From positions 161,013-225,012 of the forward strand of contig JAKSLE010000003.1 of the NCBI GenBank assembly GCA_024401365.1: a DNA stretch of 64,000 bases, written 5' to 3'. The number at the start of each line of letters is the position of its first letter. Position 1 is the stretch's first letter. This stretch comes from Bacteroidales bacterium (GTDB lineage: Bacteria; Bacteroidota; Bacteroidia; Bacteroidales; Marinilabiliaceae). Below are positions 1-64,000 of this stretch, in pieces. Made by a program: the position numbers and the translations under genes. A model generated the notes under the pieces. The model saw only the letters and a list, made by a program, of their open reading frames with translations. It was not told the DNA's origin and did no database searches.

Positions 1-70
1 AACTTAACAGCCATAGGCTATATCACATACAATCATTTAATTTTCTGGTTATTCTATTACAATCTTTTAA

Positions 71-78
71 TACGTTTG
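71..78 (+). promoter_or_regulatory. Possible -7 element before the arginine decarboxylase gene
   Basis: TACGTTTG matches the Bacteroidetes -7 consensus TAnnTTTG. It ends only 4 bases before the TTG start codon, so the transcript would start at or inside the start codon. It is either a chance match or a leaderless promoter. No clear -33 TTTG is seen at the usual distance. Confidence 0.35.
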
Positions 79-82
79 TAAA

Positions 83-1498
83 TTGAAAACTCGTGGTAGC
101 TATTTTGATCTCATAGATCAGACTTATTATTTTCCGCAAGACGGATTTGATCTTGAGAATGGCAATCTGTTTTTCCATAACATTTCTTTGCGTTATATCA
201 TTGAAAAATATGGTACGCCGTTGAAGATTACATATCTTCCAAAGATTGGGGACCAGATAAAGCGTGTAAGAAACCTTTTTTCGAAGGCTATTAAGCAGCA
301 GGGGTATCGTGGATCGTACAAATATTGCTACTGTACTAAGAGTTCGCACTTCTCATTCATTGTAAAAGAGGCGCTTAGGTATCAAGTACAGTTAGAGACC
401 TCCTCGGCGTATGACCTTGACATTGTGAGAGAGTTGTATGAAGAAGGGTCTATCAGCAAGGACATTATAATTATCAACAACGGTTTCAAGACAGATCTTT
501 ATCTTCAGAAGATCAAGATGATTATGGACTTAGGGTTCAAGAACTGCATTACGGTACTTGATTCCAAGGGAGAGCTTGACCGTTTATTGTCCGTAGTAAA
601 GAGTGATACTGTAAATATAGGTATCCGTATGGCTATAGACGAAGAGCCACAGGCGGCATATTATACATCGCGACTTGGCATTCGACCTACGGAGATAATC
701 AAGTTTTACAACGAGAAGATAAAAGACAACCCACGAGTAAATCTTGAGTTGTTCCATTTCTTTGTAGACTCAGGCATTAAGGACAATATTTATTATTGGG
801 GAGTATTCCAGAAGGCTTTGGGTGTATATGCTGAGTTGAAGAAGCAATGTGAGTCGCTGCATATCATCGACTTAGGAGGAGGATTGCCAATCCGCAACAA
901 CTTAGGATTTGAGTATGACTACAAGTACATAGTCAATGAGCTAGTGCGCAACATATCAGAGATGTGTGTCAATGAAGAGATAGACAATCCTGATATTATC
1001 ACAGAATTTGGCAAGTACACGGTAGGTGAGTCGGGCGCAGTCATTTTCAAGGTTGTAGAGGCCAAGCAGCAGAATGACACTGAGCTATGGTATCTCATAG
1101 ACAACAGTTTGATGACCACTATTCCAGACTCGTGGTCGATCAACGAGAAATTTATTCTTTTGCCATGTAACAAGTGGGACAAGGCCTATCAGAGGGTAAA
1201 TATTGGAGGCATTACGTGTGACCATTCAGATTACTACAATACTGAGGACCTCAACCAGCAGGTATATATGCCTATAGTGAAGAATGACGATGAAGAGCCA
1301 TTGTACATAGGATTCTTCCACACGGGTGCATATCAAGATTCGATCAGTGGTTATGGAGGCATTAAGCACTGCCTTATACCATCGCCAAAGCATATTGTGA
1401 TTGACCGAGATGAGAATGGTCAGGTAGTGGATTATCTCTTCAATGACGAGCAGAATCCAGAAGATATGCTTCGTATTTTAGGTTATAACCGTCGTTAA
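83..1498 (+). CDS. Arginine decarboxylase, fold-III PLP enzyme (short Bacteroidetes type)
   Basis: Predicted to decarboxylate arginine to agmatine in the cytoplasm, the first step of polyamine synthesis. The 471-residue protein is the short alanine-racemase-fold (ODC/DapDC-like) type, not the roughly 650-residue SpeA. Visible marks are a YCYCTKSSH segment whose Lys (about residue 86) should bind PLP, a Gly-rich IDLGGGLP phosphate-binding loop near 265, and a C-terminal HTGAYQDS segment. The start is TTG; the N-terminus (SYFDLIDQTYYFPQ) fits flavobacterial homologues as I remember them, so the start is probably right within a few residues. A diaminopimelate or ornithine decarboxylase role is the alternative. 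The kinase gene follows after 12 bases, so they may be co-transcribed. Confidence 0.82.
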   Translation: MKTRGSYFDLIDQTYYFPQDGFDLENGNLFFHNISLRYIIEKYGTPLKITYLPKIGDQIKRVRNLFSKAIKQQGYRGSYKYCYCTKSSHFSFIVKEALRYQVQLETSSAYDLDIVRELYEEGSISKDIIIINNGFKTDLYLQKIKMIMDLGFKNCITVLDSKGELDRLLSVVKSDTVNIGIRMAIDEEPQAAYYTSRLGIRPTEIIKFYNEKIKDNPRVNLELFHFFVDSGIKDNIYYWGVFQKALGVYAELKKQCESLHIIDLGGGLPIRNNLGFEYDYKYIVNELVRNISEMCVNEEIDNPDIITEFGKYTVGESGAVIFKVVEAKQQNDTELWYLIDNSLMTTIPDSWSINEKFILLPCNKWDKAYQRVNIGGITCDHSDYYNTEDLNQQVYMPIVKNDDEEPLYIGFFHTGAYQDSISGYGGIKHCLIPSPKHIVIDRDENGQVVDYLFNDEQNPEDMLRILGYNRR

Positions 1499-1510
1499 AT
1501 AAAATGACAA

Positions 1511-2431
1511 TTGACGCTTGATGATTATGAAATAACTGGTTCACTAGGCTCTAAGGGGAAATTCGGAGGAGTCCAGGTAGGTTATGTCAAGGCTAGACCA
1601 GAAATTTCGGTAACAATCAAGCGAATAGAAAAATATGGTGAGAGGCTTCTTCCCCTTTTACAGAAGGTCAAGGAGATCTCTCATCCTTCTATTGCCCCTA
1701 TCCTTGATGTGGAGTCTGTGCCTAGTGTGGGCCTATTGGTTGCTCGCAAAAAAATAGAAGGAACAGACCTAAAAACCATCTTTACAACCAAGTCGCTCTA
1801 TAGGCGAGTAGACGAGAAAAAATTTATCCAGGCGGGGTGTGCGATACTCAGGGGGTTAGAGAAATTGCATGCTGCCGGGGTAATACATAGGGACATTAAG
1901 CCATCGAACATTATTATTCCACATGCGGAAGGAGAAGATGTGACGAAGGCAGACTTTTCGAAGGCAGTCATAATAGATTTTGAGCAAAGTTCTCCCTATC
2001 CAGACAATAGTGGAGTGCGGTCCTCCTTTGCGTTGGTATATTCGCCGCCAGAGATGCTCTTGAAATACAACAGTTTAGTAGGCCCTTGGTCGGACTTTTT
2101 TGCCTTAAGCGTCATGCTCTTCCAGTTGATTATGGGGAAGGCTCCGTATTCTGACTGCAATCCAGAGATACTAGTCAATCTGCAATTGACCTACCCCATG
2201 AAGCAGCCGGTGCGAATGGCAGACGACCTATATGCCTGTCTGCGCAAGGCAGCCTATAAAGAGCCATTCAGGATACCGCCCCGTCGTATGTCGCAGCAAG
2301 AGATTGAGCAGACGCTCAGGAAAGGCGTTCAAGGCAGGTATCGGAGTGCTGAAGAGATGCTCAGAGATTTGGAGCAAGTAGGAGAACCTTTCAAAAAGGT
2401 GTCGTGGATACAGAAAGTGCTCGGAGAATAA
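1511..2431 (+). CDS. Atypical Ser/Thr protein kinase with DFE in place of DFG
   Basis: A 306-residue soluble kinase domain with no membrane segment. The N-lobe Lys is in VTIKRI (K37) and the catalytic loop HRDIKPSN is intact (H126 to N133). The metal-binding motif reads DFE (D156) instead of DFG, the APE motif reads PPE, and the Gly-rich loop is degenerate (LGSKGKFGG). It therefore keeps the catalytic Asp and the metal-binding Asp and may be active, but its nucleotide pocket is unusual. The start is TTG; an ATG at 1504 is in another frame and stops after five codons. The gene lies 12 bases after the decarboxylase. A SpoIIE-type phosphatase lies two genes downstream, which suggests, but does not prove, a kinase/phosphatase pair. 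Confidence 0.75.
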
Positions 2432-2434
2432 TGC

Positions 2435-2442
2435 TATATTTG
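2435..2442 (+). promoter_or_regulatory. -7 element of thyA
   Basis: TATATTTG matches TAnnTTTG and lies 26 bases before the thyA ATG at 2469. This favours the ATG at 2469 over the TTG at 2445. It begins 3 bases after the kinase stop codon. Confidence 0.55.
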
Positions 2443-2468
2443 CATTGCATACATTTAAAATTCAGACA

Positions 2469-3263
2469 ATGAAACAATATCTAGACCTACTACATCGCAT
2501 TCTTGACGAAGGAGTGGTACGTGAGGACAGAACGGGAACAGGCACGATAGGTGTTTTTGGGCATCAGATGCGTTTTAATCTTCAAGAAGGATTTCCTTTG
2601 CTCACCACCAAGAAGTTGCACCTCAAGAGTATTATTCACGAGCTCCTATGGTTTATCAAGGGGTCGACGAATGTTGCCTACCTGCAAGAAAACGGTGTAA
2701 GAATCTGGAATGAGTGGGCGAAAGAAGACGGAGAGTTAGGTCCTATTTATGGATATCAATGGCGATCGTGGCCAGACTATAACGGAGGGCATATTGACCA
2801 GTTGGGCAATGTGATTCGAGACATTAAGTCGAATCCCTATTCGCGCAGGCATATAGTAAGTGCGTGGAATGTTGGCCAGATAGGTGAGATGCAGTTGCCC
2901 CCATGCCATATATTGTTTCAGTTTTATGTAGCAGACGGCAAGTTGTCGTGTATGCTCTATCAGAGAAGTGCCGATACATTTTTGGGAGTGCCATTCAATA
3001 TAGCGTCGTATGCGTTATTGACCATGATGGTGGCGCAAGTATGTGGTCTTCAGCCGGGAGATTTTGTTCATACGTTAGGAGACACCCATATATATCTGAA
3101 TCACATAGAGCAAGTGAAAGAACAATTGACCCGTACTCCATATGCGTTGCCAAAGATGAAGATCAATCCAGACGTTAAATCTATAGAAGACTTCAAGTAT
3201 GAAGACTTTGAGTTGGTAGATTACGAAGCTCATCCGCATATTAAGGGTGTAGTAAGCGTTTGA
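2469..3263 (+). CDS. thyA: Thymidylate synthase
   Basis: Converts dUMP to dTMP using methylene-tetrahydrofolate. It has 264 residues, the same length as the E. coli enzyme when started at the ATG at 2469. The start MKQYLDLL, the REDRTGTGT loop, the catalytic Cys in [10 protein letters not shown] (C146, same number as E. coli), the [18 protein letters not shown] stretch and the dUMP-binding HIYLNH segment are all present. An upstream TTG (2445) would add eight residues but lies too close to the promoter. folA, often next to thyA, is not in the window. Very secure call. Confidence 0.97.
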
Positions 3264-3322
3264 TTATTGTAACGAAATGTAAGAAACCACGTAAAATTGT
3301 GGGTAATTATAGTTTGTAGTTT

Positions 3323-6300
3323 ATGGGTAATATAATCAGATACATTGGAATTATCATATTGTCATGTCTTGTTTTCCATGTGGGAGCGAGCGGACAGAAT
3401 TATAATTTGACAAAGTATTCAACCACTACAAGTAATTTGCCTAGCAATTATGCCTATGCCATTAAGCAAGATGGTAATGGGTTCTTGTGGATCGGTACGA
3501 GTGAAGGTCTCTCGAGATTTGATGGTGTTTCGTTTGTAAATTTCTCGGAGAAAGACTCTCTTGCGGATCTATATGTATCCTCTTTGTTGATAGATGGGGA
3601 GGGGAAAGTATGGAGTGGCCATGGTAATGGTCAGGTATCGGTATGGGATGGTGAGTCGTTTACCAAGATACACATAGAAGATGTTTCTGCGCCTATTAAG
3701 TCGATGTGTCTTGATGACAGGAGTAATGTATGGGCTGTAGAGCAGAATAAGGGTTTGATTTGTATTTCTCCATCGTATGAAGTGCAGACCTATCATGACA
3801 GGAAAGCATTTGGCAGGCAATCATTCAATGCTGTTCAGGCTATCAACGCATATAATGTTCTTCTAGGAACCAGTAATGGACTTCTTCTTGTAAGGTTGGA
3901 TGTCAATGGAACTTTAAGTAACATTGAGACAATTCCTGACATAGAGTATGTTTCGGTTGAAGTTATAGAGCCAAGTCGCGACGGCAATAATTATTGGATT
4001 GGTACAGAAGACGGAAGAGTTTTCAAGTACAATTTGCAAGACGGGCTCAAGGAGATAGCCAAGTGTGTTGAGGTTGCTCCTGATGGAGACGTTATCACCG
4101 CGCCTATTCATGTGATATATGAGGAAGATGATGGCAGGTTGCTTTTAGGCACATGGGGAAGGGGTGTTACACAATGGGAGTATGCTGAGAGCAAGAAGCA
4201 ATATGTGGAGACTTTGGCCCTAAATACTGATAATGGTCTAGAGAACAACTATATCTCGGGCATGATTGTTGACCGAGAAGGTATTTATTGGTTTGCTACG
4301 TATGGTGCGGGTGCTGTATCGTGGGCGAATAACTATTTTGCGCAGTACAAGCTATCGTCTATTGGTTATCAGAAGATGAAGGTAACCGACATTGCTGTAA
4401 ATGGTAATGATCTTTGGTTAGGTTTGAATGCCGGTCTGATCAGGATGGACAGGCAATGTGTGTCGTGCTTTGAGTATTTTGACTCGACTACTGGTCTACC
4501 TAGTCACCAAGTAACAGATATTATTATAGGTGCGGACAAGACCATATATGTAGGTACAGAAGATGTTGGTGCCTACATTAAAAAAGCGGATAGTAATAAA
4601 TTTCAGAAGATAGAATATGAATCTCCTACGAACACGACAGATATGGTCAATGCTATGGCCATTAATGGAGATATTATATATATAGCTACGCAAGGAGGCT
4701 TGATAGCCCATTCGCTGACAGAAGGCAGGAGCATTGTTTATACAACCAATGAGGGGTTGCCACACAACTGTATCAATTTTGTGTTTATTGACAATGAGTC
4801 GCAGATATGGTTAGGTCCAAAGGACAGTGGTATTGCCATGTTGGAGTCGGAGATGAACACAGCCAAAGAGTTGCCAGAAGATGCTACCTGGGATATACAC
4901 CGATTATCGGAGGAGCCTATAAATGTACCTGCGATGACGCAAGATTCGAACAGTCGCAAGTGGTTGGTATCGCTCAACAATGGTGTTTTGTGTGCTACGA
5001 ACGACTCAGTGATTTCCATTACTATGGCAGATGGTTTGGAGAAGAACTTCAGTTATGACATAGCATCGGACAGTCAAGAGAGAATTTGGGTATGTCACCA
5101 GCCAGGTCTATCATGTATTGACTTGCAGACAGGCAATATAAGGACTTTCAACTCCTCGATGGGCTTTGACCAGGAGTATACACATGCGTATACCGATGAG
5201 GATGGCGATATATGGTTTGTTTCGCAAGGCGGAGTACTCTTTTATTCTGCGAAACGAGACAAGAGAAACAATGTTCCACCTATAATTAACAGGACGAAGA
5301 CCATTATTGCCGGTAAGAGTTACTCCCCATCGGAGAATATAGACCTTTCGTATCCATATTTCAGGGACTTGGACAAGTTTGAGTTCTCGTTTGTAGGCAT
5401 TTGCATGAGAGACCCTGTGAATGTGAGATATGAGTATTGGCTCCAGATGGGAGAAGAAGAAGAGGCTAAGTGGGCATCGTTGGGTAACCAAGCCAACAAA
5501 GGATTTGACTTCATTCCTGATGGCGACTATACATTGAAAGTCAGGGCGTACAACTCAGACGGCGTACAGTCGCAGAATATGCTCTCTATACCAATCCACA
5601 TAGACAAGCCATTCTGGAAGTCGTTCCTATTCCCTATTATAGTAGTAGTAATTCTAGTCTATTTGAACAGGGCTATTATTAAGAGTAGAGAGCGTCGTAT
5701 CAAGCGTAGAGAAGAAGAACTTGAGAGAGAGGTACAGAGGCAGACCCATCAGTTGCAGAGGCAGAAAGACATTATTGAGCGTAAGAATCAGGATATTACG
5801 GACAGTATCAACTATGCCAACAGAATACAGACAGCCATTCTTCCATCCCGTATGGGTTTGAAGGAGTATGATTTAGCTGATTCGTTCCTGATGTTCAGGC
5901 CTAAGGATATAGTCAGTGGTGACTGTTACTGGCATGGACAATTTGGCGACCATCTTCTTATCTGCTGTGGTGACTGTACGGGTCATGGTGTTCCTGGAGC
6001 CTTCATGAGTATGATTGTCACGACGATACTCAATGATGCGACAAGAGAAGAAGAGATTCGCAGGCATCCTGCCAAGTTGCTCGAGATTATAGACCGAGAC
6101 ATCAAGCAGACGTTGAATAAGAACCAAGTTGTTGAGGCCCAAGATGGTATGGACTGTGCTATATTGGACATCAATCTTGTGACCAGAGAGATGATATCAG
6201 CGGGAGCTCGTCGTCCAGTCATTGTATTCAGCAAAGGAAAGTTTGTTGAGATCAAGGGTACGCGTCGCAGTGTTGGAGAGCGCAGAAATGGCAATGAATT

Positions 6301-6544
6301 CCTTGAGGAGGCAACTCAGCTATATGAGGGAGACATTATCTATGCATTCTCGGATGGTTATACAGACCAGTTTAACCCTAAGGATGAAAAGTATACTACA
6401 GGCAAACTCAAGAGATTATTGCAAGAGATATATACATTGCCAATGGATGAGCAGCAAGACATTCTTGAAAAAGGTTTCGTGGAGTGGATGGGCTCGCATG
6501 AGCAGATGGATGATGTCATTGTGATGGGTCTCAAACTTAAGTAA
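3323..6544 (+). CDS. Two-component-style propeller sensor fused to SpoIIE/PP2C phosphatase
   Basis: A 1073-residue membrane sensor. Order: signal peptide (about 1-24); two seven-bladed propellers made of two-component regulator repeats (about 30-660, many FLWIGTSEGLSRFDG-like strands); a Y_Y_Y domain (about 680-765); one membrane helix (about 770-790); a charged coiled coil (about 795-845); and a SpoIIE-type PP2C domain to the end. The phosphatase metal site is visible in FRPKDIVSGDCYW and CCGDCTGHGVPGAFMSMI, and again near the C-terminus in AFSDGYTDQF and MDDVIVMGL. Most Bacteroidetes sensors of this shape carry a histidine kinase; here the output is a Ser/Thr phosphatase. The ligand is unknown. 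No anti-sigma factor or anti-anti-sigma (STAS) gene is adjacent. Confidence 0.88.
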   Translation: MGNIIRYIGIIILSCLVFHVGASGQNYNLTKYSTTTSNLPSNYAYAIKQDGNGFLWIGTSEGLSRFDGVSFVNFSEKDSLADLYVSSLLIDGEGKVWSGHGNGQVSVWDGESFTKIHIEDVSAPIKSMCLDDRSNVWAVEQNKGLICISPSYEVQTYHDRKAFGRQSFNAVQAINAYNVLLGTSNGLLLVRLDVNGTLSNIETIPDIEYVSVEVIEPSRDGNNYWIGTEDGRVFKYNLQDGLKEIAKCVEVAPDGDVITAPIHVIYEEDDGRLLLGTWGRGVTQWEYAESKKQYVETLALNTDNGLENNYISGMIVDREGIYWFATYGAGAVSWANNYFAQYKLSSIGYQKMKVTDIAVNGNDLWLGLNAGLIRMDRQCVSCFEYFDSTTGLPSHQVTDIIIGADKTIYVGTEDVGAYIKKADSNKFQKIEYESPTNTTDMVNAMAINGDIIYIATQGGLIAHSLTEGRSIVYTTNEGLPHNCINFVFIDNESQIWLGPKDSGIAMLESEMNTAKELPEDATWDIHRLSEEPINVPAMTQDSNSRKWLVSLNNGVLCATNDSVISITMADGLEKNFSYDIASDSQERIWVCHQPGLSCIDLQTGNIRTFNSSMGFDQEYTHAYTDEDGDIWFVSQGGVLFYSAKRDKRNNVPPIINRTKTIIAGKSYSPSENIDLSYPYFRDLDKFEFSFVGICMRDPVNVRYEYWLQMGEEEEAKWASLGNQANKGFDFIPDGDYTLKVRAYNSDGVQSQNMLSIPIHIDKPFWKSFLFPIIVVVILVYLNRAIIKSRERRIKRREEELEREVQRQTHQLQRQKDIIERKNQDITDSINYANRIQTAILPSRMGLKEYDLADSFLMFRPKDIVSGDCYWHGQFGDHLLICCGDCTGHGVPGAFMSMIVTTILNDATREEEIRRHPAKLLEIIDRDIKQTLNKNQVVEAQDGMDCAILDINLVTREMISAGARRPVIVFSKGKFVEIKGTRRSVGERRNGNEFLEEATQLYEGDIIYAFSDGYTDQFNPKDEKYTTGKLKRLLQEIYTLPMDEQQDILEKGFVEWMGSHEQMDDVIVMGLKLK

Positions 6545-6593
6545 TGAATATTATATAATTACACAATCATATTAATAATAAACAAAACTCGCG

Positions 6594-7499
6594 ATGCTTA
6601 TAGAAGCAAATGGAATTGTAAAAGCATATTCGGGCCATGTTGCTTTGGATGGTTTGAATATGAATGTTAAGGAAGGTTCGGTACATGGGTTACTAGGACC
6701 TAACGGAGCAGGAAAGACGACATTCATCCGTATCCTTAACCAGATGACACGTCAAGATGCAGGAACACTTTTGTTCGATGGACGAGAGATGTCTTTGGAT
6801 GACATTTCTCAGGTTGGTTATCTTCCTGAAGAGAGAGGACTCTACAAGAAGATGAAAGTTGGCGAAGAGGCCATATACCTTGCGCAGTTGCGTGGGTTAT
6901 CCAAGCACGATGCCAAAGTAAGGTTGAAGTATTGGTTTGACAAATTTGAGATTGGAGAGTGGTGGAACAAGAAAGTAGAGCAACTCTCGAAGGGTATGCA
7001 GCAGAAGGTACAATTTATAGTAACTGTGCTACATGAGCCACGTCTATTGATTTTTGATGAGCCATTTTCGGGATTTGACCCTGTGAATGCTAACCTTTTG
7101 AAAGAAGAGATATTGAATCTTCGAGACAAGGGAGCCACTGTTTTGTTCTCGACGCACAATATGGGTAGTGTTGAGGCGGTATGTGACAGTATATCCCTTA
7201 TAAATAAGAGTCATGTTGTTCTTGATGGCAATGTAAAGGAGATAAAGAGGCAATACAAAGAAGGCAAATATTCGCTTACCTTCCAAGGAGAGGTAGGCGA
7301 TTTAGGCAAGGTTGCTGACATTGACATTATTTCATCCAAAACGACTGACGGTATTACTGAGGCTGTAGTAAAATCCGCTACAAAAGCAGGTGCCAACGAG
7401 ATGCTACGAAATTTGATAGCAGCTGTTGAGCTGTCCGAATTCAAGGAGATACTTCCCTCGATGGAAGAGATTTTCATACAGCAAGTAAATAGTAAATAA
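6594..7499 (+). CDS. ABC-2 exporter ATP-binding subunit (NatA-like)
   Basis: A 301-residue ATPase: Walker A GPNGAGKTT at about 41, Q-loop near 84, a signature that reads LSKGMQQK (about 132), Walker B LLIFDEPF, and H-loop STHN. The C-terminal 80 residues form the extra domain seen in NatA/EcsA-type exporter ATPases. It sits 26 bases before a matching ABC-2 permease, so the two form one transporter. The LSKGMQQK signature (instead of LSGGQ) is typical of this subfamily. Substrate unknown; sodium export is only one possibility. Confidence 0.88.
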   Translation: MLIEANGIVKAYSGHVALDGLNMNVKEGSVHGLLGPNGAGKTTFIRILNQMTRQDAGTLLFDGREMSLDDISQVGYLPEERGLYKKMKVGEEAIYLAQLRGLSKHDAKVRLKYWFDKFEIGEWWNKKVEQLSKGMQQKVQFIVTVLHEPRLLIFDEPFSGFDPVNANLLKEEILNLRDKGATVLFSTHNMGSVEAVCDSISLINKSHVVLDGNVKEIKRQYKEGKYSLTFQGEVGDLGKVADIDIISSKTTDGITEAVVKSATKAGANEMLRNLIAAVELSEFKEILPSMEEIFIQQVNSK

Positions 7500-7525
7500 G
7501 TATAACCACTTAGATTGTAAAAAAG

Positions 7526-8839
7526 ATGTCGAAAATAGGACTTATTATAGAGCGCGAGTATATGACTCGAGTTCGCAAAAAGAGCTTTATTATCATTTCG
7601 TTACTTATGCCTATTATCATGTTGGCAGTAACGATACTTCCTACTCTCATTATGGCATATTCATCTGTGACTACGCAGAAGATAGCCGTTTTAGATGAGA
7701 CCAAGAACTACCAAAGCGTATTAGCAAACACCGAAGAGATAGAATTCTCGCTTATTTCGGATGAAGTAGAAGAGTCGTTACGTGCCACCTACCAGTCGCG
7801 CGGCTTCGATGCCATGCTACATATCAGTGGTGTGCCAACAGACAAATCCAATATACAACTATATAGTGAGAAGACCCTTCCAATAGATGTGACCAGGTCG
7901 ATAGAGTACACATTGCGAGACAAGGTACGTCATGACATGATTGAAGAATTTTCTGCTAGTTCTGATGGGGTAGATTCGCTTTTCAATGCTGTGAATAATG
8001 TCCGTGTGGATATAGCTACCATGAAACAGACGACAGATGGTGAGGCTAAAGAAGACAATGCTGCGATAGGAATAGTAGTAGGCCTAGTAGCAGCTATGCT
8101 TATCTATTTTATCATACTCATTTCAGGTTCGCAGGTTTTTACGGGCATTATGGAAGAGAAGCAAAACCGTATTATGGAAGTTTTAGCTTCGTCTGTCAAG
8201 CCATTAGATCTGATGATGGGCAAGATTATAGGTATAGCATTGGTAACGCTTACGCAGCTAGCCATGTGGGGAGTCATCATGGGTATAGGTTCGGTTGTAT
8301 TATCAACCAACTTTATGCCAGACGTTTCGAGCATAGAATCGGGAGCAGAGCAAGTAGCAGCAGCGACGGGAGAAAGTAATCCGGTAGCAAATGTTATGGG
8401 AATGTTAGGTACTCTAAATATTCCTCTGTTAATATCAATGTTTGTTATATATTGTATAGGAGGATACCTACTCTATGCATCTTTGTATGCAGCCATTGCG
8501 GCAGGATGTGATCAGCCATCAGATGCGCAACAACTACAGATGCCTATCATTATACCTATAATTATAGCTATAGTCATAGTGAGTTCATTTGGAATGAAAG
8601 ATCCGAATGGGGCGGCGATGTTCTGGGGGTCGATGGTACCATTGACATCACCTATAGTAATGCTTGCCCGTATTCCGAGTGGGGTAGAGGCGTGGGAGCT
8701 CATACTTTCGCTAGTACTATTAGTGGCATCATTTTTGTTGACCACTTGGATAGCAGCCAAGATTTATCGTGTGGGCATACTTATGTACGGAAAGAAACCC
8801 ACCTTTAAGGATCTTGTTAAGTGGGCTCGCATGAAATAA
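7526..8839 (+). CDS. ABC-2 exporter permease (NatB-like)
   Basis: A 437-residue inner-membrane protein with an N-terminal anchor helix (about 20-42, after EREYMTRVRKKSF), a periplasmic domain of about 130 residues, and five to six membrane helices from about 185 to 425. The segment ITGIMEEKQNRIMEVLASSVKP is the coupling region typical of NatB/ABC-2 permeases. It partners with the ATPase encoded just upstream. Substrate cannot be told from the sequence. Confidence 0.85.
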   Translation: MSKIGLIIEREYMTRVRKKSFIIISLLMPIIMLAVTILPTLIMAYSSVTTQKIAVLDETKNYQSVLANTEEIEFSLISDEVEESLRATYQSRGFDAMLHISGVPTDKSNIQLYSEKTLPIDVTRSIEYTLRDKVRHDMIEEFSASSDGVDSLFNAVNNVRVDIATMKQTTDGEAKEDNAAIGIVVGLVAAMLIYFIILISGSQVFTGIMEEKQNRIMEVLASSVKPLDLMMGKIIGIALVTLTQLAMWGVIMGIGSVVLSTNFMPDVSSIESGAEQVAAATGESNPVANVMGMLGTLNIPLLISMFVIYCIGGYLLYASLYAAIAAGCDQPSDAQQLQMPIIIPIIIAIVIVSSFGMKDPNGAAMFWGSMVPLTSPIVMLARIPSGVEAWELILSLVLLVASFLLTTWIAAKIYRVGILMYGKKPTFKDLVKWARMK

Positions 8840-8850
8840 TAGATATTTAT

Positions 8851-10344
8851 TTGAGACGCATATTATCGATAATATTATTACTTATTGTCCTGTTACCTGT
8901 AGCCACAGCTCAGGTAACGGGCAATAATGTTCGTTTACATGGGCGAGCGCTTCAGTATGCCAGTCATCATATTGAGGTGTTTGTCTATATGGATTATATT
9001 ACCCGAGACAAGGTTGCCATAGGCGTTATAGATATAGACGACAATGGTAAATTTGACTGTGTAGTAGATTTGCAGAGAGAAGGAGTACGGTATGCGTTTT
9101 TGGAATTAGGGGCTTACAAGGCCTACATATATTTAGAGTCAGGAAAGACATATCAGATAGTACTTCCGCCATTTAAGCAACGTCCAGATGCTGACAGGTT
9201 CAATCCATTTTATCAGCAAGAGTTGATAGAGATAGGCATAGTAAATGAGGCTTCGAAGCTAAATATCTCTATTAGAGGATTTGAGAGTTGGTGGCACAAT
9301 ATGTATGCTGAGAATATCAGCAGATTAGCGAGGTACAATGACAGGAAATTGGCGGACAAGCTCATTTTGCAATGTGACAGTATAGAAAAAGTTATAAACT
9401 GTTCGTCGCAATTTTTCCATGATTTTGTACATTATCGCAAGGCACAGGTTTATGCTACGCCGAGAATGGGAGATGTAAGACGCGTATTATCAAGCTATTA
9501 CGCCTCGAACAAGCCATCTAATATTGATGTTCCCTCATATTGGCAGACATTAAATATGGTATGTCCGAATTTTTTGTCATCCATCACCATATATACAGAA
9601 GCCAAGGAAAAATGTCGCAAAGAGCTGAGGAGTAACGATGGAACATTTTATTCACTTTCGAAGGCACTCTCGACCGACACTGTGTATGCCAATAAGATTG
9701 TGCGAGAGCACCTTATGCTGATGGGCATATATGATGGGTACTATGCGCAAGACATTTCGGAGTCGTATGTAGACAATATGCTAAGTGGGGCATTGAAGCA
9801 AGGAGCGACAGAAGAGGTTAAGTTATTGGCGCAGAATATAGTAGACAAGAAATCGTATCTACATTCAGGCACTGAGGCACCTGACTTCACCCTTATGGAT
9901 ATGAACGGTAAGGACGTAACGCTGTCGAAGCTCAAGGGGCGTTGGGTTTATCTAGGCTTTTTGCATTCAGAGAATTTTGCGGCAGTAAAAGATATGGCTG
10001 CATTAGATGCGCTACAAGCCAAGTACCAGAAAGATATGCTTGTCATAGGAGTTTTTACGGATGAGAAGAGTGACAGGCTAGCCAAGAAATTGAAAGCAGC
10101 CAAGCATCAGTGGATGCCGCTAACCTATATTTCGCAGCAATCGGTATTATCAGATTACAATGTTGTGGCTCTACCTACATACTATTTGATAGATCCAGAA
10201 GGGCGAATAAAGCTATCTCCTGCGCCAAGTCCGACGGAGAAAATAGAGCAAGCCATTGCTACACAGATGGTTAGCTACAAGAGTGAAATTTCGAAGCGAG
10301 GCAAGAACAATCAGGTAAAGAATATCTACGATATAGCACACTAA
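8851..10344 (+). CDS. Exported thioredoxin-fold protein lacking the redox cysteines
   Basis: A 497-residue secreted protein. I chose the TTG at 8851 because a signal peptide ([20 protein letters not shown]) starts there; the GTG at 8821 would overlap the permease gene by 19 bases. Residues about 30-130 look like the DUF4369-type N-terminal domain common in Bacteroidetes TlpA-like proteins, a helical middle follows, and about 340-470 form an AhpC/TlpA fold ([34 protein letters not shown] with its cis-Pro). Where a CxxC should stand the sequence reads FLHSENFAA, so it cannot act as a thiol oxidoreductase by the usual mechanism. It overlaps the LolD-like gene by one base. Confidence 0.78.
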
Positions 10345-10997
10345 TGGTAATAGCAGAGAACATACACAAGAGTTTTGGTGAATTGGATGTACTTAAGGGC
10401 ATTGATATTCATGTAAAAGAGCGCGAAGTAGTGGCGATAATTGGTCAGAGTGGAGCCGGCAAGACTACGCTTTTGCAGATTTTGGGCACGCTAGACAAGC
10501 CTACATCCGGTAAAGTTACCATTGCAGGGGAAGATATATCGTTGTTATCTGAGAATGCCCTATCAGACTTTAGGAATAAGCATATAGGCTTTGTGTTTCA
10601 GTTTCATCAGCTATTGCCAGAATTCACTGCATTAGAAAATGTTATGCTTCCATGTCAGATAGGGGGTAAGACAGACAAATATGCAGAAGAGAGGGCGCGA
10701 GAGCTACTTAACTTTCTCAAGTTAGGGCACAGATTAGACCATAAGCCATCAGAGTTGTCTGGAGGAGAGAAGCAGAGGGTAGCCATAGCCAGGGCGCTAG
10801 CTTGCAATCCCAGTGTTGTTTTTGCAGATGAGCCATCGGGCAATCTAGATTCGCACAATGCCAAGGAGTTGCAAGAGTTGTTTTTCTCGTTGAGAGAAGA
10901 ATACGGTCAGACCTTTGTTATAGTGACCCACGATATGCAGATGGCATCGTGCTGTGACCGAATGATAAAGATAAAAGACGGCCTTATAGAACAATAG
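10344..10997 (+). CDS. LolD-like ABC transporter ATP-binding protein
   Basis: A 217-residue ATPase of the LolD/MacB class: Walker [10 protein letters not shown] (about 36), [15 protein letters not shown] signature (about 138), Walker [14 protein letters not shown]-loop THD, and the [18 protein letters not shown] stretch typical of LolD. The LolCE-like permease is not next to it, which is usual in Bacteroidetes. Its ATG overlaps the stop of the preceding gene (TAATG). Role in lipoprotein release is inferred from the family; other MacB-type exporters are possible. Confidence 0.85.
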
Positions 10998-11001
10998 AGC
11001 T

Positions 11002-11748
11002 ATGACACCCAGTCGCCTCAAAGAGATACTCGATGCCAAGGTAGAGCAATACGAGCGACCTAGCTTTATAGATAATGATCCTATAAGGATACCTCATGGT
11101 TGGTCGCAGAAAAATGATATAGAGATAAGCGGATTTCTTGCCTCCACATTGGCGTGGGGCAATCGTAAGGCCATACTCAAGTCGACAGAAGAGCTTATGA
11201 GGCGATTGGACAATTCGCCATACGATTTTGTGCTCAATGCGACGGAGAAAGAGATTTCGGGATTAAATACATTTGTATACCGCACCTTCCAGAGAGAAGA
11301 CCTGCCCTGTTTTGTGAGAGCTTTGCAACACATTTACAAGGATTTAGGAGGGTTGGAACAAGTGATGACCACTGGAGGTGATTTGCAATCATCCATTATA
11401 TCGCTTAGGGAAGCCATGCTCCCATATTTAGATGGACATGCTAGCAAGCACGTAGCCAACCCCGCCAACAAGTCGGCCGCCAAGCGAATATGTATGTTTT
11501 TGCGTTGGATGGTACGTTCGAGTGATAAGGGGGTAGATTTTGGCATTTGGAAAGGGATAAAACCATCCGATTTGGTATTACCATTAGATGTTCATGTAGG
11601 GAATATAGCGCTAGAGCTCAAATTGATAGAGCGCAATGGTAAAGACTGGAAGACGGCGGTGGCTATTACAGACCAGCTACGTCAGTTCAGGCCCGAAGAT
11701 CCTGTGGCATACGATTTTGCACTCTTTAGTATGGATATGGAGGAGTAG
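11002..11748 (+). CDS. TIGR02757 (DUF2400) family protein of unknown function
   Basis: A 248-residue cytoplasmic protein matching the Bacteroidetes-wide family TIGR02757: N-terminal RPSFIDNDPIRIPHGWSQKNDIEISGFLASTLAWGNRK and C-terminal PLDVHVGNIALEL. The helical make-up resembles HhH/base-excision glycosylase-like folds, but no catalytic motif is obvious and the function is not established. It sits 4 bases after the LolD-like gene and 2 bases before the methyltransferase gene, so it is co-transcribed. Confidence 0.8.
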   Translation: MTPSRLKEILDAKVEQYERPSFIDNDPIRIPHGWSQKNDIEISGFLASTLAWGNRKAILKSTEELMRRLDNSPYDFVLNATEKEISGLNTFVYRTFQREDLPCFVRALQHIYKDLGGLEQVMTTGGDLQSSIISLREAMLPYLDGHASKHVANPANKSAAKRICMFLRWMVRSSDKGVDFGIWKGIKPSDLVLPLDVHVGNIALELKLIERNGKDWKTAVAITDQLRQFRPEDPVAYDFALFSMDMEE

Positions 11749-11750
11749 GT

Positions 11751-12479
11751 ATGGCCAACGACTATTTCGCGTTCAAGCAATTTACCGTCTACCATGATAA
11801 ATGTGCCATGAAAGTTGGCACTGACGGAGTATTGTTAGGGTTATTAGCCAATATTTCTGGCATAGAACAGCGAGATGATGTAAAAGTTTTAGATATAGGT
11901 ACCGGTACAGGGTTAGTAGCATTGATAGCTGCGCAAAGGTTAGCCCATGCCGAAGTAACAGCGATAGAGATAGAGCCCAACAGTGCGATGCAAGCCCGAG
12001 AAAATTTTGTGGCATCGCCCTTTGCGTCACGACTGAAGGTAGTACAAGGCAGGGTACAAGACTACAGTACAGATATCAAGTTTGACCTTATATTATGTAA
12101 TCCTCCCTTTTATAATGGGACACTGACCTCGCCTGATGACAAGAGGACGTTGGCGAGGCATGCGTTAAGTCTGACATTTGACGAGCTAGCCCATTCGGCA
12201 TCCAGCTTGTTGGCTGAAGAAGGGCGGTTTGTGGTTGTTATACCCTCGTATGCGGAGGGGCAACTGACAGATTGTTGTACAAAATACGGGTTGCACCTCA
12301 ATGAAGAGACCAAGGTATATCCAAATATCAACAAAGAATTTAAGCGAGTAGTAGTACAATATTCGCGTATCAAGACGGAGCTAACAGAAAGCAAGTTACT
12401 GATAGACGATCCTCCCGGGTATAAATCGGCACAATATAAGGAGTTGGTAAAAGAGTATTATATAGGGCCGCTGAAATAG
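11751..12479 (+). CDS. trmN6: tRNA1(Val) A37 N6-methyltransferase TrmN6-like
   Basis: A 242-residue SAM-dependent methyltransferase. It has motif I VLDIGTGTGLVALIAAQR (about 45), the acidic loop VTAIEIE, and the catalytic CNPPFYNG (about 119) that marks N6-adenine methyltransferases of the YfiC/TrmN6 family. The start region DYFAFKQFTVYHDKCAMKVGTDGVLLG is characteristic. It modifies A37 of tRNA1(Val) in E. coli; the same target is inferred here. It is the last gene of the long (+) block. Confidence 0.88.
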   Translation: MANDYFAFKQFTVYHDKCAMKVGTDGVLLGLLANISGIEQRDDVKVLDIGTGTGLVALIAAQRLAHAEVTAIEIEPNSAMQARENFVASPFASRLKVVQGRVQDYSTDIKFDLILCNPPFYNGTLTSPDDKRTLARHALSLTFDELAHSASSLLAEEGRFVVVIPSYAEGQLTDCCTKYGLHLNEETKVYPNINKEFKRVVVQYSRIKTELTESKLLIDDPPGYKSAQYKELVKEYYIGPLK

Positions 12480-12540
12480 CAGGAGATGGTTGGACTAGGC
12501 TTTAGAATATCGCTATGAAAAGTTAGATTTTATTTTTCGT

Positions 12541-12595
12541 GTGCCTTAAGGGTGTATTAAGGGAGCATTAAGAGAGCATTAAGAGAGAGTCAAGC
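12541..12595 (-). repeat. Array A1: five tandem 11-base units
   Basis: Read on the minus strand the units are GCTTGACTCTC, TCTTAATGCTC twice, CCTTAATACAC and CCTTAAGGCAC. Each ends in C(T/A)C. The array lies 39 bases past the stop codon of the EEP gene, in the same orientation, between two converging genes. It belongs to a family of six such arrays in the window. The constant element TGCGAGCAA is not clear here; an A run followed by CGCTG stands in its place. Confidence 0.8.
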
Positions 12596-12634
12596 CAGCG
12601 TTTTTATCATTTTATTTTGTATAAGAACCCTTTG

Positions 12635-13702
12635 TCAAGGGACAAGCTCCAAGGTAGCGGTTACGGGGTAGTGGTCGGATATTTTCACCCTATGCTCTGT
12701 ATAGTTTATAGCCTTCATATCCTCGGTATGCCAAACATAGTCGATGCGGATAGGGGGGAGGTCGCCATTATAGGTATCCCCCAACCCATGGCCAGCCTCG
12801 CAGAAAGAGTCGTGCAAATTCAGTTTTCGTATTGACTGGTAGGTATAAGAGATAGGGGTGTCGTTGAAATCGCCACAGATAATCAGAGGTGTAGATATAT
12901 TTTTGATAGCCTCCCTCATAAAATCCACCTGCAGTTGGCGTTGATGGAAAGCGTTCAGCATTTTTTGGGAAGTATTCAAGAGTTGGGTTTTGACATTCGA
13001 CTTGTTGTCAGTTGTGATAGACTGAGGTTTGAAGACCTCGATCTGTTCAGACTGAAGACCAATAGACGCCAGGTGGCAATTCAAGAGAGTTATGGTCTTA
13101 TTCTCGGTTATGGATAATTCGGTGCACTGGATTACGCGTCCGATTTCGTCGGTAGCTTCTATATCCTTTGGTTTTATAGGAAATTTAGAGAAGACCACCT
13201 GTTGTGCTGCCCTTTCGGATATTTTACCATCAGCATAATATTGGTAAGAAGAGTAGGGGAAGTCGCCCGTCCACTCCTTCAATTTATTGACAATACTAGG
13301 AGAAGCCTCCTGCAGGCATACGATATCGGCGTTTTGATCCTTAATAAATTCGCCGAAATCCTCAGGTTGCGCTAGGGACATGCCGTGGATATTGTACGTT
13401 AATATCTTGATAGTCTGACTTTTAGACTCAGAAGAGCTATGGATATTGAAAACCGATTGGGCTCCGCTGAAAGTGATGATAGCTGCGAAAACAGGGATAG
13501 CTGCTCTCCAGCGGAAACCAAACAGTACGTTGAAAATCAGCATGATAAGGTTGGCCACCCACAAATAAGGGAAAGCGAACTGGACAAGGATATATTTGCC
13601 AAGGCGGTCAGGCTCGATAAAAGACGAAAAATAGGTAACACATGTGGCCATAGCGATAGCCAATGTGACCAAAAATAATATCGACCTGAACAAAAATCTC
13701 AT
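12635..13702 (-). CDS. Endonuclease/exonuclease/phosphatase family protein, membrane-anchored
   Basis: A 355-residue protein with two or three N-terminal membrane helices (about 1-90) followed by an EEP hydrolase domain. Catalytic marks: LTYNIHGM, IVCLQEAS (metal-binding Glu), ICGDFNDTP (Asp/Asn), RIDYVW, and the final SDHYPV His. The domain faces either the periplasm or the cytoplasm; substrate (nucleic acid, phospholipid or inositol phosphate) unknown. Its ATG overlaps the stop of the upstream rhomboid gene by 4 bases (ATGA), so it ends the mutL operon. Confidence 0.85.
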   Translation of the reverse strand: MRFLFRSILFLVTLAIAMATCVTYFSSFIEPDRLGKYILVQFAFPYLWVANLIMLIFNVLFGFRWRAAIPVFAAIITFSGAQSVFNIHSSSESKSQTIKILTYNIHGMSLAQPEDFGEFIKDQNADIVCLQEASPSIVNKLKEWTGDFPYSSYQYYADGKISERAAQQVVFSKFPIKPKDIEATDEIGRVIQCTELSITENKTITLLNCHLASIGLQSEQIEVFKPQSITTDNKSNVKTQLLNTSQKMLNAFHQRQLQVDFMREAIKNISTPLIICGDFNDTPISYTYQSIRKLNLHDSFCEAGHGLGDTYNGDLPPIRIDYVWHTEDMKAINYTEHRVKISDHYPVTATLELVP

Positions 13703-14541
13703 TTTCCTGATTCATTAATCAACGTCTGGCGTTCCTCGTCGGTGAGGCTATTGTAGCCAGAAGTTTTTATCTTGTCGAGAATTCTATCTATTTCTGTCAT
13801 TTTAGCATTCCTCTCTCGGTTCCAAGCCCTATCGGGGTCGGCATCAGCCAATCCGCCACGGACAGCCTTGAGGTGAGAATTAGAATTTGGTCTTTTTTCT
13901 GGTGGTATTCCCTTAGCCTCCCACACCTTTGCCAAGATGAAGCCAGCCAGAGCGCCACCCAGGTGAGCCACATGTCCCCCCACATTAGAGAAGCCCGGGA
14001 TGCTTAGTATATCGATCAGCAAGTAAGCTGCTGCCACCCAGCAAAGTTTGACTTCGCCTATAAACGCCAAATTGACGCGCACATTAGGGTGTAAAGTGGC
14101 GACACACAGCATAATAGCCATTACGGAAGCAGAAGCGCCGATCATGGAACTATAAGCAGGCACCAAAGCTGCAGGAGCGAAGAAAAATGCGATAGCACCT
14201 GCGCCACCTCCAACGAGGTATGTAGGTACTATGAGATGTTTGCCCACCAGAGATGACATCAATTTTCCGAACCAGAAAAGAGCTATCATATTGAAAATGA
14301 TATGGATGAAGTCGTAGTGAGTAAACATATATGTACCTACAGACCAAGGTCTATTGCACATTGTGTAGAAGAAATCGGCCGAAGGTAGGGCCAGAAATCC
14401 CAATAGCCATTGGTATGTGCCGATACCCATCATGCTGAAAAAGTCCATGATACGCACGAGGCAAAAGACAGCGATGTTGATATATACCAACATTACCACC
14501 TTGTCTTTAGACGCATTTTGCAAAAACTCCTGTACTTTCAT
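13699..14541 (-). CDS. Rhomboid family intramembrane serine protease (second of two)
   Basis: A 280-residue polytopic membrane protein. The catalytic Ser is in MIGASASVMAI (GASA rather than the usual GASG) and the His in GGHVAHLGGALAGF. The soluble C-terminus (about 220-280) is charged. It overlaps both its neighbours by 4 bases. Substrates are unknown; the tandem pair may recognise different membrane proteins. Confidence 0.87.
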   Translation of the reverse strand: MKVQEFLQNASKDKVVMLVYINIAVFCLVRIMDFFSMMGIGTYQWLLGFLALPSADFFYTMCNRPWSVGTYMFTHYDFIHIIFNMIALFWFGKLMSSLVGKHLIVPTYLVGGGAGAIAFFFAPAALVPAYSSMIGASASVMAIMLCVATLHPNVRVNLAFIGEVKLCWVAAAYLLIDILSIPGFSNVGGHVAHLGGALAGFILAKVWEAKGIPPEKRPNSNSHLKAVRGGLADADPDRAWNRERNAKMTEIDRILDKIKTSGYNSLTDEERQTLINESGK

Positions 14542-15323
14542 CCTCTACGCCATTTAAGTAATAGTAAAAAGCCGAAAAGCATACCGCCCAAGTGGGCCCA
14601 GTGAGCCACGTTGTCCATCTGGAACTGGACTCCCAATCCCTGGAACAACTCCAGTGCTCCGTATATTATCACCAAGTACTTAGCTTTCAGTGGGATAATG
14701 AAGAAGACTAGTATTCGGGTATTAGGGTACAACATACCGAAAGCCAGCAAGATACCGAATACTGCACCTGAGGCTCCGACGGTAACCTGGCTTGCGATAT
14801 AAGCAGACTGGTAATCGCTCAGGAACTGTTGTGCTATAGGCATTGCGTCGGTCATCGTCATACCTTCGGCGTGAGAGTAGAAATTGTGAACCAGCAACAT
14901 TGCCTCCTGGCTAGGTGGCCTATAAGTCTGTATGAATGCTGCCAAGGCATCGGGGGTCATATTTGACATACAATTATCAACCGCCTCGATGAAAGGAGCT
15001 ATTTCGAAGTAGAGAGCTATCTCCTGTACTATGCCAGAGCCGATACCTGTAACCAGGTAATATGTCAGGAATCTCTTTGCACCGAAAGCGTACTCAACAG
15101 GAGAGCCGAACATATAGACGGCGAACATATTGAAGAAGAGGTGCGAGATGCTTCCATGCATGAAGACAAAAGTAACCAGCTGCCATATATGGAAGCTAGA
15201 AGAGGTCCAGTAGTGCAGTCCCAATATATTATTTACATCAATGTTGGTCAGCAACATTGACGCCATCAATGCCAGTACGTTGATGATGATAATATTTTTT
15301 GATACAGTGGTAATTGGAGGCAT
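14538..15323 (-). CDS. Rhomboid family intramembrane serine protease (first of two)
   Basis: A 261-residue membrane protease with six or seven helices. It has HGSISHLFFNMFAVYMFG (conserved His/Asn in the second helix), the catalytic GASG in VTVGASGAVFGI, and HWAHLGGMLFGF with the catalytic His. A helical insertion of about 70 residues (about 100-170) separates the early helices from the Ser helix. The start lies 13 bases after the mutL stop. Confidence 0.9.
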   Translation of the reverse strand: MPPITTVSKNIIIINVLALMASMLLTNIDVNNILGLHYWTSSSFHIWQLVTFVFMHGSISHLFFNMFAVYMFGSPVEYAFGAKRFLTYYLVTGIGSGIVQEIALYFEIAPFIEAVDNCMSNMTPDALAAFIQTYRPPSQEAMLLVHNFYSHAEGMTMTDAMPIAQQFLSDYQSAYIASQVTVGASGAVFGILLAFGMLYPNTRILVFFIIPLKAKYLVIIYGALELFQGLGVQFQMDNVAHWAHLGGMLFGFLLLLKWRRG

Positions 15324-15336
15324 ACCTTGTAAGATT

Positions 15337-17298
15337 TTAAGCGAACATACTATTTAGTGTATTATCTTCCATGACGGCGTAGATTCGTTTTCCTCTAGGG
15401 CTGATAGCCGGAGAAGAAGAGGCGAACAAGCGCTCATAGATAGACTGCATCTCCTCGTTGGTGAGCAATTTGCCGTAAGGCATAGCCGACTGAGAAGACA
15501 CTTCAGTGCAGACATACTCCTGGATATCGGCTTGGATATCAACCTCTCCGTTTCGGAAGTCAAAAATCAGTTGCTCTATGAACGAGCGAGCCTGGGTAAC
15601 ATCGAATACAGCCGGTATAGCAGATATCTGTATAGTGCCAGCCTCGGCATCGTATGTCACATCGAGTCCCACCTGAGACAATTCGGCCGACAGTTCCTCG
15701 ATAATGCAAGCCTCCTCGGCACCCACAGCTATAGACTCTGGGAACATAAGTTGCTGTGACGAAGAATGGCCGCTCTGAATCATGGAACTTACAGTATCGT
15801 ACTGTATTCGCTCATGAGCTCGGTGCTGGTCGATGAACATCAGGCCATCCTTGACTTGAGCCACTATATATTTAGCCCTATACTGGTAAAATCTCTCAAC
15901 GCTAGGTTCTGTGCTAGCCTCGGGATTATTATTGAGGCTAGATACAATAAAATCGAACTTCTGCTGAGTAGGTCCAGGTTCTCTCTGCCTCTCGTATATT
16001 CCCTCGTACAAGCTCTCCCACCCCTTGGTACTAGGTTTAGGTACGCTAGTTCGGGTGCCCAGTTTACTTTCGTAAGTCTGAACGGGGCTATCGCACCCCG
16101 CATTTCTGTCGTATGTGAAAGGTACCGACCTGTATTTATTGTCGGATTCGTTTTCAAAAGGGTTGTATATATCCAGACGGTTGCTAGGGTCGAGAGACAA
16201 AACTTTGGATATTTCATCCATGTCGAAGCCCTGAACAGTTGGCATAGCGTTGATATTGACATCAGCGTTGACGTCAAAATCGATAGAAGGCATAATATTA
16301 TTCTTCCCCAGGCAATCCCTTACGGTAGCATTGAGGATACGCCATATGGCGGTATCGTTCTCAAACTTTATCTCAGTTTTCTGAGGATGGACATTGACAT
16401 CGATACTCTGAGGGTCTACCTCGAGGTAGATATAGTAAGCCGGAGTCTGGTCGGCAGGAATAATATTTCTATAAGCATCAACCACCGCCTTGTGGAAATA
16501 AGAACTTTTCATAAAGCGGTTGTTCACTATAAAATACTGATTACTATTGCTTTTGCGAGCTGTATCTGTAGTGCCTATGAAGCCAGAAATCTTGATGATA
16601 TCGTTATCGGTATCCACCTTCAGGAGCTCTTTGGCGAGAGCCTTACCCGCGATAGCCGAAACGCGAGACATCAAGTTGCCCCCCTTCAGATCGTACAACG
16701 TCTGTGAATTATGTATCATCACCAGCGATATATCTGGGTGCGCTAAGGCGATACGGATAAATTCTGTCTCAAGGTATTTAAGCTCTGTAGCATCCTTTTT
16801 GAGGAAGTTGCGTCTTGCAGGAGTATTGAAAAACAGATCCTTTACACAAAACTGGCTACCTTTTGGGGCTACTACAGGTTCGTCGTGCAGAATTTTAGAG
16901 CCTGCTATTTCGACTTTTGTGCCCAGCTCATCCTCTTCCCTACGAGTAATAAGGTCGACATGAGCCACAGCTGCGATAGAAGCCAAGGCCTCACCTCTGA
17001 AGCCCATGGTATGCAACCTCATGAGGTCGGCAGCCTCCTGAATTTTGGAAGTAGCATGACGTTCGAAAGCCAGTCGTGCGTCTATGTCGTTCATTCCGCA
17101 GCCATTATCGATCACCTGAATAAGTGTTCTTCCGGCATCCTTGAGGACGACACGCACCTCGGTGGCTCCGGCATCTATAGAGTTTTCGGCCAACTCTTTC
17201 AGTACCGAAGCTGGATTTTGTACCACCTCGCCGGCAGCAATAATATTTGCTACTGAGTCGGGCAGCTGATGTATAACGCTTCCACTTTTTTCGCTCAT
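15337..17298 (-). CDS. mutL: DNA mismatch repair protein MutL
   Basis: A 653-residue mismatch-repair ATPase. The GHKL ATPase domain is complete: ELAENSIDAGATEV (about 36), DNGCGM, and ATSKI followed by TMGFRGEALASIAAVAHVD. A low-complexity linker follows (about 340-440), then the C-terminal dimerisation domain. The endonuclease-type motif reads DQHRAHERIQYD, so the last acidic position is Asp rather than Glu; nicking activity is likely but not certain. It is the third gene of its operon; mutS is not in the window. Confidence 0.96.
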   Translation of the reverse strand: MSEKSGSVIHQLPDSVANIIAAGEVVQNPASVLKELAENSIDAGATEVRVVLKDAGRTLIQVIDNGCGMNDIDARLAFERHATSKIQEAADLMRLHTMGFRGEALASIAAVAHVDLITRREEDELGTKVEIAGSKILHDEPVVAPKGSQFCVKDLFFNTPARRNFLKKDATELKYLETEFIRIALAHPDISLVMIHNSQTLYDLKGGNLMSRVSAIAGKALAKELLKVDTDNDIIKISGFIGTTDTARKSNSNQYFIVNNRFMKSSYFHKAVVDAYRNIIPADQTPAYYIYLEVDPQSIDVNVHPQKTEIKFENDTAIWRILNATVRDCLGKNNIMPSIDFDVNADVNINAMPTVQGFDMDEISKVLSLDPSNRLDIYNPFENESDNKYRSVPFTYDRNAGCDSPVQTYESKLGTRTSVPKPSTKGWESLYEGIYERQREPGPTQQKFDFIVSSLNNNPEASTEPSVERFYQYRAKYIVAQVKDGLMFIDQHRAHERIQYDTVSSMIQSGHSSSQQLMFPESIAVGAEEACIIEELSAELSQVGLDVTYDAEAGTIQISAIPAVFDVTQARSFIEQLIFDFRNGEVDIQADIQEYVCTEVSSQSAMPYGKLLTNEEMQSIYERLFASSSPAISPRGKRIYAVMEDNTLNSMFA

Positions 17299-17314
17299 GC
17301 CAGGCTCCTCGTGG

Positions 17315-17638
17315 TTATCCTACGTGTGTTATGATATAGTATGCCATCAAAGAGAGAATTACCACGAACGATAAAATGAGCATTCGTGTGCGCTTCTTCT
17401 GTTTCTGCATTTTCTGTTGGAACTGCTCATGGCGGGCACGCATAGCGCCGCTTCTAATCAGTTGGCCCACTTTATTAGCCTCAGGTATGGCATTAGGGTC
17501 TTTCTCTTTGTAGTTCTCTATAGAGTCTGCCCCCATAGCGCGCTTTCTCTCCTCCCAACGCTCTTTGTCGGGGTCGTAGAAGCGAGGCTGATACTCGTAT
17601 ACCTTGTATTTTGGTAATTTAAAGAAGGATAATCCCAT
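17315..17638 (-). CDS. Small conserved protein with C-terminal membrane helix
   Basis: A 107-residue protein: N-terminal LPKYKVYEYQPRFYDPDKERWEERK, a basic middle (RARHEQFQQKMQKQKKRTR) and one hydrophobic helix (about 86-105). I recall homologues next to mutL in other Bacteroidetes, but no function is known. It lies 17 bases upstream of mutL, so it is in the same operon. Confidence 0.75.
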   Translation of the reverse strand: MGLSFFKLPKYKVYEYQPRFYDPDKERWEERKRAMGADSIENYKEKDPNAIPEANKVGQLIRSGAMRARHEQFQQKMQKQKKRTRMLILSFVVILSLMAYYIITHVG

Positions 17639-17668
17639 ACCTGTCAGTTTATTTGTGGGTCAAAAAAA

Positions 17669-17968
17669 TTAAAACTCAAAGTCGTTACATGCTCTCTCGG
17701 CCAAGATAGCACGAATATCCTTCGATACCTCAACATGCTTAGGGTGAACAGCATAAGCCTTGAGTCCCTCCATGTCATCATGAGTTGAGATAAGCGAGAG
17801 GTGGAATTTCTCGTTAGGGTTGCAGTTGATGCCAACCTCGATGCTCTTCAAGGTAGGTACCTCATTCTTGAGGTTCAATAATGCTTCACGGATAGATACC
17901 AATTTGCTCTGAAGTTCAGCAGCCTCGATATCCTCTCTCATCTTAAATAGTACAATATGTTTGATCAT
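17669..17968 (-). CDS. Dabb (stress-responsive alpha/beta-barrel) family protein
   Basis: A 99-residue ferredoxin-like domain starting MIKHIVLFKMRED, with LKSIEVGINCNPN and HPKHVEVSKDIRA typical of the Dabb family (PF07876). Usually a homodimer of unclear function. The start at 17968 fits the family and a promoter at 18001..18008; a longer in-frame start (17998) would precede the predicted transcription start. First gene of the mutL operon. Confidence 0.82.
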   Translation of the reverse strand: MIKHIVLFKMREDIEAAELQSKLVSIREALLNLKNEVPTLKSIEVGINCNPNEKFHLSLISTHDDMEGLKAYAVHPKHVEVSKDIRAILAERACNDFEF

Positions 17969-17986
17969 CTGTATGACTTTTTTGCG

Positions 17987-18008
17987 TAAGTTTGTCATTG
18001 CAAATATA
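17987..18008. promoter_or_regulatory. Interlocked divergent promoters (udk and Dabb-mutL operons)
   Basis: On the plus strand TAAGTTTG (17987..17994) matches the -7 consensus for udk, with a TTTG at 17960..17963. On the minus strand TATATTTG (18001..18008) matches the -7 consensus for the Dabb gene. The two -7 boxes are 6 bases apart and face each other, so the two polymerases could not bind at once. Confidence 0.6.
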
Positions 18009-18022
18009 GTAAATATATTCTC

Positions 18023-18634
18023 ATGTTGATTATTGGAATAGCAGGTGGTACGGGTTCTGGTAAGTCTACGGTTGTGCGCCAGATAGTAGCGCGTTTAGGC
18101 GAAGGCAGGGTGAGCGTAGTCTCACAGGATGCCTATTATTATGACAGTAGTCACCTCCCATTGGAGGAGCGCCGAAAGAAGAATTTCGACCATCCGTCAT
18201 CTATAGAGTTCCCCTTGTTGGCTCAGCATATTAGAGACCTTCGAGCAGGTAAGACTATCCAGCAACCTACATACAGTTACATTACCTGTTCTCGTTTGGC
18301 AGAGACCATTGAGATTCAACCAACCGAGGTGGTAATTGTTGAGGGTATACTTATTCTTGGCAACGATGAGCTCCGTAAAGAGATAGATATCAAGGTATAT
18401 GTGGATGCAGATGATGACGACCGTTTGGCGCGTGTCATCCAGCGAGATATGGCCGAACGCGGTCGCGACGCCCAGATGACGCTCGACCGATATGCTAAAA
18501 CGGTTAAACCCAGTCACTTGCAATTTGTAGAGCCTACAAAGCGATTTGCAGATATCATTATTCCACAGGGGGGAATGAATCAGGTAGCAATAGATATTTT
18601 GGCTAAATATATTAATTCACACCTAAAAGATTGA
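18023..18634 (+). CDS. udk: Uridine kinase
   Basis: A 203-residue P-loop kinase that phosphorylates uridine and cytidine (pyrimidine salvage). Walker A is GIAGGTGSGKST (about 6), followed by the DAYYYD and FDHPSS segments, RLAETIEIQPTEVVIVEGIL and RDMAERGRD typical of Udk. First gene of a four-gene (+) run with its own promoter upstream. Confidence 0.95.
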   Translation: MLIIGIAGGTGSGKSTVVRQIVARLGEGRVSVVSQDAYYYDSSHLPLEERRKKNFDHPSSIEFPLLAQHIRDLRAGKTIQQPTYSYITCSRLAETIEIQPTEVVIVEGILILGNDELRKEIDIKVYVDADDDDRLARVIQRDMAERGRDAQMTLDRYAKTVKPSHLQFVEPTKRFADIIIPQGGMNQVAIDILAKYINSHLKD

Positions 18635-18640
18635 TTAGTT

Positions 18641-19369
18641 ATGAGTGCAATTTATGATGCAGATCCTAGTAAGATAATATACATAGATATAGAAACTACA
18701 CCTGCAACGAAGAATTTTTCTGAGCTTCCGGAGCTTCTGCAGGGTCTATGGGATAAAAAGACGGCAAGCGACCGTACGGAAGAGGTCTCTCTATCCGATT
18801 TTTACGATGAACGTTCTGCCTTGTATCCAGAGTTCGGCAGAATAGTCTGTATTTCGGTAGGCATATTGCAACCCTCGCCTACAGGGTGGAAGATGTTCAC
18901 CAAGTCGTACTGCTCCGAGGATGAGTGCGCCCTTCTTATGGAATTCAATATGTTCCTAAATAAGTATTGGCTCTCAGCCCCAGCATTCTGCGGCCATAAT
19001 ATCAAGGAGTTTGATATGCCATATATTGCAAAGCGAATGATGATCAACCATCTTCGCCCGCATTCATCTCTGGATGTGAGTGGCAAGAAACCTTGGGAGA
19101 TAAGTTTCATCGATACCCTGGAACTTTGGAAATGTGGTTCATATAGGGGTGGCGCTTCTTTGGAATTACTTACAGCAGTTTTCGGTATTCCTACACCAAA
19201 AGATGATATCCATGGCTACGAGGTGCGCGGTGTATTCTATGACGAGGGTGATCTCGACCGAATATCCACCTATTGTCAGAAAGATGTAGTGGCTACAGCA
19301 CAAGTTTTACTAGCCATGCGCGGCGAGCAGATAATCCCAGAATCGAATATTGTTTTCAAAGGCAGATAA
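18641..19369 (+). CDS. Predicted 3'-5' exonuclease, PolB-exonuclease-like
   Basis: A 242-residue DnaQ/RNase H-like domain of the PolB exonuclease-like family (PF10108). The acidic triad is seen as IDIETTP (about 11), GHNIKEFDMPYIA, and the late YCQKDVVATAQ. No polymerase domain is attached. Repair or processing nuclease of unknown substrate. Co-transcribed with udk (6-base gap). Confidence 0.82.
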   Translation: MSAIYDADPSKIIYIDIETTPATKNFSELPELLQGLWDKKTASDRTEEVSLSDFYDERSALYPEFGRIVCISVGILQPSPTGWKMFTKSYCSEDECALLMEFNMFLNKYWLSAPAFCGHNIKEFDMPYIAKRMMINHLRPHSSLDVSGKKPWEISFIDTLELWKCGSYRGGASLELLTAVFGIPTPKDDIHGYEVRGVFYDEGDLDRISTYCQKDVVATAQVLLAMRGEQIIPESNIVFKGR

Positions 19370-19373
19370 AGAT

Positions 19374-19886
19374 ATGGCAATAATCAAACCTCTTCGTGGC
19401 TTTACCCCTAAGGTGCACGACAATACATTCCTCGCCGAGACGGCAGTTCTCATAGGCGATGTTGAAATAGCCGAAGGTGCCAGTATATGGTATGGCGCAG
19501 TTCTCCGTGGTGATGTAGGAGCCATACGCATTGGTCGCAATTCCAATGTTCAAGACAATGCCGTCATCCATGCCACATACAATAAGTCGCAAGCCATCCT
19601 AGGCGATGAGGTTACTGTAGGGCATAATGCCACAATCCACGGAGCCATCATTCACGACAAGGTACTTGTAGGTATGGGTGCAACAATCCTTGACAATGCC
19701 GAGGTAGAGAGCAATACCATAATTGCAGCAGGAGCTTTGGTCTTGGCCAATACCCACCTTGAGCCAAACGCTATATATGCTGGAGTGCCAGCCAAAAAAG
19801 TAAAAGATCTGCCTACCGATGTTCATCCGTCGTCGATAGAGCAGTACGCTTCAAATTATCAATTCTATACTACCTGGTACAAATGA
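19374..19886 (+). CDS. Gamma carbonic anhydrase family protein
   Basis: A 170-residue left-handed beta-helix (hexapeptide repeats). The ATG at 19374 gives MAIIKPLRGFTPKVHDNTFLAE; the longer frame start (19350) overlaps the exonuclease gene. Zinc-ligand positions are present: the His in DNAVIHA and two in GHNATIHGAIIHD. Other features: LRGDVGAIRIG and VGMGATILD. Reversible CO2 hydration is inferred; many members have unproven activity. The stop overlaps the murI start (ATGA). Confidence 0.88.
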   Translation: MAIIKPLRGFTPKVHDNTFLAETAVLIGDVEIAEGASIWYGAVLRGDVGAIRIGRNSNVQDNAVIHATYNKSQAILGDEVTVGHNATIHGAIIHDKVLVGMGATILDNAEVESNTIIAAGALVLANTHLEPNAIYAGVPAKKVKDLPTDVHPSSIEQYASNYQFYTTWYK

Positions 19887-20707
19887 GTTTAGTGTGCGGA
19901 CCATTGGCATTTTTTGATTCGGGCTATGGCGGACTGACCATTATGGAGAGTGTACGTAGCCTGCTTCCTCAGTACGACTATGTCTACCTAGGGGATAATG
20001 CTCGTAATCCATATGGTACACGCTCCTTTGATGTGGTCTATCAGTACACGTTGGAGTGTGTAAATAAACTTTTCGACCTCTCATCGCCATTGGCTATCAT
20101 AGCTTGCAATACTGCTTCGGCTAAGGCTCTCCGCACAATCCAGCAGAACGACCTCCCACGTATAGATGCCACACGTCGAGTCTTAGGGGTCATCCGTCCA
20201 AGTGTGGAGGCAATAGGCGAGTATACCCGTACCGGTCATGTAGGTGTATTTGCCACTCAGGGAACTGTCGATAGCTTGAGCTACCCAATGGAGCTTCAGA
20301 AACTTCGTCCCGATATTACTGTCCATCAGCAGTCGTGTCCTATGTGGGTGCCTTTAGTGGAGAATAGCGAGTACAACGACGAGGGGGCAGATTATTTTGT
20401 CCGCAAATATTGTGATGCCTTGATGTCGCAGTCCGACAAGATAGATGTAGTGATTTTGGCATGTACGCACTACCCATTGCTTCTACCTAAAATCCGAAAA
20501 TATATTCCTTCCGACGTCAAAGTAATATGTCAAGGCGATATTGTAGCTCATAGTCTAAAGGATTATCTCGAGCGCCATCCAGAAATGGAGTCACGCCTTA
20601 CCCGTGGAGGGACAGTAAGATTTCTGACTACCGAGAACCCGCATAAATTCAAATTTACCGCTAAGGTCTTTTTCTCGGGCGACCTTGATGTGCAGCAATT
20701 GACCTAA
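19883..20707 (+). CDS. murI: Glutamate racemase
   Basis: A 274-residue cytoplasmic enzyme making D-glutamate for peptidoglycan. FFDSGYGGLTIMESV at the start, the first catalytic Cys in IACNTASAKAL and the second in LACTHYPLLLPKI are all present, with correct spacing. Last gene of the udk operon; a strong hairpin follows. Confidence 0.95.
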   Translation: MSLVCGPLAFFDSGYGGLTIMESVRSLLPQYDYVYLGDNARNPYGTRSFDVVYQYTLECVNKLFDLSSPLAIIACNTASAKALRTIQQNDLPRIDATRRVLGVIRPSVEAIGEYTRTGHVGVFATQGTVDSLSYPMELQKLRPDITVHQQSCPMWVPLVENSEYNDEGADYFVRKYCDALMSQSDKIDVVILACTHYPLLLPKIRKYIPSDVKVICQGDIVAHSLKDYLERHPEMESRLTRGGTVRFLTTENPHKFKFTAKVFFSGDLDVQQLT

Positions 20708-20730
20708 TATATATAGGTACAAAACAAATA

Positions 20731-20760
20731 AAACACCGATGATCATTTTCACCGGTGTTT
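20731..20760. terminator. Bidirectional terminator between murI and the next gene
   Basis: An 8-base perfect stem AAACACCG / CGGTGTTT around a 14-base loop, with A-rich DNA before it and T-rich DNA after it. It serves the two converging genes on either side. Confidence 0.85.
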
Positions 20761-20784
20761 AAATTTTATCTATTATATCAAGTA

Positions 20785-22263
20785 TTACTTGCCAATGTAA
20801 TCCTTCTTGTACGAAGCTGGATCATAGAAATCTATAGTCATCCAATGGCTATGTGTGCTTGGCAATGGCTTAGAGTCGATAAACTCCAATACTGCGGAGA
20901 GCATATCTATACCATGGTTGAACTCAATCTGGCTGATAAGGTCCATAGCCTCCTGACTGTATTTCTTGTTGCACTGAAGTCTGATCTTCTCATATACGAT
21001 TCTCTTTCTGTGAGAAAGTACATCGTATGGCAACACGTCGTGACATTTGTCGCAGAACTCCATCAACGACTCATATCGTCTGTTGCCTATAGTATTTTTT
21101 ACATACTCATATTGCAAGTGCTTCATTCTGCCTATCTTCTCACGTGCAATATTCTCCTGGCCAGCAGCGAAATCGCCACGGCTGTTGTAGCAAGCACCGA
21201 TAGCGTTGTCGCAATCCTCAAGACTCTTGGAATACAAAGCATCAAAGCCCTCTTGCCACTTAGTCATGAACTCATCGGAGTCGAAATTCCACTGACCACG
21301 AACTATCGATGTCTTTTGCCAATCCATCAAAGCAGTAACATCAAGCTTAGCATCCATTACTGCCGACTCGTCATCGGTGAGAGTGAACTCTGGACCCTTA
21401 GGGGCCTCAACTTCCTCAACACCACCAGCTACAGGGGTATAGCCCAACTCTTTCAAGAGCGCCTCGCGCTCAGCCTGTGTAAGCGCATTCATCTTTTGCT
21501 CTACATTGCGCTGACCCTCTTCTGTCGTGATATCCTCGCCAAAGTGCTCGCCAAGCTTAACTGCCCTGTTCATCGCATCTTCGATGTTGGCCAACTGAGC
21601 GGTAGCATTATTGAGCTGTGCCTGAGCTGTACCCAAAGCGTAACCTCTGGCATCGTTAAACTTATTAAGGCCGTCTTGCTTAAGTACACCCAACCCAGCT
21701 GAGATATTATTTACGGCATCAGAAGCAATCATGACAGCAATCTCAGGATACTCATCTGTAGCCTTGGCAAGTATCTCGTCATTATGCTTGTCGTAATCAG
21801 CCTTGATACTCAGCAACTTATCGCGGAACTCGCGAACGCACTTAGCACCTGGCAGATAAAGACCAGTAGTGTCGGCCCAGAAAGCAGCAATTGAGTCCTT
21901 CGATGGAGCCTCGTTCATTACTGCAAGAATCTGTCGGTAGTAAGTCGCACCGTCAGGTAAAGTCTCACCAGGGGTAAACTTGGGCATCTCACGTTTTGTC
22001 GCAAGCACATCTGGTTTGTTGGTCATGTTCGACTTCAATTGGTCGGTCTTCTCTCGGGCAATTTCTGATGCATTGTCCAATACAGTTCCAAGACCCAAAC
22101 CAGTCTTGTCCAAATCGTTTTTCTTCGATTCTGTCTTTTGTTCGATTTTTGATTTTGCTTTCTCAGCCGCATTGCCGAGTTTCTTAAGCCACGCTTGTGC
22201 CGATGCGTCAGTGCTAAAAGTCAATACTAGCACTACCATACACAGTTGTAGAAAGTTTTTCAT
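20785..22263 (-). CDS. Secreted protein of unknown function, helical
   Basis: I do not recognise this 492-residue protein. It has a signal peptide (MKNFLQLCMVVLVLTFSTDASAQ), then a charged helical stretch (about 24-70), and a long mostly helical body rich in Ala, Asp and Lys. Residues about 120-210 include ADEYPEIAVMIASDAVN-like helices. No enzyme motif is visible. The gene stands alone: its own -7 element (22304..22311) on one side and a bidirectional terminator on the other. A periplasmic or surface role is inferred from the signal peptide only. Confidence 0.75.
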   Translation of the reverse strand: MKNFLQLCMVVLVLTFSTDASAQAWLKKLGNAAEKAKSKIEQKTESKKNDLDKTGLGLGTVLDNASEIAREKTDQLKSNMTNKPDVLATKREMPKFTPGETLPDGATYYRQILAVMNEAPSKDSIAAFWADTTGLYLPGAKCVREFRDKLLSIKADYDKHNDEILAKATDEYPEIAVMIASDAVNNISAGLGVLKQDGLNKFNDARGYALGTAQAQLNNATAQLANIEDAMNRAVKLGEHFGEDITTEEGQRNVEQKMNALTQAEREALLKELGYTPVAGGVEEVEAPKGPEFTLTDDESAVMDAKLDVTALMDWQKTSIVRGQWNFDSDEFMTKWQEGFDALYSKSLEDCDNAIGACYNSRGDFAAGQENIAREKIGRMKHLQYEYVKNTIGNRRYESLMEFCDKCHDVLPYDVLSHRKRIVYEKIRLQCNKKYSQEAMDLISQIEFNHGIDMLSAVLEFIDSKPLPSTHSHWMTIDFYDPASYKKDYIGK

Positions 22264-22303
22264 AGTGTTATCCTACTTTAATTATCCTTTGTTGTTAATG
22301 GCA

Positions 22304-22311
22304 CAAAATTA
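22304..22311 (-). promoter_or_regulatory. -7 element of the secreted helical protein gene
   Basis: Minus-strand TAATTTTG matches TAnnTTTG and ends about 40 bases before the start codon at 22263. Confidence 0.5.
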
Positions 22312-22420
22312 ATTATTTCTTCACTAATGACAAAGGAGGAATATTTTTTTAACATGCACGATAAATTTAGCATTAACAACATTTAACGCGTGTATTAGTC
22401 GCCTACTCTTTAATATTACC

Positions 22421-22428
22421 TAAGTTTG
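22421..22428 (+). promoter_or_regulatory. -7 element of the TonB receptor gene
   Basis: TAAGTTTG matches TAnnTTTG and lies 18 bases before the ATG at 22447. It overlaps the upstream in-frame start at 22426, which rules that start out. Confidence 0.55.
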
Positions 22429-22446
22429 TCCCGACAATTTACACGG

Positions 22447-24774
22447 ATGAAAAAAATATATATTCTACTATTCGCCATTCTCTCTTGTGTGTGCAATGCT
22501 ACTGCCCAAAGATTACATGGCAACGTGACCGATGTTCAGACTGGTGAGCCGCTAATTGGAGCTACTGTATATATACCGTCTCTCTCAAAGGGAACCGTAA
22601 CAGACCTCGATGGCCGATATACTCTATCATTGTCCAATGGGAATTACTCCGTTTCATACTCTTTCATGGGTTACGAGACCGCAGTCATAACTGCCAATAT
22701 CAATGGTAATACCTCCTTGAATGTTAAACTTAAATCTTCTTCTCAAAAAATCGATGAGGTAGTCATAACCTCCCAAAACAAGCAGGAGCAGTTGGCAAGA
22801 CCCGAAATGGGAGTCGAGAAACTTCAGTCCAAAACCATAAAAAGTGTACCAGTCTTGCTCGGCGAAACAGATGTCATCAAGGTTATGCAACTTATGCCAG
22901 GTGTTCAGGCAGCTAGCGAAGGTAGTACAGGTTTCAGTGTCCGAGGTGGTAATCCCGATCAGAATCTCGTCCTCTTGGATGGCTCTACTATATACAATGC
23001 AGGACATTTCATGGGCTTTTTCTCGGTTTTCAATAACGATGCTGTCAATGATGTCAAACTCTACAAGGGTGATATCCCCGCAAGTTACGGTGGCCGTCTC
23101 TCTTCTTTGCTGGAGGTAAATATGAAAGATGGCGACAAGCAGAGGTATCATCTCAACGGCGGTGTCGGCCTCATTTCGTCACGTCTGACAGTCGACGGAC
23201 CTATTATAAATCAGCGCACCTCATTCTTGGCTAGTGCCCGTAGAACATATTTCGATCTTTTCTTGCCTTTCGCCACAAATGAGTCGGCTAAAGAGAGTAC
23301 AATCTATTTCTACGATCTCAACGCACGTATATCTCATACGGTCAACGACAACAACCATATCTTCGCTAGTGCTTACCTAGGACGGGATCTCTTCGAATAC
23401 CCAATAGCAGGCATGGCTTTCGGCAATAAATCTGTCTCTCTGCGATGGAGCCACATCTTCAACCAGAGAAATTATCTCAATCTTACAGCGCATGCTGTAA
23501 ATAGCGACTACGATTTGTCGATGGATTTCGATGCAGCGTCTAAAGCTTCACTGAGTTCCGTAATCAAAGACCTCTCAATCCGCGCCGATTTTTCTTCAAA
23601 AGTAGGCTTGACCCATACCCTGACGTATGGCTTTCAGCTGACAAGGCACGATTTCCAACCAGGAACAGCTCGCGGAGAAGGGGCCCAGGCTATAATGGGT
23701 AAAATAGAAATGCCTAAGAATAAGGCTATCGAGACCTCAGTTTTTATAGGCAATACCGAGACCGTATCCCCTTCCCTGACTCTTCGCTATGGAGTGCGCC
23801 TCTCTACTTTCCACAATTATGGCCCTACTATATTGTATAAGTACGATGACGAATACAACCTTTCCGAGACTGTTGAGAAGGGTAGTGGAGTATATAATAG
23901 CAATTTCGGACTCGAACCTCGCTTCGCTTTGTCTTATATGGTCGACGAGCACTCTTCTGTCAAGGCCTCATATACTCGTACCTACCAGTATATGCAGCAG
24001 GCTAGTGTCTCTACTTCTGGTACCCCTATGGATGTATGGTATATGTCTTCGCCTAATGTAAAACCGCAACTTTCAGATCAGGTCTCTTTGGGATATTTCC
24101 ACAATATCCTGGACGACCGTATAGAACTCTCTTTCGAAACGTTCTATAAGGCAATGGAGAATACTATCGATTTCAAGGATCACCCTCACGTGATGCTAAA
24201 TAAATATCTCGAAGGCGAACTTCGTTTCGGTAACTCTCGCTCTTATGGCGCAGAATTTATGGCAAAGGCCGATTTCGGAAGGTGGAATGGTTGGGTAAGC
24301 TATACTCTTTCTCGCGCCGACCGCAAAATTGTGGGGGTCAACGATGGGAAACGCTATCTTTCTCCATATAACCATACCCACGATGCCAGTGTCGTGGCTT
24401 CGTATCGCTTCACAGACCGCATAAGTGTCTCGGGCAACTGGGTATTTATCAGCGGAGCTCCTACCACATTCCCTGTGGCACGATACGAGGTGGGCGGAGA
24501 GATAGTCCCATACTACTCTTCTCGTAATCGAGATAGGATGCCCAACTATCACCGTCTCGACCTCTCTTTGACTATCCAGTGCAAGAGGAACCCCGAACGT
24601 AGATGGCAGGGTGAGTGGGTGTTCTCTTTCTACAATGCCTACAACCACCACAATACATGGGGTATCCACTTCGAGCGCGAAAACAAGGATAACGAGCAAA
24701 CCTACGTCATAAAGTCCAAGAGTGTATACCTCTTCCCTATAATACCTTCTGTGTCATACAATTTCAAATTCTAA
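22447..24774 (+). CDS. TonB-dependent outer-membrane receptor with N-terminal CarboxypepD_reg-like domain
   Basis: A 775-residue receptor: signal peptide (about 1-20), a carboxypeptidase-regulatory-like beta domain (about 21-105: LHGNVTDVQTGEPLIGATVYI), a plug (about 115-220: VIKVMQLMPGVQAASEGSTGFSVRGGNPDQNLVLLDG), and a 22-strand barrel ending in SYNFKF. It is shorter than SusC proteins and is followed by a DUF4249 lipoprotein, a pairing common in Bacteroidetes. Ligand unknown; no SusD, transporter or glycoside hydrolase lies nearby. Confidence 0.92.
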   Translation: MKKIYILLFAILSCVCNATAQRLHGNVTDVQTGEPLIGATVYIPSLSKGTVTDLDGRYTLSLSNGNYSVSYSFMGYETAVITANINGNTSLNVKLKSSSQKIDEVVITSQNKQEQLARPEMGVEKLQSKTIKSVPVLLGETDVIKVMQLMPGVQAASEGSTGFSVRGGNPDQNLVLLDGSTIYNAGHFMGFFSVFNNDAVNDVKLYKGDIPASYGGRLSSLLEVNMKDGDKQRYHLNGGVGLISSRLTVDGPIINQRTSFLASARRTYFDLFLPFATNESAKESTIYFYDLNARISHTVNDNNHIFASAYLGRDLFEYPIAGMAFGNKSVSLRWSHIFNQRNYLNLTAHAVNSDYDLSMDFDAASKASLSSVIKDLSIRADFSSKVGLTHTLTYGFQLTRHDFQPGTARGEGAQAIMGKIEMPKNKAIETSVFIGNTETVSPSLTLRYGVRLSTFHNYGPTILYKYDDEYNLSETVEKGSGVYNSNFGLEPRFALSYMVDEHSSVKASYTRTYQYMQQASVSTSGTPMDVWYMSSPNVKPQLSDQVSLGYFHNILDDRIELSFETFYKAMENTIDFKDHPHVMLNKYLEGELRFGNSRSYGAEFMAKADFGRWNGWVSYTLSRADRKIVGVNDGKRYLSPYNHTHDASVVASYRFTDRISVSGNWVFISGAPTTFPVARYEVGGEIVPYYSSRNRDRMPNYHRLDLSLTIQCKRNPERRWQGEWVFSFYNAYNHHNTWGIHFERENKDNEQTYVIKSKSVYLFPIIPSVSYNFKF

Positions 24775-24781
24775 AATCCCC

Positions 24782-25624
24782 ATGAGATATATCGCTATAC
24801 TTATATCATCACTTTTTATTTTTTCTTCTTGTACAGAGGATATCGATCTCTCGCTTAGCTCCACTAGCCCGTTTTTCGTGGTAGATGGCCATATTTGCGA
24901 TGAGGTGTCGCCATACAACTTCGTACGTCTTACAATGTCGTCCGATTATTTTCTTAATACCGAGTCCCCAGCCGTATCGGGTGCCTCAGTGGTGATAAAT
25001 GATGGCGAAAAGGATATAATTTTCGAGGAGGAGGAACCTGGCTATTATATGGCTCCCGCATTTTTCGCAGGTGAGCATGGTAAGACGTATAGCCTCACAA
25101 TATCTAATGTCGATGCTGATGGCGATGGCATAAGCGAAATATATACTTCAAAGAGCATAATGCCGCCAACATACGAAATAGATTCGGTAAAATGTGTCTA
25201 TGACGATTTTCTGGGAATATACAAGATTGGCCTCTTCGCCCGCGAAGATACCTCGTTCGATAACTACTATATGTTCGGCTATTCTTACAACGATTCGCTT
25301 GTCTGCGATTCTTACCTGGATTATGCTATTACCGACGACTCGTATTTTGGTAGCGACTATTGCTGGGGCGCAACCATCAGTACCCTCACCGAGGATTTTC
25401 TGAGAAGTGGCGTGATAAACGAAGGCGACACCGTCACAGTCCACTCTATCTCTATCAACGAGGATCTGTATAAGTATATCGCCGCCATAGACGATATTCA
25501 TAGTGGCTCAAATCCTATGTTCAGCAGCACGCCAGCCAATGCAGTCGGAAATATTAGCAATGGCGCTCTGGGATTCTTCACCGCTATGGCTGTCGTCCAC
25601 ACTAAGTGCTTGGTCGAAAAATAA
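24782..25624 (+). CDS. DUF4249 family lipoprotein
   Basis: A 280-residue lipoprotein: short signal peptide with the lipobox Cys in FIFSSCTED, then the DUF4249 beta-rich domain (FFVVDGHICDE, PAVSGASVVINDGE, PGYYMAP, GKTYSLTIS). It starts 7 bases after the TonB receptor and must be co-transcribed; by analogy with SusD it may sit on the receptor at the cell surface. Ligand unknown. Confidence 0.85.
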   Translation: MRYIAILISSLFIFSSCTEDIDLSLSSTSPFFVVDGHICDEVSPYNFVRLTMSSDYFLNTESPAVSGASVVINDGEKDIIFEEEEPGYYMAPAFFAGEHGKTYSLTISNVDADGDGISEIYTSKSIMPPTYEIDSVKCVYDDFLGIYKIGLFAREDTSFDNYYMFGYSYNDSLVCDSYLDYAITDDSYFGSDYCWGATISTLTEDFLRSGVINEGDTVTVHSISINEDLYKYIAAIDDIHSGSNPMFSSTPANAVGNISNGALGFFTAMAVVHTKCLVEK

Positions 25625-25644
25625 ATTTTTTCCTAAATAAAAAA

Positions 25645-25679
25645 CCACCCCGTTATAGCCAGTGACTATAGCGGGGTGG
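25645..25679. terminator. Bidirectional terminator between the DUF4249 gene and carA
   Basis: A 14-base stem CCACCCCGTTATAG / CTATAGCGGGGTGG with one wobble pair and a 7-base loop, preceded by an A run. Confidence 0.9.
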
Positions 25680-25700
25680 CATATTTATACCCATATAAAT

Positions 25701-26786
25701 TTATTTCTTGCTCTTCTCGATATTCTCAATGAACTCGTCGAAGAACTTCTCTGTGTCTGTAGGACCAGAACTCGCCTCTGGGTGGAACTGACTCGAGAAG
25801 TATGGCAGTGTCTTATGACGGATACCCTCATTCGAACCATCGTTGATATTTACAAATGATGGCTCCCAACCTTCAGGTATACTGTTGTTGTCAATCGCAA
25901 AACCATGGTTCTGGCTGGTGATGTAACATTGTGTCGAACCACAACGAATCACAGGGTGGTTGTGCGCACGGTGTCCGTAAGGCAACTTATAGGTAGTAGC
26001 ACCCGAAGCTAAGCCGAGCAATTGGTTGCCAAGACAGATGCCAAAGATAGGCTTGCCAATCTTAATGGCTTTCTTTATGTTCTCTATAGTAGCCTTGCAC
26101 ATCTGTGGGTCACCAGGACCGTTAGATAGCATCAAGCCATCATAGTCTATCTGTGTAAAGTCATAATCCCAAGGTACTCGTACCACAGTAGTGTCACGCT
26201 TCAAGAGACAACGGAGGATATTGTACTTAGCACCTGTATCTACCATCACTATCTTGTGCTTGCCGTTACCGTAAGTCTTAGGCTCCTTGATGCTGACCTG
26301 CGCCACAAGGTTGTCCTTGTTAGGGTCGTGGAACTCTACATCCTCATCGTCCACTATTATCTTGCCAAGTATAGCACCTGTCTCACGGATATGCTTTGTG
26401 AGCGCACGTGTATCTACACCATAGATGCCTGGTACCTTGTACTCCTTGAGCCAATCACTGAGGCTCTGCTTTGCATTCCAGTGACTGTACTCCCACGAGT
26501 AATCAGAAATCACAAGCGCTGTGATGTGTATTCTGTCACTCTCATAGAACTTTGGAAGACCATTCTCATCCTTGTCGTCCTTTGGTACACCATAGTTACC
26601 AATAAGAGGATATGTCGATACTAGTATCTGTCCAGCATACGATGGGTCTGTCAACGATTCAGGATATCCTGTCATAGCAGTGTTGAAAACTACCTCACCG
26701 GCTACCGACTTCTCGTATCCGAACGACTTGCCCTCGAAGACCATACCGTCTGCGAGTACTAGTTTTATGCTCTTGCAATCAGCCAT
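25701..26786 (-). CDS. carA: Carbamoyl-phosphate synthase small subunit (glutaminase)
   Basis: A 361-residue subunit that releases ammonia from glutamine for the CarB subunit. The N-terminal domain includes GEVVFNTAMTGYPESLTDPSY; the class I glutamine amidotransferase triad is seen as the Cys in FGICLGNQLL and the His/Glu in SSQFHPEASSGP. The gene lies 33 bases downstream of carB with no promoter of its own, so it is co-transcribed but in the reverse of the usual carA-carB order. Confidence 0.96.
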   Translation of the reverse strand: MADCKSIKLVLADGMVFEGKSFGYEKSVAGEVVFNTAMTGYPESLTDPSYAGQILVSTYPLIGNYGVPKDDKDENGLPKFYESDRIHITALVISDYSWEYSHWNAKQSLSDWLKEYKVPGIYGVDTRALTKHIRETGAILGKIIVDDEDVEFHDPNKDNLVAQVSIKEPKTYGNGKHKIVMVDTGAKYNILRCLLKRDTTVVRVPWDYDFTQIDYDGLMLSNGPGDPQMCKATIENIKKAIKIGKPIFGICLGNQLLGLASGATTYKLPYGHRAHNHPVIRCGSTQCYITSQNHGFAIDNNSIPEGWEPSFVNINDGSNEGIRHKTLPYFSSQFHPEASSGPTDTEKFFDEFIENIEKSKK

Positions 26787-26819
26787 TTTCTATATGTTGA
26801 TTTTTGAAGTTCGTAATTA

Positions 26820-29800
26820 TTAATACTCATCCCATGACTTGATAGGCAACTCATCTACGTCGATAGCGCAGAATGCTTTGATGTAAGCCGCAGCCAATCG
26901 TGCATTTGTGATAAGTGGAACATTGAAGTCAATAGCATCACGACGGATTCGGTATCCGTTCTTGAGCTCGTTGTGAGTGAGGTTCTTTGGAATGTTGATT
27001 ACCAAGTCAAGCTTCTTCTCACGTATCAGGTCTATCACATTAGGCTTCTTGTCCTCGTCTGGCCAGTGTACAAGTGTAGTGTCTACACCATTCTCACTCA
27101 GGAATCTGTGTGTGCCGCCTGTCGAGAATACTGTGTACCCCTTCTCTACCAAAAGTCGTGCACTGTTGAGCAATTGCAACTTCGAGCGCGCAGGTCCTGA
27201 AGAGATAAGTATGTTCTGCTTTGGAAGTCTGTGTCCTACCGAGAGCATAGATTCCAATACAGCATGGTCAAATGTCTCACCTATACAGCCTACCTCACCT
27301 GTCGACGACATATCCACACCCAATACTGGGTCCGCCTTCTGTAGACGGGCAAATGAGAACTGTGGAGCCTTGATTCCTACATAGTCTATGTCAAACAAGT
27401 CCTTGCTTGGCTTCTCTACTGGCAAACCAAGCATTACTCGTGTAGCAAGCTCAATAAGGTTAACCTTCAATACCTTACTTACGAATGGGAACGATCGCGA
27501 AGCACGGAGGTTACACTCAATAACTTTTATGTCGTTGTTCTTGGCAAGTACCTGCATGTTGAATGGACCCGAAATCTCAAGCCCCTTCGCAACCTGCTTG
27601 GCAATCTTCTTGATGCGCTTTACTGTCTCTACGTACAACTTTTGTGGTGGGAATACAATAGTAGCATCTCCCGAGTGTACACCAGCAAACTCAATGTGCT
27701 CCGAAATAGCGTATGCTATTACCTCGCCATTCTGTGCTACAGCATCAATCTCTATCTCTTTCGCCTCCTCAATAAACTGACTGACTACCACAGGGAACTC
27801 CTTCGATACGTTTGCCGCCAAGGTGAGGAAGTGCGCCAACTCTTCTTTGTTCGATACCACATTCATCGCAGCTCCCGAGAGTACGTACGATGGACGAACC
27901 AAAACAGGGAAGCCTACCTCATCCACAAACTTGTAAATGTCTTCTATCGTAGTAAGCTCACTCCACTTTGGCTGGTCAATGCCAAGCTCATCACACATCG
28001 ATGAGAACTTCTGTCTGTTCTCAGCACGGTCAATGTTCAATGGCGATGTGCCAAGGATAGGTACATTCCTGCGGTGAAGCTTCATCGCAAGGTTGTTTGG
28101 TATCTGACCACCTACCGAGACTATCACACCCATTGGGTTCTCAAGGTCTATGATATCAAGTACGCGCTCTTCTGTGAGCTCGTCAAAGTATAACCTGTCA
28201 CATACGTCATAGTCTGTCGATACCGTCTCAGGATTGTAGTTGATCATTACCGAGCGATATCCTTGCTGCTTGATAGTGTTGATAGCATTTACCGAACACC
28301 AGTCAAACTCTACCGACGAACCAATGCGGTAAGCACCCGAACCGAGTACTATAACGCTCTTCTTGTCGCCCAAATACTTGACGTCGTTTTCTGTGCCGTT
28401 GTATGTAAGGTAAAGATAGTTGATCTGCGCAGGGAACTCACCAGCCATAGTGTCTATCTGCTTCACTACAGGTACTATGCCTCGCGACTTTCTGTCTTCT
28501 CGTACCTCCAGATTTTGCTCTTCCATCTTGCGGTCAGAGTCCTTGAATACAAGACGCGCAATCTGGAAGTCCGAGTAACCATATACCTTGGCTCTCTTCA
28601 ATAGCTCTGTTGGTACCTCCTTTATAGAGTTGTACCCCTGAAGCTCAATGCGAATCTTATGCAGATTGTTAAGCTTCTCCAGGAACCACTTGTCTATCTT
28701 TGTGATGTCATGAATCTCATCTACTGTCATGCCTTGCTCCATAGCCTCAGCAATAGCAAATACTCGCTTGTCTGTTGGCTCTGCAAGTTCTTGCCTGATG
28801 TCTATGTCCTTCAATGGCTGGTTGCCTACAAAACCATGCATGCCTTGTCCAACCATTCGCAAACCTTTTTGGATTACCTCTTCGAAGGTGCGACCGATAG
28901 CCATAATCTCGCCTACCGACTTCATCGAAGAGCCAATCTGCTTCGATACACCCGAGAACTTGCTCAAGTCCCATCTAGGTATCTTACATACTATATAGTC
29001 AAGCGCGGGCTCAAAGTACGCAGGTGTAGTCTTGGTTACCGAGTTCTTCAACTCCCAGAGACCATACCCAAGCGAAAGCTTAGCAGCTACAAATGCCAAT
29101 GGATAACCAGTGGCCTTCGATGCCAAGGCTGATGAACGGCTGAGTCGGGCGTTAACCTCAATTACTCGATAGTCTTCCGAGTATGGGTCCAACGCATATT
29201 GTACATTACACTCACCTACAATACCTACGTGACGTATAATCTTTATGGCAAGCTCTCGTAGCTTGTGATATTCCGAATTCGAAAGTGTCTGCGATGGAGC
29301 TACTACTATCGACTCGCCAGTGTGAATGCCTAGCGGGTCAAAGTTCTCCATGTTACATACCGTGATACAGTTGTTGTACTTGTCTCGTACTACCTCATAC
29401 TCTACCTCTTTCCAACCCTTGAGCGATTCCTCTACAAGTATCTGGCTCGAATATGATAACGCATTCTCTGCTCTCTGTATCAACTCTTCTCTATTATAAC
29501 AAAAACCGCTACCCATACCTCCAAGTGTATAAGCAGCGCGCACTATAATAGGAAAACCTATCTTGTCCGAAGCCTCAAGTGCCTCTTCTACAGAATTAAC
29601 AGCAATGGAAACAGGAGTCTTAACGTCAATCTCCTTCAGCTTGTTGGCAAATATCTCACGGTCCTCTGTGTCAATGATCGCCTGAACAGGGGTACCAAGT
29701 ACCTTTACATTGTACTTCTCAAGTATGCCCCCCTCGTATAACTCTATACCACAGTTGAGGGCCGTCTGACCACCAAACGAAAGCAACAAGCCTTGTGGCT

Positions 29801-30047
29801 GCTCTTTTTGGATTACTCGCTCAACAAAATATGGGGTGACTGGAAGAAAATAAATCTTGTCGGCAATGTTCTCGGAAGTTTGAATCGTGGCAATGTTCGG
29901 ATTGATAAGTATCGTCTCCACGCCTTCCTCCTTCAGGGCCTTCAGGGCTTGCGAACCCGAATAGTCAAATTCTCCGGCTTCTCCTATCTTAAGGGCTCCG
30001 GATCCAAGGATAACCACCTTGCGGACGTCATGTTTCATATCGCTCAT
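26820..30047 (-). CDS. carB: Carbamoyl-phosphate synthase large subunit
   Basis: A 1075-residue enzyme (E. coli 1073) for arginine and pyrimidine synthesis: two homologous ATP-grasp halves (KVVILGSGALKIGEAGEFDYSG at the start and SVIVLGSGAYRIGSSVEFDW near 560) and a C-terminal MGS-like allosteric domain (about 940-1075, GYTVFSTGGTHRFLSENGV). I chose the ATG giving MSDMKHDVRKVV because an upstream in-frame start (30116) lies before the predicted promoter at 30075..30082. Confidence 0.97.
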   Translation of the reverse strand: MSDMKHDVRKVVILGSGALKIGEAGEFDYSGSQALKALKEEGVETILINPNIATIQTSENIADKIYFLPVTPYFVERVIQKEQPQGLLLSFGGQTALNCGIELYEGGILEKYNVKVLGTPVQAIIDTEDREIFANKLKEIDVKTPVSIAVNSVEEALEASDKIGFPIIVRAAYTLGGMGSGFCYNREELIQRAENALSYSSQILVEESLKGWKEVEYEVVRDKYNNCITVCNMENFDPLGIHTGESIVVAPSQTLSNSEYHKLRELAIKIIRHVGIVGECNVQYALDPYSEDYRVIEVNARLSRSSALASKATGYPLAFVAAKLSLGYGLWELKNSVTKTTPAYFEPALDYIVCKIPRWDLSKFSGVSKQIGSSMKSVGEIMAIGRTFEEVIQKGLRMVGQGMHGFVGNQPLKDIDIRQELAEPTDKRVFAIAEAMEQGMTVDEIHDITKIDKWFLEKLNNLHKIRIELQGYNSIKEVPTELLKRAKVYGYSDFQIARLVFKDSDRKMEEQNLEVREDRKSRGIVPVVKQIDTMAGEFPAQINYLYLTYNGTENDVKYLGDKKSVIVLGSGAYRIGSSVEFDWCSVNAINTIKQQGYRSVMINYNPETVSTDYDVCDRLYFDELTEERVLDIIDLENPMGVIVSVGGQIPNNLAMKLHRRNVPILGTSPLNIDRAENRQKFSSMCDELGIDQPKWSELTTIEDIYKFVDEVGFPVLVRPSYVLSGAAMNVVSNKEELAHFLTLAANVSKEFPVVVSQFIEEAKEIEIDAVAQNGEVIAYAISEHIEFAGVHSGDATIVFPPQKLYVETVKRIKKIAKQVAKGLEISGPFNMQVLAKNNDIKVIECNLRASRSFPFVSKVLKVNLIELATRVMLGLPVEKPSKDLFDIDYVGIKAPQFSFARLQKADPVLGVDMSSTGEVGCIGETFDHAVLESMLSVGHRLPKQNILISSGPARSKLQLLNSARLLVEKGYTVFSTGGTHRFLSENGVDTTLVHWPDEDKKPNVIDLIREKKLDLVINIPKNLTHNELKNGYRIRRDAIDFNVPLITNARLAAAYIKAFCAIDVDELPIKSWDEY

Positions 30048-30074
30048 GCGCTTTTGTTTCTTTACCTTGGAGCA

Positions 30075-30082
30075 CAAAGGTA
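30075..30082 (-). promoter_or_regulatory. -7 element of the carB-carA operon
   Basis: Minus-strand TACCTTTG matches TAnnTTTG, 27 bases before the carB start. A 10-base palindrome AAAGCGCTTT (30103..30112) lies about 35-45 bases upstream of the predicted transcription start and could be an operator. Confidence 0.55.
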
Positions 30083-30238
30083 TGAATTTTCTTTCTTTCA
30101 AGAAAGCGCTTTGCATTTTTTAAGAGTATTACTTATAAAGTATAATAGCTTACAATTTGTAAATTATTGGCGCCTAATAGATGTTTTGTGTTACACATCA
30201 AGTCGTTATCCCTTTAGATGCTAATCAATTTCTATCCT

Positions 30239-30271
30239 TTTGATACTTTTTAAGTAAAAACACTAACTTTG
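30239..30271 (+). promoter_or_regulatory. Promoter of the barrel/lipoprotein pair
   Basis: TTTG at 30239..30242 and TAACTTTG at 30264..30271, separated by 21 bases: both halves of the Bacteroidetes promoter. The ATG follows at 30299. Confidence 0.65.
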
Positions 30272-30298
30272 TGTCTCTAACAATGGATATTTTTGAAC

Positions 30299-31018
30299 AT
30301 GAAACTCTTTAAATGTTTACTGCTTTTGTGCGTCATGTATCTCCCCTCCTCATACGCACAGCGTCAGATCATCGAGGCTGGTTTCGAACTGCTCGATGTC
30401 CGCGATAATGCCGCTTGCGGTAACCTGGGCGCAGTCCGTGGCCTCAATATGCTCGAAATAAGTATAGGCGACGCCCGTATCAACGCTCGTATCATGGATT
30501 GCCACGATTTCTTTCACTCGTGGGACTGGGATTATTGGGATATGGACTATAATTATAATAAGTACGATGCGTGGTTCCATAGCGATTATGTCAATACCCG
30601 CCGATTCTGCTCTGGGTCTTATACGCTCAACTACCAGCGTTTCCTTAAGTGGTGGCTCCAGGCTGGTATAGGTGTTACTTTCTGTAACTACCGCCAGGAG
30701 TACGTCGATTCGCAGACTGGCGCCAAGGCATTCACAGCCAAGAGCTCTTCTGTCAGCGTCCTCCCTAATGTCCGATTCAATTATTTCAATCGCCGCTACT
30801 TCGGTTTGTACTCTGCCGTAGGTATGGGCTTTAATGTTCATACCGATCGCAACTACCACTTGGTGAGAAATAAGGGTAAAAAACTTGAACGCGAAGCCAA
30901 TTTCATGGCTCAGGCTACTTTCATAGGTGTCCGATTCGGAGCTAAACTTTATGTCAACGCCGAACTGGGTGTCGGACCTAAGGGTATAGTTAATGCAGGT
31001 CTCGGTTATAGATTCTAA
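30299..31018 (+). CDS. Outer-membrane beta-barrel-like protein of unknown function
   Basis: A 239-residue protein with signal peptide (KLFKCLLLLCVMYLPSSYAQ), alternating aromatic/polar strands and a C-terminal strand ending NAGLGYRF, as in small outer-membrane barrels. An acidic aromatic loop (HSWDWDYWDMDYNYNKYD) is unusual. It overlaps the next gene by one base (TAATG), so the two proteins probably act together. No family name can be given. Confidence 0.75.
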   Translation: MKLFKCLLLLCVMYLPSSYAQRQIIEAGFELLDVRDNAACGNLGAVRGLNMLEISIGDARINARIMDCHDFFHSWDWDYWDMDYNYNKYDAWFHSDYVNTRRFCSGSYTLNYQRFLKWWLQAGIGVTFCNYRQEYVDSQTGAKAFTAKSSSVSVLPNVRFNYFNRRYFGLYSAVGMGFNVHTDRNYHLVRNKGKKLEREANFMAQATFIGVRFGAKLYVNAELGVGPKGIVNAGLGYRF

Positions 31019-31884
31019 TGCGTATGAAAAAATATATATTCTCTCTTATCTCTCTTTCTGCTCTCTTGTTCTCTTCTTGCCACGAGGAGGAGATAGCTTT
31101 TTCTAAAGTGAGCCGTATCGCTCAGGGCGTGGATATGATTGGCGACTGGTGCCGCGATTTCAATGAGGTGGCTTTCGATATCGAGTCTTGCTTCATCCTT
31201 AACGACGAATTGTCTAAATGCACCGACCTCCCTAAGGGCGAGATGTATATCAATGCCAATAGGACTGTTTATATCAAGCGTATGGGCGAGACGTCTTTCC
31301 GAGCCGTAATACTCGAACCTTATACTGTGTGCCTCGAGGCTGAGGGCGACCTCTATACCCAGGGTACTAAGTGGAACTTGTGGTCTACTATATCTAGCAA
31401 CTTCGCCGAGGGCTTCATCGGTCACGTCATACCGTCTAATTATTTCGGCTATGGTAAGTACTACAACTTCCCTATGACTTTCGAGCGCCTCGACTCTTCT
31501 TGGAAATTGACGGGCGTTAAACGTGGCGAGACCCAACGCTCAAATAATATCTTCGTCGAACGTGCCGAAATAGATGGCCGTCCTACCCTCATATTGAACG
31601 GAGTAGGGCAGAACCCTCTCTCTAATTCGTTCAATTACCACGAGTACGACGATATCTTCCCTGCTTTCGATTATTTCATGGATTATAAAATGATCAATAT
31701 CAAATGGCAGAAGGCTAATGTCCGCGAAGATTACCGCGTCCTCTCTGGTGAGCTCTTCCTCGACGTGCAGGAGTACGAAGGTATCAATAGCCTCACCCCT
31801 TCTGCTGTCTTCAACGATATCACAGTCACAGTTTCTTATAGCGGTGAGCAGAAAACTCTTCACCATTCCGAGGTCTATTATTAA
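31018..31884 (+). CDS. Lipoprotein of unknown function
   Basis: A 288-residue protein with a lipoprotein signal (YIFSLISLSALLFSSC) and a beta-rich body with no motif I recognise. The start codon overlaps the stop of the barrel gene. Its stop is followed immediately by a T run, the constant element TGCGAGCAA and an 11-base repeat array. Confidence 0.72.
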   Translation: MRMKKYIFSLISLSALLFSSCHEEEIAFSKVSRIAQGVDMIGDWCRDFNEVAFDIESCFILNDELSKCTDLPKGEMYINANRTVYIKRMGETSFRAVILEPYTVCLEAEGDLYTQGTKWNLWSTISSNFAEGFIGHVIPSNYFGYGKYYNFPMTFERLDSSWKLTGVKRGETQRSNNIFVERAEIDGRPTLILNGVGQNPLSNSFNYHEYDDIFPAFDYFMDYKMINIKWQKANVREDYRVLSGELFLDVQEYEGINSLTPSAVFNDITVTVSYSGEQKTLHHSEVYY

Positions 31885-31932
31885 TTTTTTTGCGAGCAAC
31901 CTATAGGCTCCCTTATATCAGCATATAGCTAC
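31885..31932 (+). repeat. Array A2: constant element plus three 11-base units
   Basis: The lipoprotein stop codon is followed by seven T (31885..31891), the last being the T of TGCGAGCAA (31891..31899), then units CCTATAGGCTC, CCTTATATCAG and CATATAGCTAC. A terminator hairpin starts 9 bases later. Confidence 0.75.
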
Positions 31933-31941
31933 AGACAACAA

Positions 31942-31975
31942 AAAAGCTCGGCTCCCTTATCGAAGCCGAGCTTTT
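31942..31975. terminator. Bidirectional terminator between lipoprotein gene and rubrerythrin
   Basis: A perfect 12-base stem AAAAGCTCGGCT / AGCCGAGCTTTT with a 10-base loop; A run on one side and T run on the other. Confidence 0.92.
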
Positions 31976-31992
31976 ATATTGTAAGATTATTC

Positions 31993-32541
31993 TTACTTGC
32001 CAAAGTAACGCAGGTACAAACCATAGAAGCCTCTGCCATGACGCGCCTCGTCCTTAGCCATCTCATGTACTGTGTCGTGGATAGCGTCAAGGTCCTTAGC
32101 CTTAGCATTCTTGGCAATGCGCATCTTGTCCTCACATGCTCCTGCCTCCGCATTCATACGCTTCTCAAGGTTTGTCTTTGTGTCCCAAACCACATCACCT
32201 AGCAACTCAGCAAACTTGGCAGCATGCTCTGCCTCTTCCCATGCATAACGCTTGAAAGCCTCTGCTATCTCAGGATATCCCTCTCTGTCTGCCTGACGAC
32301 TCATCGCCAAGTACATGCCTACCTCTGAACACTCACCGTTGAAGTGTGCATTGAGATCTTTTATCATCTCAGCATCACATCCCTTAGCAACACCTATCTC
32401 GTGCTCTGTAACAAAGTTGAGCGCAGCCGACTCATCCATCTGCTTGAACTTGCTTGCTGGTACCTTACATTGTGGACACTTCTCTGGTGCAGCGTCACCC
32501 TCGTGAACATAACCGCATACTGTACAAATAAATTTTGCCAT
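31993..32541 (-). CDS. Rubrerythrin with N-terminal rubredoxin domain
   Basis: A 182-residue peroxide-reducing enzyme of anaerobes. The rubredoxin-like domain comes first ([20 protein letters not shown], about 6-25), followed by a ferritin-like four-helix bundle with di-iron ligands ([28 protein letters not shown]). This is the reverse-rubrerythrin order. It stands alone. The electron donor is not encoded here. Confidence 0.93.
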
Positions 32542-32638
32542 AGTGATTTTGTTTCTGTTGATTAATTATGTTTATTCCTTCCTCCAAGGATACGCACTTT
32601 ATCCCTATGTGTTACGTTTTGTTCGCAATAGTGCTATT

Positions 32639-33796
32639 CTATTTCGTCATTTCCCCCTTCATGAAGGCCTCGGCATTTATACTCTTCAGACGCGACTCGT
32701 ACCACTCAACACTGAATGCTCTTTGCTTCTTGAATGTCTTGCTCTTCGCTATACCTAATAGTTCCTCTATCCACCTCTTCTCTTCTTTTTCGTTCTTCCA
32801 CTGGTAATATACGTTGGCTAGTAATAGTACTGGCTCATAATTTTCTTCGTCTAACTCATGACATTCTAGCGCCATCTCTACCGCATTTTCATACTCGCCT
32901 ATATTGTAGTAGCATTTGGCTAGCGTCTTGGTCATTAGTGTCTTTACCTGTAGCGACATCTCCGATTGCTTCCACGCCTCGTTTATCAGCGCTATCGCCT
33001 TCGTGCTCATACCATTGCTCGAACATAGCAACCCATATTTCATCAGAATAGCCGGACCATTCCCCTTAACTTGCACCAATAAAGCCTCATAGGCATTGCA
33101 CGCCTGGTATATACTGTCTAAGTACGCATAGTTCTGTGCCAGGTAATAGTTGATGTTTGTCCTCACATCTCCTTCAGCCTTCAGCTTTTTATACTCTGCC
33201 AACGATTGCTCAAACTCTCCCTTGAAAAACAGCTTCCTTCCATATAGCTCATTCACAAAGAGGTTCAATGTGTCTATCTCCCTGTACGCTCTCAGAAAAT
33301 ATAGCGCAGTGTCTATTCTTTCAGGTCTGGGTATCTGCTCATCTAGCGCTATCAGATTCTTGCACATGCTTATTAGCGCCGAACTGTTGTCTGGCTCTAA
33401 TAGCATAATCTTCATCTGAACTTGCGCGGCAGAGTCCCTGGCCATTATCTTCTCATAGCCTGCCGATAGTAGCGTGAGCTTCTCTACCGATACACTGTCT
33501 CTGCTCACTATATCTTTCGATATCTCTATGCATCTCTTGTAGTACCCACTATGATATAGATTGTATGCTAGCCTGAACTTCGCCGAGTCCGATGGCGCCA
33601 TCTTGTCTGCTTTTTCAAAAAATGGCAACGCCCTGCTGTGCCTGCCCCCTCGTTCATATATCATGCCTACCATATACATCGAGTTGTGATTCAATGTATC
33701 TTGCGACAGACTGTCAACCACTAGCGCTATGTTCTTCTGCCCCAAAGCAGAGATACATGCACTTATTAGTATAAGTATCGTAATGAATAATCTCAT
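32639..33796 (-). CDS. Exported tetratricopeptide-repeat protein
   Basis: A 385-residue protein: signal peptide (RLFITILILISACISALGQ) and about eight TPR helical pairs (for example YMVGMIYERGGRHSRALPFFEKADKM and KCYYNIGEYENAVEMALECHEL). Periplasmic scaffold or adaptor, partner unknown. I chose the ATG at 33796 because the signal peptide starts there. A terminator for the blaR1 gene lies just upstream. Confidence 0.82.
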   Translation of the reverse strand: MRLFITILILISACISALGQKNIALVVDSLSQDTLNHNSMYMVGMIYERGGRHSRALPFFEKADKMAPSDSAKFRLAYNLYHSGYYKRCIEISKDIVSRDSVSVEKLTLLSAGYEKIMARDSAAQVQMKIMLLEPDNSSALISMCKNLIALDEQIPRPERIDTALYFLRAYREIDTLNLFVNELYGRKLFFKGEFEQSLAEYKKLKAEGDVRTNINYYLAQNYAYLDSIYQACNAYEALLVQVKGNGPAILMKYGLLCSSNGMSTKAIALINEAWKQSEMSLQVKTLMTKTLAKCYYNIGEYENAVEMALECHELDEENYEPVLLLANVYYQWKNEKEEKRWIEELLGIAKSKTFKKQRAFSVEWYESRLKSINAEAFMKGEMTK

Positions 33797-33819
33797 GTTG
33801 TCATTGTCTAGGTTATATA

Positions 33820-33854
33820 GTAAAAGCGACACTTCGTCTTAGTGCCGCTTTTAC
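33820..33854 (-). terminator. Terminator of the blaI-blaR1 operon
   Basis: A 14-base stem (GTAAAAGCGGCACT / AGTGTCGCTTTTAC on the minus strand, one G-T wobble). On the plus strand the same position is an A-C mismatch, so it works for minus-strand transcripts. Confidence 0.8.
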
Positions 33855-33890
33855 CAATTTCTCTTTTACTTGATTATTTTTCTCGTAGCC

Positions 33891-35840
33891 TTATTTCTTA
33901 GTCATATATCCTACTACTACTATCTCACTGGCACCTATCACGTTTGGCGCCCCGAGCTTAGTGTCGCATATTTGATTGCCCTCATCGTCTTGAAGTACAA
34001 ATTTGAAGTATAGGCCCATGTGCGACTTTATGTTTTCTCCGTCTCTGGTTGCAGGAATGAACTTGCCCATCGATTTTACTACTCGAGCAGCTTCGTCTTT
34101 CAATATCTGTGGAGCATCATTTCCTACTGCTTCTACATTGTCTAGACTGCCGTCTTCGTTAATCCTGAATTGTACAAAGAGTGTTCCTGTCAAACCCTTT
34201 TCTTGTGCCTCCGATGGATACTTGATGTTGTTAGCAATGTACTTCCTCATCTCAGTGTCTCCGCCAGGGTAGCTCGATGTCGACATCTTGTCTCCTACCT
34301 TAGTAGGTCCGTTGGGATTCTTCAAGTATACGTATGCGGTCTTCTCTTCGTCTTTATTTATAATGCCCGCAATCTTATACTTGTCTATTTTTTCCATGTC
34401 TTCCATGGTCCCCTTCTTGCCGTCTATTACAAATGTCCAGTCGGCCATGGCTGGATTATGTCCTTGCTTGATTGCTGCTCGCTCATCTTTCTTCCAACCG
34501 TCTTCTGTGATAGTGAATGTAATTGGAATAATGAACGATACATTCACAGCTTGCCCTCTCTGCATGCCTGGTTTCCACTTCGGCATAGCCGATACTACGC
34601 GCACCGCCTCTGCATCAAGTAGTGGGTCAACTCCTCTCTCCACTTTTACATCCTTTATGTTACCTTCTTTGTTTACGACAAATCTCACAAATACCCTGCC
34701 TTGTATGTTCTTGTTCTTAGCCTCTTCTGGGTACTTCACCGATTCTATCAGGTACTTCATCAGCGCCTCTTCACCTTCAGCAAACTCTGGCATCTCTTCT
34801 ACTATCATGAAGACTTCTTCCTCATCCCCGTCTTGCTGCGCAACTACTTCTGGAGCTTTCGCTTCTCTCTCCATTACAGTCTCTTCTTGCACAATAGCAA
34901 GATTCTCCGTAACTTCGCCCCTAGTTACAGCTTCTGTAACTTCTTCGTCTGCAGTGACGTAAATAGTCTTAGTCTCCGCAAATGCTGTCAAACTTATCCC
35001 GACAGCTGGGATTAGGTACAGGGCCTTCATAAGACCGCGTACCGATGACTTCTTGGAAAGCATCATAGTGATTCGATTTTTAAGTATACTGTGATTGAAG
35101 CCGTTAGCAACCGAGTAGCCGCTCATGCTAATGGCTTTCTTAATTAAAAGCAACTGATATTCTTTGGCATTGATCCCACTCCTCAAAGCATAGTCGTCTG
35201 CCTGATACTCATGCAACGCTCGTAAATCTGATCTCAACATCCAAATGGCTGGGTTGAACCATTGTATCGATGTCAGTAAATCGGTAATGATAATGTCCCA
35301 CGAATGCCCATACTCTATGTGCCCTTGCTCGTGCCTTATTATCGATATGCTCGATTCTTTCATCTCTTCGGGCGACATTACTATGTAGTGCATCCAACTG
35401 AATGGCCCACTCTTGGCTTCGTCCGTTACCACTATCTCACTGCCGTCGTCTAGAAATACATGCTTCCCTTCTCGTATTATCTTTTTTATCGTGTATATCG
35501 AATGCAGTGTCTTGAATGCAACTACCACGGCTCCAATTATCATTATGGTTAACATAATCAACTCGCCGTAGTTGGCTTGCATATTTTCATCTTCTATACT
35601 GATCAGCTGTAGACCACTCTCGCCTATTTCAACAGAAAAGGCTCTTTGTACAGCGACCTCTGTCTTTGTATAGGTTATTACACAAAATGGTAAGACAAAC
35701 GAAGCTATTGCCGTGAACAGTAGTATGAACCTGTTCACCTTGTGGAACGTCTCTTTGCTGAGTAATATCCTGTAGAACATGTAAAAGGCAGCAAGTAGTA
35801 TGGCTACCTTCAACTCGTATGTCAGTATCGTTGTAATCAT
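33891..35840 (-). CDS. BlaR1-like M56 metallopeptidase with two TonB C-terminal domains
   Basis: A 649-residue membrane protein: two N-terminal helices (about 5-55), another near 95-115, the M56 zinc site HEQGHIEYGH (about 170) with a downstream Glu, then one more membrane helix (about 275-292). The outside part holds two TonB_C domains (about 355-445, YPEEAKNKNIQGRVFVRFVVNKEGNIKDVKV; and about 540-630). In BlaR1/MecR1 a similar protease inactivates the BlaI repressor after sensing a signal; no penicillin-binding domain is present here, so the signal is different and unknown. Co-transcribed with blaI (37-base gap). Confidence 0.88.
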   Translation of the reverse strand: MITTILTYELKVAILLAAFYMFYRILLSKETFHKVNRFILLFTAIASFVLPFCVITYTKTEVAVQRAFSVEIGESGLQLISIEDENMQANYGELIMLTIMIIGAVVVAFKTLHSIYTIKKIIREGKHVFLDDGSEIVVTDEAKSGPFSWMHYIVMSPEEMKESSISIIRHEQGHIEYGHSWDIIITDLLTSIQWFNPAIWMLRSDLRALHEYQADDYALRSGINAKEYQLLLIKKAISMSGYSVANGFNHSILKNRITMMLSKKSSVRGLMKALYLIPAVGISLTAFAETKTIYVTADEEVTEAVTRGEVTENLAIVQEETVMEREAKAPEVVAQQDGDEEEVFMIVEEMPEFAEGEEALMKYLIESVKYPEEAKNKNIQGRVFVRFVVNKEGNIKDVKVERGVDPLLDAEAVRVVSAMPKWKPGMQRGQAVNVSFIIPITFTITEDGWKKDERAAIKQGHNPAMADWTFVIDGKKGTMEDMEKIDKYKIAGIINKDEEKTAYVYLKNPNGPTKVGDKMSTSSYPGGDTEMRKYIANNIKYPSEAQEKGLTGTLFVQFRINEDGSLDNVEAVGNDAPQILKDEAARVVKSMGKFIPATRDGENIKSHMGLYFKFVLQDDEGNQICDTKLGAPNVIGASEIVVVGYMTKK

Positions 35841-35877
35841 ATCGACGTATCTTTTTTTGAAGGTTATGTAATAGGAC

Positions 35878-36237
35878 TTAATTGCCTTTCTTAACTTGCT
35901 CTATCAGAGCCTCTAACTCATCAATGGATATCTTCTCTTCTTTTACAAACGCCGAAACAGCATCCATGTACGAACCATTGAAAAAGTTTGCTACCATACT
36001 GTTTATCGAGGTGCCCCCATATTCTTCTTTGCTCACAATAGGGTAGTACTGGTATGTGTTGCCATAGGCTTTGTGCGACAAATACCCGTTGGCTTCCAAC
36101 GTGCGCACCATCGTCGATAGGGTGTTGAAGTGTGGCTTTGGTTCGTCATACTTCTCTACTAAGTCCTTGACGAACATCGCACCTTCCGCCCAGAATAGCT
36201 CCATAAGCTCATTTTCTTTCTTGGTCAACTTCTTCAT
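35878..36237 (-). CDS. BlaI/MecI/CopY family transcriptional repressor
   Basis: A 119-residue winged-helix repressor: MKKLTKKENELMELFW, then PHFNTLSTMVRTLEANGYLSHKAYGNTYQYYPIVSKEEY (recognition helix and wing) and a C-terminal dimerisation helix. It should repress its own operon by binding the palindromes AACTA-N7-TAGTT found 55-92 bases upstream, and be cleaved through the M56 protein made from the next gene. Other targets are unknown. Confidence 0.92.
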   Translation of the reverse strand: MKKLTKKENELMELFWAEGAMFVKDLVEKYDEPKPHFNTLSTMVRTLEANGYLSHKAYGNTYQYYPIVSKEEYGGTSINSMVANFFNGSYMDAVSAFVKEEKISIDELEALIEQVKKGN

Positions 36238-36263
36238 ATCTGATTTGCCTTAATCTGATATTG

Positions 36264-36271
36264 CAAAGGTA
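36264..36271 (-). promoter_or_regulatory. -7 element of the blaI-blaR1 operon
   Basis: Minus-strand TACCTTTG matches TAnnTTTG, 26 bases before the blaI start. It touches the first AACTA half-site at 36271..36275. Confidence 0.6.
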
Positions 36272-36329
36272 ACTATATTTTTTTCATGTGCAACTATTTT
36301 TTCTAGTTTCTCAACTATTTTTTTTAGTT
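36271..36329. promoter_or_regulatory. Probable BlaI operator array, phased at 21 bases
   Basis: Two 17-base palindromes AACTA-N7-TAGTT at 36292..36308 and 36313..36329, plus a half-site AACTA at 36271..36275 beside the -7 box. All three start exactly 21 bases apart, two DNA turns, so repressor dimers would sit on one face of the helix across the promoter. Confidence 0.75.
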
Positions 36330-36355
36330 AGTCGCTTTCTAACCCCAAACAACAA

Positions 36356-36375
36356 GCCCCGTCCTAAGACGAGGC
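36356..36375 (-). terminator. Hairpin, possible mfd terminator
   Basis: On the minus strand GCCTCGTC and GACGGGGC pair as an 8-base stem with a 4-base loop, followed by a T/G-rich stretch. It lies 127 bases beyond the mfd stop and beyond repeat array A5. Confidence 0.5.
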
Positions 36376-36422
36376 CTACTATCAAATATTTATATTATAA
36401 TGTCAATAACTTCTATCCCCAC

Positions 36423-36477
36423 CCCCATGTCTCTCTTAACACTCTATATACGCTCTCTCTATACAGCCTTAATACAG
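36423..36477 (+). repeat. Array A5: five tandem 11-base units
   Basis: Units CCCCATGTCTC, TCTTAACACTC, TATATACGCTC, TCTCTATACAG and CCTTAATACAG; a possible sixth (TCTATCCCCAC) precedes them. Two units nearly match units of array A1 (TCTTAATGCTC, CCTTAATACAC). No TGCGAGCAA element is seen. It lies 24 bases past the mfd stop codon, in opposite orientation to mfd. Confidence 0.75.
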
Positions 36478-36501
36478 AGACTGATCTACGAGTAATAAGA
36501 T

Positions 36502-39500
36502 TTATTTATGTGCGTCTCCCATCACTGTCATGTATATATCCCTCAGCATCACCACCATCTTGTCTATGTCCATCTCCCCATTGAAGTACATCGATAACCT
36601 GCCTTTCTCTTCTTTCATCGATACTTTTCGCGGATTTTGCTGCATCCAGTTGATAATGCCAGCAAAAATAGGCGACTGGTAGAAGGCTGAGTTGGGATCG
36701 CTCACCAAGTGTAGTATCAACTTCGAGCGCTTGAGTATCAACTTCTCTACACCTATCTTCTGGGCTATTATCCTCACATCTACTATCTGTAACAACGCTT
36801 CTGCCGCCTGGGGTAGGGGACCAAAACGGTCTACCAACCGCGCCTTGAATGCCTCTATGGCTTCCGCGTTTTGCAGATTGTCTGCTTCTTTGTATAGCGA
36901 CATCCTCTCAGATATACTCTCTATATATGTCTGAGGGAATATGGCTTCTTCGTCTGTGTCTATCTGCGTGTCCGATACAAACATTAGTTGCCCCACTTCT
37001 ACAGTTCCTGCCTCTCCTTCTTCTTCTCCATTGCCTCGCTCGTTCTGGAATAGCTCTTTGTAGTCGTTCTGCTTTAGCTCTATCAGCGCTTCTTGGAGTA
37101 TCTTCTGATATGCCTCATAGCCTATGTCTGATATGAAGCCGCTTTGCTCAGCACCCAAAACATTGCCCGTGCCTCTTATGTCTAGGTCTTGCATGGCTAT
37201 GTTGAACCCACTGCCTAAGTCCGAGAACTCACCTATTATCTTTAGCCTCCTGCGCCCTTCTGCCGTCAACTGCGCTAGCGGCGGCGCAAAAAGATAGCAG
37301 TACGCCTTCTTGTTGCTTCGCCCTACACGGCCCCTCAACTGGTGTAGCTCACTCAACCCAAACATGTGGGCGTTGTTTATTATTATCGTGTTGGCATTCG
37401 GAATGTCCAACCCCGATTCTATAATCGTCGTGGCAAGTAGTACGTCATACTCCCCATCAATGAAATCTAGCATTATCGACTCTAGTTGCATGCCGTCCAT
37501 CTGCCCGTGCCCTACTACTGTCCTTACATCTGGCATCAACTTGGCTAGTACCCTCTGTAACTCCATCAGGTGGTTGATGCGGTTGTTGATTATAAATACC
37601 TGACCGCCTCTGTCTACCTCAAACTTGATGGCCTCACACATGGCTTCTTCACTGAATACTCGTACCTCCGTCTCTATAGGCTGCCTGTTCGATGGCGGCG
37701 TCTGTAGCACACTCAGATCCCTGGCGCCCATAAGCGAGAATTGTAGCGTGCGTGGTATAGGCGTAGCCGTCAACGTCAATGTGTCAACGTTGACTTTCAA
37801 CTCCTTGAGCTTCTCTTTTACCGCAACGCCAAATCGCTGCTCTTCGTCTATTATCAATAGCCCAAGGTCCTTAAATTCTACATCTTTGCCTATCAGCCTG
37901 TGCGTGCCTATTACTATGTTTACCGTCCCTTCTTTTACCCCCTTGAGCACACTTTTTATCTCCGATGTCTTCCTTAACCTCGATACGTATTCTATCGTGC
38001 ACGGGAAATCTTTTAAGCGTTGCCTGAAGGTGTTGTAATGCTGAAATGCCAATACCGTCGTAGGTACTAGTACCGCTACTTGCTTGTTGTCTGATACGGC
38101 CTTGAAAGCAGCTCGTATGGCAAGCTCTGTCTTGCCAAAACCTACGTCTCCACATACTAGCCTGTCCATCGGAGCCTTCTTCTCCATGTCTTTCTTTATG
38201 GCTTGCGTGGCTTTGTACTGGTCTGGCGTGTCTTCATATAGGAACGAGGCCTCAAGTTCTTGCTGCAGGAAGGTGTCTGGCGAAAAAGCATAGCCTTCTT
38301 CGTCTTTCCTCATCGCATATAGCTTGATGAGGTTCGCAGCTATGTCTTTTACGTGCTTCTTGGTCTTCTCTTTTAGATTGTCCCAGTACGATGAGCCTAA
38401 TTTCCTTATCTTGGGCTCTACTCCTTCTTTGCCTCTGTACTTGGATATCTTGTGGAGCGATTGTACATTTACTAGTATCATGTCATTGCCGTCAAAGGTC
38501 AATCGCACCGCCTCAAAGGTCCTCCCATTCACATTTTGCGATACTAGCCCGTTGAATATGGCTATGCCATGGTCTATGTGTACCACATAGTCGCCTACTT
38601 TCAACTGCGATAGCTCTCTTAGCGTTATGCTTTGCTGAGAGGCTCTCATCTTTTCGTTCCTTAACGCATATTTGTGGTACCTCTCAAATATCTGATGGTC
38701 TGTGTAGATGCATATCTTGGCACCCATATCCACAAATCCAGCATGGAGCGTCGTCTTTATCTCTGAGTATTTTAACTTCCTCTTCCTCTCTTTGAGTATC
38801 GCCCCAAGCCTCTCTAATTGCCTGCTGTTGTCCGATAGTATGTATACTTTGTAGTCGTCGGCCAACTTGTAGTATATGTCGTCTTCTAGTAAGTCAAAGT
38901 TTTTCTTGAACGATGGCTGTGGTAGAATGCTGAACCCTACTGCTCGCGCTCCTTCTGGTATGGCATGCGTGGGAGGCACCATCAGTAGCCTCTTCTTGCC
39001 GTCCATGGCTCTCTTCCACTCTTCTGCAGTTACAAAGTCGCTTATGTTTATCTTCTTGCTCGATTCGTCTGCTACGGCACTTAGCGATTTCGCTGCCGAT
39101 TGGGCTTGCTCATATACCTGGGCTACTAGGTCTGTCGTCATCTCGGGCTGCTCTACCCATAGCGCCGTGTCTTGTGGTAGGGCTTCTAATAGCGATACCC
39201 TGTTGCGCTTGGCAGCACTGCCCATACTTAGGTCTGGTACTATCAGTACCTCTTGTAGCTTGTCTACAGATAGCTGACTGTCTAGCTCAAATGTCCTTAT
39301 GGAGTCTACTTCGTCTCCAAAAAAGTCTATTCTGTATGGTATGTCCGAGGCAAATGAGAAAATATCTACTATACTGCCTCTTATACTGTACTGCCCTGGC
39401 TCATATACAAAGTCTACTCTCTCAAAGCCGTATTCTATAAGTACATCGGTCAGAAATTGTATCGAGATCTTCTCCCCACAGCACATCTTCAGAGTGTTCT

Positions 39501-39927
39501 CTTCTAATTCCGATGTGGCTATTACTTTTTCTGCCGCAGCTTGCGGATAGGTTACTACTATTACTTCTTTGCCTCCAAATAGCTGCGATACGGCTTCTGT
39601 CCTTAATTGTATGTTCTGAGCATCATAGCCGTCTGCCGATGGCCTGTGCTTAAATGACGAGGGTAGCAGATATACCTTGTCTTCTCCTAATATCTTGCTT
39701 AAGTCATGATACAGATATGGCGCATCGTCTCGCTCCGAACATACTACTACGCCTCTCTTGAATACCGATGCTATTACTAGAGCCCTGGCCGAGTAACTGA
39801 GCCCTCGTAGATATAGCGCCTCTGGCCCATCTCCCTTCTCTCCGAGAAATGTGCCTACTTGCGCTACTCTCGCATCTCCCTTGTATAGCGATAGTAGTAT
39901 GTCTGCCTGCGTTTCTGCCTTCTGCAT
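36502..39927 (-). CDS. mfd: Transcription-repair coupling factor Mfd
   Basis: An 1141-residue ATP-dependent translocase that removes stalled RNA polymerase and recruits UvrA. N-terminal UvrB-like module, CarD-like RNA-polymerase interaction domain (about 440-510, LSQLKVGDYVVHIDHGIAIFNGL), RecG-like helicase core with Walker A GDVGFGKTE (about 590), DEEQRFGV, TATPIPRTLQFSL and RVGRSNKKAYCYL, and a C-terminal TRCF domain. No promoter is obvious just upstream. Length and domains are normal for Bacteroidetes. Confidence 0.96.
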   Translation of the reverse strand: MQKAETQADILLSLYKGDARVAQVGTFLGEKGDGPEALYLRGLSYSARALVIASVFKRGVVVCSERDDAPYLYHDLSKILGEDKVYLLPSSFKHRPSADGYDAQNIQLRTEAVSQLFGGKEVIVVTYPQAAAEKVIATSELEENTLKMCCGEKISIQFLTDVLIEYGFERVDFVYEPGQYSIRGSIVDIFSFASDIPYRIDFFGDEVDSIRTFELDSQLSVDKLQEVLIVPDLSMGSAAKRNRVSLLEALPQDTALWVEQPEMTTDLVAQVYEQAQSAAKSLSAVADESSKKINISDFVTAEEWKRAMDGKKRLLMVPPTHAIPEGARAVGFSILPQPSFKKNFDLLEDDIYYKLADDYKVYILSDNSRQLERLGAILKERKRKLKYSEIKTTLHAGFVDMGAKICIYTDHQIFERYHKYALRNEKMRASQQSITLRELSQLKVGDYVVHIDHGIAIFNGLVSQNVNGRTFEAVRLTFDGNDMILVNVQSLHKISKYRGKEGVEPKIRKLGSSYWDNLKEKTKKHVKDIAANLIKLYAMRKDEEGYAFSPDTFLQQELEASFLYEDTPDQYKATQAIKKDMEKKAPMDRLVCGDVGFGKTELAIRAAFKAVSDNKQVAVLVPTTVLAFQHYNTFRQRLKDFPCTIEYVSRLRKTSEIKSVLKGVKEGTVNIVIGTHRLIGKDVEFKDLGLLIIDEEQRFGVAVKEKLKELKVNVDTLTLTATPIPRTLQFSLMGARDLSVLQTPPSNRQPIETEVRVFSEEAMCEAIKFEVDRGGQVFIINNRINHLMELQRVLAKLMPDVRTVVGHGQMDGMQLESIMLDFIDGEYDVLLATTIIESGLDIPNANTIIINNAHMFGLSELHQLRGRVGRSNKKAYCYLFAPPLAQLTAEGRRRLKIIGEFSDLGSGFNIAMQDLDIRGTGNVLGAEQSGFISDIGYEAYQKILQEALIELKQNDYKELFQNERGNGEEEGEAGTVEVGQLMFVSDTQIDTDEEAIFPQTYIESISERMSLYKEADNLQNAEAIEAFKARLVDRFGPLPQAAEALLQIVDVRIIAQKIGVEKLILKRSKLILHLVSDPNSAFYQSPIFAGIINWMQQNPRKVSMKEEKGRLSMYFNGEMDIDKMVVMLRDIYMTVMGDAHK

Positions 39928-39954
39928 ATGAATATTGTCCCTCTTTGCACAAAA

Positions 39955-39982
39955 ACAGAGGCCACCAATCGGTAGCCTCTGT
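39955..39982 (-). terminator. Terminator of ppiD
   Basis: A 12-base stem ACAGAGGCTACC / GGTGGCCTCTGT (minus strand, one T-G wobble) with a 4-base loop, followed by a T run. It lies between ppiD and mfd. Confidence 0.85.
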
Positions 39983-40012
39983 CATATCTTTGTCTGCTAG
40001 TCGGTTATTCGA

Positions 40013-42064
40013 TTAGTAGAACTTTATTCTGTTGTCTTCTGTGTCAACATCCATGATAACCTGGTATGCATAGTTGGCAAATGCATTCGCCTGCTGCGCA
40101 TTGTTTGCCTCTGTAGCCGCTGGGTTAGCATTGAACTGGTTGACTGTGTAGATGTATGCTGCGTTCTGACCGCGAACTACACCCGACTGTGCCTTCTCTG
40201 TAGCTGCCAAGATGCTGCCTACGAGCGCTGGCTCATAACCTGCACCTGTAACTGAGTTGATTGCAAAGTTAACGTTCGATGCCGAGTCTACCTTGGCATT
40301 GTACTTCTCTGCTATCTGCTCAAGTGAGAGACCCTTAACTGCTGCTGCTATAGCCTCAGCTTTCTTGTCCTTCAAAATGTCGTTGGTAATTACTGGCTCC
40401 AAATCCTCAATCTTGGCATAGCCCTTCTTCTGCTGCTTAACGAGAACTGCTATCACAAACTCATCGCCAATCTCAAAGAGCTCCGATACTTCGTCAACCT
40501 TCGCCTTGAATGCCCACTTCACAAGGTCACGAGCACCACGGAGATTGTTTACATTGTATGCGTTCGAACGGATATTGTTGCCATATCTCTTTACCAAGTT
40601 CATTGTGTCTATCGCAGCCTCAAATGCAGCACGCTTGATGTAACGTGTAGCAAATGTCTGCGCATCAGAGTATACTGCCTGATGTGTCTGTGTGCTGTAC
40701 TCAATAGCCTTGTCTATTGTAGCAAAGTCAAATTTCTTCTTGGCTACACCCTTGTCCTGAATCTTGATGATGTGTACACCATACTGCGACTCTACCTTTA
40801 CAATGTCTCCCTTGGCTCCTGCAAAACATGCCTCGTTGAACTCTGGTACCATGTCGCCATCGCTGAACCAACCAAGGTCACCACCATTGACTGCCGAGCC
40901 TGGATCTTCTGAGTATTGACGTGCCATCTCTGCAAAGTTCGCACCCTTCTTAGCTGCTGCCAAAAGACTGTCTGCCTTTGTAATGTCACTGCGGAGAAGT
41001 ATATGCGCTGCCTTTACTGTGTCTGGACGGTTTGTAATCGATACCAAACGGCTGATCTTGAATGAGTCACCGTCACGGTATGGACCAAATACCTCACCTT
41101 CTTGTGCTGTAGCTGCTACTGCTGCAAGCGCCGATGGAAGCTGTGCCTCTGCAAGGAATCGCTGACCAGCAGGATTCTGCGAGTTCATCTGTGCGTATGA
41201 GTGCGCATCTTCTGCTGCCTTGAAGTCTGCCGCCATGTCGGCTACCGACTTTCTTACTGCCTCTATATCTTCTTCTGTAGCTACTACAGGGAATGTGATG
41301 TACTCTATGTCGCGTGTCTCGTCTACCTTGTAGTTCTCAATGTTCTGCTTGAACATCTTCTCGATCTCCGACTTCTTTACTACTATCGCAGAGTCTGGAA
41401 TTGCTGAGTAACGTACTCCTACAAACGATACGTCAGCTGTCTTGCCTCTGAGTGCTGCCTCAGCCTCTTTCTCTGCCTTTGTTGTGTACAATCCCTTCGC
41501 AAGAGCTGTCATGTACTTCTCACTCTCACGGTTGCGTACCATGTTGCTCTTTACATTGTCCCAGATAACAAGTGTGCCTGGCTGCAACTGCTGTGGATCT
41601 GTTGTCTCTACAACCTGAACAAAGTTCATTGCTGCTGCCTTGTCATACATGCCTGTATTAGGATCCGAGAAGAAGTTGCGCATCATTGGCGAAATGTGGT
41701 TGCCTGCTACCATGTCAAGAACCTCAGCTGCCGATACCTCAACACCTGCTTTCTCATATACCTTTGCAAGTACCTTGTCGCTAATCATCTGACGCCATAC
41801 CCCCTCACGAAGCTGGTTCTGTATGTCGTCTGTAAGCGATACACCTTGAGTCAATTTGTAGAACTGCTCCTGGTTCTCGCGCTCTCTCTCATACTCCTGT
41901 ACCTTGATCTTCTCGCCGTTTACCGAACCGAGAACATCATTCTCCTGGAAAATGTTGTTGCCACCATTGAACAAGTCACCAAGTATAAACGCCAAAAGCG
42001 CTACAAAGATGATGACCGCCAAAAATACGCCAGCCTTGCTGCGTAATGCTTGAATAGTTGCCAT
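40013..42064 (-). CDS. ppiD: PpiD-like periplasmic peptidyl-prolyl isomerase/chaperone
   Basis: A 683-residue protein anchored by one N-terminal helix (VFLAVIIFVALLAFILGDLF, about 12-31), a SurA_N-like chaperone part (about 45-230), one parvulin domain (about 345-440, AAHILLRSDITKADSLLAAAKKGANFAEMARQYSEDPGSAVNGGDLGWF) and a C-terminal chaperone part. Helps folding of exported proteins at the outer face of the inner membrane. Family assignment firm; the exact client set is unknown. Confidence 0.9.
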   Translation of the reverse strand: MATIQALRSKAGVFLAVIIFVALLAFILGDLFNGGNNIFQENDVLGSVNGEKIKVQEYERERENQEQFYKLTQGVSLTDDIQNQLREGVWRQMISDKVLAKVYEKAGVEVSAAEVLDMVAGNHISPMMRNFFSDPNTGMYDKAAAMNFVQVVETTDPQQLQPGTLVIWDNVKSNMVRNRESEKYMTALAKGLYTTKAEKEAEAALRGKTADVSFVGVRYSAIPDSAIVVKKSEIEKMFKQNIENYKVDETRDIEYITFPVVATEEDIEAVRKSVADMAADFKAAEDAHSYAQMNSQNPAGQRFLAEAQLPSALAAVAATAQEGEVFGPYRDGDSFKISRLVSITNRPDTVKAAHILLRSDITKADSLLAAAKKGANFAEMARQYSEDPGSAVNGGDLGWFSDGDMVPEFNEACFAGAKGDIVKVESQYGVHIIKIQDKGVAKKKFDFATIDKAIEYSTQTHQAVYSDAQTFATRYIKRAAFEAAIDTMNLVKRYGNNIRSNAYNVNNLRGARDLVKWAFKAKVDEVSELFEIGDEFVIAVLVKQQKKGYAKIEDLEPVITNDILKDKKAEAIAAAVKGLSLEQIAEKYNAKVDSASNVNFAINSVTGAGYEPALVGSILAATEKAQSGVVRGQNAAYIYTVNQFNANPAATEANNAQQANAFANYAYQVIMDVDTEDNRIKFY

Positions 42065-42110
42065 ATTTATTGTATTCTATAACTTACTGTTTGATTACTC
42101 TTTTGGGGCG

Positions 42111-42118
42111 CAAAGTTA
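42111..42118 (-). promoter_or_regulatory. -7 element of ppiD
   Basis: Minus-strand TAACTTTG matches TAnnTTTG, 46 bases before the ppiD start. Confidence 0.55.
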
Positions 42119-42219
42119 ACAAATTTTTTCAAACTAAGACACAAAACCTCAAAAAGAGTGGTCGCCTCTTCATTTTTTGTATACCTATATATATGTATGT
42201 GCTCTCAATTCTCATTTTT

Positions 42220-42305
42220 TGCGAGCAACCTTATATCTCTTTTGTATCTCACTTGTACCACGCTTGTGTCTCATTCATACTTCCTGGTAGCTTCTTCATA
42301 GCTTC
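42220..42305 (+). repeat. Array A3: constant element plus seven 11-base units
   Basis: TGCGAGCAA (42220..42228, preceded by a T run) is followed without a gap by CCTTATATCTC, TTTTGTATCTC, ACTTGTACCAC, GCTTGTGTCTC, ATTCATACTTC, CTGGTAGCTTC and TTCATAGCTTC. Position 11 is C in all seven, position 10 is T in six. The following 55 bases stay pyrimidine-rich but lose the phase. This is the clearest member of the family. Confidence 0.88.
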
Positions 42306-42497
42306 CGTGCTTCTTTTGCCTCCTCTTGTCTTGCCTCTTCCGCCTGCCTGCTTCTCTCATCTTTTCTCTTATATATATAGGTGTAGCCTATCTCTATATA
42401 TAGGTATGGTCTCCATATATTGTTTCTCATGAAAATTTTTCAAAACAATATTCTGACATATCCAACTTTGGCACGCAATTTGTAAATACTCATATCG

Positions 42498-42519
42498 TCG
42501 GCATCTTACTCGATGCCGA
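42498..42519. other. Isolated hairpin, possible small RNA end
   Basis: An 8-base stem TCGGCATC / GATGCCGA with a 6-base loop, and a T run about 15 bases later. A near-consensus -7 element (CAACTTTG) lies upstream at about 42464. No gene reads into it on the plus strand. A small RNA of about 70 bases is possible but unproven. Confidence 0.25.
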
Positions 42520-42686
42520 TAACGTTCTTTGAATTTTTTCATAGGTCGCGCAACCTTCTGTTCGCCTCGTGCGTAATAGACCGCAAAAGCGACTGCCAGT
42601 CGTCAGTGCTTTCCATAGTTAATGCCGCAAATGAAACTTTTTTGCAAAAAGTGATTAAATTGCTTGCATAGTTCAAAAATAGTATC

Positions 42687-42694
42687 TAAATTTG
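42687..42694 (+). promoter_or_regulatory. -7 element with a long leader to the coiled-coil lipoprotein gene
   Basis: TAAATTTG matches TAnnTTTG. The predicted leader to the ATG at 42950 is about 250 bases and includes a run of nine G at 42767..42775 and short inverted and direct repeats. A weaker element (TACGTTTT) lies about 30 bases before the ATG and could be a second promoter. Confidence 0.5.
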
Positions 42695-42766
42695 CAACAT
42701 TGATTAATAAGACTAACGATTGATTAAAACACGACCGATGGGTTACAACGGGAATTAAGAGAAATA

Positions 42767-42775
42767 GGGGGGGGG
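42767..42775. repeat. Homopolymer run of nine G
   Basis: Nine consecutive G in the leader between the promoter and the ATG of the lipoprotein gene, in otherwise A/T-rich DNA. Runs of this length can change by slippage. Confidence 0.9.
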
Positions 42776-42949
42776 CAACCCTTTCGAAGATTCATGAATT
42801 CCATTAACAACAATGAACATGAATTCCCTATGTCTTTCTTTCTTTGTTCAGATGGTCAAAACCAAACCAATCCGGTTTGACTTATTAAGCTCATTAATAG
42901 AGAATAGACAATTTATACGTTTTACTAAATTAAATTAAAAAGTAAGAAC

Positions 42950-44869
42950 ATGAAAAGAAATTTCGTGTATCTGTCATTCGCTGCAGTAGCAGCTATGACA
43001 TGTTTCACTAGCTGTATCGACAATGAGGAGCCAGCTAGCGTAGCAAACCTTCGTGACGCTGCAGCTATTAAGCTCAAGGCTGAGGCTAACAAGCTCGATA
43101 TGGAGGCTCTCGTAGAGAAGGCTAATGCTGCTTACCGCGATGCTGAGACAGCAGTTCAAAACGAGTTGGCTGCTCAGGAAGCTGTTAATACAGCTATAGC
43201 TAAGCTTAACCTCGCTATCGCAGAGGCTGCTAACGAGAACGAGAAGGCTGCTGCAGTAGAGGCTGCAAAGGCTGCTTTGGTTGACGCTCAGGCAAATACA
43301 GCTGCTTCGCAGGCTGCTTTGGAAGGTGCTCTCGCTGCTCTCGACAAGGCAGAGAAGGATGCTATCGTAACAAAGGATAACAATAAGGTAATCTTGGAGA
43401 GCGGTCTCCAGACAGCTCTCTACGGTACAGATGGTGCTTACACAAAGTACATCGCAGCTGAGAAGGCAGTTCTCACATCTCAGAAGGCAGTTATCGAGGC
43501 AGAGTTCGCTCTCGCTGACGCTAAGTTGAATCCTAAGACAACTGCGTCAACTCCTAAGGCTATCGCAACTCTTCTCGCTGAGAAGCAGACAGCTCTCAAG
43601 GCAGCTGAGAAGAACCTCGCTGACGCTAAGGAGATCGGTACAGATGCTAACGCTATCGCTGCTAAGTGCGACGAGATCAAGACAGAGGTTGCTAAGCTCG
43701 ACGTTAAGATCGCTGTAGCTGCTGCAGAGTTGAAGGATCTCGACAATCAGATCGATGCTGCTAAGGATAAGGTAGCTGCAGAGGCTCTCGCTGTTAAGAC
43801 AGCTTGGAATAAGGCTGATCAGGAGTACAAGGATGCTCAGCAGGAAATTGATGATAAGATTGCCGACGACGCTAAGATGTATTTGGCTCCAGCTAAGAAT
43901 ATCGCTCTTAAGAATAAGTACGATTGGGAGAATCAGCAGGTTTCAAGCCTTCTTTCATTCGATATCGCTGATGCTGATGCTTCTATGGCTAAGTCTATTG
44001 CTGACAATACAAAGGTTGGCGATACATACGTATTCTCATACACAGGTACTGATGTAAAGGGTGGTAAGTTGACAGTAAACGACCTCTTCAAGCATCACGT
44101 AACAAACAGCGCTGTGTATTACAAGTCTTCTCCTACAGTTTCTATCAACTGGAAGGTTACAGGTCAGGGTTCTGATGGTGTTGATATATGGACAGCTACA
44201 ACAGGTGCGATTAACGTTCTTAACACATTGTCTACTATCTCATCTATCAATGATGCTATCGACAAGGTACGTACAGATGCATTCGTAGATAACTTTGACA
44301 AGAATCTCGATAAGGCTGAGTCTCTCGCAACTACAAAGTACAACGAGGAGAGTGCTACACGTCTTCAAAATCTCAAGTCTCAGAAGCAGGCTTCTGTCGT
44401 AGCTCAGAAGGCTGCAACAAAGGAGGCTGACGACAAGATCAAGGAGACAATGAACGGTCTTTCAACATCTTCTGCTGACAATGCTTTCGTTAAGGCTGCT
44501 GTTAAGGATTCTGCAGTTGAGGAGCTTGCTGATAAGAAGGCAGACAAGGCAGCTGAGAAGAAGTCTATCGAGGCTCAGAAGACAGCTCTCAACGGTCTTA
44601 AGGGTGCTTACGAGGCTAACCTTACAACAGTTGGTGGTGAGACAATTTCTTCACTCACAGAGGCTGGTCTTGCTAAGATTATCGACAAGCTCGAGGCTGC
44701 TGTACGCGACGCTAAGGTAGCTGTAGAGGAAGTTGAGAACGGTCAGTACGATTCAGTTGCTGCTGCTGAGAAGACTCTCGCTGAGGCTAAGCTCGATCTC
44801 CAGGAGAAAGAGGCTAAGCGTGACGAGGCTAAGAAGGTATACGAGGCAACTGTTGAGGCTTACAAGTAA
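42950..44869 (+). CDS. Ala/Lys-rich coiled-coil lipoprotein
   Basis: A 639-residue lipoprotein: signal peptide with lipobox Cys in MTCFTSCIDNEE (about residue 23), a long heptad-like Ala/Glu/Lys coiled coil (about 40-310), a non-coiled domain (about 315-440, KNKYDWENQQVSSLLSF, KVGDTYVFSYTGTDVKGG, SPTVSINWKVTGQGSDG), and a second coiled coil (about 450-639). Codons are strongly restricted (Ala GCT, Lys AAG, Thr ACA, Leu CTC), unlike the neighbouring genes, which suggests very high expression. The two coiled coils could fold back on each other to make a rod tipped by the middle domain. Function unknown; 30 bases upstream of an outer-membrane barrel gene. Confidence 0.82.
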   Translation: MKRNFVYLSFAAVAAMTCFTSCIDNEEPASVANLRDAAAIKLKAEANKLDMEALVEKANAAYRDAETAVQNELAAQEAVNTAIAKLNLAIAEAANENEKAAAVEAAKAALVDAQANTAASQAALEGALAALDKAEKDAIVTKDNNKVILESGLQTALYGTDGAYTKYIAAEKAVLTSQKAVIEAEFALADAKLNPKTTASTPKAIATLLAEKQTALKAAEKNLADAKEIGTDANAIAAKCDEIKTEVAKLDVKIAVAAAELKDLDNQIDAAKDKVAAEALAVKTAWNKADQEYKDAQQEIDDKIADDAKMYLAPAKNIALKNKYDWENQQVSSLLSFDIADADASMAKSIADNTKVGDTYVFSYTGTDVKGGKLTVNDLFKHHVTNSAVYYKSSPTVSINWKVTGQGSDGVDIWTATTGAINVLNTLSTISSINDAIDKVRTDAFVDNFDKNLDKAESLATTKYNEESATRLQNLKSQKQASVVAQKAATKEADDKIKETMNGLSTSSADNAFVKAAVKDSAVEELADKKADKAAEKKSIEAQKTALNGLKGAYEANLTTVGGETISSLTEAGLAKIIDKLEAAVRDAKVAVEEVENGQYDSVAAAEKTLAEAKLDLQEKEAKRDEAKKVYEATVEAYK

Positions 44870-44899
44870 TCTAACGTTAGCTTAATTAAGACGATTTTA

Positions 44900-45721
44900 A
44901 TGAAACGTATAAGCAAAGTCCTATCACTCCTATTCCTTGCCGTAGCGCCTTGCGCTATGGCACAGGAGGCTGGAAATATCGAGGTCTCGCTTGTACTTGG
45001 TAACAGTACAATGTTCCAACAGTCTAATCAGGACATGTACTTGCTCCCTAAGTACGACAATACAAGCGCGACTCCAGGTACTGGATTGGGCAATGCGTAC
45101 AGCTCACAGTCAAGTGATCCAGGTTTGTACCTCAACCTCTCTGAGGTAGGCTCAAACAACATCTTGAACGTGGCTGGTATACAGGGTCGCTACTTCTTGG
45201 CTCCTAACATCGATGTTAACTTGATGTTCGCTATGAATATCAACGCTACTCCTTCTAAGGACTACATCGAGGGTGTTGACGAGTCAAGCCCACTAGCAAT
45301 CCCAGCGCAGCGCTACATCCAAGGTCGTCTGCAATCGAACCTTCAGTTCAACGTGGGTGGTGACTACCACTTCCATGTTGGCAAGAATAACAACCTTAAC
45401 GCCTATGCGGGTGCTAACGTAGGTTATCAGTTGGGTCGTATTCAGACTACCACTCCTTACACAGGTAATCAAACAGGTGAAGATGTTAAATACAGGGTTC
45501 AGAGCCAGGCAGGTCAGGTAATGGGCATTCAGGCCGCTATCGTAGGCGGTATCGCTGCTCAGACTAACTGCGGTCTCGTAATCGGTATCGAGGTTTCTCC
45601 AGTTGCTTACCAGTACAGCGTATATCAGGTTGGCCCAACAGGCTTCCAGACATACAAGGCAAATCATCACGCTCTTAAGTTCCTCTCGAACCCTTGCCTT
45701 AAGCTCGGTTTCAGATTCTAA
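44900..45721 (+). CDS. Outer-membrane beta-barrel-like protein paired with the coiled-coil lipoprotein
   Basis: A 273-residue protein with signal peptide (RISKVLSLLFLAVAPCAMAQ), repeated amphipathic strands (for example IQGRYFLAPNIDVNLMFAMNI and YHFHVGKNNNLNAYAGANVGYQLG) and a final strand CLKLGFRF. I cannot assign a family. Same operon as the coiled-coil lipoprotein, followed by a terminator; a two-part surface complex is a reasonable guess. Confidence 0.78.
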   Translation: MKRISKVLSLLFLAVAPCAMAQEAGNIEVSLVLGNSTMFQQSNQDMYLLPKYDNTSATPGTGLGNAYSSQSSDPGLYLNLSEVGSNNILNVAGIQGRYFLAPNIDVNLMFAMNINATPSKDYIEGVDESSPLAIPAQRYIQGRLQSNLQFNVGGDYHFHVGKNNNLNAYAGANVGYQLGRIQTTTPYTGNQTGEDVKYRVQSQAGQVMGIQAAIVGGIAAQTNCGLVIGIEVSPVAYQYSVYQVGPTGFQTYKANHHALKFLSNPCLKLGFRF

Positions 45722-45744
45722 AAAGCTGATGATCCAATATCCAC

Positions 45745-45785
45745 AACGCATCTCCCCTCCAGGAGGTGCGTTGTTCTTTTTCTCT
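45745..45785 (+). terminator. Terminator of the lipoprotein/barrel operon
   Basis: An 11-base stem AACGCATCTCC / GGAGGTGCGTT (one T-G wobble) followed by a T-rich stretch. Confidence 0.85.
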
Positions 45786-45846
45786 CCCACCACCCCGACC
45801 ACCACCTCGTAACCCCACTATCCCCCCCCTCATCCCAACCCAAATC

Positions 45847-45926
45847 TTGGAAAAACGGACAAAATAGCCTATTTCTCCTTGGAAAAACGGACATTTTCCC
45901 CTATTTTTGCCTTGGAAAAACGGACA
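45847..45926 (+). repeat. Three direct repeats before an AAA/DUF4143 gene
   Basis: TTGGAAAAACGGACA occurs exactly at 45847..45861, 45879..45893 and 45912..45926. Starts are 32 and 33 bases apart, about three DNA turns. The second and third copies also share CTATTT a few bases upstream. The last copy ends 4 bases before the ATG and covers the predicted transcription start. Confidence 0.95.
45902..45909 (+). promoter_or_regulatory. -7 element of the first AAA/DUF4143 gene
   Basis: TATTTTTG matches TAnnTTTG and lies between the second and third direct repeats, 21 bases before the ATG. Confidence 0.55.
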
Positions 45927-45930
45927 GACA

Positions 45931-47277
45931 ATGATTAATCGTCAGATTTACAGCAAATTAGAGTCGTGGCATGCCAACGAGCATAATGCTATGCTGATCA
46001 CTGGCGCCCGCCAGATCGGCAAAACGTTTACTATCCGCCATTTTGCTAAGCAGAATTTTAAATATTTCGTGGAGATAAATTTTATCGAGTCTCCTAATAT
46101 TTTGGATATCTTCATGGGCGTTAGTAGTTCCGAAGATCTCTTGTTGCGTCTGGCTACTGTCGTCAATGTCCCCCTGGTCAAGGGCGAAACTCTTATTTTC
46201 TTCGACGAGGTTCAGGAGTGTAAGGAGATTGTTACTGCTATAAAGTTTCTTGTCGAAGAGGGTAGTTATAGATATATCATGAGCGGCTCTCTTCTCGGCG
46301 TGGAACTGAAGGATATAAGATCTGTCCCCGTGGGATATATGCATGTAGAACAAATGTACCCACTCAACTTCCGCGAGTTTATAGAGGCACTCAATGTTCA
46401 GCCCACTACTATCGAGCATCTCCGTAACTCTTGGACAAATGAACAACCTGTAGACCCGATTGTTCATAATAAGATGTTGCAACTTTTCCGCCTATACATG
46501 ATTGTGGGAGGTATGCCCGCCGTTGTCTCTAAGTATCTTGAGACAAATAATCTTCAACTTGTTCTGTCCGAGCAGCTGTATATCCTGTCGCTATATAAAA
46601 TGGATATAGCAAAGTATGACCCAAATAATAAGTTGTACTTGAACGAGATTTTCGATCTGATAGCCGCAGAGTTAAATGCCAAGAATAAACGCTTTGTCCT
46701 GAAACAACTTAATGAAAATATTAAATTCTCTCGATACGAGAATAGCTTCTTGTGGCTAAAGGATGCTGGTGTAGCTCTGCCTACTTATAATGTAGATGAA
46801 CCTCAAATCCCACTCATGCTGTCTAAAAGCCGAAATCTATTCAAACTTTTCAAAAGCGATATAGGTTTGCTGACATGTGATTATGGTCGCGATATTCAAA
46901 GAGAGTTGATTTCTAGCGATTGTACAGCCAATTTCGGTTCCGTATACGAAAATGTAGTAGCCCAGGAGCTGACTTCTCAAGGATATAAGTTGTACTATTA
47001 CAATAGTAAGAAATACGGAGAACTTGATTTTGTTATCGAGCACAATGGCGAGGTTCTTCCTATCGAGGTCAAATCTGGCAAGGATTATGAGCGACATAGA
47101 GCCTTGAATAATGTCCTCGATTGCGAAAACTACCATATCAATAGAGCATTGGTGCTTTGTAACGACAATATTAAGCGCGTCGGTAAAGTTCTGTATCTCC
47201 CAATCTATCTGCTGATGTTCCTGAAATCAGAAAATACAGATAGCTTGATTTATAAAATCGACCTCCAAGGCCTCTAA
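45931..47277 (+). CDS. AAA ATPase with DUF4143 (PD-(D/E)XK-like) C-terminus
   Basis: A 448-residue protein: Walker A GARQIGKT (about 25), Walker B LIFFDEVQ (about 90), sensor-like YIMSGSLLGVEL, a central winged-helix part, and a C-terminal DUF4143 domain with a nuclease-like motif (GELDFVIEHNGEVLPIEVKSG, about 365-385). Such ATPases are common, mobile and of unknown function in Bacteroidales. I chose the ATG at 45931; the in-frame start at 45907 lies inside the promoter. A second, distinct member is encoded at 47708..48865 on the other strand. Confidence 0.88.
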   Translation: MINRQIYSKLESWHANEHNAMLITGARQIGKTFTIRHFAKQNFKYFVEINFIESPNILDIFMGVSSSEDLLLRLATVVNVPLVKGETLIFFDEVQECKEIVTAIKFLVEEGSYRYIMSGSLLGVELKDIRSVPVGYMHVEQMYPLNFREFIEALNVQPTTIEHLRNSWTNEQPVDPIVHNKMLQLFRLYMIVGGMPAVVSKYLETNNLQLVLSEQLYILSLYKMDIAKYDPNNKLYLNEIFDLIAAELNAKNKRFVLKQLNENIKFSRYENSFLWLKDAGVALPTYNVDEPQIPLMLSKSRNLFKLFKSDIGLLTCDYGRDIQRELISSDCTANFGSVYENVVAQELTSQGYKLYYYNSKKYGELDFVIEHNGEVLPIEVKSGKDYERHRALNNVLDCENYHINRALVLCNDNIKRVGKVLYLPIYLLMFLKSENTDSLIYKIDLQGL

Positions 47278-47304
47278 CCCCCTAACCCCTAACCCCCAAT
47301 AAAA

Positions 47305-47607
47305 ATGAACCAAATAAAAATAACAGTCCTCCGTAAGGCCCTCTACCAAGACCTTATAGATAAATACGAAAACCCCATCGAACACGCCTGCGATATGCAG
47401 GAGGGCCAAGTATTCATCGCCAACGGCTGGCAACGCCCCGAAAACTTCTGCCTAAGCGCCTGGGAAACTATCTCCCCATTCGTAATGGCTCTCGCCCATG
47501 GCGCATCCAACTTCTACGACGGCTGGATGAAAAACCCCAAGTCCGCCCTCATCTCCTGCAACGACGGCTTCCGCCCAGTCAGCTTCCTCATCGAACTCCT
47601 CGAATAA
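47305..47607 (+). CDS. TIGR04076 family protein
   Basis: A 100-residue protein matching the TIGR04076 family as I know it: IKITVLRKALYQDLIDKY, EHACDMQEGQVFIANGWQRPENFCLSAWETISPFVMALAHGA, and a C-terminal CNDGFRPVSFLIE. It has conserved Cys residues and may bind a metal; function unknown. It lies 27 bases after the AAA ATPase, with CCCCTAA-type repeats in the gap. Confidence 0.8.
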   Translation: MNQIKITVLRKALYQDLIDKYENPIEHACDMQEGQVFIANGWQRPENFCLSAWETISPFVMALAHGASNFYDGWMKNPKSALISCNDGFRPVSFLIELLE

Positions 47608-47611
47608 AAAA

Positions 47612-47637
47612 AGGTTATGCCCCTCAAAGCATAACCT
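47612..47637 (+). terminator. Terminator of the TIGR04076 gene
   Basis: A perfect 9-base stem AGGTTATGC / GCATAACCT with an 8-base loop, flanked by A and T runs. Confidence 0.85.
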
Positions 47638-47707
47638 ATTATATTCAATTTCAATTATTCTCTCCCTCTCACACCCGTAGATGTCCCGTCAGACAGAATT
47701 TCAATGT

Positions 47708-48865
47708 TTAATCGAACCTTAGATTCCTGTAATTGACCAACTTTATTTCCCCCGCTGTGTTTTCCATCTCACCAGTGTATACTACCGTTCTTGTGCCAAT
47801 GGGACCTTTTACTAGTAAATCCATTTTTCTTAATACCGTTTCAAACGAGGTGTTGTAGGTCATGCCCGACTTAATCTCTATCCCGTCAAGTACCCCATGC
47901 CTGCTTGTTATGAGGTCTATCTCGTTGTTGTTCGAATCCCTGTAAAAATATATATTGCCTTCCCTGCCTTGATTGAAACGCGACTTTAAGGCTTCTGTCA
48001 CTATGAAGTTCTCAAACAACGGACCTCTCATCTTGTCCCTCGAAAGTTGCTTCGGCGACTCAATGTCTAGAAGATAACACGCAAGGCCTGTGTCACAGAA
48101 ATATATCTTCGGTGACTTGGTAAGGCGCTTGCCAGTGTTCTCATAGTATGGCTGCAAACGAAATATGATATACGATGCTTCAAGAACTGAAAGCCATGAA
48201 CTTATCGTTTTTGAGGATACTCCTATATCGTTCGCAATTTCCGATGCGTTGAATATACTGCCTATTCGACCAGCACAGAGCTTGAGAAATGTATTGAACA
48301 TGGTCTGATCCTTGACTTGTATCAAATCGCGAACATCCTTGTCCAGGTATGTCTTGACATACGATGGATAGAGAAATTTGGCTTTGTTCTTGCCTGCAAC
48401 TATCGCAGGATATAGCCCATTGAATATAAGTTCGTCTAGTGTCAACCCCGAATAGCTCTCGCTTGCTTCTTGATATGTCATCGGTAGTAACTCAAATAGC
48501 CCTGCTCTGCCAGCTAACGACTGGGAGATGGTCTTAAGTAGAATGAAGTTCGAACTCCCAGATAAGATAAACTTCCTTTCAGGATTCTCATCTACTATCC
48601 CTTGTATATAAGACATAAGCTCAGGAGTCCGCTGTATCTCGTCAAGTATCATCCCTTTGTCAGTTTGCCCTAGAAATGCTATCGGATCATTGAGCGCATA
48701 CTCCCTGACATTGAGATCTTCCATGGAGAATCTAACATAGTCTGGAAATGTGTTTTTTATGAGCGTACTTTTCCCGGATTGACGTGGCCCAGTAATACAA
48801 ATGACTGGGAAACAGGTGGATGCTTCCTTTACGGTCTCGCTTATTTGCCTTTCAATATACTCCAT
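47708..48865 (-). CDS. AAA ATPase with DUF4143 C-terminus (second)
   Basis: A 385-residue protein: Walker A GPRQSGKST (about 27), Walker B GMILDEIQRTPEL (about 73), the FILSGSSNF segment, a DUF4143 middle (VKTYLDKDVRDLIQVKD) and a nuclease-like C-terminus (NNEIDLITSRHGVLDGIEIKSG). It is shorter than and clearly different from the one at 45931. It has its own promoter and a 41-base inverted repeat between promoter and ATG. Function unknown. Confidence 0.9.
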   Translation of the reverse strand: MEYIERQISETVKEASTCFPVICITGPRQSGKSTLIKNTFPDYVRFSMEDLNVREYALNDPIAFLGQTDKGMILDEIQRTPELMSYIQGIVDENPERKFILSGSSNFILLKTISQSLAGRAGLFELLPMTYQEASESYSGLTLDELIFNGLYPAIVAGKNKAKFLYPSYVKTYLDKDVRDLIQVKDQTMFNTFLKLCAGRIGSIFNASEIANDIGVSSKTISSWLSVLEASYIIFRLQPYYENTGKRLTKSPKIYFCDTGLACYLLDIESPKQLSRDKMRGPLFENFIVTEALKSRFNQGREGNIYFYRDSNNNEIDLITSRHGVLDGIEIKSGMTYNTSFETVLRKMDLLVKGPIGTRTVVYTGEMENTAGEIKLVNYRNLRFD

Positions 48866-48866
48866 A

Positions 48867-48907
48867 ATCTATGTAATTTTGGAATTCAACTCCAAATTTG
48901 CATAGAT
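48867..48907. repeat. 41-base imperfect inverted repeat in the leader of the second AAA/DUF4143 gene
   Basis: Outer arms ATCTATG / CATAGAT, inner arms TTTGGA / TCCAAA, 7-base loop ATTCAAC, with few mismatches. It ends 1 base before the ATG, so in mRNA it would fold over the ribosome-binding site; as DNA it could be an operator. Confidence 0.85.
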
Positions 48908-48920
48908 TTTTCTACATATC

Positions 48921-48928
48921 CAAATCTA
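48921..48928 (-). promoter_or_regulatory. -7 element of the second AAA/DUF4143 gene
   Basis: Minus-strand TAGATTTG matches TAnnTTTG. The predicted transcript would start about 7 bases before the 41-base inverted repeat. Confidence 0.55.
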
Positions 48929-48946
48929 TTTGTGCCTATAAATAAA

Positions 48947-48978
48947 GGGTCATACCCCCTCAAATAGAAGTATGACCC
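48947..48978 (-). terminator. Terminator of the CstA-family gene
   Basis: A perfect 9-base stem GGGTCATAC / GTATGACCC with a 14-base loop, followed by a T-rich stretch on the minus strand. Stem and loop (CCCCTCAAA) resemble the hairpin at 47612..47637, on the other side of the ATPase gene. Confidence 0.75.
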
Positions 48979-49011
48979 CCAAATATCTCTAACCTCTAAT
49001 CCCCAAAATCC

Positions 49012-50436
49012 CTATTTCTTCCTAGCCCAAAGGCAGAACAACGATCCCGAAGTGAGCGCAGCAACTATACCTATAATATATGCCTCATTCTGCAACTTAG
49101 GGAAAAACGCTCCCAGACACTCAGGCGCTACACACATATATGTCGTGCAGACCGCCGTCATAAACATCGCTGGAACAAACGTAATTATAAAATTCTTCTT
49201 CTCTAAGAAGAGATATACGGTTATAGCCCATAGCGTAAATACCGATAAAGCCTGATTGCACCAAGCAAAATATCTCCAGATAATCGCAAATCCATTCTTG
49301 TCAATCAGACTGTACGCCAAAATACCTATCGTAAGCACAAATAGCGGAATCGATACCATGAGTCGCTTAGGTATGCTCTTCTGCTCTATGCTCATAGCAT
49401 CCGCTACCATAAGTCTCGCCGAACGCAACGCCGTGTCACCCGAGGTAATAGGCGCAAATACTATTCCTAGCATCGCCAATATATAGCCAAACGATCCAAG
49501 CCAGTCGTGACAGATGCTCTTGGCTATGGCAGCACCCGAAAATACCCTGCCACTCTCGTCTGCTACACCGTTCTCCGCAAAGAAGTAGGTGGCTACAGCC
49601 GCCCAAATGAGCGCCACAATGCCTTCTGTTACCATGGCACCATAAAATATAGGCCTGCCTATCTTGACATTTTTCATGCAGCGCGCCATAAGTGGCGACT
49701 GCGTAGCGTGAAATCCACTGATGGCTCCACAGGCTATGGAGATAAACATCATAGGGAATATCGGATTGGTCTCGTACTTAACCCCAAAACCATTCCACAT
49801 CTCTGGAAGCTCAGGTTGCTTGATAAATAACATTACCAGTAAACCCAATGCCATGAATATCAATGCTATCGCAAATAGCGGGTATACCTTGCCTATAATC
49901 TTGTCTATAGGAAGTAGCGTGGCTAACACATAATACGCAAAAATGATCCCAATCCACAAAAACGGATTCCACTCCGTCATGCCAGCAAGTATCTCCGCAG
50001 GACCACTCACAAAAACAGCCCCCACAAGTATCATCAGTATGATGGCAAAGACTCCAAAGACTTTCTGAGTATTCTTGCCTAAATACCTGCCTATAATCTG
50101 TGGCAGACTCTCGCCGTCATGCGACAACGATATCATTCCAGCTAGAAAATCATGAACCGCACCCGCAAAAATAGTTCCTAGTACTATCCATAAGTACGAC
50201 GCAGTGCCAAACTTCGCTCCCATAATGGCCCCAAAAATCGGACCAAGTCCCGCAATGTTCAGAAACTGAATCATGAATACTCGCCACGATGGCAACGGAA
50301 GATAATCAACTCCGTCTGGATGTAACACGGCTGGCGTCTTCGCTGAGTAGTCTGGCGCAAATACTCGCTCAACAAAACTGCCGTACACAAAATATCCTAC
50401 AATAAGTAGTAGTAGGGCAATAGAAAATGTTACCAT
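49012..50436 (-). CDS. CstA family carbon-starvation/peptide or pyruvate carrier
   Basis: A 474-residue inner-membrane carrier with about 12 helices. N-terminal FSIALLLLIVGYFVYGSFVERVF, the conserved FLNIAGLGPIFGAIMGAKFG and GGxxxx-type AVHDFLAGMISLSHDGESLPQIIGRYLG are those of CstA. It is the short form usual in Bacteroidetes (E. coli CstA is about 700 residues). Pyruvate or peptide uptake is inferred from the family. Single-gene unit. Confidence 0.9.
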   Translation of the reverse strand: MVTFSIALLLLIVGYFVYGSFVERVFAPDYSAKTPAVLHPDGVDYLPLPSWRVFMIQFLNIAGLGPIFGAIMGAKFGTASYLWIVLGTIFAGAVHDFLAGMISLSHDGESLPQIIGRYLGKNTQKVFGVFAIILMILVGAVFVSGPAEILAGMTEWNPFLWIGIIFAYYVLATLLPIDKIIGKVYPLFAIALIFMALGLLVMLFIKQPELPEMWNGFGVKYETNPIFPMMFISIACGAISGFHATQSPLMARCMKNVKIGRPIFYGAMVTEGIVALIWAAVATYFFAENGVADESGRVFSGAAIAKSICHDWLGSFGYILAMLGIVFAPITSGDTALRSARLMVADAMSIEQKSIPKRLMVSIPLFVLTIGILAYSLIDKNGFAIIWRYFAWCNQALSVFTLWAITVYLFLEKKNFIITFVPAMFMTAVCTTYMCVAPECLGAFFPKLQNEAYIIGIVAALTSGSLFCLWARKK

Positions 50437-50489
50437 TTGTATGATGTGTGTGAATTTGTGCTTTTTATCCCATCTTTCAGATGTACGCG

Positions 50490-50497
50490 CAAAGTTA
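50490..50497 (-). promoter_or_regulatory. -7 element of the CstA-family gene
   Basis: Minus-strand TAACTTTG matches TAnnTTTG, 53 bases before the start codon. Confidence 0.55.
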
Positions 50498-50659
50498 AGT
50501 ATTTTTCACATTTGTAGGTTGCTAATATTCAATCTTTTCATTAATATTGCATTGTTCTCCTGTCAGAGATCGGAGAATCAACTACTATTTATACTAAACC
50601 TTACTAAACCAACCTTCCTAGATGCTCTCTTGCAGATAGGACACTAAACTACAAAAATC

Positions 50660-52486
50660 ATGAAAATCGGATTGTCTTTCAAAAGCATTAAGTACATGCT
50701 ATTGGTGTCAGTAGCTGGTACTTGTACATTGGCATGTATCGTTCTCGGCGGTTTCGCTGGCTACGCAGGTACTCAAGGCCTTAAAGAGGAGGTGAGCCAC
50801 GCTCTGCGTGTTCAGTCCGATATCGTATGTAAGCAAATCGAGGAGAATATCGTATTCCGCTCCAACCAGGTCGAGCAGTTCGCTTCTCTTAGCTTCTTTA
50901 CTAAACTTACCGAGCCTATCGATGTTACCAACGAAAGCGTCATCAACCCTCTCTTGAAGGAACTCGAACCTGCTAGATTGGCCGACGAAACTATCGCTCG
51001 CTTCGTAATCATCGGTATGGATGGTAAAGGTATTACTTCCGAAGGGGGAATAAGTACTTTGTCCGATCGCCAGTATTTCTCAGAGTGTATCTCTAAGGGT
51101 AAGGCCGAGGCCGTACTTATTACTTCTCGTACCACCGGTAAGCAGACCGTAATGTTTAGTACCCTTATTAAAAATTCTAAGGGCGACGCTATCGGCGTAT
51201 TGGCTCTGGGTGTCGACGGTTCTGTATATTCCGATATGGTTTCTAAAATCTCCGTGGGCTCCGAACATCCTATGATCGTCTCTCGCGATGGTAAATTGGT
51301 GGCTCACGCCGATAAACAGCTTGTCGCTATAGGCTATAATATCCTCTCCGATGAGGCTAATAAGTCTGGCGTATATACTCGAATGCTCGAAAGCGCCGAA
51401 AATGGTCAGGAACGTTACTACCGCGGCGACGAGGAGATGATGTCTGGCTTCGCTCAGGTTAATGGCGCCGATTGGATTACTATTACTCCTATGCGCGTCA
51501 GCGATACAGCTACCCTCCAGAAAACTACCATACAGGTGGCTTCAGTATTCTTCTTTATCGTCATCTATTGCATCTTGGTCTCTATCTTCCTGGCTCGCCG
51601 CGTGGGCCAACCTATCGCGCTGATTACTAAGGTGGTTAACGATATGGCTGAGGGAGACCTCCAATTGACTAATCTTTCTGATTCTGAATGGAACGTTATG
51701 ACTAAGCGTAAGGACGAAATAGGTATATTGGGTTCTTCCGTGAAGTCTCTGACCGATAAACTTAAGTTGGTTATCGAGGATATCCAGTCTACTTGTACTA
51801 CCGTAACTGATAATGCTAACCAGATAAGTAATTCTAGCCAGGAGGTCTCTATAGGCGCCAACGCTCAGGCTAGCGCAGCCGAGGAGGTGGCTACTACTAT
51901 GGAGCAAATGGCTTCTGGTATCCGAGCTAACGCCGAAAACGCTAGCCATACAATGGAAATTGCAGAGAAGAATATCCGCACAAGTATCGCTTCTGCCGAG
52001 GCTGCTCAGCAAACCCTCGCTTTTATGCGCCAAATCGAACAAAAGGTGAGCGTGGTAGAGTCTATAGCTCAACAGACTAATATCTTGGCTCTTAATGCCG
52101 CAGTGGAGGCAGCTCGCGCGGGTCAGGCTGGTCGCGGTTTCGCTATCGTGGCTGGAGAGGTGCGTAAGTTGGCGGAGCTTAGCCAGCAGGCCGCAGCAGA
52201 TATTACTACAATGGTTTCTCAAAGCGCCGCAGCTTCCGAGGAGAGCGGTAAGGTAATGAGCGCTCTCTTGCCCGAAATACAGCAGACAGGTACCCTCGTA
52301 AAGGAAATCGCTCTCTCTAGCCAGGAACAGAATACTGGCGCCGAACAGATCAACTTGGCTATGTGCCAGATGAATAGCGTTACCCAACAGAATGCAGCAG
52401 CGTCCGAACAGTTGTCTGGTATGGCTCAGGAGTTGTCTGCTTTGGCTACAACATTAAAGAGCACAGTGGGATTCTTTAAAGTCTAA
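50660..52486 (+). CDS. Methyl-accepting chemotaxis protein
   Basis: A 608-residue membrane receptor: first helix about 11-33, a Cache-type extracellular sensor domain (about 35-280, [33 protein letters not shown]), second helix about 285-308, HAMP domain (about 309-365) and a long cytoplasmic coiled-coil hairpin. The hairpin tip [39 protein letters not shown] is canonical. No CheA, CheW, CheR, CheB or flagellar gene lies in the window, and chemotaxis receptors are uncommon in Bacteroidales. It may signal to a distant Che-like system or to gliding or type IV pilus machinery. Codon use is pyrimidine-ending, as in nearby (+) genes, so there is no clear sign of recent transfer. Confidence 0.93.
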
Positions 52487-52502
52487 TCCCACTGCACTCT
52501 CT

Positions 52503-53336
52503 TTAGTTGCCGTAGGCAGCTACATGTGCCAACCCTTTGCATTGTGTGAGCTCACAGGTGAATGACCCTACAAGCATCTTGAACTCTATCTTCACAGGCA
52601 AACGGTTGGCATCTGCTGTTATCCAGAGGTGCATGTCGTCCTTGCTCTTGAAGGTCCTGCCTACTTCTGTTACAGGCGCAAACTTGTAGCAGTTTATCTT
52701 GCCCCACTTGGTGTCTACCATCTCAGTGCCTTGATAACGTATCCTTAATGGAAATATCTGACCACCAAAGTATGTGCTGAAGTTGATAGTGTCGCCCACC
52801 TGCATAGTGGCGTTGAAATTGTTGTTCCTCGCATAGTAAAACGCCGAAACAATGTCAAGCATGTTGCGACCTACCGTCTCCGTCGTGTCTTTTACCCCAT
52901 GACGGTTCTCCTTGTGTATCGATACTTGCCCGTTGATGTTGTCGTATGTCGTGCGGTCAAAGTAACGATACTTGCCTTCGCTGATCTTGCGAAGTGATAC
53001 CAATGGAAGCTGCGACTCACAGTCCATGTAGCTCTCGTAGGTGTCCCTAACCTTGAAAATCTTGTCGGCTAGACCGGTAGTGCGCCCGCCTACAGTGATG
53101 TGCTGTACCTTCTTGCCGTCTATAATCGTGTCTGTTACAAAGAAGTGCCCTTCTCCTCCCTTGATAAAGCCATACTTTACCGTGAAGGTTAAGTCTTCGC
53201 CTGGCTGAAATGCACGATGCCCTGTTGGCTTGAGGTTGTCGTTTGTTACAACACTGTTGTCATTCTCCGCCATAACGCTGGTCGACATTGCAATCATCGC
53301 AATTGTCATAGCCAATATCTTATTCATCATCTTCAT
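52503..53336 (-). CDS. DUF3108 family exported protein
   Basis: A 277-residue protein: signal peptide (MMNKILAMTIAMIAMSTSVMAE) and a DUF3108 beta-sheet domain (FQPGEDLTFTVKYGFIKGGEGHFFV, HITVGGRTTGLADKIFKVRDTYESYMD, DMHLWITADANRLPVKIEFKMLVGSFTCEL). Widespread in Bacteroidetes, probably periplasmic or envelope-linked; function not established. Converges on the chemotaxis receptor with a 16-base gap. Confidence 0.85.
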   Translation of the reverse strand: MKMMNKILAMTIAMIAMSTSVMAENDNSVVTNDNLKPTGHRAFQPGEDLTFTVKYGFIKGGEGHFFVTDTIIDGKKVQHITVGGRTTGLADKIFKVRDTYESYMDCESQLPLVSLRKISEGKYRYFDRTTYDNINGQVSIHKENRHGVKDTTETVGRNMLDIVSAFYYARNNNFNATMQVGDTINFSTYFGGQIFPLRIRYQGTEMVDTKWGKINCYKFAPVTEVGRTFKSKDDMHLWITADANRLPVKIEFKMLVGSFTCELTQCKGLAHVAAYGN

Positions 53337-53406
53337 AATCGTATCAGGTTATAGGGTTATTACTTGTCTTATGCCTTTCCTAATACAAAGTGCGTGCCAA
53401 ATTTCT

Positions 53407-53414
53407 TACCTTTG
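53407..53414 (+). promoter_or_regulatory. -7 element of umuD
   Basis: TACCTTTG matches TAnnTTTG, 24 bases before the ATG at 53439. I see no clear LexA-type palindrome around it. Confidence 0.55.
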
Positions 53415-53438
53415 TGCCGTAGCTTTAATGGGTATATC

Positions 53439-53897
53439 ATGCAAAACCTCGAAATTTATAGCGTAGATGACTCTACTCCTATGGAACTGCCTTTCGCCGA
53501 CGGCGGAATTCATGCCGGTTTCCCTAGCCCCGCACAGGATTATATGAGACAACGCCTCGATCTTAATAAGTTGCTCATCCGTCACCCTTCTTCAACTTTC
53601 TATGGTAGGGTAGTGGGCGATTCTATGGTCGATGCCGAAATCTTCCAGGGCGATATCGTTATCATCGATAAGTCCCTCGAACCGCGTGAGGGCGATATAG
53701 TAGTATGCTTCGTCGAGGGCGAATTTGCCTTGAAATATATCCGCTTCCGTGGTAAACGCCTCTTCTTGTGCCCAGCCAACGATAATTACCCCGAGATAGA
53801 AATTGCCGAGGGCGACGATTTCCGAGTATGGGGCGTCGTGACCCATACTATCCACGATCACCGCAAAGCAAAACTCTTCGCTAAAAAGAATAAATAA
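53439..53897 (+). CDS. umuD: UmuD-like S24 peptidase
   Basis: A 152-residue self-cleaving S24 peptidase. It has the Ala26-Gly27 cleavage site (GIHAGFPSP), catalytic Ser62 in VVGDSMVDA and Lys99 in FALKYI, two residues offset from E. coli UmuD (Ser60, Lys97). UmuD' is the accessory subunit of the mutagenic DNA polymerase UmuC; umuC normally lies directly downstream but here corA follows. I chose the ATG at 53439; an upstream in-frame start (53364) precedes the promoter. A prophage-type repressor is excluded, since no DNA-binding domain is present. Confidence 0.9.
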   Translation: MQNLEIYSVDDSTPMELPFADGGIHAGFPSPAQDYMRQRLDLNKLLIRHPSSTFYGRVVGDSMVDAEIFQGDIVIIDKSLEPREGDIVVCFVEGEFALKYIRFRGKRLFLCPANDNYPEIEIAEGDDFRVWGVVTHTIHDHRKAKLFAKKNK

Positions 53898-53903
53898 AAA
53901 AAC

Positions 53904-53989
53904 TGCGAGCAACAACTAATCACACACTACCCATGCGCTGTAGAGCCACCATGCTGGTGGCTACCTCCCTATACGCTCCAAAACATTTC
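53904..53989 (+). repeat. Array A4: constant element plus seven 11-base units
   Basis: Six bases after the umuD stop: an A run, TGCGAGCAA (53904..53912), then CAACTAATCAC, ACACTACCCAT, GCGCTGTAGAG, CCACCATGCTG, GTGGCTACCTC, CCTATACGCTC and CAAAACATTTC. Two units together form a 7-base hairpin AGCCACC / GGTGGCT (53944..53962). The units vary more than in array A3. Confidence 0.7.
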
Positions 53990-54049
53990 TCCATGTATAT
54001 ATTTAGTCAAAAAATAATATCCCGATGCTCACAAGTCCGACTAAAAGAC

Positions 54050-54057
54050 TATCTTTG
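54050..54057 (+). promoter_or_regulatory. -7 element immediately before corA
   Basis: TATCTTTG matches TAnnTTTG and ends 5 bases before the corA ATG, so the transcript would begin at or very near the start codon. Confidence 0.5.
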
Positions 54058-54062
54058 CGGCG

Positions 54063-54989
54063 ATGATAACATACTACATAAATAACAAGGGTTTCGAGGT
54101 ATCGGACCATTGGGTGGAAAATTGCTGGACTAACGTCGAGTGCCCTAGCGACGAGGAGAATGGTTTCCTCGTTAACGGTCTCGATATCCCAGAGTCATTC
54201 CTTTCCGATATCGATGACAATGACGAGAGACCTCGCCGTGAAGAAGAGGACGGATGGCAACTTATCGTTATCCGAGTTCCTTACCGTCGTAATGAGTCGT
54301 ATGTCGACTATACTACGGTCCCTTTGGGTATTATCATCAAGGGCGACGTATTCGTGACCGTGTGCAATTATAAGGTCGATATGATCGACGATTTTATCGT
54401 ATATAGCATACGTAAACAGGTGGAGGTCAACTCTCACTACGAACTGGTTATGCGCCTCATGTTGTCTGCTTCTGTATGGTTCCTTAAATATTTGAAGCAT
54501 ATCAATATCCGTATAATGAACGTCGAGGGCTTGCTCCAACAAAATGTCCGTAATGAGGAGATCCTCGAACTCCAACGGTTGGAGAACTCTTTGGTCTATT
54601 TCGTAACTTCCCTCAAGGGTAACGATATCCTCTTCTATCGCCTGGCTCATACTAAGTCTATTACCGAACAGTGCGACGAGGATCTTATCGAGGAGACCGA
54701 AATCGAACTTAAACAGGCGGAGGAGACAACTAATATCTACCGCAATATCATCCACTCGATGTCTAACTCTTATTCGAGCGTGATCTCTAATAACATCAAC
54801 CAGACAATGAAAACGTTGACGAGTATCTCTCTCATCTTGATGCTCCCTACACTTATCGCTTCGTTGTACGGTATGAATGTGCCTAACTATTGGGAGGAGG
54901 AACCATACGCTTTCTTCTATATCATAGGCGGAGCTACTTTCCTCGGCTTGTTGATGTACGTATTCTTCAAGAAACGTAATCTGTTCTAG
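54063..54989 (+). CDS. corA: CorA family magnesium/cobalt transporter
   Basis: A 308-residue pentameric channel subunit: N-terminal cytoplasmic alpha/beta domain (IPESFLSDIDDNDERPRREEEDGW), long stalk helix, two C-terminal membrane helices (about 245-300) and the signature GMN in ASLYGMNVPNYWEEE between them. Start supported by family length. Co-directional with the next gene (3-base gap). Confidence 0.93.
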   Translation: MITYYINNKGFEVSDHWVENCWTNVECPSDEENGFLVNGLDIPESFLSDIDDNDERPRREEEDGWQLIVIRVPYRRNESYVDYTTVPLGIIIKGDVFVTVCNYKVDMIDDFIVYSIRKQVEVNSHYELVMRLMLSASVWFLKYLKHINIRIMNVEGLLQQNVRNEEILELQRLENSLVYFVTSLKGNDILFYRLAHTKSITEQCDEDLIEETEIELKQAEETTNIYRNIIHSMSNSYSSVISNNINQTMKTLTSISLILMLPTLIASLYGMNVPNYWEEEPYAFFYIIGGATFLGLLMYVFFKKRNLF

Positions 54990-54992
54990 ACC

Positions 54993-55799
54993 ATGCACGC
55001 GCAGGTCTTAATCGAAAATAACAGTTCATGTCCAGAGCTTAAGGCCGAACATGGACTGTCTGTTTTTGTGGAGGTAGATGGCGAACGTTGGCTCTTAGAT
55101 ACAGGCCAGACTGATAAGTTGTTGTATAATGCCGCCCAACTCAACATCAATCTTTCTTCTCTTAATGGTATAATAATCAGCCACGGCCACTACGATCACG
55201 CCGGCGGAGCAGCTCATATCGTCCGTAGTATGACTAACCCTCCCGCTGTCTACGCACACCGACTGGCTTCGGTCGCTAAGTATAGCGTGGCAACTGGCGG
55301 CTCAATGAAAAAGCCTAATGGCTGGTTGGCTGTCAACGAGATAAATGTTTCTTGGCTGGGTAATGGGGTAGTGCCTCTTAGTAACCACGTACAGGTCTTC
55401 TCCCTCCCTCAGGATGCCCCAGCTAATGAACGATTGACTCTCTTGAGAAATGGCGTCTACTCTCCCGACCCCTTCCACGATGAGATATTTACTCTTGTCT
55501 CTGATTCTCAGGGTCACAACGTCCTCTATGCTGGCTGTACCCACCATAGCTTGGAACTGCTCTTGCCGTATGTCTTCAATGAACTGAAAGTCAGTCACCT
55601 TGATGCTTTCATAGGGGGATTGCACCTCATGGGACGTACTCAGCAGCAGATCGAAAATAGCCTCCATGTCTCTGCTCAGTACGATGTCCGTAATTGGTAT
55701 ATCAACCATTGTTCTGGTAATGAGGCTGTCGTAGAATGGCAAAAAAAATACGGCCCACACTGTCATCAAGCATGGACCGGTGATATCATAGAGATATAG
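54993..55799 (+). CDS. MBL-fold metallohydrolase
   Basis: A 268-residue metallo-beta-lactamase-fold protein close to the dihydropterin-methyl-aminobenzene-phosphate synthase-like group. The metal motif is SHGHYDHAGG (about 64-73) with further ligands in DNVLYAGCTHHS-like and HLMGRT segments; LSVFVEVDGERWLLDTGQT is at the start. Substrate unknown. Probably co-transcribed with corA. Confidence 0.87.
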   Translation: MHAQVLIENNSSCPELKAEHGLSVFVEVDGERWLLDTGQTDKLLYNAAQLNINLSSLNGIIISHGHYDHAGGAAHIVRSMTNPPAVYAHRLASVAKYSVATGGSMKKPNGWLAVNEINVSWLGNGVVPLSNHVQVFSLPQDAPANERLTLLRNGVYSPDPFHDEIFTLVSDSQGHNVLYAGCTHHSLELLLPYVFNELKVSHLDAFIGGLHLMGRTQQQIENSLHVSAQYDVRNWYINHCSGNEAVVEWQKKYGPHCHQAWTGDIIEI

Positions 55800-55812
55800 C
55801 CAATTCTCTTCT

Positions 55813-56205
55813 TTAGTCGTCTCCTTCTTCTAGAAATTGCTTCAATCCCGCAAGGTAGGTCTCTGTCCACCCCTCAGTGATGTCTTCATATGCCTCGTCT
55901 GGTATATTGGTGTGCGTCACAGCTATGGTGGCTTTGTTCTTCCCCCTAGGCATAATCTTTATGCTCACAATGGATTCTTCTTCTTGCTCGCCGAAGTACC
56001 ACTCTTGTTCTACTAGCTCATTCTCAACAAGTCTGACTATTCTTCCACAGATATCTCCTTCCCACATCTCAAACTCACTTCCTTCTACAGGCTCCATAAC
56101 GGCTTTGTACCCCGTCCATAGTTCTATGGCAAAGGCATTGGTCAGCGCCGAATATACATCCTCTGGAAGCGCATCCACAACCATTTTTGTCTCAAATGTC
56201 TTCAT
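55813..56205 (-). CDS. SRPBCC/START-like domain protein
   Basis: A 130-residue single-domain protein of the AHSA1-like SRPBCC group: FETKMVVDALPEDVYSALTNAFAIELWTGYKAV, then VENELVEQEWYFGE and ATIAVTHTNIPDEAYEDITEGWTETYLAGLKQFLE. Binds a hydrophobic ligand or acts as co-chaperone in other members; role unknown. The ATG at 56205 agrees with its -7 element (56225..56232). Confidence 0.83.
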   Translation of the reverse strand: MKTFETKMVVDALPEDVYSALTNAFAIELWTGYKAVMEPVEGSEFEMWEGDICGRIVRLVENELVEQEWYFGEQEEESIVSIKIMPRGKNKATIAVTHTNIPDEAYEDITEGWTETYLAGLKQFLEEGDD

Positions 56206-56224
56206 TCTTGTCTCTGTTTTGCAA

Positions 56225-56232
56225 CAAAGATA
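56225..56232 (-). promoter_or_regulatory. -7 element of the SRPBCC gene
   Basis: Minus-strand TATCTTTG matches TAnnTTTG, 19 bases before the start codon at 56205. Confidence 0.55.
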
Positions 56233-56242
56233 CATAAAAAAG

Positions 56243-56270
56243 AGAGACGTACCAATTATAGTACGCCTCT
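56243..56270 (-). terminator. Terminator of the alpha/beta hydrolase gene
   Basis: Stem AGAGGCGTAC / GTACGTCTCT on the minus strand (one G-T wobble), followed by a T run. On the plus strand the same position is a mismatch, so it acts on minus-strand transcripts. Confidence 0.85.
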
Positions 56271-56292
56271 GCTCTTATTTATATGGGTGTCT

Positions 56293-57231
56293 TTATTTCT
56301 TGCTCTGCGCATCGAAGAACTCTACCATCTTCTGATAGTATGGCTCCGAAAAACAGTGTGGGTGACCATGACCGCCTCCTGGTACACTGATAAATTGCGC
56401 CTTCGCACCTACATAGTCATATTCTGTCTTTAAATGTATGCTCAAACATTGTGGTACTATAGGGTCAGCATCACCATGTATAATGAGTATAGGCGCATCG
56501 TCTTTGTCTACAAGTGTTACTGGCGAAAGTACTCGTACCCAGTCTGTAGCTTCTCTTGGATTCCTGCCTCCAAGGATGACTGCCTCTGGCGATTTCTCGT
56601 CTTTTGGCCTTACACATTCGTCCATGTGCATCATGTCTACTGGACCGGACCAGTCTACTACGGCATCTACTGAACTGCTCTCATTCAGGCAGTTGCCAAG
56701 TGTGCCCTCAATGTCTATCTCTACATCACCCGATTTGACAATCTTCTGCCCATTGGTCACACCTGCATATGCCGATAGATGTCCTCCCGATGAGAAGCCT
56801 GTAATGCCTACAAAGGAGGTGTCCAACTTATACTCCTTGGCGTGAGCCCTCACATAGCGAATGGCTGCCTTTACATCGTTTATCTGCGCTGGCCACTTGG
56901 CTTCTGGACTGCTTCTGTGGTTGATCGAGACAACAGCATAGCCTGCCTTGAGCATTGGCGCCGCAAATGAGGTCATAGGCGAAAACTTCTGGTCGTTGGC
57001 AAACCACGCACTGCCATAAATGGCTATGATTACTTTGTACGATTCTTGCGCTACCTCTGTCTTTGGAAGATAAATATCCATCTTGTGACCTATCATGCCG
57101 TCTCCAACATAGTCTATGTCTTTCCAAACCTGCAATGGATCAATTTGCTCAGTCGACATAGGATTGAACTCTTGTCCGAATGCCATTACCGAAAGTGCTA
57201 AAGCAATAGCAGTAGTTACTAGTTTTTTCAT
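56293..57231 (-). CDS. Exported alpha/beta hydrolase (esterase/lipase, BD-FAE-like)
   Basis: A 312-residue secreted esterase: signal peptide (KKLVTTAIALALSVMAFGQ), oxyanion region VIIAIYGSAWFAND, nucleophile Ser in ITGFSSGGHLSAYAG, catalytic Asp in LIIHGDADPIVPQ and His in PGGGHGHPHCF. Such enzymes often remove acetyl or feruloyl groups from plant glycans, but the substrate here is unknown. Single gene with its own promoter and terminator. Confidence 0.88.
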   Translation of the reverse strand: MKKLVTTAIALALSVMAFGQEFNPMSTEQIDPLQVWKDIDYVGDGMIGHKMDIYLPKTEVAQESYKVIIAIYGSAWFANDQKFSPMTSFAAPMLKAGYAVVSINHRSSPEAKWPAQINDVKAAIRYVRAHAKEYKLDTSFVGITGFSSGGHLSAYAGVTNGQKIVKSGDVEIDIEGTLGNCLNESSSVDAVVDWSGPVDMMHMDECVRPKDEKSPEAVILGGRNPREATDWVRVLSPVTLVDKDDAPILIIHGDADPIVPQCLSIHLKTEYDYVGAKAQFISVPGGGHGHPHCFSEPYYQKMVEFFDAQSKK

Positions 57232-57264
57232 GTCTGTTAATATTTTCTTTTCTTTTTCTAACTG

Positions 57265-57272
57265 CAAAAATA
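57265..57272 (-). promoter_or_regulatory. -7 element of the alpha/beta hydrolase gene
   Basis: Minus-strand TATTTTTG matches TAnnTTTG, 33 bases before the start codon. Confidence 0.55.
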
Positions 57273-57462
57273 ACTACTATTTCACGATATTTCAAATATC
57301 TCTTACCTATACATACTACCTGTTCCTACTATTTTTATTCTGCACTCTGCTCTTCGCCTATATCCACTAAATCTGATGCCTTTTTGTATTTTGATGAAAA
57401 CTTTTGAATGAATAAGCAAATTTGTTGAATGATAATGTAATATTTCACGACACTATCTCTGC

Positions 57463-57470
57463 TACTTTTG
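57463..57470 (+). promoter_or_regulatory. -7 element of the carboxylesterase gene
   Basis: TACTTTTG matches TAnnTTTG, 29 bases before the ATG at 57500; this rules out the upstream in-frame start at 57422. Confidence 0.55.
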
Positions 57471-57499
57471 TATCGTACCAAAACAAACAAGCTAGTATC

Positions 57500-59035
57500 A
57501 TGAAAAAGTCTTTGTTTACTCTTTTGTCAGCTTTGTTAATGACAATTCCTTCGCAGGCTCAGTTGCTTCGTACTACCGTCTCGCAGGGCGAGATCGAGGG
57601 CGTCAACGAAAATGGCTTTGCCCTCTATAAAAATATCCCCTACGCCGAGGCTCCCGTGGGCAACCTCCGTTGGAAGGCTCCCGTACCAAAGGCTCCTTGG
57701 AAGGGTGTGTATAAGGCCGACCAGTGGGGAGCGCGTCCTCCTCAAATAGCCGACCCTAATCAGGGTGGTGCCGATATCCCTATGAGCGAGGATTGCCTCT
57801 ACTTGAGCGTGCAGACTCCAGCTAAGTCTAAGGATGATAAATTACCAGTATTCGTCATGATCCATGGCGGAGGTTTCACTACCGGTACATATTCTGGTAC
57901 TCAGGATAGTTTCGTCAAGGAGGGTATCATATATTGTAGTATAGAGTACCGCCTCGGTATCCTTGGTTTCTTGGCTCATCCCGAACTGAGCAAGGAGTCG
58001 GGTAGGGGCGTGTCTGGTAATTATGGCCTAATGGACCAACTCTTGGCCCTTCAGTGGATTCATGATAATATCGCAGCTTTCGGCGGCGACCCTGATAAGG
58101 TTACTATCGCTGGCGAGTCTGCTGGCGGTATATCTGTAAGCATGCTTTGCGCTTCTCCTTTGGCTAAGGGCCTCTTCCGTGGCGCTATATGCGAGAGCGG
58201 TAGCTCTTTCTGGCCGGTTTCTGATAGCCGTACTAGTACTTCTATCTCTACCGCTAAGGGCGCAGAACAGATCGGACTCGATCTCCAAAGGAAGTTCGGT
58301 AAGAAGAATATCAAGCAACTGCGCCAAATCCCAGCCGAAGAACTCGTCAAGGATGTCCAGATGGGTAGCGTCTGGCCCGTAATGGATGGTTATTTTATCG
58401 TCGATGACCAGTATAAATTGTACGAGAAGGGTGAGTACAACGACGTGAATATCCTTATAGGTACAAATTCCGACGAGGGTATGCTCTTCTCACGACCTAT
58501 GCCTGTCGATATGTACAAAAATAGCATGAAGGCTGTCTTCGGCGATTGGGCTGATAAACTCTTGGAGGTCTACCCTGCTAATACCGAAACGGAGGCTTAT
58601 TTCTCGGTGGCAGAAATGAATCGCGATGTCATGTTCGCTTGGGGTACTTACGCTTGGGCCAACCTCCAAAGTAAGACGGGTAAGTCTAATGTATATATGT
58701 ACTATTTCGACCAGGATTCTGAGCAGACTATCTTCCGTAGCCCTCGAGGCGGCGCTAATCACGTAGCCGAAATGCCTTTCGTTTATGGCTATACCTTTAG
58801 CCCTAAACCTTTTACCCCTCTCGAGAAGCATATGTCGGATATCATCTCTAAGTATTGGATCAACTTTACCAAGACGGGAAACCCTAATTCCGCCGGCCTC
58901 CCTTATTGGACCGAGTACCAACAGGGCCAACCAACTGTAATGATCATGAAGAATGGCCTCCATCTCGACAATGTCCAAAATCAAAAACAGATGGAAACCT
59001 TAGAGCAGTTCTTCAACGCCCAACGCCAAAAATAA
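57500..59035 (+). CDS. Secreted type-B carboxylesterase
   Basis: A 511-residue exported carboxylesterase: signal peptide (KKSLFTLLSALLMTIPSQAQ), oxyanion hole VFVMIHGGGFTTG, nucleophile Ser in TIAGESAGGISVSML (about 203), a Glu in GTNSDEGMLF (about 330) and the catalytic His in GGANHVAEMPFVYG (about 425). Complete family length. Hydrolyses ester bonds in the periplasm or outside; substrate unknown. With the nearby hydrolase on the other strand it may serve glycan or lipid breakdown. Confidence 0.92.
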   Translation: MKKSLFTLLSALLMTIPSQAQLLRTTVSQGEIEGVNENGFALYKNIPYAEAPVGNLRWKAPVPKAPWKGVYKADQWGARPPQIADPNQGGADIPMSEDCLYLSVQTPAKSKDDKLPVFVMIHGGGFTTGTYSGTQDSFVKEGIIYCSIEYRLGILGFLAHPELSKESGRGVSGNYGLMDQLLALQWIHDNIAAFGGDPDKVTIAGESAGGISVSMLCASPLAKGLFRGAICESGSSFWPVSDSRTSTSISTAKGAEQIGLDLQRKFGKKNIKQLRQIPAEELVKDVQMGSVWPVMDGYFIVDDQYKLYEKGEYNDVNILIGTNSDEGMLFSRPMPVDMYKNSMKAVFGDWADKLLEVYPANTETEAYFSVAEMNRDVMFAWGTYAWANLQSKTGKSNVYMYYFDQDSEQTIFRSPRGGANHVAEMPFVYGYTFSPKPFTPLEKHMSDIISKYWINFTKTGNPNSAGLPYWTEYQQGQPTVMIMKNGLHLDNVQNQKQMETLEQFFNAQRQK

Positions 59036-59074
59036 CATCCACCCCCATAAATAAATAACAAATTTTACCTTCCC

Positions 59075-59117
59075 AAAGACTCACATAATCCTCTCCTGTG
59101 AGCCTTTGTTTTTTTTC
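59075..59117 (+). terminator. Terminator of the carboxylesterase gene
   Basis: Stem AAAGACTCACA / TGTGAGCCTTT (one mismatch) with an 11-base loop, followed by a run of about nine T. Confidence 0.85.
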
Positions 59118-59228
59118 TCTCTCTGATAAACATCATCTTATACACCAAAAATTATCCATTCTATTTCCGTTTTCGATGTTAATCACTATATTTGCTCTAC
59201 CAAATTCTAATTTTTAATTAACCAGAGC

Positions 59229-59780
59229 ATGACAGAAAAGAGATTCGGCAATACACAGAAAATATCACTGCGTCACGACATAAAGTTGACCGATGTGACG
59301 ACCAATGAGACGTTCTCCGATAAACTGCGAATGGTCTGCTTGCAGTTGCCGTTGGCAGTGGCAGAGCCCCTGAAGGGCGAAACAAAACTAGAATCGTGGA
59401 TGTATAATCTAAAAAACATGGAAGCAATGCAGCAACTGACAAACACCGAGGATATGCCAATCTTCAAGAGATTGGAACAGGTTGCAGAATATCATCAGCT
59501 GTAGCCTGAGGACCGTGAAGCTTATGACATAAGTTATAAGCACTATTTGGATGCGTACAACCTTGAGCTGTCCCGTCGCCAGGAGTTGGAGATGGCAATA
59601 ACGAATGGCCTAGCCGAGGGTATAGAGAAGGGCAGAGCCGAAGGTGAGGCCAAGGGAGAGCGAAAGAAACAACTTGAGATAGCTGCTAATATGAAGAATT
59701 ATGGAATGCCTACCGACCAGATATCTTTGATGACAGGGCTCCCCCTCAGAAGAGGTAGAAGCCCTCTAATCCCCAAGTAG
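59229..59780 (+). pseudogene. Remnant of an Rpn/PD-(D/E)XK nuclease family transposase-like gene
   Basis: The frame encodes the C-terminal half of a Bacteroidetes Rpn-family (PDDEXK_2) protein: TNETFSDKLRMVCLQLP, ESWMYNLKNMEAMQQL, then an in-frame TAG at 59502, then PEDREAYDISYKHYLDAYNLE and the typical Gly/Glu/Lys tail (GLAEGIEKGRAEGEAKGE) and a terminal helix NYGMPTDQISLMTGL. The N-terminal nuclease half is missing and the stop codon splits the rest in the same frame. Rpn proteins promote RecA-independent recombination in E. coli; this copy must be inactive unless the stop is read through. Confidence 0.88.
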
Positions 59781-59796
59781 TTAACAAGATAAGAGA

Positions 59797-59822
59797 AGCC
59801 GGGTACTGCACAGTATCCGGCT
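59797..59822. terminator. Hairpin after the Rpn pseudogene
   Basis: A 12-base stem AGCCGGGTACTG / CAGTATCCGGCT (one wobble) with a 2-base loop. It lies between the pseudogene and a converging small gene and could serve both. Confidence 0.75.
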
Positions 59823-59853
59823 CTATTTATACTACCTAATTTTACAACTATTT

Positions 59854-60030
59854 TTACCTCTTCTTCCTACACTCCATAATAAAGCGTATTACCAACGAAA
59901 TTGATATTCCGGACAGAAATCCCTTAAGGAAGTTCCCCCCCTCATTGTTAAAGTCTCCAATATGTAGTACCACAATGGCTAAAACTGTCACAATAATCGC
60001 AACTAGCCAATAAATTGATTTTTTGCTCAT
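59854..60030 (-). CDS. Small membrane protein, 58 residues
   Basis: SKKSIYWLVAIIVTVLAIVVLHIGDFNNEGGNFLKGFLSGISISLVIRFIMECRKKR: an N-terminal membrane helix and a second hydrophobic segment, ending in a basic tail. A -7 element at 60057..60064 supports transcription and the ATG at 60030. Function unknown. Confidence 0.6.
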   Translation of the reverse strand: MSKKSIYWLVAIIVTVLAIVVLHIGDFNNEGGNFLKGFLSGISISLVIRFIMECRKKR

Positions 60031-60056
60031 AACGTATATATTAAAGTTTGCAACTC

Positions 60057-60064
60057 CAAAGATA
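60057..60064 (-). promoter_or_regulatory. -7 element of the 58-residue membrane protein gene
   Basis: Minus-strand TATCTTTG matches TAnnTTTG, 26 bases before the start codon. Confidence 0.5.
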
Positions 60065-60088
60065 TGCAAAAATATTAGCAAAAGATAA

Positions 60089-60112
60089 TGGAGGGCCCGT
60101 ATAGACCCTCCA
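60089..60112 (-). terminator. Hairpin after the 156-residue gene
   Basis: A perfect 7-base stem TGGAGGG / CCCTCCA with a 10-base loop, 14 bases past the stop codon of the minus-strand gene at 60126..60596. Confidence 0.65.
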
Positions 60113-60125
60113 ATTCTAGCATCTT

Positions 60126-60596
60126 TTATTCCATCTTGCTCACACGTTCCGCCTCGTCTCCTTCATAAATCCTCATCGAGCCGTAGTCTTTATACATGAA
60201 ATCTGTATATACACTGACATTTACCTCCGCATAACGATGGTCCCGACTGATGTTCATCGTAACTTTTATCTGACTGCATTGTCGGGGCTTGGGCACGTCG
60301 CATCCTTCTTTGCCGTCTAGAAAATTTGTCAATTCTTCTAGTTGGCCGATGTCGTAGTAGTGCATAACGCAACTTATCGGACTGCCAGTCTCTATATATA
60401 TGTGACGCCGACAACGGTTGAGAACTAGCCAAATGGCTGCCACACAGAATACGCATCCAGCACTGAAAAATAGTGCCGGTATACATCCAGTATAACTTTC
60501 AGATATCGATTGTGTAAAACAGTAAATGCCTGCAACAGACAATAATATCGCAATGAGTACATTCCCCGTACTCACTACTGCCTTAATTTTGTTCAT
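60126..60596 (-). CDS. Membrane protein of unknown function, 156 residues
   Basis: Two N-terminal membrane helices (about 8-28 and 38-60), then a soluble domain with YIETGSPISCVMHYYDIGQLEELTNFLDG and a beta-rich end (KVTMNISRDHRYAEVNVSVYTDF). I recall similar hypothetical proteins in other Bacteroidales but no function. Part of a run of small minus-strand genes that looks accessory. Confidence 0.65.
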   Translation of the reverse strand: MNKIKAVVSTGNVLIAILLSVAGIYCFTQSISESYTGCIPALFFSAGCVFCVAAIWLVLNRCRRHIYIETGSPISCVMHYYDIGQLEELTNFLDGKEGCDVPKPRQCSQIKVTMNISRDHRYAEVNVSVYTDFMYKDYGSMRIYEGDEAERVSKME

Positions 60597-60695
60597 ATTT
60601 TTTGTATTGTTATGGTTAATAATCGCACACCGCTCTCTCTCCTTGATCCTAATAGGGGAGGGAACGAAATATTATCTCAAAAACTAAGGCTGTCT

Positions 60696-61094
60696 CTAAA
60701 TCAGTATCTTGCGCTCTGCATAAACATAGTAGTCGCAGGAACGCGTAGAATAACACAAGGCTATCGCCTCGCTGGTTGTTAGTGTAATATATTCTGCCGA
60801 TAATCTCGACAGCGTATCATGATTTTGTACATATGCCAGAGATCGCGAATGCGTATACCTCCATTGTATTCTATTCCTTTCTGAGCTGGATGCTGTCGGA
60901 GCAGGAATGCTTACCGACTCGGCAGCAATGCCTTCAAATGGTACGTCAGCACATAGCTCTGCATATTGCTCTGTTTCTTTGGCTGTGTCGCCTGATGCAC
61001 AACTTCTATTACCGTCAGCATACAGTCCTAGCGCTCCCACTATCATCGTAATGGCAACCGCTAAGAGTCTTAATATGTATCCCGACTTCTTCAT
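60696..61094 (-). CDS. Small exported protein of unknown function, 132 residues
   Basis: Signal peptide or anchor (KKSGYILRLLAVAITMIVGALGLYA), then a Ser/Ala/Thr-rich region and a short C-terminal domain with several Cys and Tyr (LCYSTRSCDYYVYAERK). No homologue recognised. A -7 element (61141..61148, TAGTTTTG on the minus strand) supports expression. Confidence 0.5.
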   Translation of the reverse strand: MKKSGYILRLLAVAITMIVGALGLYADGNRSCASGDTAKETEQYAELCADVPFEGIAAESVSIPAPTASSSERNRIQWRYTHSRSLAYVQNHDTLSRLSAEYITLTTSEAIALCYSTRSCDYYVYAERKILI

Positions 61095-61140
61095 ATCTTT
61101 GTGCTCAAGGGTGCGTCTTGTAAATATTACCCTCTCGCCA

Positions 61141-61148
61141 CAAAACTA
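61141..61148 (-). promoter_or_regulatory. -7 element of the 132-residue gene
   Basis: Minus-strand TAGTTTTG matches TAnnTTTG, 46 bases before the start codon at 61094. Confidence 0.45.
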
Positions 61149-61225
61149 CTTATTTTTCTTCTTCAGTGTGCTCTCATCGGTATTATATTCCTAATATTCT
61201 CTTTCTTGACATCTGTTCCCCCTTC

Positions 61226-61735
61226 TTATCCTGCTAGTCTCATCGCAACTTCATAATATTCTTCAACTCCCCCAAACTTCCTATAGTAAAACGGCGATTC
61301 CTCATCCATCGCCTTCCACCTTTCTCCATTCCCTACTACCACAAGGTTCTTGCCTCTCTCTGCTTCAATCCCCATCTTCTCCATCCTGCTCTTCTCTAAT
61401 TCGTCACTCAATTCTCCCCCTTTTTCTTTCAGTAGCTTGTAAAAATACGACACTGCCATCCTGTGCGCCCCATTTATCTTGTGCCTCTTGGCTAGCCTCA
61501 TCCAGTGCCTCTTCTTGTTCCATCGCTTCATCTCGTACGACGCAAGTTTCTGTGCATCAGCAAATATGTCCCTACAGTTCCTCTGCTTCTTGCTTACTTC
61601 TACTCCTATTATCTTGTACGAACCGTAATAGCGCTTTATAAACACAGACCTACCGCTGCTGCGCGCGTTGGAGTCTCTTCGCGCAGCTTCTCTGGCTATC
61701 ATTATACACTTGCGTTTTATCTCTACTTTGGCCAT
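61226..61735 (-). CDS. Very basic protein of unknown function, 169 residues
   Basis: Starts MAKVEIKRKCIMIAREAARRDSNARS and stays Arg/Lys-rich to about residue 105 (KRWNKKRHWMRLAKRHKINGAHRMAVSYFYKLLKEKG), then becomes acidic. The charge suggests nucleic-acid binding, but no domain is recognised. The ATG at 61735 fits the promoter at 61760..61767; the longer in-frame start (61795) would lie before it. It lies next to repeat array A6, which is upstream of its promoter. Confidence 0.65.
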   Translation of the reverse strand: MAKVEIKRKCIMIAREAARRDSNARSSGRSVFIKRYYGSYKIIGVEVSKKQRNCRDIFADAQKLASYEMKRWNKKRHWMRLAKRHKINGAHRMAVSYFYKLLKEKGGELSDELEKSRMEKMGIEAERGKNLVVVGNGERWKAMDEESPFYYRKFGGVEEYYEVAMRLAG

Positions 61736-61759
61736 CTGTCTCTGTCGTTTTATATGTTG

Positions 61760-61767
61760 CAAATATA
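61760..61767 (-). promoter_or_regulatory. -7 element of the basic-protein gene
   Basis: Minus-strand TATATTTG matches TAnnTTTG, 24 bases before the ATG at 61735. Confidence 0.55.
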
Positions 61768-61808
61768 ATAGACTAAATGTCTCGTTGTATCTCATTTTTA
61801 TAAAAAAC

Positions 61809-61872
61809 TGCGAGTAACAAGGGGGGTCGCATAGACTAGCAACTGACTTCTCTCTTACTTCTTATGGCTCTC
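61809..61872 (+). repeat. Array A6: constant element plus five 11-base units
   Basis: An A run, then TGCGAGTAA (61809..61817, one base different from the other copies), then CAAGGGGGGTC, GCATAGACTAG, CAACTGACTTC, TCTCTTACTTC and TTATGGCTCTC. Pyrimidine-rich DNA continues to about 61905 with the phase weakening. It lies upstream of the basic-protein promoter and reads away from that gene. Confidence 0.75.
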
Positions 61873-61986
61873 TTTGCTCTTATTCTGGCTGTTTTGCTTG
61901 CTTTCATTTTGATGCCTAATGACGCCTTTCTGTTTATTGTTTGTAGTTTTTTAACGCTATTTAGTTATAAATATTAAGTCAAAGCG

Positions 61987-62016
61987 TTTGCTGAATTGAA
62001 AAATGTTGTAATTTTG
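61987..62016 (+). promoter_or_regulatory. Promoter of amt
   Basis: TTTG at 61987..61990 and TAATTTTG at 62009..62016, 18 bases apart: both halves of the Bacteroidetes promoter. The ATG is at 62083, giving a leader of about 60 bases. Confidence 0.65.
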
Positions 62017-62082
62017 CATCGTTTAGTAATAGTTAGAAAGCAAAAACGCATATTTGAGTAATAATCTTAAACAAGTACAACA

Positions 62083-63471
62083 ATGAAAAAGCGCTGGATA
62101 ATTATGATGGCCTTCATGGCCTTGTTCGCAGTCTTAGGTGTATGCATCCCCGAAACTCAGGGTATCTGGGAATTGTCGGATAATATTGATACTGCTGATG
62201 TGGCGTGGATGATCACTGCTACTATATTCGTCTTGATGATGACTCCTGGCCTATCGTTCTTCTACGGCGGTATGGTGCGCAAGAAGAATATCATCTCTAC
62301 TATCCTCCAGTCTATCATCGCTATGGGTATCATATCGGTTATCTGGGTAGTGGTCGGCTTCTCTCTCTCGTTCGGCGAGGATGTGGGCGGAATGGGTATC
62401 ATCGGTAGCCCTTGTACTTATTTCTTGTTCCAGAATGTAGGTGGTCAGGCTACTGATTATCTCTCGGAGCAACTGGGCCTCACTATTCCTTTGGCTCTCT
62501 ACGCTCTCTTCCAGATGAAGTTCGCTATCATCACTCCATCGCTTATTACTGGTTCTTTCGCAGAGCGCGTGCGCTTCTCGGCTTATACAGTGTTTATGGT
62601 ACTTTTCTGTATCATAGTCTATTGCCCTCTGGCTCACATGACTTGGCACCCTGACGGACTTTTCGCTCAGATGCACGTGAAGGACTTCGCTGGTGGTATC
62701 GTGGTTCACGCTTCTTCTGGTATCGCTGCACTCGTAGGTGCTATATTCCTCGGTCGTCGTAAGGAGAAGAAGTCTGAGCCGGGTAACGTGCCTTATGTTA
62801 TCCTCGGCGCATCTCTCCTCTGGTTGGGTTGGTTCGGTTTCAATGCTGGTTCTTCTCTCCACGCGGATGGTATGGCGGTTAAGGCGTTCCTTAATACTAA
62901 TACAGCAGCAGCTACTGCTATGATGGTTTGGATCCTCGTCGATTGCCTCACAGGTCGTAAGCCTTCTGGTATGGGCGCCGCAGTAGGTGGCGTGCTTGGT
63001 CTCGTGGCTATTACTCCTTGCGCCGGTTGGGTCTCTGTCGGCGATTCTATTACTATAGCTTTTATCACAGCTATCATATCCAATATGGCTTGCCACTGGA
63101 AAAATCATACTTCTGTCGATGACGCTCTCGATGTATTCCCAACTCACGGCGTGGGTGGTATCGTGGGTACTATCCTTACTGGTATCTTCGTCTATGGCTA
63201 CGAGGAGGAGGCTCTTTCTGCCGAGGGCGTAACTCATTTGCAGTTCTTTATCAATCATGTCATAGCTATCCTTATCGTCTTCGTCTATACTTTCGCTGCA
63301 ACTTACGCTCTCTACTGGATTACTAATAAGATGATCCCAATGCGCGTATCTGAAAAGAGCGAGGAGCTGGGCCTCGACCGCTCTCAGCATGATGAGCACT
63401 ACGGCCGCCTCCGCGAATTGGCTGAGTACTACGACGACGAAACACAAACTAAACTCAAAGAGGAGGAATAA
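62083..63471 (+). CDS. amt: Ammonium transporter
   Basis: A 462-residue Amt/Rh channel with signal-like first helix and eleven membrane helices: MMTPGLSFFYGGMVRKKN, SFAERVRFSAY, the twin-His pore (VVHASSGIAALVGA and FPTHGVGGIVG), GWFGFNAGSS and NTNTAAATAMM. The C-terminal cytoplasmic tail (about 410-462) is long and acidic. No glnK/PII gene follows within the window, unlike in many bacteria; a terminator comes instead. Confidence 0.95.
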   Translation: MKKRWIIMMAFMALFAVLGVCIPETQGIWELSDNIDTADVAWMITATIFVLMMTPGLSFFYGGMVRKKNIISTILQSIIAMGIISVIWVVVGFSLSFGEDVGGMGIIGSPCTYFLFQNVGGQATDYLSEQLGLTIPLALYALFQMKFAIITPSLITGSFAERVRFSAYTVFMVLFCIIVYCPLAHMTWHPDGLFAQMHVKDFAGGIVVHASSGIAALVGAIFLGRRKEKKSEPGNVPYVILGASLLWLGWFGFNAGSSLHADGMAVKAFLNTNTAAATAMMVWILVDCLTGRKPSGMGAAVGGVLGLVAITPCAGWVSVGDSITIAFITAIISNMACHWKNHTSVDDALDVFPTHGVGGIVGTILTGIFVYGYEEEALSAEGVTHLQFFINHVIAILIVFVYTFAATYALYWITNKMIPMRVSEKSEELGLDRSQHDEHYGRLRELAEYYDDETQTKLKEEE

Positions 63472-63540
63472 TATAATATACATGCTCACACAGTATTTTA
63501 AATGACGCCTACACACACTGTTCAATCATAGCTTATTATA

Positions 63541-63565
63541 AGAGACCGTCCCTTGGGCGGTCTCT
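63541..63565 (+). terminator. Terminator of amt
   Basis: An 11-base stem AGAGACCGTCC / GGGCGGTCTCT with one wobble and a 3-base loop, followed by a T/G-rich stretch. Confidence 0.85.
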
Positions 63566-63726
63566 TGTCGTTTTGTAGTCTAACCCTTAGGGTAATGTAT
63601 GCACTTTTGTTATTTTTGTGTAGTAATTTAGTGTCGTAGTTATGGTGAAATCCTAAAAAATGGTCACATCTTTCAAAATCTGGGTATGCTCGAGTATAAA
63701 TAATGGTAGTAACTTTACTCCTAGTT

Positions 63727-64000
63727 ATGAAACATTTATTTATCCTTGCGCTTTCAGCACTTCTTCTTGGTGCTTGCGCACAAAATAATACTGAAGATAT
63801 GAACAAAGAGAGTTTCTCTATGTCTCAGGAGTGGGACAAGACGTTCCCGTTGAGTGAAAAGGTTAATCATGAAAAGATGACCTTCAAGACACAGTACGGA
63901 TTTACATTGGTAGCTGACCTTTACATCCCGAAGAATGCAAATGGCAAGATGAAGGCTATTGCCGTAAGTGGTCCTTTCGGAGCAATCAAAGAGCAGTGTT
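63727..64000 (+). CDS. Alpha/beta hydrolase lipoprotein, partial (runs off the window)
   Basis: The first 91 residues of an open frame: lipoprotein signal with lipobox Cys in LLLGACAQ, then KMTFKTQYGFTLVADLYIPKNANGKMKAIAVSGPFGAIKEQ, the start of a dienelactone-hydrolase/YcjY-like alpha/beta hydrolase with the oxyanion region. A near-consensus -7 element (TAACTTTA at 63710) lies just upstream. The catalytic residues would be beyond the window. Confidence 0.75.
   Translation, partial: MKHLFILALSALLLGACAQNNTEDMNKESFSMSQEWDKTFPLSEKVNHEKMTFKTQYGFTLVADLYIPKNANGKMKAIAVSGPFGAIKEQC

Follow-up and report, generated by a model that had tools for sequence, protein, structure and literature searches.

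Background

The closest described counterparts of the repeats reported here are the REP sequences and REPINs with their cognate RAYT (TnpA-REP) genes. These are short intergenic repeats that reach 100 or more copies, with a cognate gene that is itself flanked by the repeat; the repeat groups match protein subclasses, the repeats form inverted doublets and the gene is under purifying selection and mainly vertically inherited (PMC6006769, PMC3116915, PMC8049555). What defines them is that RAYT is a single gene, that its chemistry is of the HuH kind and that the repeats are hairpins (PMC6006769, PMC8049555, PMC3116915). Insertion of IS200/IS605 elements at the lagging-strand template is also known (PMC6006769).

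The window, a 64,000-nucleotide stretch of a Bacteroidales genome, has at 42.2 kb an array of 11-base units that is one of well over a hundred scattered copies per genome in a few closely related uncultured Bacteroidales. Each array is led by a header, and since the type of header matches, type for type, the type of a small protein whose genes are mostly found next to such arrays, the family has the look of a mobile or protein-bound DNA element that is not yet described. The protein belongs to a multi-copy family of small basic proteins of about 150-190 aa, for which the name ARP was coined here. Literature searches on the core sequence, 11-bp repeats in Bacteroidetes, dispersed repeats of horse Bacteroidales and 11-bp chromosomal arrays found no description of the family. 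If the interpretation is true, this would be a repeat-plus-protein system organised like REPIN/RAYT that shares neither its protein nor its DNA architecture.

Results

Arrays of the window

The features of the window are collected in Table 1. The sequence-only reading had described seven gapless 11-base units after TGCGAGCAA at 42.2 kb, and the sequence is exactly as claimed, position 11 being C in 7/7 units and position 10 T in 6/7. Its choice of this array as the clearest copy did not hold, as the array is atypical, with a T-tract instead of an A-tract before the header and a matrix score of 7.8 (best of 30 shuffles, 2.6) compared with 16.9, 29.5 and 41.1 for the arrays at 31891, 53904 and 61809, and tandem repeat finders recovered it only in part. 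The candidate at 1748(-) was weak (8.8 for header and units, against shuffles that reached 15.9), and two further arrays, at 12541-12595(-) and 36423-36477(+), follow the unit rule with no header. The array at 31891 starts 6 bp past the end of a same-strand ORF and that at 61809 is divergent from the ARP gene; this gene and the existence of several header types had been overlooked.

Table 1. Arrays and the associated gene in the window (positions and strand as read in the window)
Feature	Position	Strand	Description
Array at 42.2 kb	42220..42305	+	Header TGCGAGCAA (42220-42228) and seven 11-base units; T-tract before header
Units of the 42.2-kb array	42229-42305		Gapless after header: CCTTATATCTC TTTTGTATCTC ACTTGTACCAC GCTTGTGTCTC ATTCATACTTC CTGGTAGCTTC TTCATAGCTTC
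Array near ARP gene	61809..61872	+	Header TGCGAGTAA (61809-61817) and five 11-base units; A-tract before
ARP gene	61226..61735	-	169 aa from MAKVEI..., stop in range; 189 aa if translation starts at 61795; one of 20 matches in G000
Array	31891..31932	+	Header TGCGAGCAA and three units; T-tract before
Array	53904..53945	+	Header TGCGAGCAA and about three poorly kept units; A-tract before
Header-less array (class N)	36423..36477	+	Five units, endings CTC CTC CTC CAG CAG
Header-less array (class N)	12541..12595	-	About five units of the TCTTAATGCTC type
Doubtful member	1740..1748	-	TGCGAGCAA and weak units

Two further stretches of the window are repetitive. Positions 45846-45926 hold a period-32 tandem repeat of 2.5 copies, and positions 59263-59667 match the congener G013 at several places (C26, C24, C12, C10, C45) with up to 86% identity, given which this stretch is probably another repeated element.

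Anatomy and register of the family

The header does head a real family with many further copies, as had been proposed. In the genome of the window (G000; 3.05 Mb, 87% complete) TGCGAGYAA occurs 211 times, compared with 41 in the reversed control, and the core preceded by AAAAY occurs 153 times, compared with none. The usual layout is an A/T-rich tract, a 10-base header, mainly [CT]TGCGAG[CT]AA, TTACGAG[CT]AA or [CT]T[AG]CGATGAA, and then the 11-base units. Most copies have an A-tract before the header and typically 3-5 units that obey [CT][AT][CG] at positions 9-11. The unit bodies are variable and drawn from a small vocabulary (CCTTATATC, CAACTACC, CAAGGGAC and similar), and, by the medians, the resemblance among copies extends from about -12 to about +30 relative to the header.

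The phase of the units had originally been chosen by eye, with an acknowledged upward bias in the counts. The ending rule survived this concern when headers with an A-tract were chosen blind to the units that follow, giving 74 headers in 839 kb of G000 and 117 in 1157 kb of G013. Units 1-5 obeyed the rule in 91, 95, 82, 54 and 30% of cases in G000 and in 89, 93, 90, 59 and 46% in G013, and register shifts of 1-10 bases in G000 gave 1-23% agreement over units 1-4. The drop at units 4 and 5 means that a typical array has 3-5 units. The check for 11-base autocorrelation after the header was likewise positive, with letter identities of 0.451, 0.419 and 0.356 at lags 11, 22 and 33, compared with 0.229-0.294 at the remaining lags between 3 and 35, in a set of 142 arrays that is less independent since it was picked by a matrix that includes the units. 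With a weight matrix trained on 190 arrays, the 839 kb of G000 yielded 73 sites and the 1157 kb of G013 yielded 134, compared with none in the reversed sequences, the positives being in part the training set of the matrix.

Period 11 did not stand out in a generic lag-11 scan of the G000 sample (periods 9, 11, 8 and 12 accounted for 45, 27, 19 and 17 windows, respectively), so it is the header together with the register that identifies the family, and not repetitiveness in itself. Arrays termed class N have the same kind of units, with CTC endings that switch to CAG, and no header; the G000 sample contained 16 of them and the G013 sample 29, and no link between them and ARP was shown.

Other 11-base arrays were also seen. 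Those of the GTCATACGCAC type (G000 C12 near 208, 30180 and 94603; G013 C12 near 27370 and C1 near 213223) are preceded by a shared sequence, cccagtaataccaa..cctgt..ccctccaaa, and apparently belong to a different multi-copy element. Short 11-base arrays with quite different units occur in congeners without ARP or the header (L052:1265, L060:2566, L062:2549, L067:2718, L069:237).

Strand polarity

With same-strand arrays within 400 bp merged, the header lay on the strand with negative GC skew within 10 kb in 47/56 cases in G000 and 75/105 in G013, and on the C-rich strand in 49/56 and 81/105 after the effect of gene orientation was removed. Gene orientation itself was unrelated to the header strand (30/56 and 56/105 positive). 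The class N arrays had the same polarity in 12 of 16 cases in G000 and 24 of 29 in G013. The G-rich strand is usually the leading strand. If that applies here, with GC skew as a proxy for the replication strand, the headers point along the lagging strand. A compositional cause of the polarity is possible, since the units are G-poor.

The ARP family and its link to the headers

ARP had no match in Pfam, NCBIfam, PHROGs or PDB. When 24 members were compared with Pfam at E <= 0.1, none gave a match above the cut-off and only unrelated sub-threshold matches were obtained; neither a catalytic motif nor a matching fold could be recognised, and the comparison of structures found nothing significant. 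No relative was found, at the thresholds used, in collections of viruses, plasmids and phages, nor in 295 genomes of the order besides G000.

Among 15 congeneric genomes, ARP matches numbered 20 in G000, 26 in G013, 17 in G008 and 10 in G010, with one weak match in G005 and none in 10 other congeners. The four genomes with multi-copy ARP are the same four that are rich in arrays, with AAAAYTGCGAGYAA counts of 153, 112, 60 and 72, respectively, and 0-1 in the other congeners. Helicase identity to G013 is 80-82% in the array genomes and 52-63% in the others, by which measure the four look like one clade, and so the co-occurrence of arrays and ARP counts as one evolutionary event.

Each of these genomes has 10-26 ARP paralogues with private arrays. 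After five truncated or fused copies were left out, 63 of 68 copies were placed on a tree. A header lies just upstream of 48 of the 63 genes, 43 being divergent and 5 in the direction of the gene, and 15 genes are without a recognised header; only 5/63 have an antisense header inside the coding sequence. Header type followed the tree, with 2 changes among the headed rows, the minimum for 3 types. When 'none' was taken as a fourth state there were 8 changes, compared with a mean of 31.3 after shuffling, and 0/200 shuffles were as low, in a set that includes some near-copies and long branches. Purifying selection acts on ARP, with a median dN/dS of 0.12 and no value of 1 or above in 103 non-independent pairs.

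In G005 an 11-base array lies about 190 bp upstream of an ORF that is distantly like ARP (30% identity over 103 aa, E 4e-4). This array has another header and is the only period-11 window at a 50% threshold in 20 kb. Such an ORF with its own, differently headed array suggests that the association of header and ARP predates the present headers. At G013 C1 58352-59657, a 435-codon ORF, DUF1016/YhcG-like by its motifs, is inserted beside an ARP gene and an array; G000 has the array alone there.

Length gain, duplication and possible constraint in place

Orthologous intergenic gaps of G000 and G013 were longer where they bear an array in 12/12 comparisons, by 82-299 nt, and thinned array-less control gaps (12 and 30) had median length differences of 4 and 2 nt. 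A looser comparison included two header-selected arrays without excess (G000 C23, 639 vs 638; C2, 1422 vs 1668) and several coding arrays of equal length. In G013 a composite of a header-array facing an array-header is present at two places 19 kb apart. The copies are 89% identical over 113 columns, are bounded by A- and T-tracts, have unrelated flanks and differ by one 11-nt unit. The pair is direct evidence of the duplication of a piece bounded by arrays and of changes in unit number by whole units. The sequence-only reading had anticipated such whole-unit differences between copies, and they are also apparent in same-strand header pairs less than 100 bp apart, 17/18 of which, among the listed places of G000, are spaced by a multiple of 11 (55, 66 or 88), the exception being 35. 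Facing pairs are rare (2 facing and 1 overlapping among 105 arrays in G013, 0/56 in G000) and most arrays are solo. No clear target-site duplication was found and none is evident in the composite; one possible 5-base repeat was noted by eye at G013 C1 249289.

Header places inside long ORFs, in either direction, numbered 9/75 and 10/127. A helicase-like gene is longer by exactly 33 nt, in frame, where it has the array than in nine of ten array-less congeners, and the tenth is one codon off. G000 and G013 share the header of this array without change but have different units, and a different header type stands there in G010, in a stretch partly read as N. Four species have the array pattern, with differing units, in an esterase-like gene. 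There the length equals that of the array-less G009, and the four other array-less congeners compared are 6 nt shorter (five of seven were used, two without the anchor motif being dropped). The kept pattern at equal length looks like selection or replacement in place, not insertion, and the in-frame coding arrays suggest that the sequence is constrained, or was replaced, where it stands. A DNA polymerase I-like gene (G000 C23, G013 C3) agrees between the two species in its header and in all three units; its flanks are 95/96% identical, compared with 65-90% at most other compared sites.

Synteny was compared over parts of both genomes and, for that reason, carries no weight in the interpretation. 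Of the seven ARP loci with matches on both flanks in G000 and G013, six were not collinear, one of them judged on multi-copy sequence, and 5 further loci were without matches. For the arrays, synteny was broken at 12 places and intact at 10 in G000, and broken at 11 and intact at 19 in G013, with controls of 16 vs 53 each; 25, 84, 65 and 120 places were without matches.

Discussion

The reading that we favour, and to which we give about an even chance, is that ARP binds the header and phased units of a dispersed repeat and helps this repeat to spread. What the analysis shows is a discrete family, arrays and ARP in the same four genomes and side by side, header types that track the ARP clades, purifying selection on ARP, extra DNA at sites with an array, one duplicated composite and a polar placement. 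Against the reading stand the ARP sequence with neither a catalytic motif nor a fold match, the rarity of facing pairs, the 15 genes with no recognised header, the class N arrays, the coding arrays of unchanged length and the two header-selected arrays without excess. The repeat of this one Bacteroidales lineage and the multi-copy ARP would form a two-part system in which, 1) ARP would recognise the header and coat the array with one contact per helical turn, 2) ARP, alone or with host enzymes, would copy or insert the element, 3) insertion would prefer one orientation relative to the replication fork, 4) arrays without a gene would be non-autonomous copies or remnants and 5) the number of units would shift in whole 11-base steps, with the unit bodies drifting and the header and contact positions 9-11 being kept. 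A DNA-binding array had been one of the roles offered from the sequence alone, and it is now favoured because header type co-varies with the ARP family; a copying process that adds units, another of them, is possible. More tentatively, and with less than even confidence, the family may be a new kind of mobile DNA, in which a header of one of several types leads helically phased 11-base units of variable body, and which ARP recognises and spreads in one orientation at replication forks. Half of ARP would possibly be KH-like and bind single strands, arrays would grow and shrink by whole units, and headers and proteins would diverge together.

The main rival is that the arrays are host sites kept by selection, that is, polar, dispersed chromosomal binding sites that are read by ARP and serve fork passage, segregation or nucleoid folding; arrays would be gained and lost as DNA segments yet retained for the benefit of the host. 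This explanation, which we consider possible but rather unlikely, accounts for the coding cases and the conserved positions better than the favoured reading does. The helicase-like gene keeps its header exactly in frame with differing units, the esterase-like pattern is kept in four species, and arrays stand at matching places in two species with the header type switched in three cases (GAGCAA/GATGAA). The polarity with GC skew and the purifying selection on ARP are likewise as host sites would have them. It fits poorly with copy numbers of a header type that differ strongly between species (144 vs 12 of one class), presence or absence at many sites, the 10-26 paralogues with private arrays and a spacing that is only mildly regular (CV 0.88 and 0.86). 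The favoured reading and this rival may be combined as a tamed element.

Three other explanations carry less weight. ARPs could be transcription factors that regulate their own genes through the upstream array, the solo arrays being the operators of a regulon, and the position of an array just upstream of most ARP genes, beside promoter-like TATATTTG motifs, is what this would entail. Such operators seem improbable because solo intergenic arrays showed no preference for promoters, the tandem/divergent/convergent counts being 27/10/10 and 45/27/23 against background gaps of 152/47/40 and 208/66/60, and no link to gene orientation (30/56 and 56/105). It is very improbable that the motif accumulated because DNA that bears it is preferred in transformation. 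The core, A/T tract and helical-turn flank do recall Haemophilus uptake sequences (PMC7811141), and arrays do occur in coding frames, but the copies number hundreds, not thousands, each genome has several header types that match a multi-copy gene family type for type, and the gap lengths are insertion-like. That the arrays are transcribed into an RNA which protein contacts at regular intervals, also among the roles first suggested, is equally remote, in that the window had no Rfam match, seven arrays folded no better than their shuffles and the orientation to genes was inconsistent.

Each genome has about 150-300 natural sites, and with its several header types and dozens of ARP paralogues a dispersed repeat bound and spread by ARP would offer a protein-DNA recognition code that could be read directly from co-variation. 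The persistence of such repeats and their polarity relative to replication would become testable in a new lineage.

Comparison with known systems

DNA uptake sequences (USS/DUS) share with the arrays a constant core, an A/T tract, helical-turn flanks, dispersal and occurrence in coding frames; the arrays differ in having fewer copies, several header types and a cognate multi-copy gene family beside the sites. The parS repeats of plasmid pSM19035 (ParABS) are heptads, whereas the arrays are chromosomal and dispersed with 11-base units, and ARP is unrelated to the plasmid protein as far as sequence searches show. The design idea, a run of short adjoining units to which a small protein binds (PMC9499535), would be the same if ARP binds the arrays. 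Inverted ends and copies at unrelated sites, which would mark a transposon with terminal inverted repeats, were seen for the one duplicated composite of G013; most arrays are solo. A strand bias relative to replication, of the kind that the header polarity suggests, would be expected for IS200/IS605 elements (PMC6006769); in contrast to these, ARP is without a HuH/Y1 domain and the array ends are not hairpins.

The organisation is shared most closely with REP/REPIN and RAYT, in that the gene is flanked by the repeat (48/63) and the class of repeat follows the class of protein (2 changes). ARP has no match to the HuH/Y1 transposase; a Y1_Tnp search found none in G013, G008 and G010 and one locus above the cut-off in G000 (C76:8890-9171). 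ARP is also multi-copy, with 10-26 matches per genome, whereas RAYTs are presented as single-copy, and the arrays consist of phased 11-base units, not hairpins, as seven of them folded as single-stranded DNA no better than shuffles (z -0.33 to 0.94). The two systems are kept apart because the single-copy gene, the HuH domain and the hairpins of RAYT/REP are not features of this one. Judged from sequence, the repeat/ARP system appears to be categorically new, with a function that we infer, and the best reading is that it is like REPIN/RAYT in organisation and unrelated to it in protein and DNA.
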